Made by a program: the position numbers and the translations under genes
The notes under the pieces: generated by a model
Seen by the model: only the letters and a program-made list of their open reading frames with translations
Databases searched by the model: none
Told to the model about the DNA's origin: nothing
In this document: one piece after another, positions 1-52,558 of the stretch
Position numbering within the stretch: the stretch's first letter is position 1
Layout: the number at the start of each line of letters is the position of its first letter
NCBI GenBank assembly: GCA_945885515.1
Contig: CAMCZA010000002.1
Coordinates: 1-52,558, forward strand
Direction: 5' to 3'
Length of the DNA: 52,558 bases
Origin: Ferrithrix thermotolerans DSM 19514
GTDB taxonomy: Bacteria; Actinomycetota; Acidimicrobiia; Acidimicrobiales; Ilumatobacteraceae

Positions 1-2472
1 GCAAGAAATACCGCTGCGCGGTCGTAGTTAGCTTTAACGCTGGTCAATAGACACGCCATGTATTCAACTGGATAGTGAGCCTTGAGATAAGCAGTTTGAT
101 ATGCAAGAAAGCCGTAGCCATAGGCGTGGCTTTTGCCGAATGCGTAGTCAGCGAAATGCTCAATCGCATCAAATAGCGTTTCGCCCAACTCTTCGCCATA
201 TCCAGTTGCGACACAACCACTCTCAAAGACCTTTCGCTGCTTGGCCATGTCTTCACGATTCTTCTTGCCACAGGCCTTGCGAAGGTCATCGGCTTTCTCG
301 AGGCTGTACCCGGCAAACTTCTGGGCGACGCGCATCATGCTCTCTTGATAGATCATCAAGCCATAGGTGTCTCCAAGAAGTTCAGCCGCATCCGGGTGAA
401 ATAATTCAGGCTGTTTGCGACCGTTTTTGTAGTCGGCGAAATCATTATGCATATTCGCCGCCATTGGCCCGGGTCGATATAACGCAACGATGGCTGCGAG
501 GTCATCCAGAGTGCTCGGCACGAGGCTTCGAACCAATGCTCGAATGTTCGTTGACTCAAGTTGAAACACCCCAATCGTGTCGCCACGACGCAACAAATCA
601 AAAGTCTTTTCATCTTCGAACGAAACTTTGTCGATATCAAAATCAGGATCACGAAGTTCTCGGATCATTTTGTTTGCATCGGTGATCACATCCAAGTTTC
701 GCAAACCCAAGATGTCCATTTTTAATAGACCGAGCTCCTCTACGGCATGCATTTCATATTGCGTAACAATCGGTGCAAGTTCGGCATCTTGACCTGACTC
801 GGCTTTGCGCTGAATCGGCAGATACTCCGTGAGTTTTTCTTTGGTGATCACAACTGCCGCAGCGTGAATGCCGACATTGCGCTTTAATCCCTCTAGACCA
901 CGGGCAACATCCAGCACACGCTTGACATCAGGATCAAGATCATAAAGAGCGCGCAACTCAGTTGCCGCTTTGTAGCCAGCGAGATGTTTTTCGTCTTCTT
1001 CGAAACAATATTTAAGTGGCGTGTCTCGACCCATCACTACTGGAGGCATCAATTTTGCAATCTTGTCGCCTAACCCATATGGAAGTCCAAGGACGCGTGC
1101 GGCATCGCGCACCGAGTTGCGCGCCTTGATCGTTCCAAATGTGATTATCTGTGCGACATGGTCTCGGCCATATTTTGTTGAGGCATACCGAATCATCTCG
1201 TCGCGATATCGCGAGTCAAAGTCCATGTCAATGTCGGGCATGCTTCGACGACCAGGGTTTAGAAATCGCTCAAACAACAAGTCGTAGCGAATCGGGTCAA
1301 GATCAGTGATCTGTAACGAATACGCAACGGCACATCCAGCAGCCGACCCACGACCGGGGCCAACACGAATTTCTTGCTGTCTGGCGTGACGCACCAGATC
1401 CCAAACGATCAAAAAGTATGAACTAAAACCCATCGTCTTAATTGTCAACAGTTCATAGGCAACACGCTCGACTACGGCGGCGGAAAGTTTCTCGCCCCAT
1501 CTTTTTTGAGCGCCGAGCCAGGTTAGATGTTCGAGATAGGCGTGGTCATCTGCGAACCCCTCAGGAATTGGGAAGTCCGGCAACACCGGCACACCGAATT
1601 CAATCTCGACTTTTGCTCGCTCGGCAATCCAAAGTGTGTTGTCGCATGCAGTTGGCTGCTCACGAAACAGCCAGCGCATTTCTTTGGCAGATTTCAAGTA
1701 GTGCTCTTGGCCCTCAAATTTCAAACGATTCGGATCAGCGATTGTGCATCCAGTCTGAACACACAACAAGGCATCATGTGCATGGCTGTCTTCACGGTGG
1801 GTGTAGTGACAATCATTCGTTGCCAGCAACGGAGCGCCAAGTTTTTTGCTGATTTCAATTAATTTTGGATTTGTTTCTATCTGTAACGGGATTCCGTGAT
1901 CTTGTAGTTCAATAAAAAAATTATCTTTGCCAAAAATGTCTTGAAGTCTGGCTGCAGTCTTTAACGCTTCTTCTTCTTTGCCGTTTTTAAGCGCTTGCAA
2001 CACATGTCCGCCCAAGCACCCAGAAGTCGCAATCAATCCTTCGTGATATTTGGTGAGCAACTCCCAATCCATGCGCGGTTGGTAGTAATAACCCTCTAGA
2101 AATGCCAGGCTTGCCAACTGAATCAAGTTTTTGTAGCCGGTGTTATTTTCTGCCAGCAAAGTTAGGTGGTAATAGAGCTTTTTTCCTGCTTCTGTATCGC
2201 CACCACTGTCATCGAATTTTCCGCGTCGTGTCGGGCGCTCGGTGCGAGTTTCGTAGGCCATGTAAGCCTCGGTGCCGATAATCGGTTTGATCCCCCGCTT
2301 CGTGCACTCTTTATAAAAGTCAATGACACCATACATATTGCCGTGATCGGTAATACCTAGTGCTAATTGCGAGTCGTTGACCGCGCATTCGACGAGTTCA
2401 TCCAGCCGCGACGCGCCGTCAAGCATTGAAAATTCTGTATGGACATGAAGATGAGTGAACGAATCACCCATT
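1..2472 (-). CDS. dnaE: DNA polymerase III subunit alpha, N-terminal part (3' end beyond window)
   Basis: Reverse-strand reading from ATG at 2472 gives MGDSFTHLHVHTEFSMLDGA (PHP domain), then PDIDMDFDSRYRDEMIRY and CGKKNREDM motifs; open to the window edge. Confidence 0.95.
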
Positions 2473-2938
2473 ACAAATATGTTCCGGGACGATCTCCTGG
2501 CTGAGCAGTTGGAGACGCTCCAGACTGAATCTGCCTTTGTTCAGACTGCTGGCGCATCGAGAGTTGCTGCGCAAACATCGTTGCTTGAATTCCGTGGAAC
2601 AAGCCTTCAAGCCAGCCAACAAGCTGCGCTTTGGCAATTCGTAATTCTGCATCAGATGGAATCTCGCCGTCTTTAAATGGCAACGCAAGAGTGCGTAGTT
2701 CTTCTTGCAAGTCGGGCGACAATGCGGTGGTTAGTTCGGCGATTGAGCGTTCATATATTTCTGCAAGTCTTTCGCGCGAAGGATTATCGAGTGTCATTGA
2801 TCGCACCTCGTCGAGAAGTTGCTTGATCATCGAGCCGATACGCATGACTTTTGCCGGTGCCGTAACCGTCTCTTGTTCTACACCAGCACTTTCAACAGCC
2901 TTGTTGTCAATAATCTCGCCGTGTTCAAGTTCAGTCAT
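2471..2938 (-). CDS. bpa: Bacterial proteasome activator (Bpa/PafE, DUF2587 family)
   Basis: 155 aa with PAKVMRIGSMIKQLLDEVR, SDAELRIAKAQLVGWLEGLFHGIQ and C-terminal GTYL (HbYX-like tail). Confidence 0.9.
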   Translation of the reverse strand: MTELEHGEIIDNKAVESAGVEQETVTAPAKVMRIGSMIKQLLDEVRSMTLDNPSRERLAEIYERSIAELTTALSPDLQEELRTLALPFKDGEIPSDAELRIAKAQLVGWLEGLFHGIQATMFAQQLSMRQQSEQRQIQSGASPTAQPGDRPGTYL

Positions 2939-2956
2939 GGTGGGGTGCCTAACTTA

Positions 2957-4078
2957 TCAGTTTCTGGTAATAGCGAGCAACGGTACATCAAGTTCGTCAT
3001 CGGTTAATGCACCATGTCGACATTGCAACAAATATGGACCAGAGTCGGCAGGATCGTCAAAACTAATTGGCTCTCTCGGCACAAGCGCCACATCTCCAAG
3101 TCGTTTGCGAGTGGCTGCACCGAGTCTCGGTCCTAGCCATTGCTCGTCGATAATTTGATCTTTGCCGACCACCCATGCAACATCGCCGTGGTGCTGTTGC
3201 GCGCGGGCCAATAATTCAACTTCTGTTCCTTTGCGGGAGTGGAGCCAACGAAACCGGCCTTCCCCAGATTGATGTGAAGTCATTGCCAAGACTTCCGGGT
3301 GTGGTGGCAATGTATTTGTGCCAACCATTACTTGACCGTGGTCTGCAGTGACTATCAGCACCGAGCCGTCAACCAGAACTTCTTGAATATTGGCCACGAG
3401 TGCATCGGCACTTCGCAGTTCGGCCTCGTAGAACGAACCAAAGCCGCGCTCATGGGCAATTTTGTCGACCCCGTCGTAATACGCATAAATAAACTTTTCG
3501 CCAGCGCGCAACAACTGACCAACTTCGACGGCGATACTTGAAGCAGCCCGCCACCCCTTGTGTCGCACACCGCGAAGATGGGCCTCGGTAAATGCAGAAC
3601 CTTCGAGTTCGGCTTTGCTCAGCACTGGCACACTTGCGCCCATAAACGGTGGGCAAGGCTGAATCAAATCGGGAGGATACATATTTCGCAGATCACCTTT
3701 TTCGTCGCCCCACTTAAGCATTTGCATCACACGGCTTCCCATGTCGATTCGATAACCAACGAGTCCGTGCTCTGCGGGCGCCAAACCAGTTGTGATCGAG
3801 GTCAATGCGCTAACGGTTGTCGTCGGCGCGATCGTTGTAATCGCTGTGCCCTGCATCGCACTGATGTTTGGGCAATGTGCCAAATTCTTTTGTAATTGAT
3901 GCCAGCCGAGACCGTCGATTACGAGCAACACAACTTGGCGCGCACCTTGAACACAACCGGGCATCCAACTCGGAATCTCTTTTGTGCCTGATGGTCCGAG
4001 AAGCGCAGGGATTATTCCGGTGATACAACCGCCGTTATACGCGGGAAGGCGTGGACCAAGTAATTGTTTGCTGTTCAT
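2957..4078 (-). CDS. Alkaline phosphatase / type I phosphodiesterase-nucleotide pyrophosphatase family protein
   Basis: 373 aa with VVLLVIDGLGW, TTTVSALTSITTGLAPAEHGLVGY and TADHGQV metal-site motifs. Confidence 0.8.
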   Translation of the reverse strand: MNSKQLLGPRLPAYNGGCITGIIPALLGPSGTKEIPSWMPGCVQGARQVVLLVIDGLGWHQLQKNLAHCPNISAMQGTAITTIAPTTTVSALTSITTGLAPAEHGLVGYRIDMGSRVMQMLKWGDEKGDLRNMYPPDLIQPCPPFMGASVPVLSKAELEGSAFTEAHLRGVRHKGWRAASSIAVEVGQLLRAGEKFIYAYYDGVDKIAHERGFGSFYEAELRSADALVANIQEVLVDGSVLIVTADHGQVMVGTNTLPPHPEVLAMTSHQSGEGRFRWLHSRKGTEVELLARAQQHHGDVAWVVGKDQIIDEQWLGPRLGAATRKRLGDVALVPREPISFDDPADSGPYLLQCRHGALTDDELDVPLLAITRN

Positions 4079-4175
4079 GCTTTTGTACTGTCCATCCTCG
4101 TGTCCAAAGACATTACTTCAGGGGTATCTCAGTCACCGTGAGTCACCCTTTGTCTTGCTGGCGTACGATATAGGC

Positions 4176-4622
4176 GTGCGAATTTCGACTCGGGGCGACT
4201 ATGCGTGTCGCGCGTTGCTTTCGTTGAGACTTCATCAAAAAGATGAGGGTCCGACATCGGTTCGCGACATTGCGGCTCGCACCGCTTTACCACAACCATA
4301 TTTAGAGCAAATTTTGCTCGCACTCAAGGGCGCCGGTTTAGTCAAATCGAAGCGGGGGGTTGGTGGTGGCTACGAGTTGGCCCGTCTTGCAAGCGAAATT
4401 CATCTCTCAGAAATTATCTCTGCAGTTGACGGGCCAATTTCTGTTGGTGACTTCGGCGAGCCGCACACCGACGGTTCATGTGACCATGATGGACAGTGTG
4501 TGTTGTTGGCAGTTTGGCATCTAGCCAGCGACTACATGCGCGAACATCTAACGAAATACACGCTTGAAGATATCGCTGCGATTTCTAATGGTGAAGCCTC
4601 TTGGCCGATCGCCAAAAAATAA
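4176..4622 (+). CDS. Rrf2 family transcriptional regulator (likely GTG start)
   Basis: VRISTRGDYACRALLSLRLH...LPQPYLEQILLALKGAGLVKSKRGVGGGYELAR winged-helix; upstream extension of the listed ORF looks non-coding. Confidence 0.85.
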   Translation: MRISTRGDYACRALLSLRLHQKDEGPTSVRDIAARTALPQPYLEQILLALKGAGLVKSKRGVGGGYELARLASEIHLSEIISAVDGPISVGDFGEPHTDGSCDHDGQCVLLAVWHLASDYMREHLTKYTLEDIAAISNGEASWPIAKK

Positions 4623-4644
4623 CTGAGATCTTCATCGGCTGCAA

Positions 4645-5583
4645 CTAGCTACATTTTTTTAGGATTGCATTGAAATCATCTGGGGTCTGCGCGTCAAACT
4701 GCATCTGCGCGCCAGTCGCTGGATGATCAAACTTTAAAGTCATTGCGTGCAACATTGGTCGCGGCGAAGAGAGCACGCTGCGAGCACCTCCGTAAACAAC
4801 ATCACCAACCACACTGTGTCCGAGTGCTGCCAAGTGAACGCGAATTTGATGCGTGCGACCCGTTTCTAATCCGCATTCAAGAAGCGAGCAGCTAACAGGG
4901 ACTGAAAAAACTTGGCGCACTTCATAATTCGTGCGGGCAGTTTTGCCCCCGGCTACCACCGCTACTTTTGTCGGGTCTCGCTGATCTCTTCCAAGAGGCG
5001 CATCAATCACACCACTTGGCGCACCCATCTCACCCCACACGAGTGTTAAATATCTACGCACAACAACTCGACGCGAGAGCGCATCAACTAGCGAGTCATA
5101 CGCCCGAGCGGTTCGAGCCATCACCATCAATCCGGTTGTTCCCGCGTCAAGACGATGAACTACTCCAGGTCGAAATGCATCGCCGACTGTAGCGATTTCA
5201 GGGTAGATCGCCAGTACTGCGTTGACCAAAGTGCCAGTCGGGTTGCCTGCGCCCGGGTGAACAACAATACCTGCCTGCTTGTTGATCACAATTACATCGT
5301 CATCAACATAAACAACATCAACTTTGATATTCGGCTCGGCTACGGGTAATTGTTTTTCTGGGAGCATCGACAGATCGATAACGATGCGCTGTCCTTCTGA
5401 AACTTTTATCTTGCCAGCCTTGACAACTACATCGTCCAAAAGTACGGCGCCAACATCGATGATTTGCGAGGCGCTTGACCGTGGAATATCTGCAACCAAA
5501 GAGATCACCCGATCTACTCGCTGCCCCGCTAGTGATGCAACAATCGTTTCTTCGATTATCCGTCCCGCCGAGTTATCGGTCAT
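4645..5583 (-). CDS. rluD: Ribosomal large subunit pseudouridine synthase, RluD family
   Basis: Start set to MTDNSAGR overlapping lspA stop; [16 protein letters not shown] and [20 protein letters not shown] motifs. Confidence 0.88.
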
Positions 5584-6065
5584 GCTCGTGCTCTCGTCAA
5601 GAACGCACCCAAGATCAAAAATCCTGCGCCAATTGTCACGGCCGAATCGGCCACATTGAAAACGGGAAACCACTGCAGATCAATAAAGTCGACAACGGCA
5701 CCGTTCATCCATCCGCCATCTCTGAACAGTCGGTCTAAAATATTTCCGATTGCGCCGCCGACAAGCAAACCAGTCCCGATAGTTGTAGCGAGTATTTTTG
5801 CATCACGCAAAGAAAGCATCAATCCGATTACGACAAATACTGCCAAAACTCCGATTATTCGGCCAACCCCTTGTCCTTGAGAAAACGCCATTCCTGAATT
5901 AAAAACAAGATTGAATTGCAATGTCCAAAATAGTTTGATGACTTTTCCTTCACTTAAAGCATTAAGTGCCCACTGTTTTGACAACTGGTCCGCAACGACC
6001 ACCACCAAAATAAACCAATAGGCAATCGACTTTGACGCACTGTTAGTTGTAGCGACATCATTCAT
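5580..6065 (-). CDS. lspA: Lipoprotein signal peptidase (signal peptidase II)
   Basis: 161 aa, four hydrophobic segments, [13 protein letters not shown] and GAVVDFIDL...[11 protein letters not shown] catalytic motifs. Confidence 0.93.
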
Positions 6066-6092
6066 GGTAAAACTCGTTGGATCAGCGAAACC

Positions 6093-7217
6093 TTAATAAG
6101 AACCAATTCCACCTGCACGCTCTTGCACAAGTTCTGTTGTCCAAGGCAACGCCTTTAAACGCTCGCGAGGAATCGGCAACCCGGATCTACTTGAATATCC
6201 GTAATCGCCGGTCTCAATTCGTTTTAGAGCATCGTCGATCTCTTCAACCGTCTGACGCGCTGAAGCCGAAAGCGTTAAGTCGCGCTCGCGCTCTACAACC
6301 ATGGTGTCGCCCTCGCCGCCTTCATCGTCAAACTGCACATCGCCCATTTCTGAGTTTTCAACGATCGCATTGGCTTCACTTTCTAGACGATCTGCCTGAC
6401 CGAGCAAGTTTCGTCGCTCGTTTCGCAACATTTCGCGTTGCGAAGTTAAAAATTCAATGTTGAATTCTTTGGTCGGAGTAATTCCATCTTGCATCACACC
6501 CTTGATGATTGGTGGCTTAGGCGGCGCAACAGGTTTCCGATGCGACTCAATCTCTGCCAAACGCTCTGCTTCGCGCGCCGCCAACTTTGCGGCCTTCTCA
6601 GCCTCGCGCGCTTGTTTTGCAAGTTGTTTCTCTTTTTCTTTGGCAGCACGCAGAGCCAACCGCTCGGCAATTTGTTGAGCTTTTTGCTTTGCTCGTTCTT
6701 TGGCAATGCGGATTGATTCTTTTTTCTTTTCCTTTAGTGCTCGTGCTTTAGCAACGGCTGCCGCTCGCTTTTCGATTTCGCGTTGACGTTTTACTGCCTT
6801 GATTTGATCGAGACGAGCCTTGATTTCAAGTTTCTTTTTAAGATCTAGCTTCTTCTTGAGATCTAACTTTTTCTTCAACTCAAGCTTCTTCTTTAACTCA
6901 AGTTTCTTTTTCAACTCGAGCTTCTTCTTCAACTCCAGTTTCTTTTTCAACTCAAGCTTCTTTTTGAGTTCAAGCTTCTTCTTCAACTCCAGCTTCTTTT
7001 TGAGTTCAAGCTTCTTCTTGAGATCCAGCTTCTTTTTGAGTTCAAGCTTCTTCTTGAGTTCAAGCTTCTTCTTCAAAGCCGTCTTCGCCTTAGAGCTACT
7101 CTTCTTTGGCTTCAATTTTTTTGATCGAGATTTTTTTGAGACGTTCTTCTTTTTCGACACGCTCTTCTTTTTCGAGACACTCTTCTTCTTCTTTTTGCCA
7201 GCCTTCTTCGAACCCAC
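6093..7217 (-). CDS. TraR/DksA-family protein with lysine-rich repetitive N-terminus and cysteine-less C-terminal zinc-finger-like domain
   Basis: 374 aa; 14 x KKKL[ED][LI] repeat; C-term DDALKRIETGDYGYSSRSGLPIPRERLKALPWTTELVQERAG aligns without gaps to the DksA zinc finger. Confidence 0.85.
   Translation of the reverse strand: MGSKKAGKKKKKSVSKKKSVSKKKNVSKKSRSKKLKPKKSSSKAKTALKKKLELKKKLELKKKLDLKKKLELKKKLELKKKLELKKKLELKKKLELKKKLELKKKLELKKKLELKKKLDLKKKLDLKKKLEIKARLDQIKAVKRQREIEKRAAAVAKARALKEKKKESIRIAKERAKQKAQQIAERLALRAAKEKEKQLAKQAREAEKAAKLAAREAERLAEIESHRKPVAPPKPPIIKGVMQDGITPTKEFNIEFLTSQREMLRNERRNLLGQADRLESEANAIVENSEMGDVQFDDEGGEGDTMVVERERDLTLSASARQTVEEIDDALKRIETGDYGYSSRSGLPIPRERLKALPWTTELVQERAGGIGSY
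6828..7073 (-). repeat. ~14 tandem 18-bp units encoding KKKL[ED]L hexapeptides
   Basis: Repeated aagcttcttcttcaactc / aagcttctttttgagttc units read directly from the plus strand. Confidence 0.95.
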
Positions 7218-7269
7218 GATTTTTACCTCTCAAGCAAATCCAGTTGAGGATTCCGCTTATTTGACTAGG

Positions 7270-10200
7270 TTACGGTAGCGGATTTAAAGCCCTAAACGAT
7301 TCATTTTCTACTTCAACAAACACTGGTACACCATCCAAATCAAAATTTGGTGGCTGCGATTCAACGAAAACAACTTCAGTGGCGAGAGTTTCGGTCTTGA
7401 TTGTCTCGATGTGAACGAGAATCTGAGATCTGATTGATTCAGGCAGTCCGAGTTGCAATTTGATTCGATCAGAAACATCCAACCCTGACTCGCGTCGCTG
7501 CTGCTGTATCAGTCTGATCAAATCGCGCGACACTCCTTCGGCTTCAAGATCAGGAGTTAGATCGATATCCAAAACAATTACACCCTCGGAATTGCTGAGT
7601 TTCGCACTTGCACCAGAGCTCTTGGGTACCAGTTTCAATTGATACTCGCCTTCAAGAAGATCAATTGATCCGGCGGTAACAATATTTCCGTTACGCTTCC
7701 AGTCACCTTTTTTTACCGCAATGATAACTTTTTGAGTGTCTGCACCAAGTCTCGGACCAGCAACACTGGGCACAACCTGCAATTCAAAAGCCGCAACTGA
7801 CGAAACATCGTCCGTGAATTCAACTTTGCGCACATTTACTTCATCGGCGATCACATCAACGAAGTCTTTTAGCGCAGACGAATCAGCTGTTGCAACCGTC
7901 AAACTCGCAAGTGGCAGTCTGGCTCGGCGACCATGAACCTTGCGCAATGACAGCGTTGTTGAACATACATCGCGCACTCGATCCATTGAGGCGACCAAAG
8001 CATCGTCTTGACGCAAACCATCTGTAGTTGGCCAAGCCTGAAGGTGCACACTTCGCTCACCAGTAAGCCCACGAAAAATTTGCTCGGTGATCAGTGGCAG
8101 AACAGGGGCGGCAATCCGAGTTAAGAAGTGCAACACAGTGTGCAATGTATTAATCGCGCCGATCTCTCCAGACCAAAACCGGTCTCGGCTTCGACGGATG
8201 TACCAATTTGTAAGAACATCAAGAAACAATCGAATTTCTGCGCATGCGGCAAACAAGTCATTCTTGTCGAAACTCTTCGTAGTCGCAGCTACTAAATCGC
8301 GCAGTTTTGCAATTATGTATCTATCCAAAACATTTTCGCTGCTTGTGTCAACCTTGCCGATTAACGATTCGGCATTTGCGTAAAGCGTCAAAAAATACCA
8401 GCTGTTCCAAAGTGGCAACATAACTTGGCGCACAGTGTCGCGCATGCCGTCTTCTGTGACTGCAAAATCTGCGCCACGCAAAATTGATGAAGAAAGCAAA
8501 TACCAGCGCATCGCATCTGCTCCGTGGCTATCGAAAACCTTCATCGGGTCTGGATAATTGCGCAAACTTTTTGACATCTTTGCGCCATCTTCGCCCAAGA
8601 CGATGCCGTGACTTACACAATTCAAAAATGCAGGTCGATCAAACAAAGCGGTGGCCAACACATGCAAGGTATAAAACCAACCACGCGTCTGTCCGATGTA
8701 CTCGACAATAAAATCACCCGGATAATGATTTTCGAACCATTCTTGGTTCTCGAACGGATAATGCACTTGGGCAAACGGCATCGAGCCGCTTTCAAACCAG
8801 CAATCCAAAACTTCTGGCACACGGCGCATCATTGACTTGCCAGATGGATCATCTGGATTCGCGCGAACAAGTAGATCGATCTCTGGGCGATGCAACTCTT
8901 GAATATCTACTCCAAAGTCACGGCGCAATTCTTCGAGACTTCCGTAAACATCGATCCGCGGAAAATCTGGGTCGTCACTTCGCCACACCGGAATTGGTGA
9001 TCCCCAAAAACGATTGCGACTGATTGTCCAGTCGCGCGCATTTTCGAGCCACTTTCCAAAACTGCCATGCTTCAAATGATCGGGCACCCAAGTCACTTGC
9101 TCGTTGAGTTCAACCATCCGGTCTTTTATTGCGGTCACTTTTACAAACCACGAACCAACCGCTTTATAAATTAATGGCTTACCTGTGCGCCAACAATGCG
9201 GGTAAGCATGATCATAAGTTTCATGGCGCACTACGACACCGCGGTCTTTCAATACCCGAATGATTGCAGGGTTGGCATCAAACACAAGTTGACCTTCAAA
9301 GTCTCTGACTTCAGCGGTGAAACATCCACGCGAATCAACCGGAACAACCAGTTCAATGTTTTCTTCTTGGCAGACTCGTTGGTCGTCTTCACCGAAACCT
9401 GGCGCAAGATGCACCACACCGGTGCCGTCTTCAGTAGTTACGAAATCACCTGCGATTACACGAAACGAATTTGGATGATCTGAAAAATAATCAAACAACG
9501 GTTTGTAGGTACGCCCGACCAACTCAGACCCTCTAAGCGTTGACAAAATTTTTGGATCAGGCAACTCGCGCTCGTAGGCACCCAACCGATCGGCAGCGAT
9601 AATTAATTTGCGACCGCCATCTTGAATCACCACATAGTCGACATCGGGAGAAACAGCAAGCGCCAAATTTGACGGCAATGTCCATGGGGTTGTTGTCCAC
9701 GCAAGAATGAACTCGCCGGTTAAAAGTTCAAACGCGACCGTGAGTGCAGGATCTTGCACTTGTCGATATGCGTCATCCATTCGAGTTTCGGTGTTTGAAA
9801 GCGGTGTTTCAAGCGCCCATGAATATGGCAAAACTCGAAAACCTTCGTAGATCAATCCCTTGTCCCATAACTTCTTGAACGCCCACATCACACTCTCCAT
9901 ATATGGGGTGTCAAGAGTTTTGTAATCGTTCTCGAAATCAACCCATCGGGCTTGCCGAGTTACATATCGCTCCCAGTCGCTGGTGTATTGCAGAACCGAA
10001 CTTCGGCAATATTCATTGAACTTGTCGATGCCGTAATCGGTGATGGCTTGACGCCCTGAGATCTTGAGTTGTCGTTCTGCCTCTGCCTCAGCAGGAAGAC
10101 CATGACAGTCCCAGCCGAAGCGTCGATCAACGCGCTGACCACGCATCGTGCGATAGCGCGGTACGGCATCTTTGACAAAACCTGTCAGTAAATGACCATA

Positions 10201-10380
10201 ATGCGGCAGACCGTTTGCAAACGGCGGTCCGTCATAAAAAACAAATTCATTATCTCCATTGGGCCCGGCGTCGTGCAACGCCAGTGACGCTTCAAAGGTT
10301 TGGTCTTGCTTCCAATAATCAAGAGTCTTTGACTCAAGTAACGGAAAATTAGGTTGCGGCTCTACTTGCGGGTATGACAC
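7270..10380 (-). CDS. ileS: Isoleucyl-tRNA synthetase (eukaryote-like/type 2 architecture)
   Basis: 1036 aa; [38 protein letters not shown]. Confidence 0.95.
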
Positions 10381-10386
10381 TTTTGA

Positions 10387-10650
10387 CTAACACCTCAAGA
10401 TTATGCCCTGCACAACAATTTGCAGGAATAACAACACCACAAGTGCGGAGAAATCGATTGCCCCTGTGCGCGGCATTCTTTTACGGACTGCGCCGAGCAC
10501 TGGCTCAGTAAATCTGCCGACAAAATATGAAACTTGCGCAACTATCCCACCGCTTGTGGCCGGAAACCATGAAAGTACAACTCGTACGATGATCATCATC
10601 GTAAAAATTGAAACTGCATTACATAACAGACCTGAAATTGGATTTGACAT
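10387..10650 (-). CDS. YggT family membrane protein
   Basis: 87 aa; VVLSWFPATSGG...FTEPVLGAVRKRMPRTGAIDFSALVVLLFLQ. Confidence 0.88.
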   Translation of the reverse strand: MSNPISGLLCNAVSIFTMMIIVRVVLSWFPATSGGIVAQVSYFVGRFTEPVLGAVRKRMPRTGAIDFSALVVLLFLQIVVQGIILRC

Positions 10651-10670
10651 AGTTGGTTCGCTGAATCGTA

Positions 10671-11213
10671 CTAGCCGCGTGTTACTCGCCCAAGTTGCGC
10701 CCTCATCGTAAAAACACCGGTGCTGGTTTTTTCGATTGTCCCACCTGCGAACATTGCCACACCGCTGGCGAAGTCAACTACTCGTCGCATCACCTTTGGA
10801 TCGGTTTCCCGAACGTCAATTATCACGGTAGTGCCGAGTTTGAAGTGCTCGACAATTTGCACGGCATCTTCATAGCTTTCTGGATACAAAGTAACTGGTT
10901 CAGATGACATCGGTAGCGGACGAACACTCGCATCTTGGCGATAGCCAGTCGAAGGCCGCAGGGTCAGACCAGAATCATGTTGTTCTTGTTGCCTGCGCAT
11001 CCCTGCGCTGACACTTTGTTCGTCAAAACCGTCAGAATAGCCATTGCCGCGAATATCGCCGGTTCGCTGCGCAGGTCGCCTTTGATCATTTCTTTGCGGT
11101 GCGCGTTGCCGTGGGTCATAATCTTGATCATCTTGATTCTGATCGTCGTAGAAGTCGTACGAATCGTCGTTTCCAAGACCTAGGTAGTCCATCGCTTTGC
11201 GAAACATTGACAT
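10671..11213 (-). CDS. sepF: Cell division protein SepF
   Basis: 180 aa; VTLYPESYEDAVQIVEHFKLGTTVIIDVRETDPKVMRRVVDFASGVAMFAGGTIEKTSTGVFTM. Confidence 0.93.
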   Translation of the reverse strand: MSMFRKAMDYLGLGNDDSYDFYDDQNQDDQDYDPRQRAPQRNDQRRPAQRTGDIRGNGYSDGFDEQSVSAGMRRQQEQHDSGLTLRPSTGYRQDASVRPLPMSSEPVTLYPESYEDAVQIVEHFKLGTTVIIDVRETDPKVMRRVVDFASGVAMFAGGTIEKTSTGVFTMRAQLGRVTRG

Positions 11214-11312
11214 ACACGAAGTTTACTTGAATTTGGCTCAAAATCGAGGTAATCCATGTCTCGCAGTTGAATCGTATGTTTGGCTTTGATTAACCGATTG
11301 CTCGCGTTTAGT

Positions 11313-11984
11313 TCAAAATCTCGTCCCAAAAAGTGCTGAACCGATGCGCACGGCAGTCGAGCCTTGTTCAACCGCGGTTTCAAAGTCTCCGGTCATCCCC
11401 ATACTTTTTTGTTTTAGACCCAAATCGTCAGCGATCTTGCGAACTAGAGCAAACGCGGATTGAGTTTGCTTTGGGTCATTGTTCGTTGGCCCGACAGTCA
11501 TCAAGCCAATTACATCCAGCCCGCTACTCACAGCCGTTGCCAATAAATTTGCGACCTCGCTTGGCTCGCATCCACCCTTGTCTGGCTCATTGGTTGAATT
11601 TACTTGCAACATAATTTGCACTGGAGTGACTCGCGTTGCGACATCACTTCGTTTTGCAATTTCGTTGATCAACGAAACTCGATCAACGCTCTCCCAAACA
11701 TCTACAAGGCTGGCCAGCGCCTTAATTTTGTTGCTCTGCAACCTTCCAATGAAATGCAACGGCAACCGTTGATGCTCTGAAAGTTCACTCGTTTTGACAA
11801 TAACTTCTTGCGCGTAATTTTCGCCTACACCATCACAACCCGCCGAGAATGCTCCGACCATGGCACTGACATCAAATGATTTGGTGACCGCGATCAACTT
11901 GACACTCTGGCCCCCGGCGTTGGCGATGCGAGCACGAATCTGAGATACACGCTCGGCCAAAAACTCGAGATTTGGGGCATTCAT
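11313..11984 (-). CDS. YggS family PLP homeostasis protein
   Basis: 223 aa; KLIAVTKSF, VGENYAQEV, LHFIGRLQSNKIKAL, GLMTVGPTNNDP, MGMTGDFETAVEQGSTAVRIGSALFG. Confidence 0.93.
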   Translation of the reverse strand: MNAPNLEFLAERVSQIRARIANAGGQSVKLIAVTKSFDVSAMVGAFSAGCDGVGENYAQEVIVKTSELSEHQRLPLHFIGRLQSNKIKALASLVDVWESVDRVSLINEIAKRSDVATRVTPVQIMLQVNSTNEPDKGGCEPSEVANLLATAVSSGLDVIGLMTVGPTNNDPKQTQSAFALVRKIADDLGLKQKSMGMTGDFETAVEQGSTAVRIGSALFGTRF

Positions 11985-12004
11985 GTCGTCACCGACACGC
12001 AGAA

Positions 12005-13120
12005 TTATTTCAGGAAAGACGGAAGGTCGTCATCGTCATCAGAGTTGACAAGTGGGTCGGACCCACCAAACATATCTTTGAGTCGTCCACCCTTGGATTC
12101 TTGACGAGCTGATGTGGATGACGAATTTGGTCGACCATCTGATCGCGTTGATGATTTGCTCGAGTTTCCGTCCCACCGGTCGAAACCTGCGGCGACAACG
12201 GTGATTCGAACTTCATCGTTAATATCGTCATCAATAACCAAACCATGAATGATATTTGCGTCTTGGTGCGCCACTCCACGCAAGATTTCCATTGCGTTTG
12301 TTACTTCAAATAAGCCAACATTTGATGGGCCGGTGATATTTACAATCAATCCACGAGCGCCTTCGAGCGAAGCCTCGAGTAGCGGAGAATTGATCGCTGC
12401 GTTTGCCGCAGTTATCGCGCGATTTTCACCCGTCGCAGCACCAGTACCCATTAGTGCGGTTCCTGCGTTTGCGAGAACAGTCTTGACATCAGCGAAGTCT
12501 GTATTTATTAACCCGGGTGTGGTGATCAGCCCAGTGATTCCTGCAACACCTTGCAACAACACATCATCTGCTTTCTTGAAAGCTTCAAGCAACGATGTCT
12601 TCTCGGTTGAGATTGTGAGCAGCCGCTCATTTGGAATTACTACCAATGTGTCAACTTTGTCTTTAAGTGCGAGAATGCCGGCATCCGCCTGCACAGCCCT
12701 ACGCCGACCTTCAAATGCAAATGGCCGAGTAACAATCGCAACTGTAAGCGCACCCTCTGCTCTGGCGATCTCGGCAACGATTGGTGCGGCACCAGTTCCT
12801 GTTCCTCCACCCTCACCGGCAGTGATGAACACCATGTCGGCGCCGGCAACAACTTCTTGAATTTCGTCTCGGTGCTGTTCGGCTGCTTGACGACCCACTT
12901 CTGGATCTGCGCCCGCACCCAAACCGCGAGTTAGCTCACGCCCGATATCAATTTTGATATTCGCATCACTAAGCAACAATTGCTGTGCATCAGTATTTAT
13001 TGCAACAAATTCGACGCCCCTCATGCCTGAGTCCATCATTCGATTGATTGCGTTGACTCCACCGCCACCGACACCGATGACCTTGATTACTGCGAGATAA
13101 TTTTGAGGCTGACCAGCCAT
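12005..13120 (-). CDS. ftsZ: Cell division protein FtsZ
   Basis: 371 aa; [13 protein letters not shown], tubulin signature [11 protein letters not shown]-terminal [10 protein letters not shown]. Confidence 0.97.
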
Positions 13121-13195
13121 TAAGGATAAACCCCCGAAATTCGTTAGTTAATACAGTCTGCCACATTTAACGAGATGAGACAATCATCTACAACA

Positions 13196-13223
13196 TGTCT
13201 AGGCATTAGACACACCATAGACA
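13196..13223. promoter_or_regulatory. Three TAGACA half-sites (one inverted) phased 11 bp, upstream of ftsZ
   Basis: TGTCTA at 13196, TAGACA at 13207 and TAGACA at 13218, read directly. Confidence 0.35.
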
Positions 13224-13232
13224 GTAAAGTCT

Positions 13233-15524
13233 CTACTTTGACTGGACGGTTGGTATGTCTGGGTTGGTCAAATCAATGAAAATTATTTGTTTGGCATCTT
13301 GTCGACGCAGTAGCACTACCAGAGATATCAATTTATTCTGCACATCCTGAGGTGGGCCAAAATTGACAAGTGTCCCAGAGCGCAATGTCATCACCAATTG
13401 ATTCGGCCCCCCTGTTCCGACATTCAGCACGACCTCTGAAAGTTCTGTTGGTAATCCCGTTGCCAGTTGGGCGGCAGCACGATAAATATCTCCTGCGCTG
13501 ACACCGGGCTCAAGATTCGGACCAACACCTGTGATTTGCAAATACTCTGTTGGCTGACCGGATTCAACTGCCAACACGCGTCCTTGAGAGTCAACAATTC
13601 GAGAGCTGTTGTCGCTACCGACGAACCACGCAACTGGCACTCTTTCGGCGACCTCAATCAGAATTTGTGACGGCAAAAACTTTTGAACCCTCACCGTCTC
13701 AACCCAAGGATCAACAAGCAATTGACTCTCTGCTTGGCGAGTATCAACCGTAAGTAGAGGCTTGCCAATCAAAGAATTCTTGACCGAATCAAGAAGTTCT
13801 TTACTCATGTAACGAGTGCCTTCAACTTCGATTTGACGAACACCAACTAGTGGCGACGAAAGAACTACTAGAGCAAGAACAACGAAGAGCCCTACTGCGG
13901 TCAACCCAAGTATCAGAGTTGATTTTTTGGTGCGTTTCTTTTTAAAGCCGAGTTCATCAGAATCTTCAAGTTTTAGATCGTCAATCAAAACCGCCGGGTC
14001 AGATGTTGGGGCGATGTTTACCGACTGCGTGAGAGCATCAATTGGAAAAGTGATGTCAGTTGGTAGACGCAATTCTGCGTCAATAATAATTATTCGGTCA
14101 GAATCGTCTTTGGTGGTTTTGAGAACTGCGCCAGAAACTATGTCCGCAACTGGATCAACAACAGATTCTGTCGAACTTGATTGCGTCAAAAAATCACTAC
14201 TTGCAGTAGCGCTCGTTGCAGTACTAGCTGTATCACTAGCTTCATCACTTGCGGCAGTTTGAGGATCTAATTTAAATACGGTTTGATCGTCAACTGATTC
14301 GCCTTGGTCAATAACGGGTTCGGCGAATAGATCTTCGTCAATGTGTACATCTGGCCTGACAATTCGCAAGTTGCTAATCGGCGTTTCGTTGCCTTCAAAT
14401 GCATCTTTTAATTCGGCCAACACATTCTCAGGGAGTCGTTCAGAAATTGCAGGAATCGGAATTGAAAGATCGGCTCCCGTCGAGACCCCGAATGCTTCGT
14501 CTAGTTGAGTACCAACTTTTCGCTGACTTAATGTTGGCGCCCCAGCATCAGCGCTAACGGCTGTTGAAAAACCAATAAGTCTTATCTCGCTACGCAATTC
14601 AACACCGTGCGATTCAAACACCCGCTGACGCACAAATGTCATCAATTGGGCAACGTCATCACCACTGCCACCTTCATCTGCCTGAATAAAGTTTGCATGT
14701 TTGTCCGAGACTGATGCGGAACCAATTCGATATCCACGCAGACCAAGACCATCAATTAGTTCGCCTGCCGCGGTTACCCCGGCGACTGGATTTACGAAAA
14801 CTGATCCTGCATTTTGCCCACCTGGCTGATTTTCTCTTCGCCACTTGACAATTTCAGATAGTCGACCTTGGCCGATAATCGTGTCTCCCCAATTCAGACG
14901 CAAAGTGGCTGAGATCACGATGTGCTCATCGGTCAAATCAGATCCTCTAAACCTCAAACCTAAGTTGGCTGCCGAAACATTTGCTTCAATTCCTCTTTCT
15001 AGATGAAACAGTCGAACACTCAACAACGAAGCGATCATGTCGGCGCCGTGCCCACCGGCGTTCATTCGCACTGCTCCACCGAGTGAGCCTGGAACACCAA
15101 CCGCCCATTCAAATCCAGAAAGCCCATGATGCACCGTTTGCCGAGCGAGAACTGGCAGTGGTGCCATTGCACCAGCAATCACAATCGGTGTTTCACCCTG
15201 TGTCGGCAAACTAATTAATTCTGTGAATGGTCCAAGCGTCACTGCAATTCCGCGAAAGCCACTGTCACTTACAAGAATGTTGCTGCCACGGCCAACAACA
15301 ACTACTGGTACTCGAATTTTTGTCAATGCCCGAGACAGCGAGTACAAATCTTCAACATTCATCACGCGCATAAACAGCGCGGCTGAACCACCAACTCGAT
15401 ACGTCGTGTACGGTCCAAGCGGTTCATCAGTGGTAACCCGATCGCCTAACAGTGACGCCAAACGCGATAGGTCTTTATCGCTTACATAGTTGATGTCTGT
15501 GATCACTGGCTCACACCTGCCCAC
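13233..15524 (-). CDS. MurB (UDP-N-acetylenolpyruvoylglucosamine reductase) - FtsQ fusion ORF
   Basis: 763 aa in one frame: MurB domain (TTYRVGG, VVGRGSNILVSD, GVPGSLGGAVRMNAGGHG, GSVFVNP, KHANFIQ), ~200 aa acidic/Ser-Thr-Ala linker, TM helix, POTRA (VRQIEVEG...DPWVETVRVQKFLPSQILIEVAERVPVA). Confidence 0.92.
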   Translation of the reverse strand: MGRCEPVITDINYVSDKDLSRLASLLGDRVTTDEPLGPYTTYRVGGSAALFMRVMNVEDLYSLSRALTKIRVPVVVVGRGSNILVSDSGFRGIAVTLGPFTELISLPTQGETPIVIAGAMAPLPVLARQTVHHGLSGFEWAVGVPGSLGGAVRMNAGGHGADMIASLLSVRLFHLERGIEANVSAANLGLRFRGSDLTDEHIVISATLRLNWGDTIIGQGRLSEIVKWRRENQPGGQNAGSVFVNPVAGVTAAGELIDGLGLRGYRIGSASVSDKHANFIQADEGGSGDDVAQLMTFVRQRVFESHGVELRSEIRLIGFSTAVSADAGAPTLSQRKVGTQLDEAFGVSTGADLSIPIPAISERLPENVLAELKDAFEGNETPISNLRIVRPDVHIDEDLFAEPVIDQGESVDDQTVFKLDPQTAASDEASDTASTATSATASSDFLTQSSSTESVVDPVADIVSGAVLKTTKDDSDRIIIIDAELRLPTDITFPIDALTQSVNIAPTSDPAVLIDDLKLEDSDELGFKKKRTKKSTLILGLTAVGLFVVLALVVLSSPLVGVRQIEVEGTRYMSKELLDSVKNSLIGKPLLTVDTRQAESQLLVDPWVETVRVQKFLPSQILIEVAERVPVAWFVGSDNSSRIVDSQGRVLAVESGQPTEYLQITGVGPNLEPGVSAGDIYRAAAQLATGLPTELSEVVLNVGTGGPNQLVMTLRSGTLVNFGPPQDVQNKLISLVVLLRRQDAKQIIFIDLTNPDIPTVQSK

Positions 15525-18084
15525 GCAAAATTAATTCAGACGGAAGTGAGGAGATGTCGCCACACCCCATCGAAATACAAAGATCGCCAGATTTGAGTTG
15601 ACCATCTAAAAAGTCGATGAGTTGCTCGCGTGTTGCTTTGTATTCAACATTGGCTTTTGGGTTTGCCCGAAGAATCGCGTCCACAACAAGTTGCCCAGTT
15701 ACCCCAGCAATTTGAGTGGTGCCCGAGGCATAAATATCAGTCACGACTATCTGATCGGCCCCGACGAATGCATTTGCATAGAGATCAGAGATTAACGACA
15801 TTCGATTGAATCGATTTGGCTGAAATACCGCAACAATTCGACTCCATGAATCAGATGCATCGCGAGCACCAGCAAGGACGGATGAAATCTCATTTGGCAA
15901 GTGGGCATAATCATCAACAAATGTGATGCCGCGGTGCGTGCCGTGATGTTCGAAGCGTCTTGCAACACCGCCAAATTTAGCAAGCGCAGTCACGGAGTCG
16001 GCAAAACTTGCACCAAGTTGCATTGACATAACGAGTGCACCCATTGCATTGCGCACATTGTGAATACCCCGCAACGGGATTGTTACATCGCCGAGCACTT
16101 CAATCTCAGATAAACCTTCAGCAATTTTGTTTTTAGACACCGTGAAACGAGCCGAACCCGAATAAAACAAAATGTTGTCGGCGAAAAAGTCGGCTCGCGG
16201 CGAACTTTCGCCGCCATCATGGTCGACGATATCTTGCGAGGCCGAATATGTGATTGCACCATATTTCGTAGCAATTTCTGAACAAATCGGGTCGTCAATG
16301 CATAACACTTTCGGCCCGGAGATCTTTTGAATAAATTCTGCAAAACTTTCACCGATCGCGGCGAAAGTTTGAAAATTGTCCAAATGATCAATATCAATGT
16401 TGGTTAGAACAGCGCCTTTGAGCGGCAATTGAATGTGAGTCGAGTCACTCTCGTCTGCTTCAACTACAAACAATTCACTGCCTGACCAATGGGCACCACG
16501 ACCAAAGTCAATTACATCACCACCGATCAAATAATTAGGGTTCAGTTTTGCTTCAATCAAAATCGCTGTCAACATCGACGAAGTTGTGGTTTTTCCGTGC
16601 GTTCCCGCGACACCAATACTTTTTGCCATGGTGCAAATAGCACTCAAAATTTCGGCTCTTGTAAGAACTCGTATTTGCGACTCTCGCGCTTGAGAATATT
16701 CAATATTGCTGGCAGAAATTGCAGGAGAACCCGTGACCGCATCACAGCCAGTCACAGCCGCGCAGTCATGGCCAATATTAATTTTTATTTCTAAATTTCG
16801 CAGACGCTGAATTATCTCCGACTGTTTGACATCACTTCCAGAGACATCGTGACCCATTTCGGCGAGCACGGTAGCCACTGCCGACATACCAGGACCGCCG
16901 ACTCCGACCACATGTATTCTGCGTGGTTCTGAAAGATCAAATTTTTCTGCGTCACCAACAACATCTCGCACCAGCTGAATCAATTTATTGTTACGGTGAA
17001 CTTCACCCGCAATTCGTGAGGACTTTGTCATCATCGCAAGTTTATTTTTATTGTTGATCAAATTCGTGACTATTTCGGCAATTGCATCGGGTGTAAGTTT
17101 TGACTCATCAACAAGCACTGCCCCGCCAGAATCTGCCAGCCACTTAGCATTGTAGAATTGATGATTCTCCGCTGACTGCGGCCATGGAATGAGCACGCTG
17201 GCGCGACCAACAGTTGCCAATTCGGCAATTGTGCTGGCTCCTGCACGAGACACGATTAAATCGCTGGCAGAGAAAATATCTTCCATCGCATCTGTTTTTG
17301 CTAAACGCTTGTAAATAATTTCAGCACTCGCATCCAACCTCGGTACTTGTTCGCCAACAAATCTCTCACCCGTCAAGTGAATAATACATAAATCATTTTT
17401 ATTATTGTTTTGCTCAACAACTGTTTTGGCAACAGCATTTAGAAAAGACGATCCAAGCGAACCACCGACGAACGCAATGACCTTGCGCCCTAGTGGCAAC
17501 CCGAGTCGCTGCAACGCCGCATCTTTAGTTGCGTCGAGATCTAAGTTGCGCAGTAGTCGACGCACTGGAGCGCCAGTCAAGGTTGCATTTTTTAGTTTTG
17601 ACGGCAAATACGCAACGGAAGTTGCTGCAGCTTTGCGAGATTGCAATTTGGTTGCCAGCCCAGGAAGACGGTCATACGAAACCGTGACGACTGGGATGTC
17701 AAGGTTTGTTGCTGCCCTGGTCGCCGCAACGCTTCCATATCCGCCTACCGAAATTACAATTTTTGGTTGCAAAGCCTGCAAAAGTATTTCTGCTTGCATT
17801 ATTGCATTGCGCAGGGACAACACTGATTTAATATTTTGTCTCACTGCTTGGGGTGAAAAATTTCTTTTGAAGCCGTGCACATCCAAAAGCGTCATCGGTA
17901 TTTTTGCTGGTGGAACCAGTCTCGTTTCGACTCCATTGAGGGTTCCAACAAAGTGAAGATGCTCGGTTGCGTAACCATGATCGACCAATAATTCGGCAAT
18001 TGCCAGCGCCGGAATCACATGACCGCTGGTACCACCACCTGTGATCACCGCGAAGACGGATGTAGATGACCGAAAATTGTTCAA
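15511..18084 (-). CDS. MurG (lipid II synthase) - MurC (UDP-MurNAc-L-alanine ligase) fusion ORF; listed ORF extends to 18159, start probably TTG near 18084
   Basis: MurG part ITGGGTSGHVIPALAIAE...FVGGSLGSSFLN...RAGASTIAEL; MurC part RRIHVVGVGGPGMSAVA...VAGTHGKTTTSSML...FEHHGTHRGITFVDDYAHLPNEI; no stop between. Confidence 0.9.
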   Translation of the reverse strand: MNNFRSSTSVFAVITGGGTSGHVIPALAIAELLVDHGYATEHLHFVGTLNGVETRLVPPAKIPMTLLDVHGFKRNFSPQAVRQNIKSVLSLRNAIMQAEILLQALQPKIVISVGGYGSVAATRAATNLDIPVVTVSYDRLPGLATKLQSRKAAATSVAYLPSKLKNATLTGAPVRRLLRNLDLDATKDAALQRLGLPLGRKVIAFVGGSLGSSFLNAVAKTVVEQNNNKNDLCIIHLTGERFVGEQVPRLDASAEIIYKRLAKTDAMEDIFSASDLIVSRAGASTIAELATVGRASVLIPWPQSAENHQFYNAKWLADSGGAVLVDESKLTPDAIAEIVTNLINNKNKLAMMTKSSRIAGEVHRNNKLIQLVRDVVGDAEKFDLSEPRRIHVVGVGGPGMSAVATVLAEMGHDVSGSDVKQSEIIQRLRNLEIKINIGHDCAAVTGCDAVTGSPAISASNIEYSQARESQIRVLTRAEILSAICTMAKSIGVAGTHGKTTTSSMLTAILIEAKLNPNYLIGGDVIDFGRGAHWSGSELFVVEADESDSTHIQLPLKGAVLTNIDIDHLDNFQTFAAIGESFAEFIQKISGPKVLCIDDPICSEIATKYGAITYSASQDIVDHDGGESSPRADFFADNILFYSGSARFTVSKNKIAEGLSEIEVLGDVTIPLRGIHNVRNAMGALVMSMQLGASFADSVTALAKFGGVARRFEHHGTHRGITFVDDYAHLPNEISSVLAGARDASDSWSRIVAVFQPNRFNRMSLISDLYANAFVGADQIVVTDIYASGTTQIAGVTGQLVVDAILRANPKANVEYKATREQLIDFLDGQLKSGDLCISMGCGDISSLPSELILRGQV

Positions 18085-18107
18085 AATATTGCCCCTGTGT
18101 TGAGCTC

Positions 18108-19304
18108 TCAATCCATATTCCGTGCAACATTGAGTAGCAAGCCGGTCGCAGACATACAAACTAATAACGAACTACCACCATAAGAAATAAGTGGCAGGGT
18201 TAAACCTGTCACTGGCATTGATCCAGAGACTCCGCCGATATTGATACACGCCTGTAGCGCAAACCACATCGTTACGCCACCAGCTAAAAGAGCACCAAAT
18301 TTATCTGCCGCACGCGTACTGGCCTGAAGACCGAACAAAGTCAAAATCAAAAAACCACCGATAACGAAAGTCACACCGACTAATCCGAATTCTTCTGCGA
18401 TCGTCGAAAAAATAAAATCGCTATGCGCTAGCGGCACATACCCCCACTTGCCTGTCCCGGCGCCAGCACCAACGCCAGTAACGCCGCCATTAGAAATAGA
18501 AAGTAACGACTGCCAAACTTGATAACCGTAAGTGCCTTTGGTTTCATCGAGATTCAAGAATGCAGTCCACCGGTTGCGCCGTGATGCACTTGAAAGTGTA
18601 AACAACATGCCGCCCAAGACCGACAGTGATGTCAACGAGAAAATAATTCTAAACGGTGTTCCCGCCATAAATAAAAGAGTCAGCACAATGCATGACAAAA
18701 TGATCGCACCACCCAAATCTTTTTGAACCAAACATAAGCCAACCGAAATTATCCAAACTCTAAAAACTGGTTTAAGTGTGCGCGTTAAATCAGTTATCTC
18801 GTCTTGCCTGCGACCCAGCAAGTTTGCGCAATAAACAAGCAGGGCTAATTTTAGAAACTCTGACGGTTGAAATCCCACCGGTCCTATTGCGACCCATGCG
18901 CGAGCACCATTAGTGCTCACACCAATATTGGGAGCGAATGGCAAGAGCATCAAACCGAAAGCAAAAATTATTGCTGGGAAAACTACTTTTCGAAGCAATA
19001 AGTAAGGGAACCTGTAGAAGAAGATCATTCCGACCATGCCAACGCTTGACCACATCAACTGTTTGAAAAACATTCTCCACGGAGACATTCCTTTGTTGAG
19101 CGCAACAATTGAAGATGACGACAACACCATCACCAGACCGAAAGTAATCAGAGCAATAACAGTTATCAAAATCCAAAATAAAGTTGAGTTCGCAGCACCC
19201 AGTGATGTTGCACGAGTTTCAAGTATTCCCTGCTCTTGCAACACATCTCGGCGGCGATCATTTAAAGTTTGTGTGCGACCTGAGTTTGGAGTTGTCGTAC
19301 TCAT
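18108..19304 (-). CDS. ftsW: Lipid II polymerase / division protein FtsW (SEDS family)
   Basis: 398 aa; GARAWVAIGPVGFQPSEFLKLALL, YGYQVWQSLLSISNGGVTGVGAG, LPLISYGGSSLL. Confidence 0.93.
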   Translation of the reverse strand: MSTTTPNSGRTQTLNDRRRDVLQEQGILETRATSLGAANSTLFWILITVIALITFGLVMVLSSSSIVALNKGMSPWRMFFKQLMWSSVGMVGMIFFYRFPYLLLRKVVFPAIIFAFGLMLLPFAPNIGVSTNGARAWVAIGPVGFQPSEFLKLALLVYCANLLGRRQDEITDLTRTLKPVFRVWIISVGLCLVQKDLGGAIILSCIVLTLLFMAGTPFRIIFSLTSLSVLGGMLFTLSSASRRNRWTAFLNLDETKGTYGYQVWQSLLSISNGGVTGVGAGAGTGKWGYVPLAHSDFIFSTIAEEFGLVGVTFVIGGFLILTLFGLQASTRAADKFGALLAGGVTMWFALQACINIGGVSGSMPVTGLTLPLISYGGSSLLVCMSATGLLLNVARNMD

Positions 19305-20665
19305 GACCGAGCCCCAGAAGTTTTAAGTTTTGCTAAGAGCGTCCTAACTTCATTTGAAAAGTCATCGCCGCGTTGACCGTAGTTTGAGTACCAGTCATAG
19401 CTCGTGCAACCTGGCGACAGCAAAATTGCGTCGCCAGATTTTGCGAGAGTATTGGCAATGGCCACAGCGTCACGCATTGAATCTGCTCGGCGCACTTCGC
19501 AGATCTTTGAAAATGCGGTTTCGATTTCTCTTGCAGCATTTCCAATTGCGACAACAGCCCGCATTCTGGCTGGTTCACAGGCCATCTCATCTAATTCAAG
19601 ACCCTTATTCTTGCCACCAGCAATTAACACGATTGAATCAAACGACTGCAATGCAACTCTTGAAGCATGCGGGCTAGTCGCTTTTGAATCGTTGTACCAC
19701 GAGACACCATCATTTGACGCGACAAGTTCAATTCTGTGCGGTGCATTTACGAACTCACTGAGTGCATTAGCCGCATCGGCAGGCGTTGCAAGACCTGCCT
19801 CGATCGTGATTGCGCAAGCCGCCAATGCATTCGTCACATCGTGCGGCAGACTTCGTCGCATCTGTGAAACTTTCATTATTGGGCCATGTGGTGAAGTGAG
19901 TACTCCATTACGAGCGTGATAATCGCCGCGTTGAGCACCAAAACTGACAACCCGGGCAGAACTCGCCTGGGCAAATTTCTCGATTTCCGAATTTTCGACC
20001 GGTACGACGGCAACATCAGTCGGCTTTAAATGGGCCCAGATTTTCGCTTTTGCCGCCCGATATGAATTTAATGATGTGTGCCAATCCAGATGATCTGGAG
20101 CGAAATTGAGCCAGACAGAAGCGACAGCACGAAAACTTTGGGTGTATTCAAGGCGAAAGCTCGAACATTCAACTGCGAACATTTGTGCATCACTGCCAAG
20201 CGCAGCAATCAATGGAACCTCGGTATTTCCAACTGCCATCGATTTTAAACCTGCCGCGCTTGCGATTGCGCTGGCCATCAATGTTGTCGTCGTCTTGCCA
20301 TCAGTGCCAGTTATTGCAACCATTGGGCGAGGTGACGGTGTTGATTGTTCGATCGCATAAGCGATTTCGATTTCTGAAAGCAGAATTTTATTTTGCTGAT
20401 GCGAAAGGGTGACAACTTGGTGAACTTCCGGAATGCCGGGTGCTGGGGCGACCCGATCAACTTTGTTGATGATTTCTCGCAATTGTTTTTCATTTGGGCT
20501 TGAAAAAAACTCTGCGCCTATTTCAGTCGCCAATGACCGATGCGATTCGATCGCCGAACCGTCAATTGAATCATCGGCGAGAATCAAGCTGTCTCCGCGC
20601 GCGGCGAGTTCTCGGGCTACCGCCTGTCCCGAAATCGCCAGGCCATAAACCAAAGTTGTTGTCAT
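19301..20665 (-). CDS. murD: UDP-N-acetylmuramoylalanine--D-glutamate ligase
   Basis: Start reset to MTTTLVYGLAISG; VAITGTDGKTTTTLMASAIA, NDSKATSPHA, LLSPGCTSYDWYSNYGQRGDDF. Confidence 0.93.
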   Translation of the reverse strand: MTTTLVYGLAISGQAVARELAARGDSLILADDSIDGSAIESHRSLATEIGAEFFSSPNEKQLREIINKVDRVAPAPGIPEVHQVVTLSHQQNKILLSEIEIAYAIEQSTPSPRPMVAITGTDGKTTTTLMASAIASAAGLKSMAVGNTEVPLIAALGSDAQMFAVECSSFRLEYTQSFRAVASVWLNFAPDHLDWHTSLNSYRAAKAKIWAHLKPTDVAVVPVENSEIEKFAQASSARVVSFGAQRGDYHARNGVLTSPHGPIMKVSQMRRSLPHDVTNALAACAITIEAGLATPADAANALSEFVNAPHRIELVASNDGVSWYNDSKATSPHASRVALQSFDSIVLIAGGKNKGLELDEMACEPARMRAVVAIGNAAREIETAFSKICEVRRADSMRDAVAIANTLAKSGDAILLSPGCTSYDWYSNYGQRGDDFSNEVRTLLAKLKTSGARS

Positions 20666-20666
20666 C

Positions 20667-21731
20667 TCAGCGACGCGACCGCGCAAGGTTCTGCAAATCG
20701 GTGAAGTCTGCAATAAATATTGCGAGAGCAGTTGCAACACAAATCGCCGAAATAATCCAGAAGCGAATAATCACCGTGGTTTCGGGCCAGCCGATTTGCT
20801 CGAAGTGATGATGAATCGGCGAGTTACGCAGCAGTCGCTTTTTTCGTCCAGACGCTTTAAAAACTCCCATTTGTAATGCGACCGAACCAGCCTCAAAAAC
20901 ATTGATCCCACAAATTATTGGCAGCAACAATTGGGTATTGGTTGTAACCGCAAGCAAACCAAGTGCCGCCCCAAGTCCAAGGGCGCCGACATCGCCCATA
21001 AAAATTTTTGCTGGTGCGGCGTTCCACCACAAGAAACCACCGCATGCGCCGGCCAGTGAAGCCGACAAAACTGCAAGATCAAGTGGATTGATCACATTTT
21101 GATACAAGTTCGGATTTCGAAATACCCAATATCCGATAATTGTGAAGGCAACAAATCCAAACGCAGCAGAACCTGCGGCTAAACCGTCCAGCCCGTCAGT
21201 GATGTTGACGGCATTTGATGTTCCCCACACCATTAAAGCCGTCCAGATAACAAATAATGGCCAGGTAAAAGTAATGCCAGGAAGGTCTGATCTTGTAAAA
21301 GAAAGGGTTTCGCTTACGCCGGTGGCCGCTTGCAACCACCATGCCAATACGAGGCAGATCGCAAATGTGATGTAACCCTTTTTCTTCCAAAAAATTCCAC
21401 GATTGTGCTGGCGTTGCACTTTTAAAAAATCGTCCAAAAAACCAATCAAAGCCAAGACGAACACCGAAGCCCAAATGATCAATGCTTGATCCGAAAATGG
21501 CAAACCACGACGAATGTGCGCAAATGACCATCCCAAGCCCGCAGAGAGCAGAATTGCGATGCCTCCCATTGTTGGTGTTCCCTGTTTGCTCATGTGTTGA
21601 ACGGGTCCACGATCTTCAGCACCCAAAATCGGCTGACCTTTGCCGATCTTCCTAAATATTGATATCAATAGACGTGTGCTCGCAAGAGAGGCAATCATTG
21701 CGACACCGGCCGCTAACAAAATTGCAATCAC
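20667..21731 (-). CDS. mraY: Phospho-N-acetylmuramoyl-pentapeptide transferase
   Basis: 354 aa; KQGTPTMGGIAIL, NAVNITDGLDGLAAG, FMGDVGALGLGAALG, RNSPIHHHFE. Confidence 0.96.
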   Translation of the reverse strand: MIAILLAAGVAMIASLASTRLLISIFRKIGKGQPILGAEDRGPVQHMSKQGTPTMGGIAILLSAGLGWSFAHIRRGLPFSDQALIIWASVFVLALIGFLDDFLKVQRQHNRGIFWKKKGYITFAICLVLAWWLQAATGVSETLSFTRSDLPGITFTWPLFVIWTALMVWGTSNAVNITDGLDGLAAGSAAFGFVAFTIIGYWVFRNPNLYQNVINPLDLAVLSASLAGACGGFLWWNAAPAKIFMGDVGALGLGAALGLLAVTTNTQLLLPIICGINVFEAGSVALQMGVFKASGRKKRLLRNSPIHHHFEQIGWPETTVIIRFWIISAICVATALAIFIADFTDLQNLARSRR

Positions 21732-23167
21732 GAAGCCACCTTTAGTAGTTCTCTTGACACAACAGAATCATTAAATTCAATCTCAGTTGCACCTATTGTT
21801 TGAGTCGACTCATGACCTTTGCCAGCGATTACGACTATGTCTCCGCTAATTGCAGACGCGAAAGCCTGGGCAATCGCACTACGCCGATCAAGAATAACAT
21901 AAATCTTCTTTTGACGGCTCGAATCAATACCTGATTCAATTTCACTGGCAATTTCTGCTGCATCTTCAAATCTAGGATTGTCTGTTGTAATCACTACGAC
22001 ATCGGCAAGTTCACTTGCGACTCTGCCCATTATTGCTCGCTTGTTGTGATCTCGTCCGCCACCACATCCAAAGACGACTATTACTTGAGATAATTTCGAA
22101 ACAACTTTACGCGCGGAATGCAAAACATTTTCTAGCGCTTCTGGCGTGTGTGCATAGTCAACAACGACCCCAAATTTTTGACCAGCAACGACAGACTCAA
22201 ACCTTCCGGAAATAGCGTCCGCAGCAGCCAAACCTGTTGATATGTCGCTTGTGGCGACACCAAGTTTGACTGCTGCGTTCGCGGCAGCTAGCGCGTTCAT
22301 TAAATTAAAATGTCCACCTGTGGCTAGATGAATCTTTTCTCCACGCCAAGCAAATGAGACGCGAGAGACATCGGCTTCAATTTCTGAGGCATCGGTTATT
22401 CCAAATTCTTGTACCGAAATCTCATTCTTAGATTTCAGAGCAGAGATAAGTTTCTTACCATAGACATCATCTCGGTTGACAATGGCAATCTCAGAATATT
22501 GCTCGGTAAAAAGTTGCGACTTGGCGACAAAATAATTTTCGATGGTGTGATGAAAATCTAGGTGATCTTGGCCCAAGTTTGTGAAAACTGTCGCGGCAAA
22601 CTTTGTTCCGACAACTCGACACAAAACCAATGCGTGCGATGAGACTTCCATCACGACGGCTTTGGTTCCACGGTCAACTTCTTGTGACAGGGCCCGTTGA
22701 AGGTCGGTTGACTCTGGTGTCGTTCGCGTCCCAGAAAGAGTTCCGAATACTGCGGTGTCCCAACCATGCTGACGCAAGATTGCCGCGAGCAAATGTGCGG
22801 TCGTTGTTTTGCCGTTCGTACCAGTAACGCCAACAATTTTGATTTTTGAACTTGGTCTTCCGAAAAGTTCCGCTGCAAAATATCCCATTGCGTGGCGCAC
22901 ATCAGTTACGACAACTTGAGGAATATCTATCGCTAAGCGTCGTTGAGTGAGGACTGCCGACGCCCCATTATTGATTGCATCGTTAACAAAATTGTGACCA
23001 TCAGTAGTTTCGCCGACGACACAACAAAATATTGCACCACTACCGCTTTTATGCGAGTCGTGCGTAATGTCATTTACCATGACACTGGCATCACCTATGA
23101 TTTCGGTGACCGCGATCTCCTGCACTCCCGCAACTATTTGTGCGAGAGACCGTAATTTTGCAACCAT
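21728..23167 (-). CDS. murE: UDP-N-acetylmuramoyl-L-alanyl-D-glutamate--diamino acid ligase
   Basis: VTGTNGKTTTAHLLAAILR, FTNLGQDHLDFH, VVDYAHTPEALENVL, TTDNPRFEDAAEI. Confidence 0.93.
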   Translation of the reverse strand: MVAKLRSLAQIVAGVQEIAVTEIIGDASVMVNDITHDSHKSGSGAIFCCVVGETTDGHNFVNDAINNGASAVLTQRRLAIDIPQVVVTDVRHAMGYFAAELFGRPSSKIKIVGVTGTNGKTTTAHLLAAILRQHGWDTAVFGTLSGTRTTPESTDLQRALSQEVDRGTKAVVMEVSSHALVLCRVVGTKFAATVFTNLGQDHLDFHHTIENYFVAKSQLFTEQYSEIAIVNRDDVYGKKLISALKSKNEISVQEFGITDASEIEADVSRVSFAWRGEKIHLATGGHFNLMNALAAANAAVKLGVATSDISTGLAAADAISGRFESVVAGQKFGVVVDYAHTPEALENVLHSARKVVSKLSQVIVVFGCGGGRDHNKRAIMGRVASELADVVVITTDNPRFEDAAEIASEIESGIDSSRQKKIYVILDRRSAIAQAFASAISGDIVVIAGKGHESTQTIGATEIEFNDSVVSRELLKVAS

Positions 23168-23168
23168 T

Positions 23169-25124
23169 TCAGCGCACCGGACCAAGCTCGGCTGGACGAG
23201 GCCCAACACAGCCGGCGTCTCCTGCGGGAGGACGAATATTTAATTCATTGATTAATACCTGACCAATTCGAGCAAAGACTGGAGCAGCAGCCCTACCACC
23301 GAAACGATCTTTGGCCGTTGGATCTGGTTCATCAATTGACACCAAAACTGTCATTTGCGGATTGCCTGCTGGCAGAAAACCGGCAAAAGATGCAAAGTAC
23401 GCGAATGTTCCATCATCTGCCTCGTACTTGCCGTTGCTCTGAAGTTTGTAAGCGGTTCCAGTTTTTCCTGCGACGCTCATTCCAGAAAGTTGGGCAAGTG
23501 TTCCGGTTCCGTGACAGACGACATCCGTCATCATTCCGGCCATTGTCTTTGCTGTTGCTTCGCTCACGACCTGGCGCTTCTCGGACGCCGGCAAATTCTT
23601 CGAAACACCGTTTGCGTCAAGTGTTGACATTATTAGTTTCGGCGCAACATAAACACCTTTATTCGCAACGGTGTTCACTGCAGAGATCAGTTGCAAACCA
23701 CTGGCTGTATAGCCGTAGCCATAGGCAAAAGTAATCTTTTCAGTACCTTGCCAATCTTTTGCTGGCTTGAGTACTCCACGCGACTCATTTGGGTAGTTCA
23801 ACGGAGTCTTTACACCAAATCCGAACATCTTTAGATAATCATGATTTATTTCATTACTCAAAGTTCGTGAAATTATGACGGTTCCATTATTTGACGAGTC
23901 AACAAAAATTTTGCGAACGGTCATATCTTCTATCGGGTGAACATAGCCGTCAGAAACTTTGTACTCCCACTGGGTTCCCTTGTCATAGGTCTCTTGATAT
24001 GGGACCGTAAAAGTCGAGGCGGCATCTATTTTGCCTTCATTGATTGCTGCAGCAATGCTGAAAACTTTTGCCACGGACCCAGGCTCGTGAGATTCAATCG
24101 TTGAAAAGTTTCCAGACTCACTTGAATAACTTCCATCGTTGTTACGACGAATATTTGACATCGCATATATTTCACCCGTGTCCGTATCCATCACGATCAC
24201 CGAACCACCGCGAGCGCCAACAAATAAGACCTGCTGATAGAGAATCGAGTCAACTTGAAACTGGATTGTCCGGTCAATTGAAGTGACCAGTCTTTCTCCG
24301 GCAATTGCCTCGGTTACATCACTTGCACCTGCCGCCATTGACTTTCCACTTGCATTTACTTCGCGCGCAATTCGACCATCTTTGCCCGCAAGTAATTCTT
24401 GATACTGAAGTTCAAGACCAGAGATTCCAAGTCCATCAATATCTGTGCGCCCGACAAGCGCCAGCAACCCACTGCTTGTAAGAGCACGACCCGATTCGCG
24501 ATACGACGAAACACCTTTAAGACCGAGGGCGACAATAGTGTCAGCAATTTTTTGATCTGCCTGACGAGCCAAATACACAAAACTTGAAGACTTGTCTCGC
24601 ATCTTGATCGCCAATTCAAGTTCACTTTCTGGGGATAGGCGCATGATTCCTGCGACTACCCTGGCAACACCTTCTGGATCAATAACCGACCGAGGATCAG
24701 CAAAAACAGTGCGTGTCGGAATTGGCAGCGCTAGTTCACGACCATTTCTGTCAAGGATTGAGCCCCGCTCTGCGCGCAATGTTTGCACGCGGGTGCGTTG
24801 AGAGATACTCGCATCGCGATAATCACTTGCCCACTTAGTTTGCAACAGTGCAACGCGAACTCCGAGCCCAAACAACATTAGAGCTACGACCGAAAACATT
24901 ATTCGTGTGCGTTTACGCATCACTCCGGCCTTCAGGTCTTTAGTGAACGCATCGTAACCTTTGCCGATTAGCGAATTGGATCGATACGAAACCCCAGCGA
25001 TGTTCTCGCGGCGAGTATTCATTGCTCGAGCCTCGCGCTTGGAAACTCGACCGCCACTTGTAACTTTTTTGCGCTTGGATGCGCTGACACTATTTACTCG
25101 ACTCGCGCGAAGCGATTGGCTCAT
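23169..25124 (-). CDS. ftsI: Peptidoglycan D,D-transpeptidase FtsI / PBP3 (class B PBP)
   Basis: 651 aa; EPGSVAKVFS (SxxK), SSNNGT (SxN), VAGKTGTAYK (KTG); single N-terminal TM. Confidence 0.94.
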   Translation of the reverse strand: MSQSLRASRVNSVSASKRKKVTSGGRVSKREARAMNTRRENIAGVSYRSNSLIGKGYDAFTKDLKAGVMRKRTRIMFSVVALMLFGLGVRVALLQTKWASDYRDASISQRTRVQTLRAERGSILDRNGRELALPIPTRTVFADPRSVIDPEGVARVVAGIMRLSPESELELAIKMRDKSSSFVYLARQADQKIADTIVALGLKGVSSYRESGRALTSSGLLALVGRTDIDGLGISGLELQYQELLAGKDGRIAREVNASGKSMAAGASDVTEAIAGERLVTSIDRTIQFQVDSILYQQVLFVGARGGSVIVMDTDTGEIYAMSNIRRNNDGSYSSESGNFSTIESHEPGSVAKVFSIAAAINEGKIDAASTFTVPYQETYDKGTQWEYKVSDGYVHPIEDMTVRKIFVDSSNNGTVIISRTLSNEINHDYLKMFGFGVKTPLNYPNESRGVLKPAKDWQGTEKITFAYGYGYTASGLQLISAVNTVANKGVYVAPKLIMSTLDANGVSKNLPASEKRQVVSEATAKTMAGMMTDVVCHGTGTLAQLSGMSVAGKTGTAYKLQSNGKYEADDGTFAYFASFAGFLPAGNPQMTVLVSIDEPDPTAKDRFGGRAAAPVFARIGQVLINELNIRPPAGDAGCVGPRPAELGPVR

Positions 25125-25828
25125 GGTGCCGAACCAGTGGTCTCTAAAATTAAGTCATCTGATGTTTTTGGCTTGGCGATTGCCTCGTCCATTTCGCCAG
25201 TTGAAGCAAGCACCATTGTCACAACTTCAGCCGGCACATCTTCAAATTTTGCACCAGAACCCGGCCACATTCCCAAGATGATTGCTTGCGCCCTTAAATA
25301 ATCTGGCGCCCGCAACTCTGCTCTTTGCTGTCGCAATTCGTTGTAGTGCTGGCGGGCAAGTCGCACATCGGTGCTAACTCTGTCCAAGCGAAGTTGTTGT
25401 TCGGCAATAACTGTTTGAAAAATCACGATGAATGCAAGCACCGATGTGAGCACAACTATCAGCGTCGTTGCTTTTGAAAACTTTGATTTCGTAATTGGCC
25501 TGACTACCCGAAGTTCAGGCGGATTAGCTTTGCGTCGCGTGGCTTGTCGAGCGACTGGTCGCGTAACTTGTTGAGCGACTGGTCGCGTAACTGGTCGAGC
25601 AACTTGTTGCGGTACTGGTCGCGTAACTTGACGAGCAACTTGACGAGTTACTGGTCGAGTAACTGACTGGGTACCACCACGAGCGACTTGTCGAGCAACT
25701 GGTCGAGCGACTGGTCTCGTAACTTGTCGAGTGACTGGCTGCGTATTATTGCGCTTTCTCGCCCGATGCACTGGCTCTGTTCGTAGGTGACGAACAGGTG
25801 GCTGGCGATGCTCCATTGCCGCCGACAT
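25121..25828 (-). CDS. FtsL-like divisome bitopic protein with tetrapeptide-repeat cytoplasmic tail
   Basis: Positioned between rsmH and ftsI; TM FSKATTLIVVLTSVLAFIVIFQTVIA followed by a coiled-coil-like segment; start taken as MSAAMEHR after the rsmH stop. Confidence 0.75.
   Translation of the reverse strand: MSAAMEHRQPPVRHLRTEPVHRARKRNNTQPVTRQVTRPVARPVARQVARGGTQSVTRPVTRQVARQVTRPVPQQVARPVTRPVAQQVTRPVARQATRRKANPPELRVVRPITKSKFSKATTLIVVLTSVLAFIVIFQTVIAEQQLRLDRVSTDVRLARQHYNELRQQRAELRAPDYLRAQAIILGMWPGSGAKFEDVPAEVVTMVLASTGEMDEAIAKPKTSDDLILETTGSAP
25540..25745 (-). repeat. Degenerate tandem 12-bp repeat encoding [VA][TA]R[PQ] tetrapeptides in ftsL
   Basis: Plus strand shows repeated gcaacttgtcga/gtaactggtcgc-type units; protein PVTRQVTRPVARPVARQVAR...RPVARQATRR. 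Confidence 0.9.
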
Positions 25829-25829
25829 T

Positions 25830-26828
25830 TCAGCCCACCGCCCCGGCAAAAGTTTTTTCAATGACCCGCAGTCGTGCAGATTTTGCACGCCGATTTTCAG
25901 ACTGTTCTATATCGCTTGGATGCTGAGAAATTCGCACCCGCCGACCTCGTCGCTGACCTAGTTGAGACTCATGCACAAACGGTGATCCAATTTTTGGTTC
26001 ATCGGTGTCATTTTCCGCAGATCGAAATACTTGTTTAACTATTCGATTTTCTCCAGAGTGGTAAGTCAAAACAGCGACGCGCCCACCGACGTTGGTGGCG
26101 TCTATTGCGGTTTGCAACGCCTGCGCAAGAATCTCGAGTTCTTTATTTACTTCAATACGAATTGCTTGAAATGTCCGCTTTGCAGGGTGCCCTCCGGTTC
26201 TGCGCGCTGGCGCAGGAATTGCCGAGACAATAATTTCTGCCAAGTGAATAGTCGTATTAATAGGTCGAGCAGCGACAATTGCGCGGGCAATGCGACGCGC
26301 AAATCGCTCATCGGCATTGCTGGCGATCAAATGTGCCAACTCCGACTCTTCGTAAGTATTTACCACATCAGCAGCGCTTACTTCACCGCGCTGATCCATT
26401 CGCATGTCAAGTGGTCCATCATTGCGATACGAAAATCCGCGCTCTGCAATATCTAATTGCGGAGAAGAAACACCTAGATCAAAAAGCGCGCCAGAGATTT
26501 GATCTATTGATAACTCTGCTAATACTTGGTTTAGAGAATCGAAACGAGCCCTTCGAATTGTCAGGCGACCATGAACCGAAGGGTCTTCGACGATCATTTT
26601 TTGTGCATTGGCAACTGCAAACGCATCTTGATCTAACCCCAAAATTTGTAGCGAAGGATGGGCTTTCAAAATTGCTTTTGAGTGTCCGCCAAGACCAAAT
26701 GTTGCATCAACAACAACACCAGCAGGAACCGTGGCGAAACATTCAACAATCTCGTCGACCATCACGGGGTCGTGTGAATTAGAAATCGAATCAGATGATT
26801 TGGACTGTGAGTTTTTTTGACTTGTCAT
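25830..26828 (-). CDS. rsmH: 16S rRNA (cytosine(1402)-N4)-methyltransferase
   Basis: HDPVMVDEIVE, VDATFGLGGHSKAIL, FDLGVSSPQLDIAERGFSYRNDGPLDMRMD, AVLTYHSGENRIVKQVF. Confidence 0.95.
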   Translation of the reverse strand: MTSQKNSQSKSSDSISNSHDPVMVDEIVECFATVPAGVVVDATFGLGGHSKAILKAHPSLQILGLDQDAFAVANAQKMIVEDPSVHGRLTIRRARFDSLNQVLAELSIDQISGALFDLGVSSPQLDIAERGFSYRNDGPLDMRMDQRGEVSAADVVNTYEESELAHLIASNADERFARRIARAIVAARPINTTIHLAEIIVSAIPAPARRTGGHPAKRTFQAIRIEVNKELEILAQALQTAIDATNVGGRVAVLTYHSGENRIVKQVFRSAENDTDEPKIGSPFVHESQLGQRRGRRVRISQHPSDIEQSENRRAKSARLRVIEKTFAGAVG

Positions 26829-26850
26829 GAAAGTTGTGCAACTCACAACT

Positions 26851-27006
26851 CGTCACTGCTGTTGCCTCGCTTATCAGCAGCCCCCCGATCAACGATGCTC
26901 TCGGGATTTCTCCCCGAAATACGAGATAGTAGCGAGCGGAGTTGAGTGCTATCCATCTTGTTGATCGGAAGACTGCTGATAAGCGAAACTCATGCAACTT
27001 GTGACG
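26851..27006 (-). ncRNA. Structured 5' leader RNA of rsmH; candidate cis-regulatory element, possibly the mraW RNA motif
   Basis: Nested perfect arms: cgtcac/gtgacg, gttgc/gcaac, cgcttatcagcag/ctgctgataagcg (13 bp), ccgatcaac/gttgatcgg (9 bp), gatg/catc. Confidence 0.7.
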
Positions 27007-27045
27007 GTTGCGAAAAGAGTTTGTTGCTCGACCTCCCTTCTTCTT

Positions 27046-27459
27046 TTACTCGGTGCCAGCTAGTTCTTGTGCACCCGAATCGCTGATTCGCTGATGGCGC
27101 TGTGGATCCCAAATTTCAACTCTGTCAAACGAACCGCTGACGATGACTCTTGAGTTCAGTTCAAGTCCTGCATATGCGCGCAACTTTTCGTCAACATTGA
27201 TGCGGCCTTGCGCATCGACTGTTACTTCAATCATGTTCGATGCCAATGCGCGTTGTTGCTTGCGATCCATTTCGCCGCGACGAACTTTTTCCATCGCATC
27301 GTTGGCGACTGATAAAAAAGCCTCGGTGGTTAAGACATCAACGCACTTATCGCGACCAAGGGCGAGATAGCACTTTGGCTCAAGTCTTGGACGAAAAGCG
27401 GCCGGCAGAGCGATGCGACCTTTAGGGTCCAATTGACGCTCATGTGCACCTACAAACAC
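27046..27459 (-). CDS. mraZ: Transcriptional regulator MraZ (GTG start)
   Basis: VFVGAHERQLDPKGRIALPAAFRP...YLALGRDKCVDVLT; GGAGG ribosome-binding site immediately upstream of GTG at 27459; the upstream part of the listed ORF overlaps the operator. Confidence 0.93.
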   Translation of the reverse strand: MFVGAHERQLDPKGRIALPAAFRPRLEPKCYLALGRDKCVDVLTTEAFLSVANDAMEKVRRGEMDRKQQRALASNMIEVTVDAQGRINVDEKLRAYAGLELNSRVIVSGSFDRVEIWDPQRHQRISDSGAQELAGTE

Positions 27460-27535
27460 TGTTCCTCCGCTTTGTCCCAAAACCCATTCACTGACGGGAT
27501 TTGGAGCTCCCTCCGCTTCCCGATCGTTACTATAA

Positions 27536-27580
27536 CCCACTTTGCCCCACCAATGCACACTTTCCCCCACTATTCCCCAC
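27536..27580 (-). promoter_or_regulatory. MraZ-type operator: five 10-bp-phased units, four matching GTGGG and one degenerate
   Basis: Minus strand GTGGGGAATA GTGGGGGAAA GTGTGCATTG GTGGGGCAAA GTGGG, next to a possible -10 TATAGT (27534-27529). Confidence 0.8.
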
Positions 27581-27683
27581 AAATTTTTGGCATGGCAAAT
27601 CCACTAAAAAGTGCTGTTTTGAAAGCTATTTAGGTTCTTTTAACGGATTAGTTGCGAGCGAAAAACGAGCGCCCGCAAAAGTG

Positions 27684-28364
27684 CTAGCGCAATTCGGCTA
27701 GCGAGATTAGCGAGTCGGCGATCTGACTTAGACCCCCACAAACCCCTGTTTTTATTGACTTAAGGCCGCTATCGATGGCTGGGTTCGCCTGACTGAGCCG
27801 AGCAAAATCTAGGTACTTTTCGTAGACATCACTCGACCACCGACTATGCAACATGCATTGGAATCTTGCCATCTCACGAGTTCTACGCTGAGAAATTCCA
27901 ATTAATTTTTCACCGTGAAGAGTCACTTCGCCAGGACCAAGACCAGCAAAACAAACTAATTCAGAAACCTCATTGCGCTCAAGCCCACCACGATGAACGA
28001 TCAGCTGATCGCGCGCGGCAACATCATTTTCGGCCAGCGCGTCCGCCCACAATTCGCCAACCCACCACATTGCTTGTCCGACATCGTCACTCCACAACAC
28101 ATCGTTGCGTTCAATCACAATGTCAATCCACAGGTGCTCGTTTGTGCCGAGATAGACAACCCCGCCGCCACTGCGCCGCCGCACAACACTTACTCCATCG
28201 AGGTCGCAAGCTTGTTGATTGATAATTTCAAATGATTGTTTTGAACCCAACACGATTGCAGATTCGGTGATTGACGAGCGCCAAATTGATCTCTCTGCCG
28301 GCAATTCTCGAGAATGCACATTCTCTGGCGAGTCGTGCAGATGATGAACTTTCCAAGAACTCAT
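27684..28364 (-). CDS. Lipoate--protein ligase A-like (BPL/LPL family) protein
   Basis: 226 aa; VVRRRSGGGVVYLGTNEHLWIDIVI and LHGEKLIGISQRRTR. Confidence 0.8.
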   Translation of the reverse strand: MSSWKVHHLHDSPENVHSRELPAERSIWRSSITESAIVLGSKQSFEIINQQACDLDGVSVVRRRSGGGVVYLGTNEHLWIDIVIERNDVLWSDDVGQAMWWVGELWADALAENDVAARDQLIVHRGGLERNEVSELVCFAGLGPGEVTLHGEKLIGISQRRTREMARFQCMLHSRWSSDVYEKYLDFARLSQANPAIDSGLKSIKTGVCGGLSQIADSLISLAELR

Positions 28365-28385
28365 CGAATATTTTTCAGACGCAAT

Positions 28386-28883
28386 CTAAGACGCGTAGGC
28401 GAGATACTGTTTCCATTCTTCTGGAATTCTGCCAACAGAAACCGTGATCCACGCAAGTTCGCGCGGAGTGTGCGGTTTATTTGCCAACAACATACCGGCT
28501 TCGTCAGGGGTGCGATCTCGCTTCTTTAAATTGCAGCCTCGACACGCTGCCGTGACATTCTCCCAAATATGCATTCCACCACGGGACCGCGGCATTACAT
28601 GATCAATGCTGTCGGCCAACGCACCACAATACTGACACCGATGATTATCGCGGGCGAATATTGCGCGCCTCGACATTGCCGTTCGTCGATGATAAGGAAC
28701 TTTCACGACATACCGCAAGCGAATTACTAATGGACCTGGCATCACAAAAGTTTCGGCACGAATTTGAGTTCCATCATCTTCGACAATTTCAGCTTTATCC
28801 GAAAGAATCAGACCAATCGCACGACGAGCAGAGACAATTGAAAGCGGTTCAAATGTCGCATTGAGTACGAGTGCGCTTCTCAT
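28386..28883 (-). CDS. HNH endonuclease family protein
   Basis: 165 aa; ALVLNATFEPLSIVSARRAIGLIL, RDNHRCQYCG, DHVMPRSRGGMHIWENVTAACRGCNLKK. Confidence 0.9.
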   Translation of the reverse strand: MRSALVLNATFEPLSIVSARRAIGLILSDKAEIVEDDGTQIRAETFVMPGPLVIRLRYVVKVPYHRRTAMSRRAIFARDNHRCQYCGALADSIDHVMPRSRGGMHIWENVTAACRGCNLKKRDRTPDEAGMLLANKPHTPRELAWITVSVGRIPEEWKQYLAYAS

Positions 28884-29137
28884 CTGAAATCTTTCACCCA
28901 GGTCAGATAACTCAACACATCGGCTACTTCAACGACATGCTGATGATCACCGTATTGAGTGATTAAACGAAAGCGCAGGTAGTCGCGTGTGGGTATCGGC
29001 AGAAATGGCGAAGTCGCCCACCATCGACGCGGAATCAAACGAAACAATTGTCTGACTGCGGTGAGCCATAGATCGGGGCGCCGCAAGATGGCAGTAAAAA
29101 TCGACGCACCAGACTGCAGGCTCGATAAAACCTTCAT
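28880..29137 (-). CDS. Small conserved-looking hypothetical protein
   Basis: 85 aa ORF with 4-bp overlap to the HNH gene; RRWWATSPFLPIPTRDYLRFRLITQYG. Confidence 0.65.
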   Translation of the reverse strand: MKVLSSLQSGASIFTAILRRPDLWLTAVRQLFRLIPRRWWATSPFLPIPTRDYLRFRLITQYGDHQHVVEVADVLSYLTWVKDFR

Positions 29138-29140
29138 GGA

Positions 29141-30361
29141 TCAGTTGGGTTTTGGCTCTTTTGGCAATCCAAGAACCATCTCACCAATTATGTTGCGTTG
29201 AACTTGAGACGAACCAGCATAAATCGTGCCGGCTCGCGCATTTAAAAATGTCATCGCCCAACTCATTGAGCTATTTTCGGCGCCACCGTCATCTGTCTGA
29301 AACGACGAAATTGGTTTGCGTCCAACGGGCACTAGCCCTTCTGCACCAAGAATGTCCATTGCAAGTTCGGTAACTACCTTGTGGTACTCGCTCCAGTACA
29401 ACTTCGAAATTGCACCGTCTGGCCCCGGATGATGACCTGCAACAAATTTTGTCAGAGTTCGCAGACCGAGATATTTCATGATTTGAACTCGGCAATAGCA
29501 GTCGCTGAGGCGCTGACGAATTCTTGGATCGTTGGCAACACCACGATCTTTGGCGAGCGCTACGAGTCGATCAAACTCTCCTTGAAATCGAATTGACAAT
29601 GTCGCCGCTGCTTCTCCGCGCTCATAGCCAAGCAACGACATCGCAACTGCCCAACCGTTATTGAGTCCGCCAACCACATTGTCTTTTGGACAAGTGACAT
29701 CCGTGTAGAAAATTTCATTGAATTCGCTCTCACCTGAGAGCATTTTAATTGGACGAATTTCAATACCTGGCTGACGCATATCAACCAATAAAAACGAAAT
29801 ACCTTTGTGCTTTGGTGCATCTGGATTTGTACGAGCCAGGGTAAAAATGTGAGTTGCATACTGACCGGCTGAAGTCCAAATTTTTTGGCCATTCAAAATA
29901 AACTGATCACCGTCAAGTGTCGCTTTGAGACCGACGTTGCCGAGATCTGAACCAGCGTTCGGCTCGCTGTATCCCTGACACCAAGTATCTTGACCAGAAA
30001 TAATTCGTGGCAAGTAATATCTTTTCTGCTCTTCGGTGCCCCAGACCAACAAAGTATTGCCGAGCATTTGTATACCAAAAGTGTCATTGAACGAACCTGT
30101 TGGTACACCAGCATGTGCAAATTCTTCGGCAACAATGACCTGCTCCAACGCCGAGAGTCCGCCCCCACCGTATTCAACCGGCCAACCCGGTGCAAGATAT
30201 GGACTTGACGACAAAGTTTGTCGCCACTGCTTCATAAACTCATCAACCGCTTTACCTTCAAGCGAGCCAATGCCCTTCCATGTTGCGGGAAGTTTCTCCG
30301 CCAAAAATGCTTGAACTTTTTCTCGATATTCCTCGGCCTGTGGCTCGTACATCGGTTTCAT
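29141..30361 (-). CDS. Acyl-CoA dehydrogenase
   Basis: MKPMYEPQAEEYREKVQAFL; YSEPNAGSDLG, KIWTSAGQYA, LLGYERG, YAGSSQVQRNIIGEMVLGLPKE. Confidence 0.92.
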   Translation of the reverse strand: MKPMYEPQAEEYREKVQAFLAEKLPATWKGIGSLEGKAVDEFMKQWRQTLSSSPYLAPGWPVEYGGGGLSALEQVIVAEEFAHAGVPTGSFNDTFGIQMLGNTLLVWGTEEQKRYYLPRIISGQDTWCQGYSEPNAGSDLGNVGLKATLDGDQFILNGQKIWTSAGQYATHIFTLARTNPDAPKHKGISFLLVDMRQPGIEIRPIKMLSGESEFNEIFYTDVTCPKDNVVGGLNNGWAVAMSLLGYERGEAAATLSIRFQGEFDRLVALAKDRGVANDPRIRQRLSDCYCRVQIMKYLGLRTLTKFVAGHHPGPDGAISKLYWSEYHKVVTELAMDILGAEGLVPVGRKPISSFQTDDGGAENSSMSWAMTFLNARAGTIYAGSSQVQRNIIGEMVLGLPKEPKPN

Positions 30362-31218
30362 AGACCACAGCCTAGATTGCGCGCCACCGCTGCGGCCCCT
30401 ACGAGCGGGGATAATTGACCAAGCCCAGCAGGGCAAACAGTGAAGTCACGAATAAATTCGATTTTGGCACTGCGATCTAATTCGTTTTTTATAGCGTCAA
30501 AAAATGGTTTACCAAAACCAAGTGCGACTGAGCCAGCGATTACGGCACTTCGCAGATCAACAATTGCCCCCACGCTTGTAAGTGCCCGGGCCACAAGTCG
30601 ACCAGTGTTTTGAATGATTTCGGGGCTGGCCTGCGCCGCAGGTTTACCGGTGATTGCTTCAATTGATCGCCCCGAAGCGTGCGCTTCTAGACAACCATGT
30701 GAGCCACATGCACAAAGTCGCCCACCAGGTTCAACAATTACATGACCGATGTGCCCAGCGTTGCCGATCCGACCATTCAAAACTTTTCCACCAGAGATGA
30801 TTCCACCGCCAACGCCAGTTGAAACAACCATTCCGACAACATCGGTTTGACCTGCGACCGCGCCACACCATACTTCGCCTTGCACCAACGCTTTGGCATC
30901 GTTATCAATATGTACGGTCATCTGCAAAAGGTCTTGCAACTTTGATCGCAATGGGAAATCTCGCCATTCAGGGATATGTAAAGTCGAAACCAATTCACCA
31001 TCTGGCGTCATCGGGCCACCACACCCGACGCCACAACCAACAATCTCAACGTCGGTCAAAGCGATTTGCGATTTTATTAAGTCACTGAGGGCTTGCCAAA
31101 CATTGATCTGAGGCGTCGGCGCACGACCGTGAGAAATTACTTCCCCTGACAACGAAACAACACCTACCGAGAGTTTCGTGCCACCAATGTCAATTGCGAA
31201 ATAGCCACGATCAGCCAC
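30358..31218 (-). CDS. ROK family kinase (glucokinase-like)
   Basis: AIDIGGTKLSVGVV, GVGCGGPM, HIDNDAKALVQGE, STGVGGGII, CACGSHGCLEAHASG. Confidence 0.88.
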   Translation of the reverse strand: MADRGYFAIDIGGTKLSVGVVSLSGEVISHGRAPTPQINVWQALSDLIKSQIALTDVEIVGCGVGCGGPMTPDGELVSTLHIPEWRDFPLRSKLQDLLQMTVHIDNDAKALVQGEVWCGAVAGQTDVVGMVVSTGVGGGIISGGKVLNGRIGNAGHIGHVIVEPGGRLCACGSHGCLEAHASGRSIEAITGKPAAQASPEIIQNTGRLVARALTSVGAIVDLRSAVIAGSVALGFGKPFFDAIKNELDRSAKIEFIRDFTVCPAGLGQLSPLVGAAAVARNLGCGL

Positions 31219-31230
31219 GCAAAGTTAGCT

Positions 31231-31584
31231 TTAGCGCTCGCGCATAAATTTCTCGCGCATACGTTGAGCGTTCGCTCGCGACGCGCGCAATGATTCTGTG
31301 ACGTCCTGCAAACCAGCTTTTGACATCGCCCGCAATTGTCGCTCGACGATCAATGCGCAACCTAACATTGCCAAAAATCCGATGAATGCCAAAAGAAAAT
31401 GTACTTGCAAGCCGAGAATTGTCAGCACCAGTGAGACAACGACTCCGATACCTGCCCACCATGCGGTTTTTGCCGAATGTCGATATAGACCCTTTGAAGA
31501 AACTGCTTGCGCGAATTTTTCGTCGGTCTTGAGGTCGTGCTCAATTTGCTCAAGAATCTGTCGCTCATTATCAGATAACGGCAT
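31231..31584 (-). CDS. DUF3040 family membrane protein
   Basis: 117 aa; MPLSDNERQILEQIEHDLKTDEKFA, two TM segments. Confidence 0.88.
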   Translation of the reverse strand: MPLSDNERQILEQIEHDLKTDEKFAQAVSSKGLYRHSAKTAWWAGIGVVVSLVLTILGLQVHFLLAFIGFLAMLGCALIVERQLRAMSKAGLQDVTESLRASRANAQRMREKFMRER

Positions 31585-31658
31585 GTTGCCTCCAGGTTCC
31601 AGCCATTCTAATTAAAACTTGACTCACAGAAGTAATTGTAGGTGAGGTTCAAGCCGTT

Positions 31659-32942
31659 CTACTTTGGTTTTGGGTCACTCGGACCCCACTTTGACGAATT
31701 GGGATCTCGCTCGTTTGCCAATGTGCTGGCTGGCTTTATTGCCGAGTCACCAAAACGATCACGAATCTCGTCAATTGCCGAAGTGGTCGTACTCCACGCC
31801 GCATTCAAATTATTCGCCGAGCTGTCACCAGAGGCTGTGTCAAACAAACTCAGTTGCTGATCCGGTTCAACAAGATTTCTGGCGCTAATTCCAATCAAGC
31901 GAACACCATTACTTAGGTCAATTTTGCGCAGCAGTGGCTCAATTAATCGAATCATTGCAGGCCCAGTTGAAACGGGCACTTCGACACTCACGGCCCTTGT
32001 CACTAATTGAAAGTCAGCAAATTTGATTTTGAGCGAAATCGTTCTTGCGCCGACTCCGGAGTGTCGACATCTTGTAGCCACTGCATCCGCGAGGCGCACC
32101 AGGTGATCATGCGCGATTTCGTACTCTGTAATGTCGTTCGAGAATGTTTCTTCGTGTCCAATTGATTTGGCATCGCGATCAGGCTCAACGAGGCGTTCAT
32201 CAGTCCCTTGTGCAAGAGCCGCTAAGTGGCGCCCGAGAGAATCACCGAGCACGGTAACAAGTACCTTTGGATCGAAATTAGCCAGGTCGCCAACTGTTTT
32301 GATTGCAAGGCCAGTAAGTTTTTCAAGTGTCACTGGCCCAACACCCCAAAGAGCGCCAACAGCGAGAGGGTGCAAAAATTCAAGTTCGGAACCCGGCAAA
32401 ACTTCATAGACACCAAACCCCTTTACAACCCCATCTTTAGATGCTTGGGGCTTGGCGACAACTGATGCAAGTTTTGCCAAGAACTTGTTTGGGGCAATAC
32501 CGACACTGCACTTTAATTGTGTTACTTGTTCAACGCGTCTTCTGACTTCGCGAGCGATAGTTACCGAGTTGCCGAATAAACGAAGTGATCCCGTGACATC
32601 TAAAAATGCTTCATCAAGTGAAAGACCTTCGACTAATGGCGTGAACTCATTGAAGACCTCAAAAACTTCACGACTGACATCTGAGTAGAGCTCGTGATCA
32701 CCTGGCAAAAAAATTGCTTGCGGACAAAGGCGTTTTGCCTGGGCCGATGACATCGCTGAGAAAACTCCAAATCGACGAGCTTCATACGATGCCGCAGCAA
32801 CTACCCCACGCCCGCCGTCTCCGCCCACGACAACTGGCCGACCGACAAGATGAGGATTTCGGCGCAATTCAACTGCGACATAAAACATGTCCATATCAAC
32901 GTGCAAAATCGTTCGCAAATTGACTGAGTTATTAATATCCAC
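31659..32942 (-). CDS. dinB: DNA polymerase IV (Y family)
   Basis: ILHVDMDMFYVAVELRRNPHLVGRPVVVGG, YSDVSREVFEVF, LSLDEAFLDVTGS, SVGIAPNKFLAKLAS. Confidence 0.95.
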   Translation of the reverse strand: MDINNSVNLRTILHVDMDMFYVAVELRRNPHLVGRPVVVGGDGGRGVVAAASYEARRFGVFSAMSSAQAKRLCPQAIFLPGDHELYSDVSREVFEVFNEFTPLVEGLSLDEAFLDVTGSLRLFGNSVTIAREVRRRVEQVTQLKCSVGIAPNKFLAKLASVVAKPQASKDGVVKGFGVYEVLPGSELEFLHPLAVGALWGVGPVTLEKLTGLAIKTVGDLANFDPKVLVTVLGDSLGRHLAALAQGTDERLVEPDRDAKSIGHEETFSNDITEYEIAHDHLVRLADAVATRCRHSGVGARTISLKIKFADFQLVTRAVSVEVPVSTGPAMIRLIEPLLRKIDLSNGVRLIGISARNLVEPDQQLSLFDTASGDSSANNLNAAWSTTTSAIDEIRDRFGDSAIKPASTLANERDPNSSKWGPSDPKPK

Positions 32943-32998
32943 TTACGAAACGCTAGCCATGCATTGCAACTTCATTTTGCGAACCTACGCTCATAAAG

Positions 32999-33274
32999 AT
33001 GAATGCAGGCCAGACAGACCGCACAGGCTCACTTTCAGCGTTGCCTTCTGTAACTGCCAGAGCATTCGCCTTCGTTGGAATAATAATTGCAGGTCTGGCC
33101 GGGGCACTGATTGGGTTCTCGTTGATTGATCTGCAATGTGACGGCAATTGTGATTTGCCGAACTCAATCGGTCTGGTCACTGGTGCTGTTGTCAGTGCAA
33201 TCGGTATGAGCATCGTTGTAGTTTTGGTGTTGCGCGCGCTTGGCGAATGGCGCGAACTTGAAGATCAAAAATGA
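32999..33274 (+). CDS. Small two-TM membrane protein, hypothetical
   Basis: 91 aa, two hydrophobic helices, 4-bp overlap with the downstream IMPase gene. Confidence 0.65.
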   Translation: MNAGQTDRTGSLSALPSVTARAFAFVGIIIAGLAGALIGFSLIDLQCDGNCDLPNSIGLVTGAVVSAIGMSIVVVLVLRALGEWRELEDQK

Positions 33275-34080
33275 CGGGCACAACTGCAAGTTCGACAGCG
33301 AACACAACAGCGGGCTTGCTCGAAATTTGTACGGAACTTGCCGTAACAGGTGGCAAGCGGGCATTTGAAGGTCGTCGACTCGGACTTAAAGATGTTCAGA
33401 CGAAAACTACGAGTACCGACATGGTTACCGAGTTCGATAAGGCGACAGAAAAATATATTGTTGGCGAAATTCGTGCTCGTCGTCCGAAGGATTCAATAAT
33501 CGGCGAAGAAGGCGGCTCACACACTGGCGACAGTGGCTTCACCTGGTGTATTGACCCGATTGACGGCACAACGAATTTTCTGTATGCACTGCCAAGTTGG
33601 AGCGTCTCAATTGGTGTTAGTGATGAGAATGGGCCGCTTGTTGGTGTCGTATATATACCTGCGCTTGGCGAGATTTTTTCGGCAACTCGCGGCGGCGGAG
33701 CGTTTTTGAATGGCGAAAAAATTAACTGCAATCAAATCACAGATATTTCAAAAGCACTCGTCTGTACCGGATTCAGCTATTCACCCGAGCAGCGAACGAT
33801 GCAATCAAAGCGCGTCTCAAGTTTTATTCATAAGGTTCGCGACATCCGCCGACTTGGTGCAGCGAGTGTTGACATTTGTTTTGTGGCCTGCGGCAGGGTT
33901 GACGCATATTTTGAAGAAAACTTACACTCATGGGATATAGCGGCCGCTGAGTTAATCGCAATCGAGGCAGGGGCGCGAAGTGGAAGTTTCAGTGGCGGAT
34001 CGTCGAGCCCAGCCGAAATAATGATCGCCAGTCCCGGAATTTTCGACGCATTGAGCAACCTCGTGTGCGAGCGCACTTAG
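33271..34080 (+). CDS. Inositol monophosphatase family protein
   Basis: IIGEEGGSH, WCIDPIDGTTNFLYALPSWSVSIGV, SWDIAAAELIAIEAGA. Confidence 0.92.
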   Translation: MTGTTASSTANTTAGLLEICTELAVTGGKRAFEGRRLGLKDVQTKTTSTDMVTEFDKATEKYIVGEIRARRPKDSIIGEEGGSHTGDSGFTWCIDPIDGTTNFLYALPSWSVSIGVSDENGPLVGVVYIPALGEIFSATRGGGAFLNGEKINCNQITDISKALVCTGFSYSPEQRTMQSKRVSSFIHKVRDIRRLGAASVDICFVACGRVDAYFEENLHSWDIAAAELIAIEAGARSGSFSGGSSSPAEIMIASPGIFDALSNLVCERT

Positions 34081-34113
34081 CAACTTTATTTAAAATGTGA
34101 ACACTTCAAAAAA

Positions 34114-35568
34114 ATGAGTGTAGTAATCGCAATTGACGCCGGAACGACCGGGGTGCGGTCTCGAGCGGTGTTCGACGATGGAACCCCATCAATAAGTTCG
34201 TACCGAGAGTTCACCCAGTATTTTCCGCAACCTGGTTGGGTTGAGCACGACGCACAAGAAATTTGGCAATCAGTTCTGGCTACTTTGCAACAAGTTGCAG
34301 CGCAGATAGATCAAACTGTGGCGGCGATTGGTATTACTAATCAACGCGAAACAATTGTTGCGTGGAGCAAACTGACTGGTAAACCCCATGGCAAAGCAAT
34401 TGTCTGGCAAGACCGACGAACCGCCGACCGATGTTTGGAACTTGCCGACAATCTGCCATTAGTCAGACAGCAAACAGGCTTGGTTTTAGATCCATATTTT
34501 TCTGGAACAAAAATTGAATGGCTAATTTCGAACCGCGAACTTCGACAAGATGATGACTTGTGTATTGGCACAATCGACTCGTGGTTGATCTGGAATCTCA
34601 CTGGGGGAAAATCTTTTGTTACCGACTGCACAAATGCCAGTCGAACAATGCTGTTTGATATCACCAAAATGAAGTGGAGCCAAGAACTCACAAAGATGCT
34701 CGGTATCGAAATTAAATTTTTGCCTGAGGTTCGACCATCAAGCAGTGATTTTGGTGTCACCGTGCAACACGGATCACTGCCCGCAGGAATAGCAATCACC
34801 GGAGTTGCTGGTGACCAGCACGCAGCATTATTTGGTCAGGCTTGTTTTGCGCCAGGCAGCACCAAAAACACATACGGAACAGGAAGTTTTGTGCTGATGA
34901 ATGTCGGCACGACTTGCCCAGCACCAAAAGATGGAATCTTGACGACACTCGCGTGGCAACTTGGTTCAGAAAAACCCGTGTATGCACTTGAGGGCGCGAT
35001 CTTCGTGACGGGAGCCGCGATTCAGTGGCTTCGCGATGGTTTGAACATAATTGACAACGCAAGCGAGATCACTCCGTTGGCGCAAAGCGTCACCGACTCG
35101 GGAGGCGTCGTCGTCGTACCCGCGTTTACTGGGCTTGGCAGTCCATGGTGGGATGCATACGCGCGTGGTTCGATTTTCGGAATCACACGCGGCACATCAC
35201 GCGCGCACATTGCCCGTGCGACAATTGAATCAATAGTTTTTCAAACTCGCGATGTAGTTGAGTCGATGACAAAAGCGTCAGGGATTTGCGTTAGTGAGTT
35301 GCGTGTTGATGGCGGTGCCGCGGTGATCGACTTGATGTTGCAACTTCAAGCCGATCACTTGTCGGTTGATGTGTTGCGACCAAAAGAACTAGAGACCACT
35401 GCGATGGGCGCCGCCTACCTAGCGGGATTGGCACAAGGGGTTTGGCAGTCAACCGAAGATATTTCAAATGCATGGCAACTCGAAAAAAAGTTTTCACCAC
35501 AAGCAGAGCCGACTGGCTATCAAGCCTGGCAAACGGCGATCTCCCGATCAATGCACTGGGCTCGCTAG
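34114..35568 (+). CDS. glpK: Glycerol kinase
   Basis: AIDAGTTGVRSRAVF, GITNQRETIVAW, GVAGDQHAALFGQACF, NTYGTGSFVLMN, FTGLGSPWWDAYARG. Confidence 0.9.
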   Translation: MSVVIAIDAGTTGVRSRAVFDDGTPSISSYREFTQYFPQPGWVEHDAQEIWQSVLATLQQVAAQIDQTVAAIGITNQRETIVAWSKLTGKPHGKAIVWQDRRTADRCLELADNLPLVRQQTGLVLDPYFSGTKIEWLISNRELRQDDDLCIGTIDSWLIWNLTGGKSFVTDCTNASRTMLFDITKMKWSQELTKMLGIEIKFLPEVRPSSSDFGVTVQHGSLPAGIAITGVAGDQHAALFGQACFAPGSTKNTYGTGSFVLMNVGTTCPAPKDGILTTLAWQLGSEKPVYALEGAIFVTGAAIQWLRDGLNIIDNASEITPLAQSVTDSGGVVVVPAFTGLGSPWWDAYARGSIFGITRGTSRAHIARATIESIVFQTRDVVESMTKASGICVSELRVDGGAAVIDLMLQLQADHLSVDVLRPKELETTAMGAAYLAGLAQGVWQSTEDISNAWQLEKKFSPQAEPTGYQAWQTAISRSMHWAR

Positions 35569-35580
35569 TTAATTAATTAT

Positions 35581-36438
35581 TTACAGCGCCGATAGTAGCG
35601 CAGCACCAATAGCGCCGGCACTCTCGCCAAGTTGGGCCACACGCAAGTCAGGATGCTGTCGATTATCTGGTGCGTAAAGTAATTTTTTATACCAACTCTT
35701 GATGTGTGGCATCACCGAATCTGCTGCTTCGGCAAGACCGCCACCAATTACGATCACGTTCGGATCTGTGATATTGGTCAAGTTAACCAAACCAATCGCC
35801 ACCCACTTGCCGAATGTGTCGAGAAATCCGATCGCTTGCTTGTCGCCAGCAACCGCACGAGCAATGACTTCTTCGCCACGCTCGCCACCTGCAATTGTTG
35901 CCAGTCCAGATCCTGATGCGTAACGCTCCCAACAACCGCGTTGCCCGCATGGACACAACAGTCCTTGACTTTCAACAATCATGTGGCCAATCTCGCCAGC
36001 AAAACCATGACTGCCTCGTTGCAGTTTTGAACCAGATACAAAGCCGCCACCAATGCCCGTGCCTAAGGTGACCATCCACATGTCGGTTGCACCTCGACCA
36101 GCACCAAATTGCCACTCTGCATACGCTGCCGAAGTTGCATCGTTCTCGACATCAACTTCGTGACCGAGTTCTTTTTGCAGTTGAGTGCGTAAATCAAGTT
36201 CGATCGCACCAGTCAAGTTCGGTGACTCGCGAACTACACCTTCGGGTGTTATTAATCCGGGAACTCCAACTCCGAGAGTTTTGTATTTTCCTAATTCGCG
36301 AGCAATTTCTGCGAGGGTTCTTACCAACTCATCTGCGTGAGGTGTCGGACGACGCACGGATTTAACAATCTCTCCACCCTCGAATAAAACTCCGAGACAC
36401 TTTGTTCCGCCGACATCAATGCCGGCAACTGCAGTCAC
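35581..36438 (-). CDS. ROK family glucokinase
   Basis: AGIDVGGTKCLGVLF, VENDATSAAYAE, TLGTGIGGGFV, CPCGQRGCWERYASG. Confidence 0.9.
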   Translation of the reverse strand: MTAVAGIDVGGTKCLGVLFEGGEIVKSVRRPTPHADELVRTLAEIARELGKYKTLGVGVPGLITPEGVVRESPNLTGAIELDLRTQLQKELGHEVDVENDATSAAYAEWQFGAGRGATDMWMVTLGTGIGGGFVSGSKLQRGSHGFAGEIGHMIVESQGLLCPCGQRGCWERYASGSGLATIAGGERGEEVIARAVAGDKQAIGFLDTFGKWVAIGLVNLTNITDPNVIVIGGGLAEAADSVMPHIKSWYKKLLYAPDNRQHPDLRVAQLGESAGAIGAALLSAL

Positions 36439-36884
36439 GACTCGCAGCGGTCCTTTAGTTCCTTCAAGGTGTGCAAAATGCGGCCTTCGGCACGGCGTTT
36501 AATGAAACCTGGAATCGGAACTATCAACTCAATCGATAAAACATATGTAACTTTTGTCGCGGCCCCCGCTGGTTCAAAACGGTACTCACCATCGATCGCC
36601 CGCTCGATATCACCTTGTACGAGATGCCACGAAATACTATTTGGTGCTTGCGAATAGTCGTATTTAAGTGAGTAACTCGTGCTTCGACCAAGCGCCGCAA
36701 CACGATAGTCAACAAGAATCGGCCGTGACTCGACGTCGCGTTCGCGAATCGTCGCTTCTTTCACATCATGTGCCCAAACTGGATAACTTTCGACATCGGT
36801 AGCAACCGCGAAACAGTGTTCGGGGGTGGCTTCTATGATTTCGAACTCCGTTGCTGAATCTGCCACCCCACTATTACAGCACAA
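36435..36884 (-). CDS. SRPBCC / polyketide cyclase-like lipid-binding fold protein
   Basis: 149 aa; FEIIEATPEHCFAVATDVESYPVWAHDVKEATI, GYR-like core and C-terminal amphipathic helix. Confidence 0.8.
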   Translation of the reverse strand: MCCNSGVADSATEFEIIEATPEHCFAVATDVESYPVWAHDVKEATIRERDVESRPILVDYRVAALGRSTSYSLKYDYSQAPNSISWHLVQGDIERAIDGEYRFEPAGAATKVTYVLSIELIVPIPGFIKRRAEGRILHTLKELKDRCES

Positions 36885-36885
36885 A

Positions 36886-38004
36886 TTAATGCACTTTCAA
36901 CGCCTTGCCCAGAGTCAATGCAAGTTTGTCGTAATCAAAGAGATTCTCGGCACGCAATCGTGACGCCTCACCCATCTTTTTTCGCCGATTTTCATCGTTC
37001 AACAATTGTCGCAACCCAGCGACCACATCATCCACCCGATCTGGATTACGGATGATTAGTCCAGTTTCGCCGTCAACAACAGCATCGGCTGCGCCGCCAC
37101 TTCGGCCAGCAATCTGCGGCACGCCACATGCCGCTGCTTCGGCGAATACAATTCCGAACCCTTCTTGTTCAAGCCCGCCCCAACGAGATCGACAGAGCAT
37201 CGCACAAATGTCGGCGCATCCATAAAGCATCGGCAGATCGTCATTGCTAATTCGACCCAGCATCGTTACCGGCGCGCGCAATTCTCGAATAATTCGTTCG
37301 AGGCGATTGCGGTCACGACCAGTACCACCAATAACCAATCGCAAATTAGGAAAATCGTTGACCAAATGTGCAACGGCTCGAATTAAAACATCAAAACCTT
37401 TTCGCGGCACGAGACGACTGATACCGACAATCAAATCTGTGTTTTCGTCGATTGAAAAATGCGCCCGAGCATCAACTCTTTGCTGTTGCGATAGCGGTCT
37501 GAATCTTTGTATGTCGACACCAGGAGTTACGACAGAAATATCCAAATTGCGACCGGCGGCACGCTGCGCTTCTTTTGCCGGATAGGTTCCTGATGCAATA
37601 ATTATTGATGCTTTGCACAAAACATTGCTAAGAACTTTTTTTGATCCTGGCAGCCGACCAGGAACAGTCACTTCTGCTCCGTGCAGAACGACCGCATATG
37701 GCAGATCCAGCCACGGCCCAATGATTCCGAGTGGTACTGCTGGATCAAGAACGATCAGTTCGGCACCAACTTCACGAGCCATTTCATTTATTCGTCGAGC
37801 CATAATCGGATGTGGGAGCAGAACCGGCTCTGGCGTACGCCTAATCAAAAAATTTTGTGCGCTGTCAAACTCTTGCGAGCCTTGATATGGGCTAGTCAGA
37901 ACCGCGAAAGTTTCTGGTGGTAAGCGACTCCACCACTCATATAAAAGATTCTGTATGCCACCAACTTTTGGTGGAAAATCATTCGTCACCAAAAGATGCT
38001 TCAT
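36886..38004 (-). CDS. GT4 family glycosyltransferase, PimB-like
   Basis: TNDFPPKVGGIQNLLYEWWSRL, VPRKGFDVLIRA, GGTGRDRNRLE, EGFGIVFAEAAACGVPQIAGRSGGAADAV. Confidence 0.88.
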   Translation of the reverse strand: MKHLLVTNDFPPKVGGIQNLLYEWWSRLPPETFAVLTSPYQGSQEFDSAQNFLIRRTPEPVLLPHPIMARRINEMAREVGAELIVLDPAVPLGIIGPWLDLPYAVVLHGAEVTVPGRLPGSKKVLSNVLCKASIIIASGTYPAKEAQRAAGRNLDISVVTPGVDIQRFRPLSQQQRVDARAHFSIDENTDLIVGISRLVPRKGFDVLIRAVAHLVNDFPNLRLVIGGTGRDRNRLERIIRELRAPVTMLGRISNDDLPMLYGCADICAMLCRSRWGGLEQEGFGIVFAEAAACGVPQIAGRSGGAADAVVDGETGLIIRNPDRVDDVVAGLRQLLNDENRRKKMGEASRLRAENLFDYDKLALTLGKALKVH

Positions 38005-38010
38005 CGGCTT

Positions 38011-39198
38011 CTACCTTACGCTCGGCAACGAGTCGAGTTCAGCCTGCACAATCGGGTCGCTATCGCTCGGCGGCAAAAACTCGTTAAGACCCAACCTGGC
38101 AACAGCCCAAACTGCGTGGGCCCGCAAAACCGAATCAGAATCAACTAAATATCGCTTGAGAATATTTTGAGTTGCCCCATCAGTCGAATCACCAATGTTG
38201 CCAAGAATTATCAGTGCATTTCTGCGAAGCCACTTTGGGTCACGATCAGAGATATACCATGACTTGAAATTTGCCAGCAGAGTTTGATCATCTGAAGTAA
38301 GAATTGACATCACATCGACCCACGCTCTTGGTTTGACACCAGAATTATCAACAATTGCTCGACGAACTGTTGGCGGACACACCTCTTGACAATCATCACA
38401 TCCGTAAAGGCGATCGCCCAATGCGACACGATACGCGTGGTCGAATATTCCGGGTTTCTGCAACAGCCATGCCAAACATTTGCGGGCATCAACAACACCA
38501 GGGGCGATTATTGCTTGCGTCGGACAATTGTCTAGACAGCGGCGACATGAACCACATCCATCTTCAACCAAAGTTGCAATAGGTCCTAGTGGCGCATCTG
38601 TGATCACACTGCCAAGCACAAAATAACTTCCCGCGCCTTCAATCAAAAGATTCGCATTTTTGCCGTACCATCCCAGCCCTGCTTGGTATGCGACTTCACG
38701 ATCAACTATCGAGTTGTCGTCGGCCAAAACAATTGCCCGCCAACCATCGTCTTTCAATTGCACGGCAATTTTTTGTAAGCCCTGTTTGAGTAGCTCGTAA
38801 TAATCAACCCACATGTACCTGGCTACTCGAGCCGAAACTTCATTCGGACTTGGCGGCATCTCTGTGGCATACGATCGCGCGCCAACGATTATCGATCTTG
38901 CCGATGCCATCGTGCTTGTCGGATCAGTGCTTCTTGCCGGATTGCGATAAGTGAATTGCATCTCGTTGTGCAACCCAAGCGATTTTCTTTCGGTCAGTGC
39001 CATTCGAGCGCGCTGCAATACTTTCGCGCTAGTTATGCCGACTCGGTGCAACCCTGAATTAATACCAAGTGCAATAAGTTGCTCGCCATAACGAACTGAT
39101 GAGATCGCCGCACGCTTTAAAGGCTCTGCCTGACCCGATCTATTGGCTGTTTTTTTAGCTAACTGCACGATGCCGAAGCGTAGGCACCATTCCGGCAT
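38011..39198 (-). CDS. queG: Epoxyqueuosine reductase (true start probably downstream of the ORF start)
   Basis: GYGKN-type GWYGKNANLL, CGSCRRCLDNCPTQAI, YGCDDCQEVCP, C-terminal HEAT-like repeat RNALIILGNIGD. Confidence 0.9.
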   Translation of the reverse strand: MPEWCLRFGIVQLAKKTANRSGQAEPLKRAAISSVRYGEQLIALGINSGLHRVGITSAKVLQRARMALTERKSLGLHNEMQFTYRNPARSTDPTSTMASARSIIVGARSYATEMPPSPNEVSARVARYMWVDYYELLKQGLQKIAVQLKDDGWRAIVLADDNSIVDREVAYQAGLGWYGKNANLLIEGAGSYFVLGSVITDAPLGPIATLVEDGCGSCRRCLDNCPTQAIIAPGVVDARKCLAWLLQKPGIFDHAYRVALGDRLYGCDDCQEVCPPTVRRAIVDNSGVKPRAWVDVMSILTSDDQTLLANFKSWYISDRDPKWLRRNALIILGNIGDSTDGATQNILKRYLVDSDSVLRAHAVWAVARLGLNEFLPPSDSDPIVQAELDSLPSVR

Positions 39199-39442
39199 TT
39201 GCCAGCATTCTTAGAGTTCTTTGTTCTTCTAGGTTTAAAACCACTGCAGGCTCGCTGGATTCGTCGCAGAAGAACGAGACAACGCAATCATCACAAGCGG
39301 CACTCGCCCGCATAACGCAGGTGTCGCAATTAATTTCGATTGCACCATTGTTTGCAAACTCTTGGCTCGTAACTGGTATTCGGGGGGAATTTTGCACTCT
39401 TGGTCTCCTCTGTTTTGCATTGACATTGATTGTGTTGATCAA
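39155..39442 (-). CDS. Small Cys-rich hypothetical protein
   Basis: 95 aa; NCDTCVMRASAACDDCVVSFFCDE; ORF overlaps the annotated queG start. Confidence 0.55.
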   Translation of the reverse strand: MINTINVNAKQRRPRVQNSPRIPVTSQEFANNGAIEINCDTCVMRASAACDDCVVSFFCDESSEPAVVLNLEEQRTLRMLANAGMVPTLRHRAVS

Positions 39443-39477
39443 TACTGCCCGCGGGGTGTAACAGAGTTTTGAGAAAT

Positions 39478-40329
39478 CTAAATTGCGAGAAGTTGTGCGC
39501 CTTGTTCGGCAATCCGCAAAACCATGGTTGACCCGTGATGAGGCAACTTCTCTACAATATGTTGGGCATCGGTGTGGCTACACATCGCCGCAACTGTCGG
39601 ACCCGAACCAGACAGCCAGGCGCACCAAACACCAGACTCAAGCAAAACATTTAATGCTGCTTGCGATCCAGGCACTTTTTTGAAGCGAACATCTTGATGT
39701 AACCGATCTTGCGTTGCGGTACGCAACGCCGAAATATCGCCAGCCGCTAGTGCCGCAACCAACAGCGCAGTGCGTCCGACATTAAACACTGCATCTGCAA
39801 ACGGCAGCGTCGTTGGAAGCTTGGTGCGAGATTCTTTGGTTGATGTCTGCTCCTGAGGCACCCAAACAATAATCGCGGGGTCTAGCGGTGAAGGAATTCG
39901 AACAGTTGAGCCGGCCACACTGGCAACTACGCCACCAAGCAGAGATGCCGCAACATTGTCAGGATGTCCCTCAAGTTCTGTTGCGATCGCCAAGAGTTCT
40001 GATCGCGCATTATCAAAAACAACTTCATCGGTTCCATTTTTTTGGGCATGCGCAAGCGAGACGCCGGCAATTCGAGCGGCTCCACTAAATCCAAGACCTT
40101 TGCCCATCGGCATTTGTGAGCGAACCCACAACGGGCCTTTTCCTCCGCAGTGATTAAATGCCACGAGCGTTGGATGATTTGCCGTTGCTTCAACCGAGTC
40201 TGCGGGCGAGGAACCAAAGCCTGCCTCAAGATGAAGCGACAATGCCATACCGAGAACATCGAAGCCAGGTCCAATATTTGCAGAACTTGCGGGCACGCGA
40301 ACGGCGACAGAATTATTTGGTGAGTTCAT
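39478..40329 (-). CDS. thrB: Homoserine kinase
   Basis: MNSPNNSVAVRVPASSANIGPGFDVLGMAL, PMGKGLGFSGAARIAG, WLSGSGPTVAAM. Confidence 0.92.
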   Translation of the reverse strand: MNSPNNSVAVRVPASSANIGPGFDVLGMALSLHLEAGFGSSPADSVEATANHPTLVAFNHCGGKGPLWVRSQMPMGKGLGFSGAARIAGVSLAHAQKNGTDEVVFDNARSELLAIATELEGHPDNVAASLLGGVVASVAGSTVRIPSPLDPAIIVWVPQEQTSTKESRTKLPTTLPFADAVFNVGRTALLVAALAAGDISALRTATQDRLHQDVRFKKVPGSQAALNVLLESGVWCAWLSGSGPTVAAMCSHTDAQHIVEKLPHHGSTMVLRIAEQGAQLLAI

Positions 40330-40342
40330 CTTGCAAATTATT

Positions 40343-41407
40343 TTAGTGTGCCATGTGCTTGGCAGCATCGGCACTTACGCGTATCACTTCATCTAATACA
40401 TCTCGCGCCGCACCAGAATCTATTGACGCTTTTGCCATCTCGACGCCTTGTGACATATCAACAGCCTTTCCAGCCACAACGATTCCGGCTGCTGCGTTAA
40501 GCACAACAATGTCTCGGATCGCATTTTTGGTTCCGTCCAACATTTCGCGAAACATCTTTGCGTTGTCGCGTGGTTCGCCACCCCGAACGGCAGCAACATC
40601 AGCAAAAGCAAGACCCAGCGAACTTGCGTCAATTTCAAATTCTCGCAACTTGCCGTTTTGCATTTCAACAACTGGACAAGGACCACTCAATGAAAGTTCG
40701 TCGAGTCCGCCGTGTCCATGCACAACCCACGCTCGTTTTACCCCTCGTGTGACCAATGCATGAGCCATCACGTTGGCGGCTTTAGGGTCTCCTACTCCGA
40801 CAACCATAAATGAGACTGGTGCGGGGTTGGCCATTGGCCCAAGCAAATTAAAAACTGTCGGCACACCAATTTCTCGACGTGATGGGCCTGTGAAACGAAA
40901 TGCTGGATGAAATCTTTGTGCAAAGCAGAAACCAAAACCTGCTTCTTCAACACACCGCGTAACACTTGGGCCATCTAATTCAATAGCTACACCGAGAGCT
41001 TCGAGTACATCGGCTGCCCCACTTTTTGAAGATGACGCACGACTGCCGTGTTTACAAACCGGTATTCCTGCGCCTGCAACAACCATTGACGCCATCGTTG
41101 AAACATTCACCGAATAACTGTGATCGCCACCAGTACCGACAATATCTATCGCTCGCTCAGCAATTTCATCGCTCAAAGCAACACGCTCTGCTGCACGACG
41201 CACTTCAGCCAACATTCCTTCAAGCTCAACTTCTGTTTCACCTTTTGCACGAAGCGAAATAATAAACGCAGTTATTTGCGATGGCGTGGCCTCTCCAGAG
41301 AGCACTGACCTCATCGCCGCACCAGCATGGCTTGCTGACAAATCTTTACGCGACAGCAGCTGAGAAATTATTTGTGGCCAACCGCCAGCAGAATCTATTT
41401 CACTCAC
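40343..41407 (-). CDS. trpD: Anthranilate phosphoribosyltransferase
   Basis: DIVGTGGDHSYSVNVSTMASMVVAGAGIPVCKHGSRASSSKSGAADVLEALG, FAQRFHPAFR, FNLLGPMANP, VHGHGGLDELSL. Confidence 0.95.
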   Translation of the reverse strand: MSEIDSAGGWPQIISQLLSRKDLSASHAGAAMRSVLSGEATPSQITAFIISLRAKGETEVELEGMLAEVRRAAERVALSDEIAERAIDIVGTGGDHSYSVNVSTMASMVVAGAGIPVCKHGSRASSSKSGAADVLEALGVAIELDGPSVTRCVEEAGFGFCFAQRFHPAFRFTGPSRREIGVPTVFNLLGPMANPAPVSFMVVGVGDPKAANVMAHALVTRGVKRAWVVHGHGGLDELSLSGPCPVVEMQNGKLREFEIDASSLGLAFADVAAVRGGEPRDNAKMFREMLDGTKNAIRDIVVLNAAAGIVVAGKAVDMSQGVEMAKASIDSGAARDVLDEVIRVSADAAKHMAH

Positions 41408-41418
41408 ACGAACTCGTG

Positions 41419-41658
41419 CTAAGCAATACGCCGTCCAACGCGCAACAACCTGCGGCGTTCACGAGCCGATGCCCCACCCCACACGCCTTGTTTTTCGCGA
41501 CTGTCAAGTGCATAGTTAAGACACGCTATGCGCACTTGGCATGTTTTGCAGATTGAAATCGCTTGGTCGCAATTGTCATCATTATCTGGATAAAAAATAT
41601 CCGGGTCAAGGCCTTGGCATGCTCCCTTGGCCCGCCAAGAAACATCAAATTCAAGCAC
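41419..41658 (-). CDS. WhiB-family transcriptional regulator
   Basis: 79 aa; ACQGLDPDIFYP...ICKTCQVRIACLNYALDSREKQGVWGGASARERRRL. Confidence 0.92.
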   Translation of the reverse strand: MLEFDVSWRAKGACQGLDPDIFYPDNDDNCDQAISICKTCQVRIACLNYALDSREKQGVWGGASARERRRLLRVGRRIA

Positions 41659-41732
41659 TCGAACCCCCTTGTTCTCGTAGCAAGGCAGACTCTAGAACTT
41701 GAACACATAGCTGCGCCAATCGGCGTAGGTAT

Positions 41733-41766
41733 GCGAACTAGGTTGCGCGCAATGCGCTCAGTTCGC
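41733..41766 (-). terminator. Terminator-like inverted repeat directly after the DUF3501 stop
   Basis: gcgaact ... agttcgc 7-bp perfect arms (41733-41739/41760-41766) enclosing the palindrome ttgcgcgcaa; no clear U-tract. Confidence 0.35.
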
Positions 41767-42378
41767 CTAGTTTTTTAAATCGCCGAGCAGTTCAGCCACG
41801 GTGAATTCTGCAAGTTCGGTAGCTTCAATGTAATTCGGCAGAGTTGAAACTAACTGCACCGAGCCTTCAGCAAAGTCTTCGACCTGTTGCGCAGAAAATT
41901 CAAAGCGGATGTAATGCACTGCTGCGGTCACATCTTCGCGCGTCAACTGCTCGGCGTGCGCCTCGTCTACGACTGCTCTTACAATTTCGCCGCTGGACAA
42001 TTTGAGACCAATCCCTCGCTCGATTCCGACGAGTTTTGGCAGCCATTCGCGAACTTGGGCATCAGAGGTCAATTCGATAAACAACGTCGCCGATAGTTGA
42101 CCCGCTTCCGGGATTAATGGGTTGTAGGCCTTGAGTTCTTCAAGTACACCTTCATCAGTTAAGACTTTCTCGACGCGCAACATCTCTTGAATTTGGGCCT
42201 GCATCGTCTCACGATTCTCGAACATCACCGTGATCATTGTTCCGAGCGAGATTCGGCGACGGCGTTTGATTTCAAAAACTTCGGCTTGACGAGCCACACG
42301 AATGCGCTCGTATTCTCGATGATCCAAAATATCGCTGAGTGATAATTTTCGGCTTACCGATGCTGTGTCTGTGTTCAT
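41767..42378 (-). CDS. DUF3501 family protein
   Basis: 203 aa; KLSLSDILDHREYERIRVARQAEVFEIKRRRRISLGTMITVMFENRETMQAQIQEMLRVEKV. Confidence 0.85.
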   Translation of the reverse strand: MNTDTASVSRKLSLSDILDHREYERIRVARQAEVFEIKRRRRISLGTMITVMFENRETMQAQIQEMLRVEKVLTDEGVLEELKAYNPLIPEAGQLSATLFIELTSDAQVREWLPKLVGIERGIGLKLSSGEIVRAVVDEAHAEQLTREDVTAAVHYIRFEFSAQQVEDFAEGSVQLVSTLPNYIEATELAEFTVAELLGDLKN

Positions 42379-43706
42379 TTTGACTTGCCTCCTTTTGGCT
42401 TTGTCTCTTCTGGTTTAAATCCGTATGCCTTGGCGATCACTTCTAACGGATGCAACGGGGTCTCTCCGGTCTGCTCGGTAATTGCCGTATTCGCCAAATG
42501 GCAGTCACCGGCAACGACTTCAGAGTCTGCGTCACGAACCATGTTGCCGAGTTTCTCTGCAATGGGTATGGACAATTCGGCGTTCTCGGCGCGCAAACCC
42601 CACATTCCGTCGATGCCTGAGCACTGTTGAACTAATTTGATTTTTGAACCCGTCAGCTTCATCAAGTCGCGACTCTTGAGCCCGATGTTCTGTGCACGCA
42701 AGTGACACGGCGTGTGGTAGGTAATTGATTCTGGAACTTCGCCAACAAAGTTCGTATCAAGAGTTGAACCCTCGGTCTTGTGAACTTTCATCAAATATTC
42801 GGCTGCATCATATGTATTGGCTGCCACGAGTTGAGCATCTGGACCGCCGACATAGTCGAGGTAATCTTTTTTCAAAACATAACCACAAGTCGGTTGTGGA
42901 ACCACGATGTCGGTGCCGTTTCTAACTTCGGCCGCAAGTGTTGCCACATTTTTAATTGCAACTTTTGTGAACTGGTCCATGTCTCCACTGTGCAGAAACG
43001 GTGCACCACAACAACCCGCATCACTAATTGAGCACTCAATGCCGTTATGTTCGTAGACCTTGACAAGAGCATGCCCGATAGCAGGCTCTTGATATTCGAC
43101 GAGACATGTTGGAAATATTGTGACGCTGCCTTGTGGCGTTTTGATCTCAGGTTTTATTCTGCGACTAAACCATGTCGAGAATCGTTGTCGAGCAAATGCC
43201 GGCAAAAGCCGAACACTTGAAACTCCAGCAGTAGCCTCGACGACTTTGCGAATTAACGAACCAGGCTTGGCTCCCATCACTTTATTTGCCAGTGGGCCAG
43301 ATGAAGTGGCGGCCATGCCGAGAGCGTCGGTGCGGCCCAGCATTGCCGTTGTTATCTTGCTTCGCATCGACACATGACCGTTTTCGCGTCGCATCGCGTC
43401 TACACGCAACATCAACCTCGGGAAATCCAGGGCCCACTCATGGATTCCGGGTGTGTACGGACAATTTACATAACACAACTTGCATTGAAAACATTCGTCA
43501 GCAACATGGTCTTGTTGGGCTGGCGTCATTTTGCCCGCGTCTTGATCGTCATGTGCATCGATATAACTAAACAGCGTTGGAAACGATGGACAGAATTTAA
43601 AGCAAAGGCGACAGCCATGACACAAGTCGTAAACTCGGGTCATCTCTTGTCGAGTGTCGGCCTCATCTAAATAGATCGGATTTAGTGGGTCGTAGGTAAT
43701 TGTCAT
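42375..43706 (-). CDS. (Fe-S)-binding heterodisulfide-reductase/GlpC-like oxidoreductase
   Basis: CHGCRLCFKFCPSFP and CFQCKLCYVNCPYTP ferredoxin motifs; CCG motif GCCGAPFLHSGD; second Cys-rich region HTPCHLRAQ. Confidence 0.88.
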   Translation of the reverse strand: MTITYDPLNPIYLDEADTRQEMTRVYDLCHGCRLCFKFCPSFPTLFSYIDAHDDQDAGKMTPAQQDHVADECFQCKLCYVNCPYTPGIHEWALDFPRLMLRVDAMRRENGHVSMRSKITTAMLGRTDALGMAATSSGPLANKVMGAKPGSLIRKVVEATAGVSSVRLLPAFARQRFSTWFSRRIKPEIKTPQGSVTIFPTCLVEYQEPAIGHALVKVYEHNGIECSISDAGCCGAPFLHSGDMDQFTKVAIKNVATLAAEVRNGTDIVVPQPTCGYVLKKDYLDYVGGPDAQLVAANTYDAAEYLMKVHKTEGSTLDTNFVGEVPESITYHTPCHLRAQNIGLKSRDLMKLTGSKIKLVQQCSGIDGMWGLRAENAELSIPIAEKLGNMVRDADSEVVAGDCHLANTAITEQTGETPLHPLEVIAKAYGFKPEETKPKGGKSK

Positions 43707-43748
43707 AACTTAAAAACTCTCATCAAATTGCTCGTGGGATATTTTTGT

Positions 43749-43782
43749 GTTGGTGCCACCAACACTTGCCAGTGGCACCAAC
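43749..43782. terminator. Strong 11-bp hairpin between rubrerythrin and the Fe-S oxidoreductase gene (terminator-like or mRNA processing/stability element)
   Basis: gttggtgccac (43749-43759) / gtggcaccaac (43772-43782), 12-nt loop; no U-tract on the minus-strand transcript. Confidence 0.45.
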
Positions 43783-43820
43783 GCAACTTAAATTACAATT
43801 ACTTAACTGATAATTTCGCT

Positions 43821-44240
43821 CTAGCCGAGCGCTTTGAGACCTTCGCCGAATCGACCGGCATGGCTCTTCTCTGCGCGAGCAAGAGTTTCGAACCAGTCAG
43901 CGATTTCTGTGAATCCTTCTTCACGAGCAGTCTTTGAGAAACCTGGGTACATCTGTGTGTACTCGTAGGTCTCGCCAGCAACTGAAGCTTTGAAGTTGTC
44001 TTCTGTATCACCAATCGGCTCACCAGATGCTGGGTCGCCAACTTCTGCGAGATAATCCAAGTGACCGTGTGCATGTCCGGTTTCGCCTTCGGCGACTGAA
44101 CGGAACAATGCCGCTGCATCTGGATAACCCTCGATGTCTGCTTTCTGTGCGAACCACAAGTAGCGTCGATTCGCTTGGCTCTCACCAGCAAACGCTTCCT
44201 TGAGATTCTCATGTGTCTTGGTGCCATTTAGTTTGGCCAT
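43821..44240 (-). CDS. Rubrerythrin
   Basis: 139 aa; [70 protein letters not shown]. Confidence 0.93.
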
Positions 44241-44293
44241 GATGTTTCTCCTTGTTTATGTTTTGGTTGTTGATTAATTGATTACTTTGTTAA

Positions 44294-44758
44294 TTACTTA
44301 CTTGCCTTATTTTTCGCCTGTGATCCAGGAGACTTAAATTGTTGTTTATGGTTGCATTGATTGCAATGTCCACGAAAAACAACGCCTACTTCGTTGACTG
44401 CAAAACCTTCACCACTTTGCAAACTCATCTTTGGTGCCGAGAGAATGTCGACATCGTGGATTGCCTGGCATGATTCGCAAACAAAGTGATGGTGATCTGC
44501 GATATTCGGGTCGAATCTGGTCGCACCAATGCCAACATCAACGAGCTGCAACTCGCCCATCTCGGCAAGTTCGCCAAGAGTTTGATAGATAGTTCGAAGC
44601 GAGATGCCGGGCATCTGTTTGCTGGCGACCTCGTAAAGAGATTCTGCAGTCGGATGACTTTGATTTTGGTGCAGCAGCGAAAACAACAACTGTCGCTGGG
44701 GCGTGAGCTTTAACTGTTTGTCCCGAAACACTTGAGCAAGCTCAGTTGGTGAACGCAT
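44294..44758 (-). CDS. Fur-family regulator (PerR-like)
   Basis: 154 aa; LTPQRQLLFSLLHQNQSHPTAESLYEVA, RTIYQTLGELAEMGELQLVDVG, DHHHFVCESC. Confidence 0.92.
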   Translation of the reverse strand: MRSPTELAQVFRDKQLKLTPQRQLLFSLLHQNQSHPTAESLYEVASKQMPGISLRTIYQTLGELAEMGELQLVDVGIGATRFDPNIADHHHFVCESCQAIHDVDILSAPKMSLQSGEGFAVNEVGVVFRGHCNQCNHKQQFKSPGSQAKNKASK

Positions 44759-44832
44759 GCCATGAGAATAACTAACTAATTTCTAATTTGCAACTGATGC
44801 TAACTAGCAAATGATGTGACTTATGACTAGTC

Positions 44833-44852
44833 AGCTCTCTAGTGAGCTCTCT
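44833..44852. promoter_or_regulatory. 12-bp-phased direct repeat / interrupted palindrome upstream of glpD
   Basis: agctctct agtg agctctct; also reads AGCTC-tctagt-GAGCT. Confidence 0.3.
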
Positions 44853-44918
44853 CGCAACTTTCGTTCTGATCACCTTATTTGATCATCTCATCGAGGGGCT
44901 CTGGCTTATGCTGACTGC

Positions 44919-46574
44919 GTGCCCACCACCAAGAATCCGCCACAAGATCGCCTTGAAACTCTTAACCAATTATCCTCGCAAAATTTTGACATCGTGGTCA
45001 TTGGCGGTGGCATAACTGGGCTTGGCGTGGCACTTGATGCAGCCTCACGCGGGCTGAGTGTGGCACTGGTTGAGCGCGACGATCTCGCCTCCGGGACTTC
45101 TTCGAAGAGCAGCAAGTTGATTCACGGTGGTCTTCGCTATCTACAACAGGGCGAAGTTCGACTTGTATACGAAGCACTGCACGAACGTCAACGACTGCGG
45201 CGCAACGCACCGCATCTTGTGCAAACTTTGCCGTTCATGATTCCAATCCTCAAGCGTGAGGGCGTTGTTTCGAAAAAAATCGCGCGCGCGCTTGGTTCGG
45301 CAATGTGGATGTACGACTTGACTGGTGGCTGGCGAATCGGAAAGCTTCATCGCCGACTCAAAGCCGACAAGGCATTTACTCATTTACCGACGATGCAAAA
45401 AGATCGCCTCAGTTCGGCATATGTATATTTCGATGCGATGGCTGATGATGCGCGAGTTTGCGTTGCCCTTGCCCGCACTGCAATCAGTTGTGGCGCGGTA
45501 ATCTCTAACTACACGAGGGTTGACAAAATTTTGCACGACAGCAACGGTCGGGCGTGCGGAGTTCTAGTTACTCCGAACGGCAAAAAATCTTTCGAGATTC
45601 GCGCACAAGTGGTGATCAATGCGGCAGGCGTTTGGTCGGACGAAGTTTTGACCACCGACCTTGGCTATAACCCAGACAGCATTCGACCAGCCAAAGGCGT
45701 TCACCTCACCGTGCCATGGAAGAAAATACGCAACGACATCGCCGTGGTCATTCCGGTCCCGGGTGACAAGCGAAGTTTGTTTTTAGTTCCATGGATTTCA
45801 AATTACGACGGAACATATCAGTACACATATGTTGGCACTACCGACACCGATTATCAAGGTGCGATAAACGATCCACAATGCACAAATACAGATATTGAAT
45901 ATGTTCTCAAAGCAATGAATGCTGCCGTGACGACTGGAATTACTCGCGAGGACATAACCGCGGTGTGGTCGGGATTACGACCACTCGTTAAAAGTGTCAG
46001 CGAAGAAAAAATAAGTTCAAGAACAGCCGATCTTTCGCGCCGACACAAAGTTGCAACATCGCAATCAGGGATGATCACCGTGACGGGAGGAAAGCTCACG
46101 ACTTATCGCAAAATGGCACAAGACGCAGTAGATACTGCGCTTTTGGCCATTGGCAGGCGATCACGATGCAAGACAAAGAGCTTGTCGCTGGTCGGGGCAA
46201 CAACTAGTTCAGCGAAAACCAGTGATGCCCAAGATCAACATCTCTTATCTAGATTTGGCAGTGAATCAAAAGTAATCAAGAATTTAATCGCCGACAATAA
46301 AAACCTTGGCGAACAGTTGATCCCTGGACTGCCGTATCTGCGGGCAGAAGCAGTATTCGCAGTCACGCACGAACTGGCGACGACTCTTGACGACATTCTT
46401 TCGCGTCGCACGAGATGCCGAATCATTAATCGTCGAGCCACGGTTGCAGGTGCGCGTAATGTTGCAGAGTTAGTTGCACCGTTGCTCGGTTGGTCTGAGC
46501 AAGAAATTAATAACGAAGTCCTCGCATTTATCGACTCATGCGCCCAAGAAGATGAAGCTGCAATTTCCAACTAA
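44919..46574 (+). CDS. glpD: Glycerol-3-phosphate dehydrogenase (FAD-dependent; GTG start)
   Basis: FDIVVIGGGITGLGVALDAASRGLSVALVERDDLASGTSSKSSKLIHGGLRYLQQGE; SEEKISSRTADLSRRHKV; TVTGGKLTTYRKMAQDAVD. Confidence 0.93.
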   Translation: MPTTKNPPQDRLETLNQLSSQNFDIVVIGGGITGLGVALDAASRGLSVALVERDDLASGTSSKSSKLIHGGLRYLQQGEVRLVYEALHERQRLRRNAPHLVQTLPFMIPILKREGVVSKKIARALGSAMWMYDLTGGWRIGKLHRRLKADKAFTHLPTMQKDRLSSAYVYFDAMADDARVCVALARTAISCGAVISNYTRVDKILHDSNGRACGVLVTPNGKKSFEIRAQVVINAAGVWSDEVLTTDLGYNPDSIRPAKGVHLTVPWKKIRNDIAVVIPVPGDKRSLFLVPWISNYDGTYQYTYVGTTDTDYQGAINDPQCTNTDIEYVLKAMNAAVTTGITREDITAVWSGLRPLVKSVSEEKISSRTADLSRRHKVATSQSGMITVTGGKLTTYRKMAQDAVDTALLAIGRRSRCKTKSLSLVGATTSSAKTSDAQDQHLLSRFGSESKVIKNLIADNKNLGEQLIPGLPYLRAEAVFAVTHELATTLDDILSRRTRCRIINRRATVAGARNVAELVAPLLGWSEQEINNEVLAFIDSCAQEDEAAISN

Positions 46575-46587
46575 AGGCAACTTATCC

Positions 46588-48096
46588 ATGACTACACAGC
46601 CGACACAGCCAATCGAATTTTCAACAGACATTTCTGAAATCTCCGATCGCTACCAAACAATCTCAACGCCGCTCTCACTTGAGTTTGTTGCAGAGCTAAA
46701 CAAACTTTGCGCAAGTTCGACAGAACTCGCCGATCGCGTTCAGCACTCGCGAGATTGGTGGCCACTGGCGATGCACTGGTCACTGAATGCACAAACCGCC
46801 AAGCGCGCTGACGCGGTTTGTCGACCAACAACAACCAAACAAGTGAGCGACGTGGTCGCTTTATGCGCTAAAAACTCCGTGCCGGTGACAGTCTCTGGCG
46901 GGCGTTCTGGGGTTTGTGGTGCTGCAATCCCGTTGTTCGGCGGCGTTGTGATTGACATGACATCACTGGCTAAGGTAATCAGTGTTGACGAAATTTCAGG
47001 ACTTGTTGAGGTCCTTCCCGGAACCTTCGGCCCAGATCTCGAAAATGCTCTGCGCGAAAAACACGGTTTGTCTGTGGGCCACTTTCCGCAATCGTTTGAT
47101 ATCTCAACTGTTGGTGGATGGATTGGTTCGCGCGGAGCAGGCCAGTTTTCAACTCGCTACGGCAAGATCGACGACATGGTTGCCGGACTTGAAGTCGTGC
47201 TTGCAGATGGCTCGGTAATTCTGACAGGCACCGAGCCGGCGGGTGCTGCAGGGCCGAATTTGACTTCACTATTTATTGGTAGCGAAGGTTCGCTCGGGAT
47301 AATTACAAAGGTTTGGCTTCGCGCCCACCCGGTTGCCCCGAGTGAACGCCGCGCCGCATATATGTTCGGTTCGTTTGCCCAAGCCGTTGAAGCAATGCGA
47401 CTAGCAATTCGCTCGGGAGCAACCCCGGCCGTGTTGCGACTTTATGACGAGCGCGAAAGCAAACGCGCCCATGGTGGTGACGGGTCGCAGTGCGCATTAT
47501 TGGTGCTTGATGAGGGCGAACAAGTATTGATTGACGCGATGATGCAAGTTGTTGACAATGCATGTCGTGCAAATAATTCGCAACCTGCAGATGTCGCACT
47601 TGTCGAGCACTGGATGAGTCATCGCAACGATACGAGTGGACTACAGATTTTGTCCAAAAAAGGTTTCGTAATTGACACGATGGAGGTTTCGGTAAGTTGG
47701 TCTCGCGTCAATACGGTTGCAGAGTCGGTAAAAAAAGCAATCATGACGGTGCCTGGGGCGCGAAGCGCAAGTTGCCATATTTCGCACAGCTACATTGACG
47801 GCGCTTGCATATATTTTACTTTTGTCGCTGAGCCGAGTGTCAATTCTCTCGACGCAATCGAATCGTCTTACGAAGCGATTTGGAATGCAGCACAAAACTC
47901 GGCTCTTGATGCCGGGGCGAATCTTTCGCATCATCACGGAGTTGGAATAAATCGTGCCAAATTTATGAAGCGTGCACTCGGGCCAGCACACGATGTTTTG
48001 ACTGCGATCAAATTTGCACTTGATCCAAAAGATATTTTGAATCCTGGAAAATTTGCAATTGCATCCAAACGCGGTGAAGTAACAACTAAGCGGTGA
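46588..48096 (+). CDS. FAD-binding oxidase, alkyldihydroxyacetonephosphate synthase-like
   Basis: SGGRSGVCGAAIP, GHFPQSFDISTVGGWIGSRGAGQFSTRYGKIDDMV, C-terminal NLSHHHGVGINRAKFM (HHH motif). Confidence 0.85.
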   Translation: MTTQPTQPIEFSTDISEISDRYQTISTPLSLEFVAELNKLCASSTELADRVQHSRDWWPLAMHWSLNAQTAKRADAVCRPTTTKQVSDVVALCAKNSVPVTVSGGRSGVCGAAIPLFGGVVIDMTSLAKVISVDEISGLVEVLPGTFGPDLENALREKHGLSVGHFPQSFDISTVGGWIGSRGAGQFSTRYGKIDDMVAGLEVVLADGSVILTGTEPAGAAGPNLTSLFIGSEGSLGIITKVWLRAHPVAPSERRAAYMFGSFAQAVEAMRLAIRSGATPAVLRLYDERESKRAHGGDGSQCALLVLDEGEQVLIDAMMQVVDNACRANNSQPADVALVEHWMSHRNDTSGLQILSKKGFVIDTMEVSVSWSRVNTVAESVKKAIMTVPGARSASCHISHSYIDGACIYFTFVAEPSVNSLDAIESSYEAIWNAAQNSALDAGANLSHHHGVGINRAKFMKRALGPAHDVLTAIKFALDPKDILNPGKFAIASKRGEVTTKR

Positions 48097-48100
48097 CAAC

Positions 48101-49564
48101 TTGAGCATCTTGGTGATAGATGTCGGCACAAGCGGTTTGCGCAGTGCAATCGTTCGTCAAGATGGCTCAATCAACTTTTTAAATTACGAAGAATGCCGAC
48201 CAGACACTCCTGCCCCAGGGCAAGTTGAATTTGATCCACAAAAAATGGCTGACGCCGTCTTGCGAATCTGTAATTTGACGATAAGCCAATCAAAGAAAAC
48301 AGACAAAATTCAAGCCGTCGGAATCACGAACCAGCGAGCATCGACCGTGATGTGGAGTAAATCGACCGGCAAGCCGCTCGGGCCGGCACTTGGCTGGCAA
48401 GACCTACGCACCGTTTTTGAGTGTATTAATGCGGCTTCAGAACATGGAATGAAAATTGCACCGAATCAAACTGCGACCAAAGCCGCGTGGATGATCAAAA
48501 ACTATCTTGTTGCGAAAAATCATGACCCCAATGATGTACGAATTGGCACGGTTGATTCGTGGATCGCCGCCGTGCTTTCAAAAAATGAACTACATGTGAC
48601 TGACCCAAGCAATGCTGGCGCAACCGGTTTATGCACACTCGATGCTTCATCTTGGTCGGAGAGAATTTGTGGACTATTGAACGTCGACATTGGTTTATTG
48701 CCAACAATTGTGAAATCAACAGGAATCATCGGTAGAGCAACGGCGCTGGACGGCGCACCTCCGATTGCCAGTTTGATCGGCGATCAGCAGTCATCTCTAA
48801 TCGGTCAAGGGTGTATTACGAGTGGCGCAACAAAAATTACTTTCGGCACGGGTGGAATGCTCGATGTGTTCATCGGAAGCAACGGCCCGACCCGAATGCA
48901 GCGTTCAGAAAATGGAAGTTACCCACTCGTTGCCTATAGCGATGCAACCACCACATATTGGGCCGCCGAGGCAATAATGCTTTCAGCAGGAACAAACATC
49001 GAATGGTTGCGCGATGATCTGCAAATTATTTCATCCAGTCAAGACAGCCACAACATTGCATCGCAAGTCGAAGATTCGGGTGGTGTGGTTTTTGTGCCCG
49101 CATTGTTTGGCCTCGGCACACCACACTGGGATTACGGTGCCCGTGGAACTTTGCTCGGTCTGACTCGTGGAACAACCCGAGCACATGTGGTGCGCGCGGT
49201 CCTGGAAGGTATTGCTCATCGTGGCGCCGACATGCTGCAGGCCGTTATCTCCGATACTCAAGTGTCGGTTAATTCTCTTCGCGTGGATGGGGGGATGAGC
49301 CAGAATCCAACTTTTATCCAATCGCTGGCAAACACAACTGGACTGAACATTGAAGTCTCCCCTGTCGTCGAGGCAACTACTCTTGGCACGGCATTTCTTG
49401 CTGGCGTCGCAGTCGGTGTTTGGCCCTCAATTAGCCACGCCACAAGCACAACAAAACCAGCACGAGTCGTTTCACCAACACTGAAGCTTGATCGCGCACA
49501 ATGGCACGAGGCGATCACCCGTTCTCGCGGTTGGATTCCGTCACTATCGAGTCTTGACTTCTAA
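48101..49564 (+). CDS. FGGY family carbohydrate kinase, glycerol/xylulose kinase-like (TTG start)
   Basis: MSILVIDVGTSGLRSAIVR, AVGITNQRASTVMW, FGTGGMLDVFIGS, LFGLGTPHWDYGARGTLLGLTRG. Confidence 0.88.
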   Translation: MSILVIDVGTSGLRSAIVRQDGSINFLNYEECRPDTPAPGQVEFDPQKMADAVLRICNLTISQSKKTDKIQAVGITNQRASTVMWSKSTGKPLGPALGWQDLRTVFECINAASEHGMKIAPNQTATKAAWMIKNYLVAKNHDPNDVRIGTVDSWIAAVLSKNELHVTDPSNAGATGLCTLDASSWSERICGLLNVDIGLLPTIVKSTGIIGRATALDGAPPIASLIGDQQSSLIGQGCITSGATKITFGTGGMLDVFIGSNGPTRMQRSENGSYPLVAYSDATTTYWAAEAIMLSAGTNIEWLRDDLQIISSSQDSHNIASQVEDSGGVVFVPALFGLGTPHWDYGARGTLLGLTRGTTRAHVVRAVLEGIAHRGADMLQAVISDTQVSVNSLRVDGGMSQNPTFIQSLANTTGLNIEVSPVVEATTLGTAFLAGVAVGVWPSISHATSTTKPARVVSPTLKLDRAQWHEAITRSRGWIPSLSSLDF

Positions 49565-49583
49565 ATTCGTCTAGATTTGTACG

Positions 49584-50042
49584 ATGCTTTCAGCCACTGA
49601 CACCAAACTTCTGGGGTTTGCCCAGACCCTCGAATTAACGGCACGCGACTTGTATCAATTCGTGGTTGGTCGTAAATCGTTGAGCGGGGACGAGCGCCAA
49701 ATGCTCACCCAGTTTCACTCACACCATGTTGCCTACGAGCAAACTTTAAATGGGCTCCTCGGAAAGAACTCGGTCTCCAAACGGAACGATTCGCTGTATA
49801 CAGGTTTTCTTCAGAAACTTTCGGAGACACCAAATGTTTGGACTGCTCTGTTGCAAATTGAAAATGCACTTGTTACAACACACACAAAGTCGATTGAAAG
49901 CATTGAATCTGCGAAAGTTTCTGCACTCATCGCTTCAATCGTCACAATCGAAGCACGCCACGCTGCAATTCTGGCGACTATGACTTCTACGAATCTTTCA
50001 CTTGCTTTAGACAACAGCGAATCTGTGCTGGTTGTGTCATGA
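49584..50042 (+). CDS. Ferritin-like domain protein (no export signal evident)
   Basis: 152 aa, helical; FAQTLELTARDLYQF...IVTIEARHAAILA; 4-bp overlap with the downstream gene. Confidence 0.65.
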   Translation: MLSATDTKLLGFAQTLELTARDLYQFVVGRKSLSGDERQMLTQFHSHHVAYEQTLNGLLGKNSVSKRNDSLYTGFLQKLSETPNVWTALLQIENALVTTHTKSIESIESAKVSALIASIVTIEARHAAILATMTSTNLSLALDNSESVLVVS

Positions 50043-50848
50043 TCGCCCTGACACGACGCGAGTTGCTTCGACTCAGTGGTGCATCAATTGCATCTGGTCT
50101 CGTTTTGGCCGCCTGCGGCAAACAAGCTGGAGTCATTGACGACAACACAATCACGATTATCGGCAAGTCACCTGTCACTGCACCGCTGGCTGATGTCGAA
50201 GTCACTGATGCTGTTTTGCTTCGTACTGCCGCATCACTTGAGTACAACGCGATTGAAACTTACACAACTGCACTTGAATCTAAACTTCTGACTGGTGATC
50301 TCAGGAAGGTTGCTGAAATGGCCAAGCGTTTTATGGATGACCATCAACAACATGCGGATGCAGTCAACGCATTGGCTATAAAACTTGGAGCAAAAGAATA
50401 CCGATGTGGCAATTCTCGGATCAATGATGTCTACCTTGCACCGGCGCTGGCAATAATCACCGAGTCAGAAAATCCGAATTCGGCAATAGATATCGTCGCG
50501 CTTGCTCATGCCGTCGAAAATCTCGCCGCGCAGACATACCAAGGTGTTGTCGAGTTGTTGAGCGATCCGATGTTGCGTGCTGATGCAATAAGAATTGGGC
50601 AACAGGAGGCGCGACACGCTGCACTTCTCGCACAAGTTTTGAATCCAGGTCTTGCAAATGTCGGCCCGACTTCGGATGCGAAGACTGGCAAACCAAATAT
50701 TGCCGCGGTTCCCTCGGAGTTTGGCTCGCTTGCAAATATTCAACTGACGATCGGAAAGCCAAAGCCTGATGGCTCGCGAACAACTTTGATCCTTGAAACA
50801 CCGAGCCTGAACTCGCTCGTCTACGACTTTGTCGCCTGCCAAGCGTAA
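50039..50848 (+). CDS. Ferritin-like domain lipoprotein with Tat-like/lipobox N-terminus
   Basis: TRRELLRLSGASIASGLVLAACGK; SLEYNAIETYTTAL...DDHQQHADAVN...AVENLAAQTYQ...GQQEARHAALL. Confidence 0.78.
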   Translation: MIALTRRELLRLSGASIASGLVLAACGKQAGVIDDNTITIIGKSPVTAPLADVEVTDAVLLRTAASLEYNAIETYTTALESKLLTGDLRKVAEMAKRFMDDHQQHADAVNALAIKLGAKEYRCGNSRINDVYLAPALAIITESENPNSAIDIVALAHAVENLAAQTYQGVVELLSDPMLRADAIRIGQQEARHAALLAQVLNPGLANVGPTSDAKTGKPNIAAVPSEFGSLANIQLTIGKPKPDGSRTTLILETPSLNSLVYDFVACQA

Positions 50849-50877
50849 AACTTCGCCAATACACTTAGACCAACGGT

Positions 50878-51248
50878 GAGTCGGTCAGACGACCGCAGTG
50901 ATGTTGTGCTTGCACAACAACATTGAGGAAAGTCGGGACTTCGCAGGACAAAGTGCTGGTGAAAGCCAGGTCGGGGTGACCTGATATTTCGTGCAACAGA
51001 AAATAAACCGCCGATGGACGATCGTCGCAAGACTTTCGTAACAGGTAAGGATGAAACGGTGCGGTAAGAGCGCACCAGCGCAGTTGGCAACAATTGCGGC
51101 TTGGTACGTCACTTGAAGCAAGGCCATGCAGAGGGCATGAACTGTCCGTTTGCTTTCGAGCACCCCTCGGGTAGGCCGCATAGATGGATGGTCGTCAGTA
51201 ACGACAGGCAACTGTCGAAGCTACAAAATCCCGCTTATCGACCGACTC
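50878..51248 (+). ncRNA. rnpB: RNase P RNA, bacterial class A
   Basis: P1 GAGTCGGTC/GACCGACTC ends; gaggaaagtcgggact, acaggtaaggatgaaacggtgcggtaagagcgcacc, gcaaggcc, tagatggatg, acaaaatcccgcttat hallmarks. Confidence 0.95.
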
Positions 51249-51311
51249 ACTGTTACCCCAAAATAAAGCTGTAGCTGGAGTAATCTTTAACCACATCAAT
51301 CAAAGGGTTAT

Positions 51312-52151
51312 ATGAGCATTTTTATCATCGCTGAAATCGGAATCAACCACAACGGAAGTCTTGATATTTGCAAACAATTGATCGATGTAGCCGTGAGCGC
51401 AGGTGCCGATGCTGTGAAATTTCAGAAGCGAACCCTAGAACTTGTTTACACGAAAGAGCTCTTAGATTCCTTGCGGGAGAGCCCCTGGGGCACCACCCAG
51501 CGTGACCAAAAAGAAGGACTCGAACTAAGTGTTGATGACTATCAACAGATTGATCAATATTGCAAGTCTCAAAAAATTGAGTGGTTCGCTTCAGCGTGGG
51601 ACCTTGAGAGCCAAAAATTTCTCAAACAATTTAATAGTAAGTACAACAAAGTTGCATCTGCAATGATTGTTTACGAAGATTTGCTTTACTCAATAGCCGC
51701 TGAGAAAAAGCACACATTTATTTCAACTGGAATGAGCACAAAGTCAGATATTGACAAAGCAGTTGAGATATTTAGAAAGGCTGACTGTCCGTTTGAATTA
51801 ATGCACTGTGTCTCGACTTACCCCATGGACGACAGAGATGCAAACTTGCGTCGCATCGAAACTCTACGCACGACTTACCAGTGCAATGTTGGTTACAGCG
51901 GTCACGAAACAGGCTTGGCTATTTCATACGGAGCAATGGGATTTGGTATCTCGTCCCTCGAGCGCCATTTGACTATTGACCGAGCAATGTATGGATCAGA
52001 CCAGGCGGCTTCACTTGAACCGGTTGGATTCCGTTCCCTGGTTGGAGGTATCCGCAAAATTGAGTCGTCATATGGTGATGGCTCAATCGAAATGAATCCT
52101 AAAGAGAAGTCTGTCGCCGACAAACTTCGTGGGCACCTTCCAAAAAAGTAA
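51312..52151 (+). CDS. NeuB-family sialic/nonulosonic acid synthase-like, short form
   Basis: 279 aa; FIIAEIGINHNGSLDICKQLIDVAVSAGADAVKFQKR, FISTGMS, LMHCVSTYPM, GYSGHETGLAISYGAMGFGISSLERHLTID. Confidence 0.88.
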   Translation: MSIFIIAEIGINHNGSLDICKQLIDVAVSAGADAVKFQKRTLELVYTKELLDSLRESPWGTTQRDQKEGLELSVDDYQQIDQYCKSQKIEWFASAWDLESQKFLKQFNSKYNKVASAMIVYEDLLYSIAAEKKHTFISTGMSTKSDIDKAVEIFRKADCPFELMHCVSTYPMDDRDANLRRIETLRTTYQCNVGYSGHETGLAISYGAMGFGISSLERHLTIDRAMYGSDQAASLEPVGFRSLVGGIRKIESSYGDGSIEMNPKEKSVADKLRGHLPKK

Positions 52152-52164
52152 AATCATAAATCTG

Positions 52165-52558
52165 ATGACAGACATGCAAAAGAAAATTGTAAGTGGCTTT
52201 CAAGAATCATTTAATATGCACCAAAAAATTACCTCTGACAAAAACATTACGAATCAAATTGTGGAGTTAGCAACAATCTGTTTATCTGCTCTTCGTAGCG
52301 GTGGAAAAATTATTTTTGCGGGCAACGGTGGAAGCTTCGCAGATTCTCAGCACTTGGCTGCTGAACTGATTTCGCGATTACAGTTTGATCGCGCGCCCCT
52401 TCCCAGCGTCGCACTAGGTACCAACAGTTCGTCGACTACTGCCATCGGTAACGACTATGGATACGAATTTATATTTGCTCGCGAACTCCAAGTAATCTCA
52501 AGCGACTCAGATATTTTTATACCAATTAGTACTAGTGGAAACAGTAAAAATATTCTCG
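52165..52558 (+). CDS. SIS-domain sugar-phosphate isomerase (GmhA-like), truncated by window end
   Basis: MTDMQKKIVSGFQESFNMHQ...SGGKIIFAGNGGSFADSQHLAAELISR...FIPISTSGNSKNIL. Confidence 0.85.
   Translation, partial: MTDMQKKIVSGFQESFNMHQKITSDKNITNQIVELATICLSALRSGGKIIFAGNGGSFADSQHLAAELISRLQFDRAPLPSVALGTNSSSTTAIGNDYGYEFIFARELQVISSDSDIFIPISTSGNSKNIL

Follow-up and report, generated by a model that had tools for sequence, protein, structure and literature searches.

A candidate class-specific leader RNA between mraZ and rsmH that holds the rsmH start region of many relatives within its main stem

The gap between mraZ and rsmH in the window (the whole 52,558-nt stretch of DNA analyzed here) contains an element that is almost certainly a functional structured RNA, judging from the way its sequence has changed among related genomes. 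Its conserved core consists of a long stem, P1, with two hairpins, A and B, at the apex (Table 1). The evolutionary evidence for the core as a candidate cis-regulatory RNA is strong, and in much of the family its anatomy offers a clear basis for translational control. The explanation we favor, with reservations, is that the element is a class-specific, cis-acting leader RNA that would control translation of rsmH and thereby the start of the division/peptidoglycan operon; a trans-acting partner for this RNA is a well-motivated guess. A literature search found no earlier description of the leader RNA, and it is apparently a class-wide structured RNA that is absent from Rfam and undescribed.

Locus and fold

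In the cell-wall operon of the window, rsmH is the first gene after mraZ and is followed on its 3′ side by a penicillin-binding protein gene (Pfam PF00905). Alignment of starts identifies ATG 26828 as the rsmH start common to the genus, with GTG 26846 as an alternative.

Table 1 Features of the mraZ–rsmH region of the window
Feature	Positions	Strand	Description
rsmH (mraW)	25830..26828	−	16S rRNA C1402 N4-methyltransferase; Pfam PF01795, E 1.4e-97
P1, 3′ arm	26864..26893	−	GGGGGG at 26886-26881; AUA at 26874-26872 where relatives have the rsmH AUG
Conserved core of leader RNA	26864..26991	−	P1 plus hairpins A and B; covariance model R1, 136.5 bits
Element as first drawn	26851..27006	−	156 nt; outermost arms cgtcac/gtgacg genus-confined and variable
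Hairpin B	26897..26923	−	UUUCGGGGAGAAAUCCCGAGA; missing from the short form of other orders
Hairpin A	26924..26958	−	Fold; two-sided changes in 6/9 pairs
Hairpin A, near-invariant loop segment	26933..26942	−	ACUCCGCUCG in the window, consensus ACUCCGCCCG; resembles 16S 1396-1405
P1, 5′ arm	26960..26989	−	In relatives, complementary to the rsmH Shine–Dalgarno (SD) stretch and start codon
SD-like GGGAGGU	27031..27037	−	Directly after the mraZ stop; genus alignment, anti-SD duplex energy
mraZ	27046..27459	−	Gene upstream of rsmH; Pfam PF02381

The element as first drawn folds at −80.2 kcal/mol, compared with −42.6 ± 3.8 kcal/mol for dinucleotide shuffles (z −9.9, none of 200 as good), and the entire 217-nt gap folds at −100.1 kcal/mol (z −9.9). 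All of the arms named in a preliminary description of this DNA are present in the minus-strand sequence between the mraZ stop (27046) and the rsmH ATG (26828), but the fold arranges them differently. In what had been drawn as a 4×4 internal loop, UCUU faces GGGG and forms three U·G pairs and one C-G pair with it, so that P1 is continuous up to the junction and forms a near-continuous helix of ~28 bp between two operon genes. The innermost gatg/catc arm does not form. The tcggg/cccga hairpin assigned to the apex is real and corresponds to hairpin B, but the apex is a two-hairpin junction rather than a single hairpin, and hairpin A (26958-26924), the more conserved of the two, had been missed. 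Finally, the outer cgtcac/gtgacg arm exists in the sequence but is seen only in the genus, where it varies.

Covariation and strand

Relatives were read after a protein search with RsmH, which yielded 26 loci of the genus (the window's own included) and four more of the family. The same core occupies the mraZ–rsmH gap of every one of these loci except L036, whose gap is short and has no core, and conservation is higher in the core than in the sequence on either side. RNAalifold analysis of 23 sequences returned 48 pairs, 15 of them with compensatory changes. We then scored a 44-pair structure on A3, an alignment of 64 order-level sequences, in which 92.1% of cells are paired and 429 cells carry two-sided changes, whereas shuffled alignments average 78.2% paired cells, 25.1 pairs with two-sided changes and 122 such cells (0/500 as high). 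When partners are slid by one to three columns, pairing falls to 33–46%, and the covariation score of 0.486 for A3 compares with 0.218 after shuffling and at most 0.152 after sliding. Two-sided changes are present in 37 of the 44 pairs on 64 sequences, whereas the preliminary description had taken a lack of covariation or of arm conservation in close relatives as refuting. P1 contributes heavily, with compensatory changes in 26 of its 28 pairs in the same sequences.

Because a DNA inverted repeat would covary too, the strand was tested. Among P1 cells, U·G or G·U combinations number 173 and A·C or C·A combinations 30, an excess that fits an element acting as an RNA of the rsmH sense strand. 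In the window, model R1 scores 136.5 bits on the sense strand versus 39.1 bits on the antisense strand, and the sense strand folds 13 kcal/mol better than the antisense. A DNA inverted repeat or mobile hairpin element with no RNA function would account for a near-perfect inverted repeat and for the score that the model also gives on the reverse strand. The element occurs at only one place in the genome, however, and its occupation of the same locus throughout a class and the wobble asymmetry in favor of sense RNA also speak against such a repeat, which we consider scarcely credible; a mobile or repeated element was rejected on the basis of the single copy.

Distribution and relation to the mraW RNA

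Model R1 matches 230 of 397 sampled genomes of the order and 186 of 296 sampled genomes of the class. In a sample of 297 genomes of the phylum, it matches 12, all of them class members, and outside its class the element therefore occurs essentially nowhere else in the phylum at this depth of sampling. The class is evidently Acidimicrobiia, since the named carriers are labeled Ilumatobacteraceae and Acidimicrobiales. In all 17 genomes for which both an RNA match and an rsmH match are listed (G000, G029, G030, G032, G036, G041, G042, G045, G046, G047, G048, G049, G050, G051, G053, G058 and G060), the RNA and rsmH share a strand, with the RNA no more than ~170 nt upstream of the rsmH segment that aligned. 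In other orders of the class, the element often takes a short form of 100–105 nt, which keeps hairpin A and has lost hairpin B along with much of the junction. Two divergent loci that the model missed (L269 and L271) have kept both CUCCGCCC and a P1-arm start codon. Counting against a class-specific leader that controls rsmH, the RNA is missing from several genera of the same family. In six of these without a model match (L261-L266), the sequence preceding rsmH shows no such loop, and most of the six leave almost no gap between mraZ and rsmH.

The same intergenic position is occupied elsewhere by the mraW RNA (RF01746), a motif listed for Actinomycetales (PMC2864571), and the element had initially been thought either a divergent member of that family or a new architecture. 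The Rfam covariance model finds no match in 26829-27045 or 24000-30000 of the window at E values up to 10, nor in 16 loci drawn from across the class, even at E 10. In a survey of the phylum, 13 matches exceed the RF01746 gathering score of 50 bits, all of them outside the window's class, and nothing exceeds this cut-off in any genome shown for that class. In the reverse direction, our models R1 and R2 give only weak hits to mraW RNAs, mostly on the wrong strand or off target and none convincing. Failure of RF01746 to match, and of R1 and R2 to recover mraW RNAs above noise, led us to reject membership in the mraW family as unsupported, leaving a new architecture as the better of the two options.

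There are nevertheless real parallels. Both RNAs sit between mraZ and mraW/rsmH, both present a C-rich apical loop on a long stem, and their phylogenetic distributions are complementary; moreover, one Frankia locus gives a weak sense-strand R2 score of 17.2 bits (E 0.043). A distant family relationship would explain these features, but the loops differ in sequence (ACUUCCCC in the mraW RNA, ACUCCGCCCG in this element), as do the junctions, with a single apical hairpin in the mraW RNA and two here. Together with the model searches, these differences make it unlikely that the element is a far-flung member of the mraW family. In the mraW loci that we read, a possible rsmH start codon lies downstream of the RNA. 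On present comparisons, the element is apparently a separate family at the mraW-RNA locus, and the two RNAs may be distant homologues or analogues. One locus, L053, carries an mraW-type RNA with two tandem apical hairpins, each with a GACGUACUUCCCCGACGCC loop. Our literature search found no function for the mraW RNA, which was reported in 2010.

The rsmH start region within P1

In 21 examined loci, the 3′ arm of P1 contains every start codon available to the rsmH frame ahead of the conserved HxPVM motif, except that in one locus the codon falls at the end of P1. Nearly always, the codon is an AUG or GUG 11 nt from the end of the core, and a G-rich SD stretch precedes it. The short form has the same arrangement, with GGGGGG and ATG or GTG at nearly constant spacing in the P1 3′ arm of 28/28 sequences. 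With the SD stretch and start codon inside the 3′ arm, the 5′ arm becomes an anti-SD plus anti-start strand. Predicted folds of 42 members give a mean unpaired probability of 0.002 for the SD positions, and opening the region from SD to AUG costs a mean of 33.5 kcal/mol in these members, compared with 13.2 kcal/mol when the 5′ part is shuffled. Placement of the rsmH SD and start codon in P1 points to translational control, and at the level of the family we consider control through the rsmH start region likely.

Two qualifications apply. First, of the 85 loci whose frame could be read, 64, including those of the window's genus, also offer start codons beyond P1. Second, in this genus the embedded start position reads AUA (26874-26872) rather than AUG, rsmH begins 35 nt on the 3′ side of the core and, in the window, the rsmH ATG is mostly unpaired in the fold (0.65). 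Simple occlusion is therefore inapplicable to the window; the embedded codon of its genus decayed from AUG to AUA, and control there is less clear.

Covariation, fixed position and a buried ribosome-binding site in many relatives together give strong support to a conserved, structured rsmH-leader RNA whose role, as put forward in the preliminary description, is probably cis-regulatory. The companion proposal, that the element leads the whole operon, fails because the element sits on the 3′ side of mraZ. Attenuation by an intrinsic terminator was rejected, as a search of the minus strand from 26600 to 27800 found no terminator-like site (a hairpin followed by a T run). A promoter search returned a sole promoter-like match, upstream of mraZ and at chance level. 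Alternatively, the element could act in processing or stability, with RNase III cutting P1 to separate the mraZ part of the transcript from the rsmH part. A near-continuous helix of this length between two operon genes suits such a role, but cleavage would explain neither the near-invariant loop of hairpin A nor why the 3′ arm houses SD and AUG, and we judge it rather improbable.

The hairpin A loop and its resemblance to 16S rRNA

Among the 64 long forms, columns C54, C55, C57 and C59 of A3 never vary and their neighbors vary in only one or two sequences, and ACUCCGCCCGC is invariant in all 28 aligned short forms. A coding explanation for this conservation was rejected because the loop is found, depending on the locus, in each of the three frames with respect to rsmH. 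A kissing interaction between loop A (CUCC) and hairpin B (GGAG) was likewise rejected as the reason, as the short form loses hairpin B and keeps the loop. The same short form bears on whether a pocket formed by hairpins A and B might sense a small molecule, for example SAM or a cell-wall precursor, and gate the rsmH start region as a riboswitch. The near-invariant loop, the GGGGAGAAAUCCC hairpin, the junction architecture and a start region within the stem would all be in keeping with a riboswitch. The invariant nucleotides, however, fall in one exposed loop of 14–16 nt rather than in a compact junction, and the short form has lost hairpin B as well as a large part of the junction, so that small-molecule sensing is a poor prospect.

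RsmH methylates C1402 of 16S rRNA (PMC5053481). The consensus loop ACUCCGCCCG is identical to 16S 1396-1405 at 9 of 10 nt, which shuffled loops equal or exceed with a probability of 0.0013. The 16S rRNA of the order reads ACACCGCCCGUC at the RsmH site, as read by a short pattern in 11 of 40 genomes but not in the window's own, incomplete assembly. The counterpart of C1402 in the loop, C 26936 in the window, is C in 64/64 long and 28/28 short forms. Compared with one whole 16S gene of the order, the best ungapped match of the loop is CCGCCCG at 1399-1405. Under a stricter mismatch penalty, shuffled loops equal the match in 5% of cases for the order consensus and 8% for the genus consensus, and the window's own loop does not score above chance against 16S; in the window and the clades closest to it, CUC stands in place of CCC in mid-motif. 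The likeness to 16S is confined to this one loop. We regard the resemblance to the RsmH target as suggestive of feedback through rRNA mimicry, and thus as a lead.

A model for control of rsmH translation

P1 is very stable, and the rsmH site would thus be closed by default, so something must open P1. In our model, P1 would close the site unless the RNA were held open or captured ahead of P1 closure, with a factor that reads the loop of hairpin A deciding between the open and closed states. RsmH itself would be the likeliest such factor, given that 9 of the 10 nt around its 16S target recur in the loop, and the outcome would be negative feedback as in ribosomal-protein leaders.

Our confidence in RsmH as the ligand is nonetheless tentative. 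First, the window's clade has CUC where 16S has CCC, which may argue against recognition of the loop as a target. Second, the substrate of Escherichia coli RsmH is the 30S subunit and not naked 16S rRNA (PMC5053481), and METTL15, the human RsmH homologue, binds the RNA backbone without sequence specificity (PMC10828496); both observations would count against RsmH as a reader of one loop. Third, the mraW RNA, at the same locus, has a loop unlike the 16S target, and the scores under the stricter penalty given above also weigh against RsmH. The more specific proposal, that the loop is a decoy of the 16S decoding-site strand at 1396-1405 through which RsmH regulates itself, and entry into the division/cell-wall operon, by binding, and perhaps methylating, the C1402-equivalent cytidine, is possible but somewhat doubtful.

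More broadly, the proposed mode of action has two precedents. If the model is correct, the element would work much as do ribosomal-protein leaders with rRNA mimicry, in which an RNA extends over the start region and the gene product recognizes an rRNA site copied there. In this case, by contrast, the candidate product is an rRNA methyltransferase that acts on late 30S particles, and the likeness is limited to one loop. In the leaders of Erm methyltransferases, the start region of an rRNA methyltransferase gene is hidden in leader hairpins. In many relatives, the element shares with them a concealed start region of an rRNA methyltransferase gene but, unlike them, it shows no evident leader peptide, its loop being kept in all three frames.

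The presence of an rRNA methyltransferase gene at the head of a division/cell-wall operon is the setting of the puzzle. The element adds a second, independently recognizable RNA at the mraW-RNA locus, in another class. With an rsmH start in its stem and a loop resembling RsmH's own target, it lends itself to direct tests of a simple feedback model. If RsmH does bind the loop as a decoy, the expression of cell-wall genes would be linked to ribosome maturation throughout a bacterial class. Even apart from feedback, a class-wide structured RNA missing from Rfam would be added.

Flanking sequence

The SD-like GGGAGGU (27031-27037) is kept across the genus and has no nearby start codon. Many relatives also have a strong SD-like motif in the 5′ flank of the element (AAAGGAG in others). 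SD-like strength in this flank reaches −11 kcal/mol or better in 34% of cases versus 14% of shuffles, a moderate excess. The motif after the mraZ stop might serve rsmH by bridging the folded element. In 43 of 50 order-level loci (L061-L226), the rsmH frame stays open from one end of the core to the other, as against 27 and 26 loci for the remaining two frames, and ribosomes may therefore enter the element from upstream in some species.

Between rsmH and the penicillin-binding protein gene, in the position of ftsL, an ORF at 25121-25888 on the minus strand contains a highly repetitive VTRQVARPV-like stretch; a Pfam search with this ORF gave no match, and its repeats produce spurious weak Rfam matches. 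Finally, GTGGG(G) motifs are repeated at 27520-27582 on the minus strand, upstream of mraZ, and resemble the direct repeats bound by MraZ.
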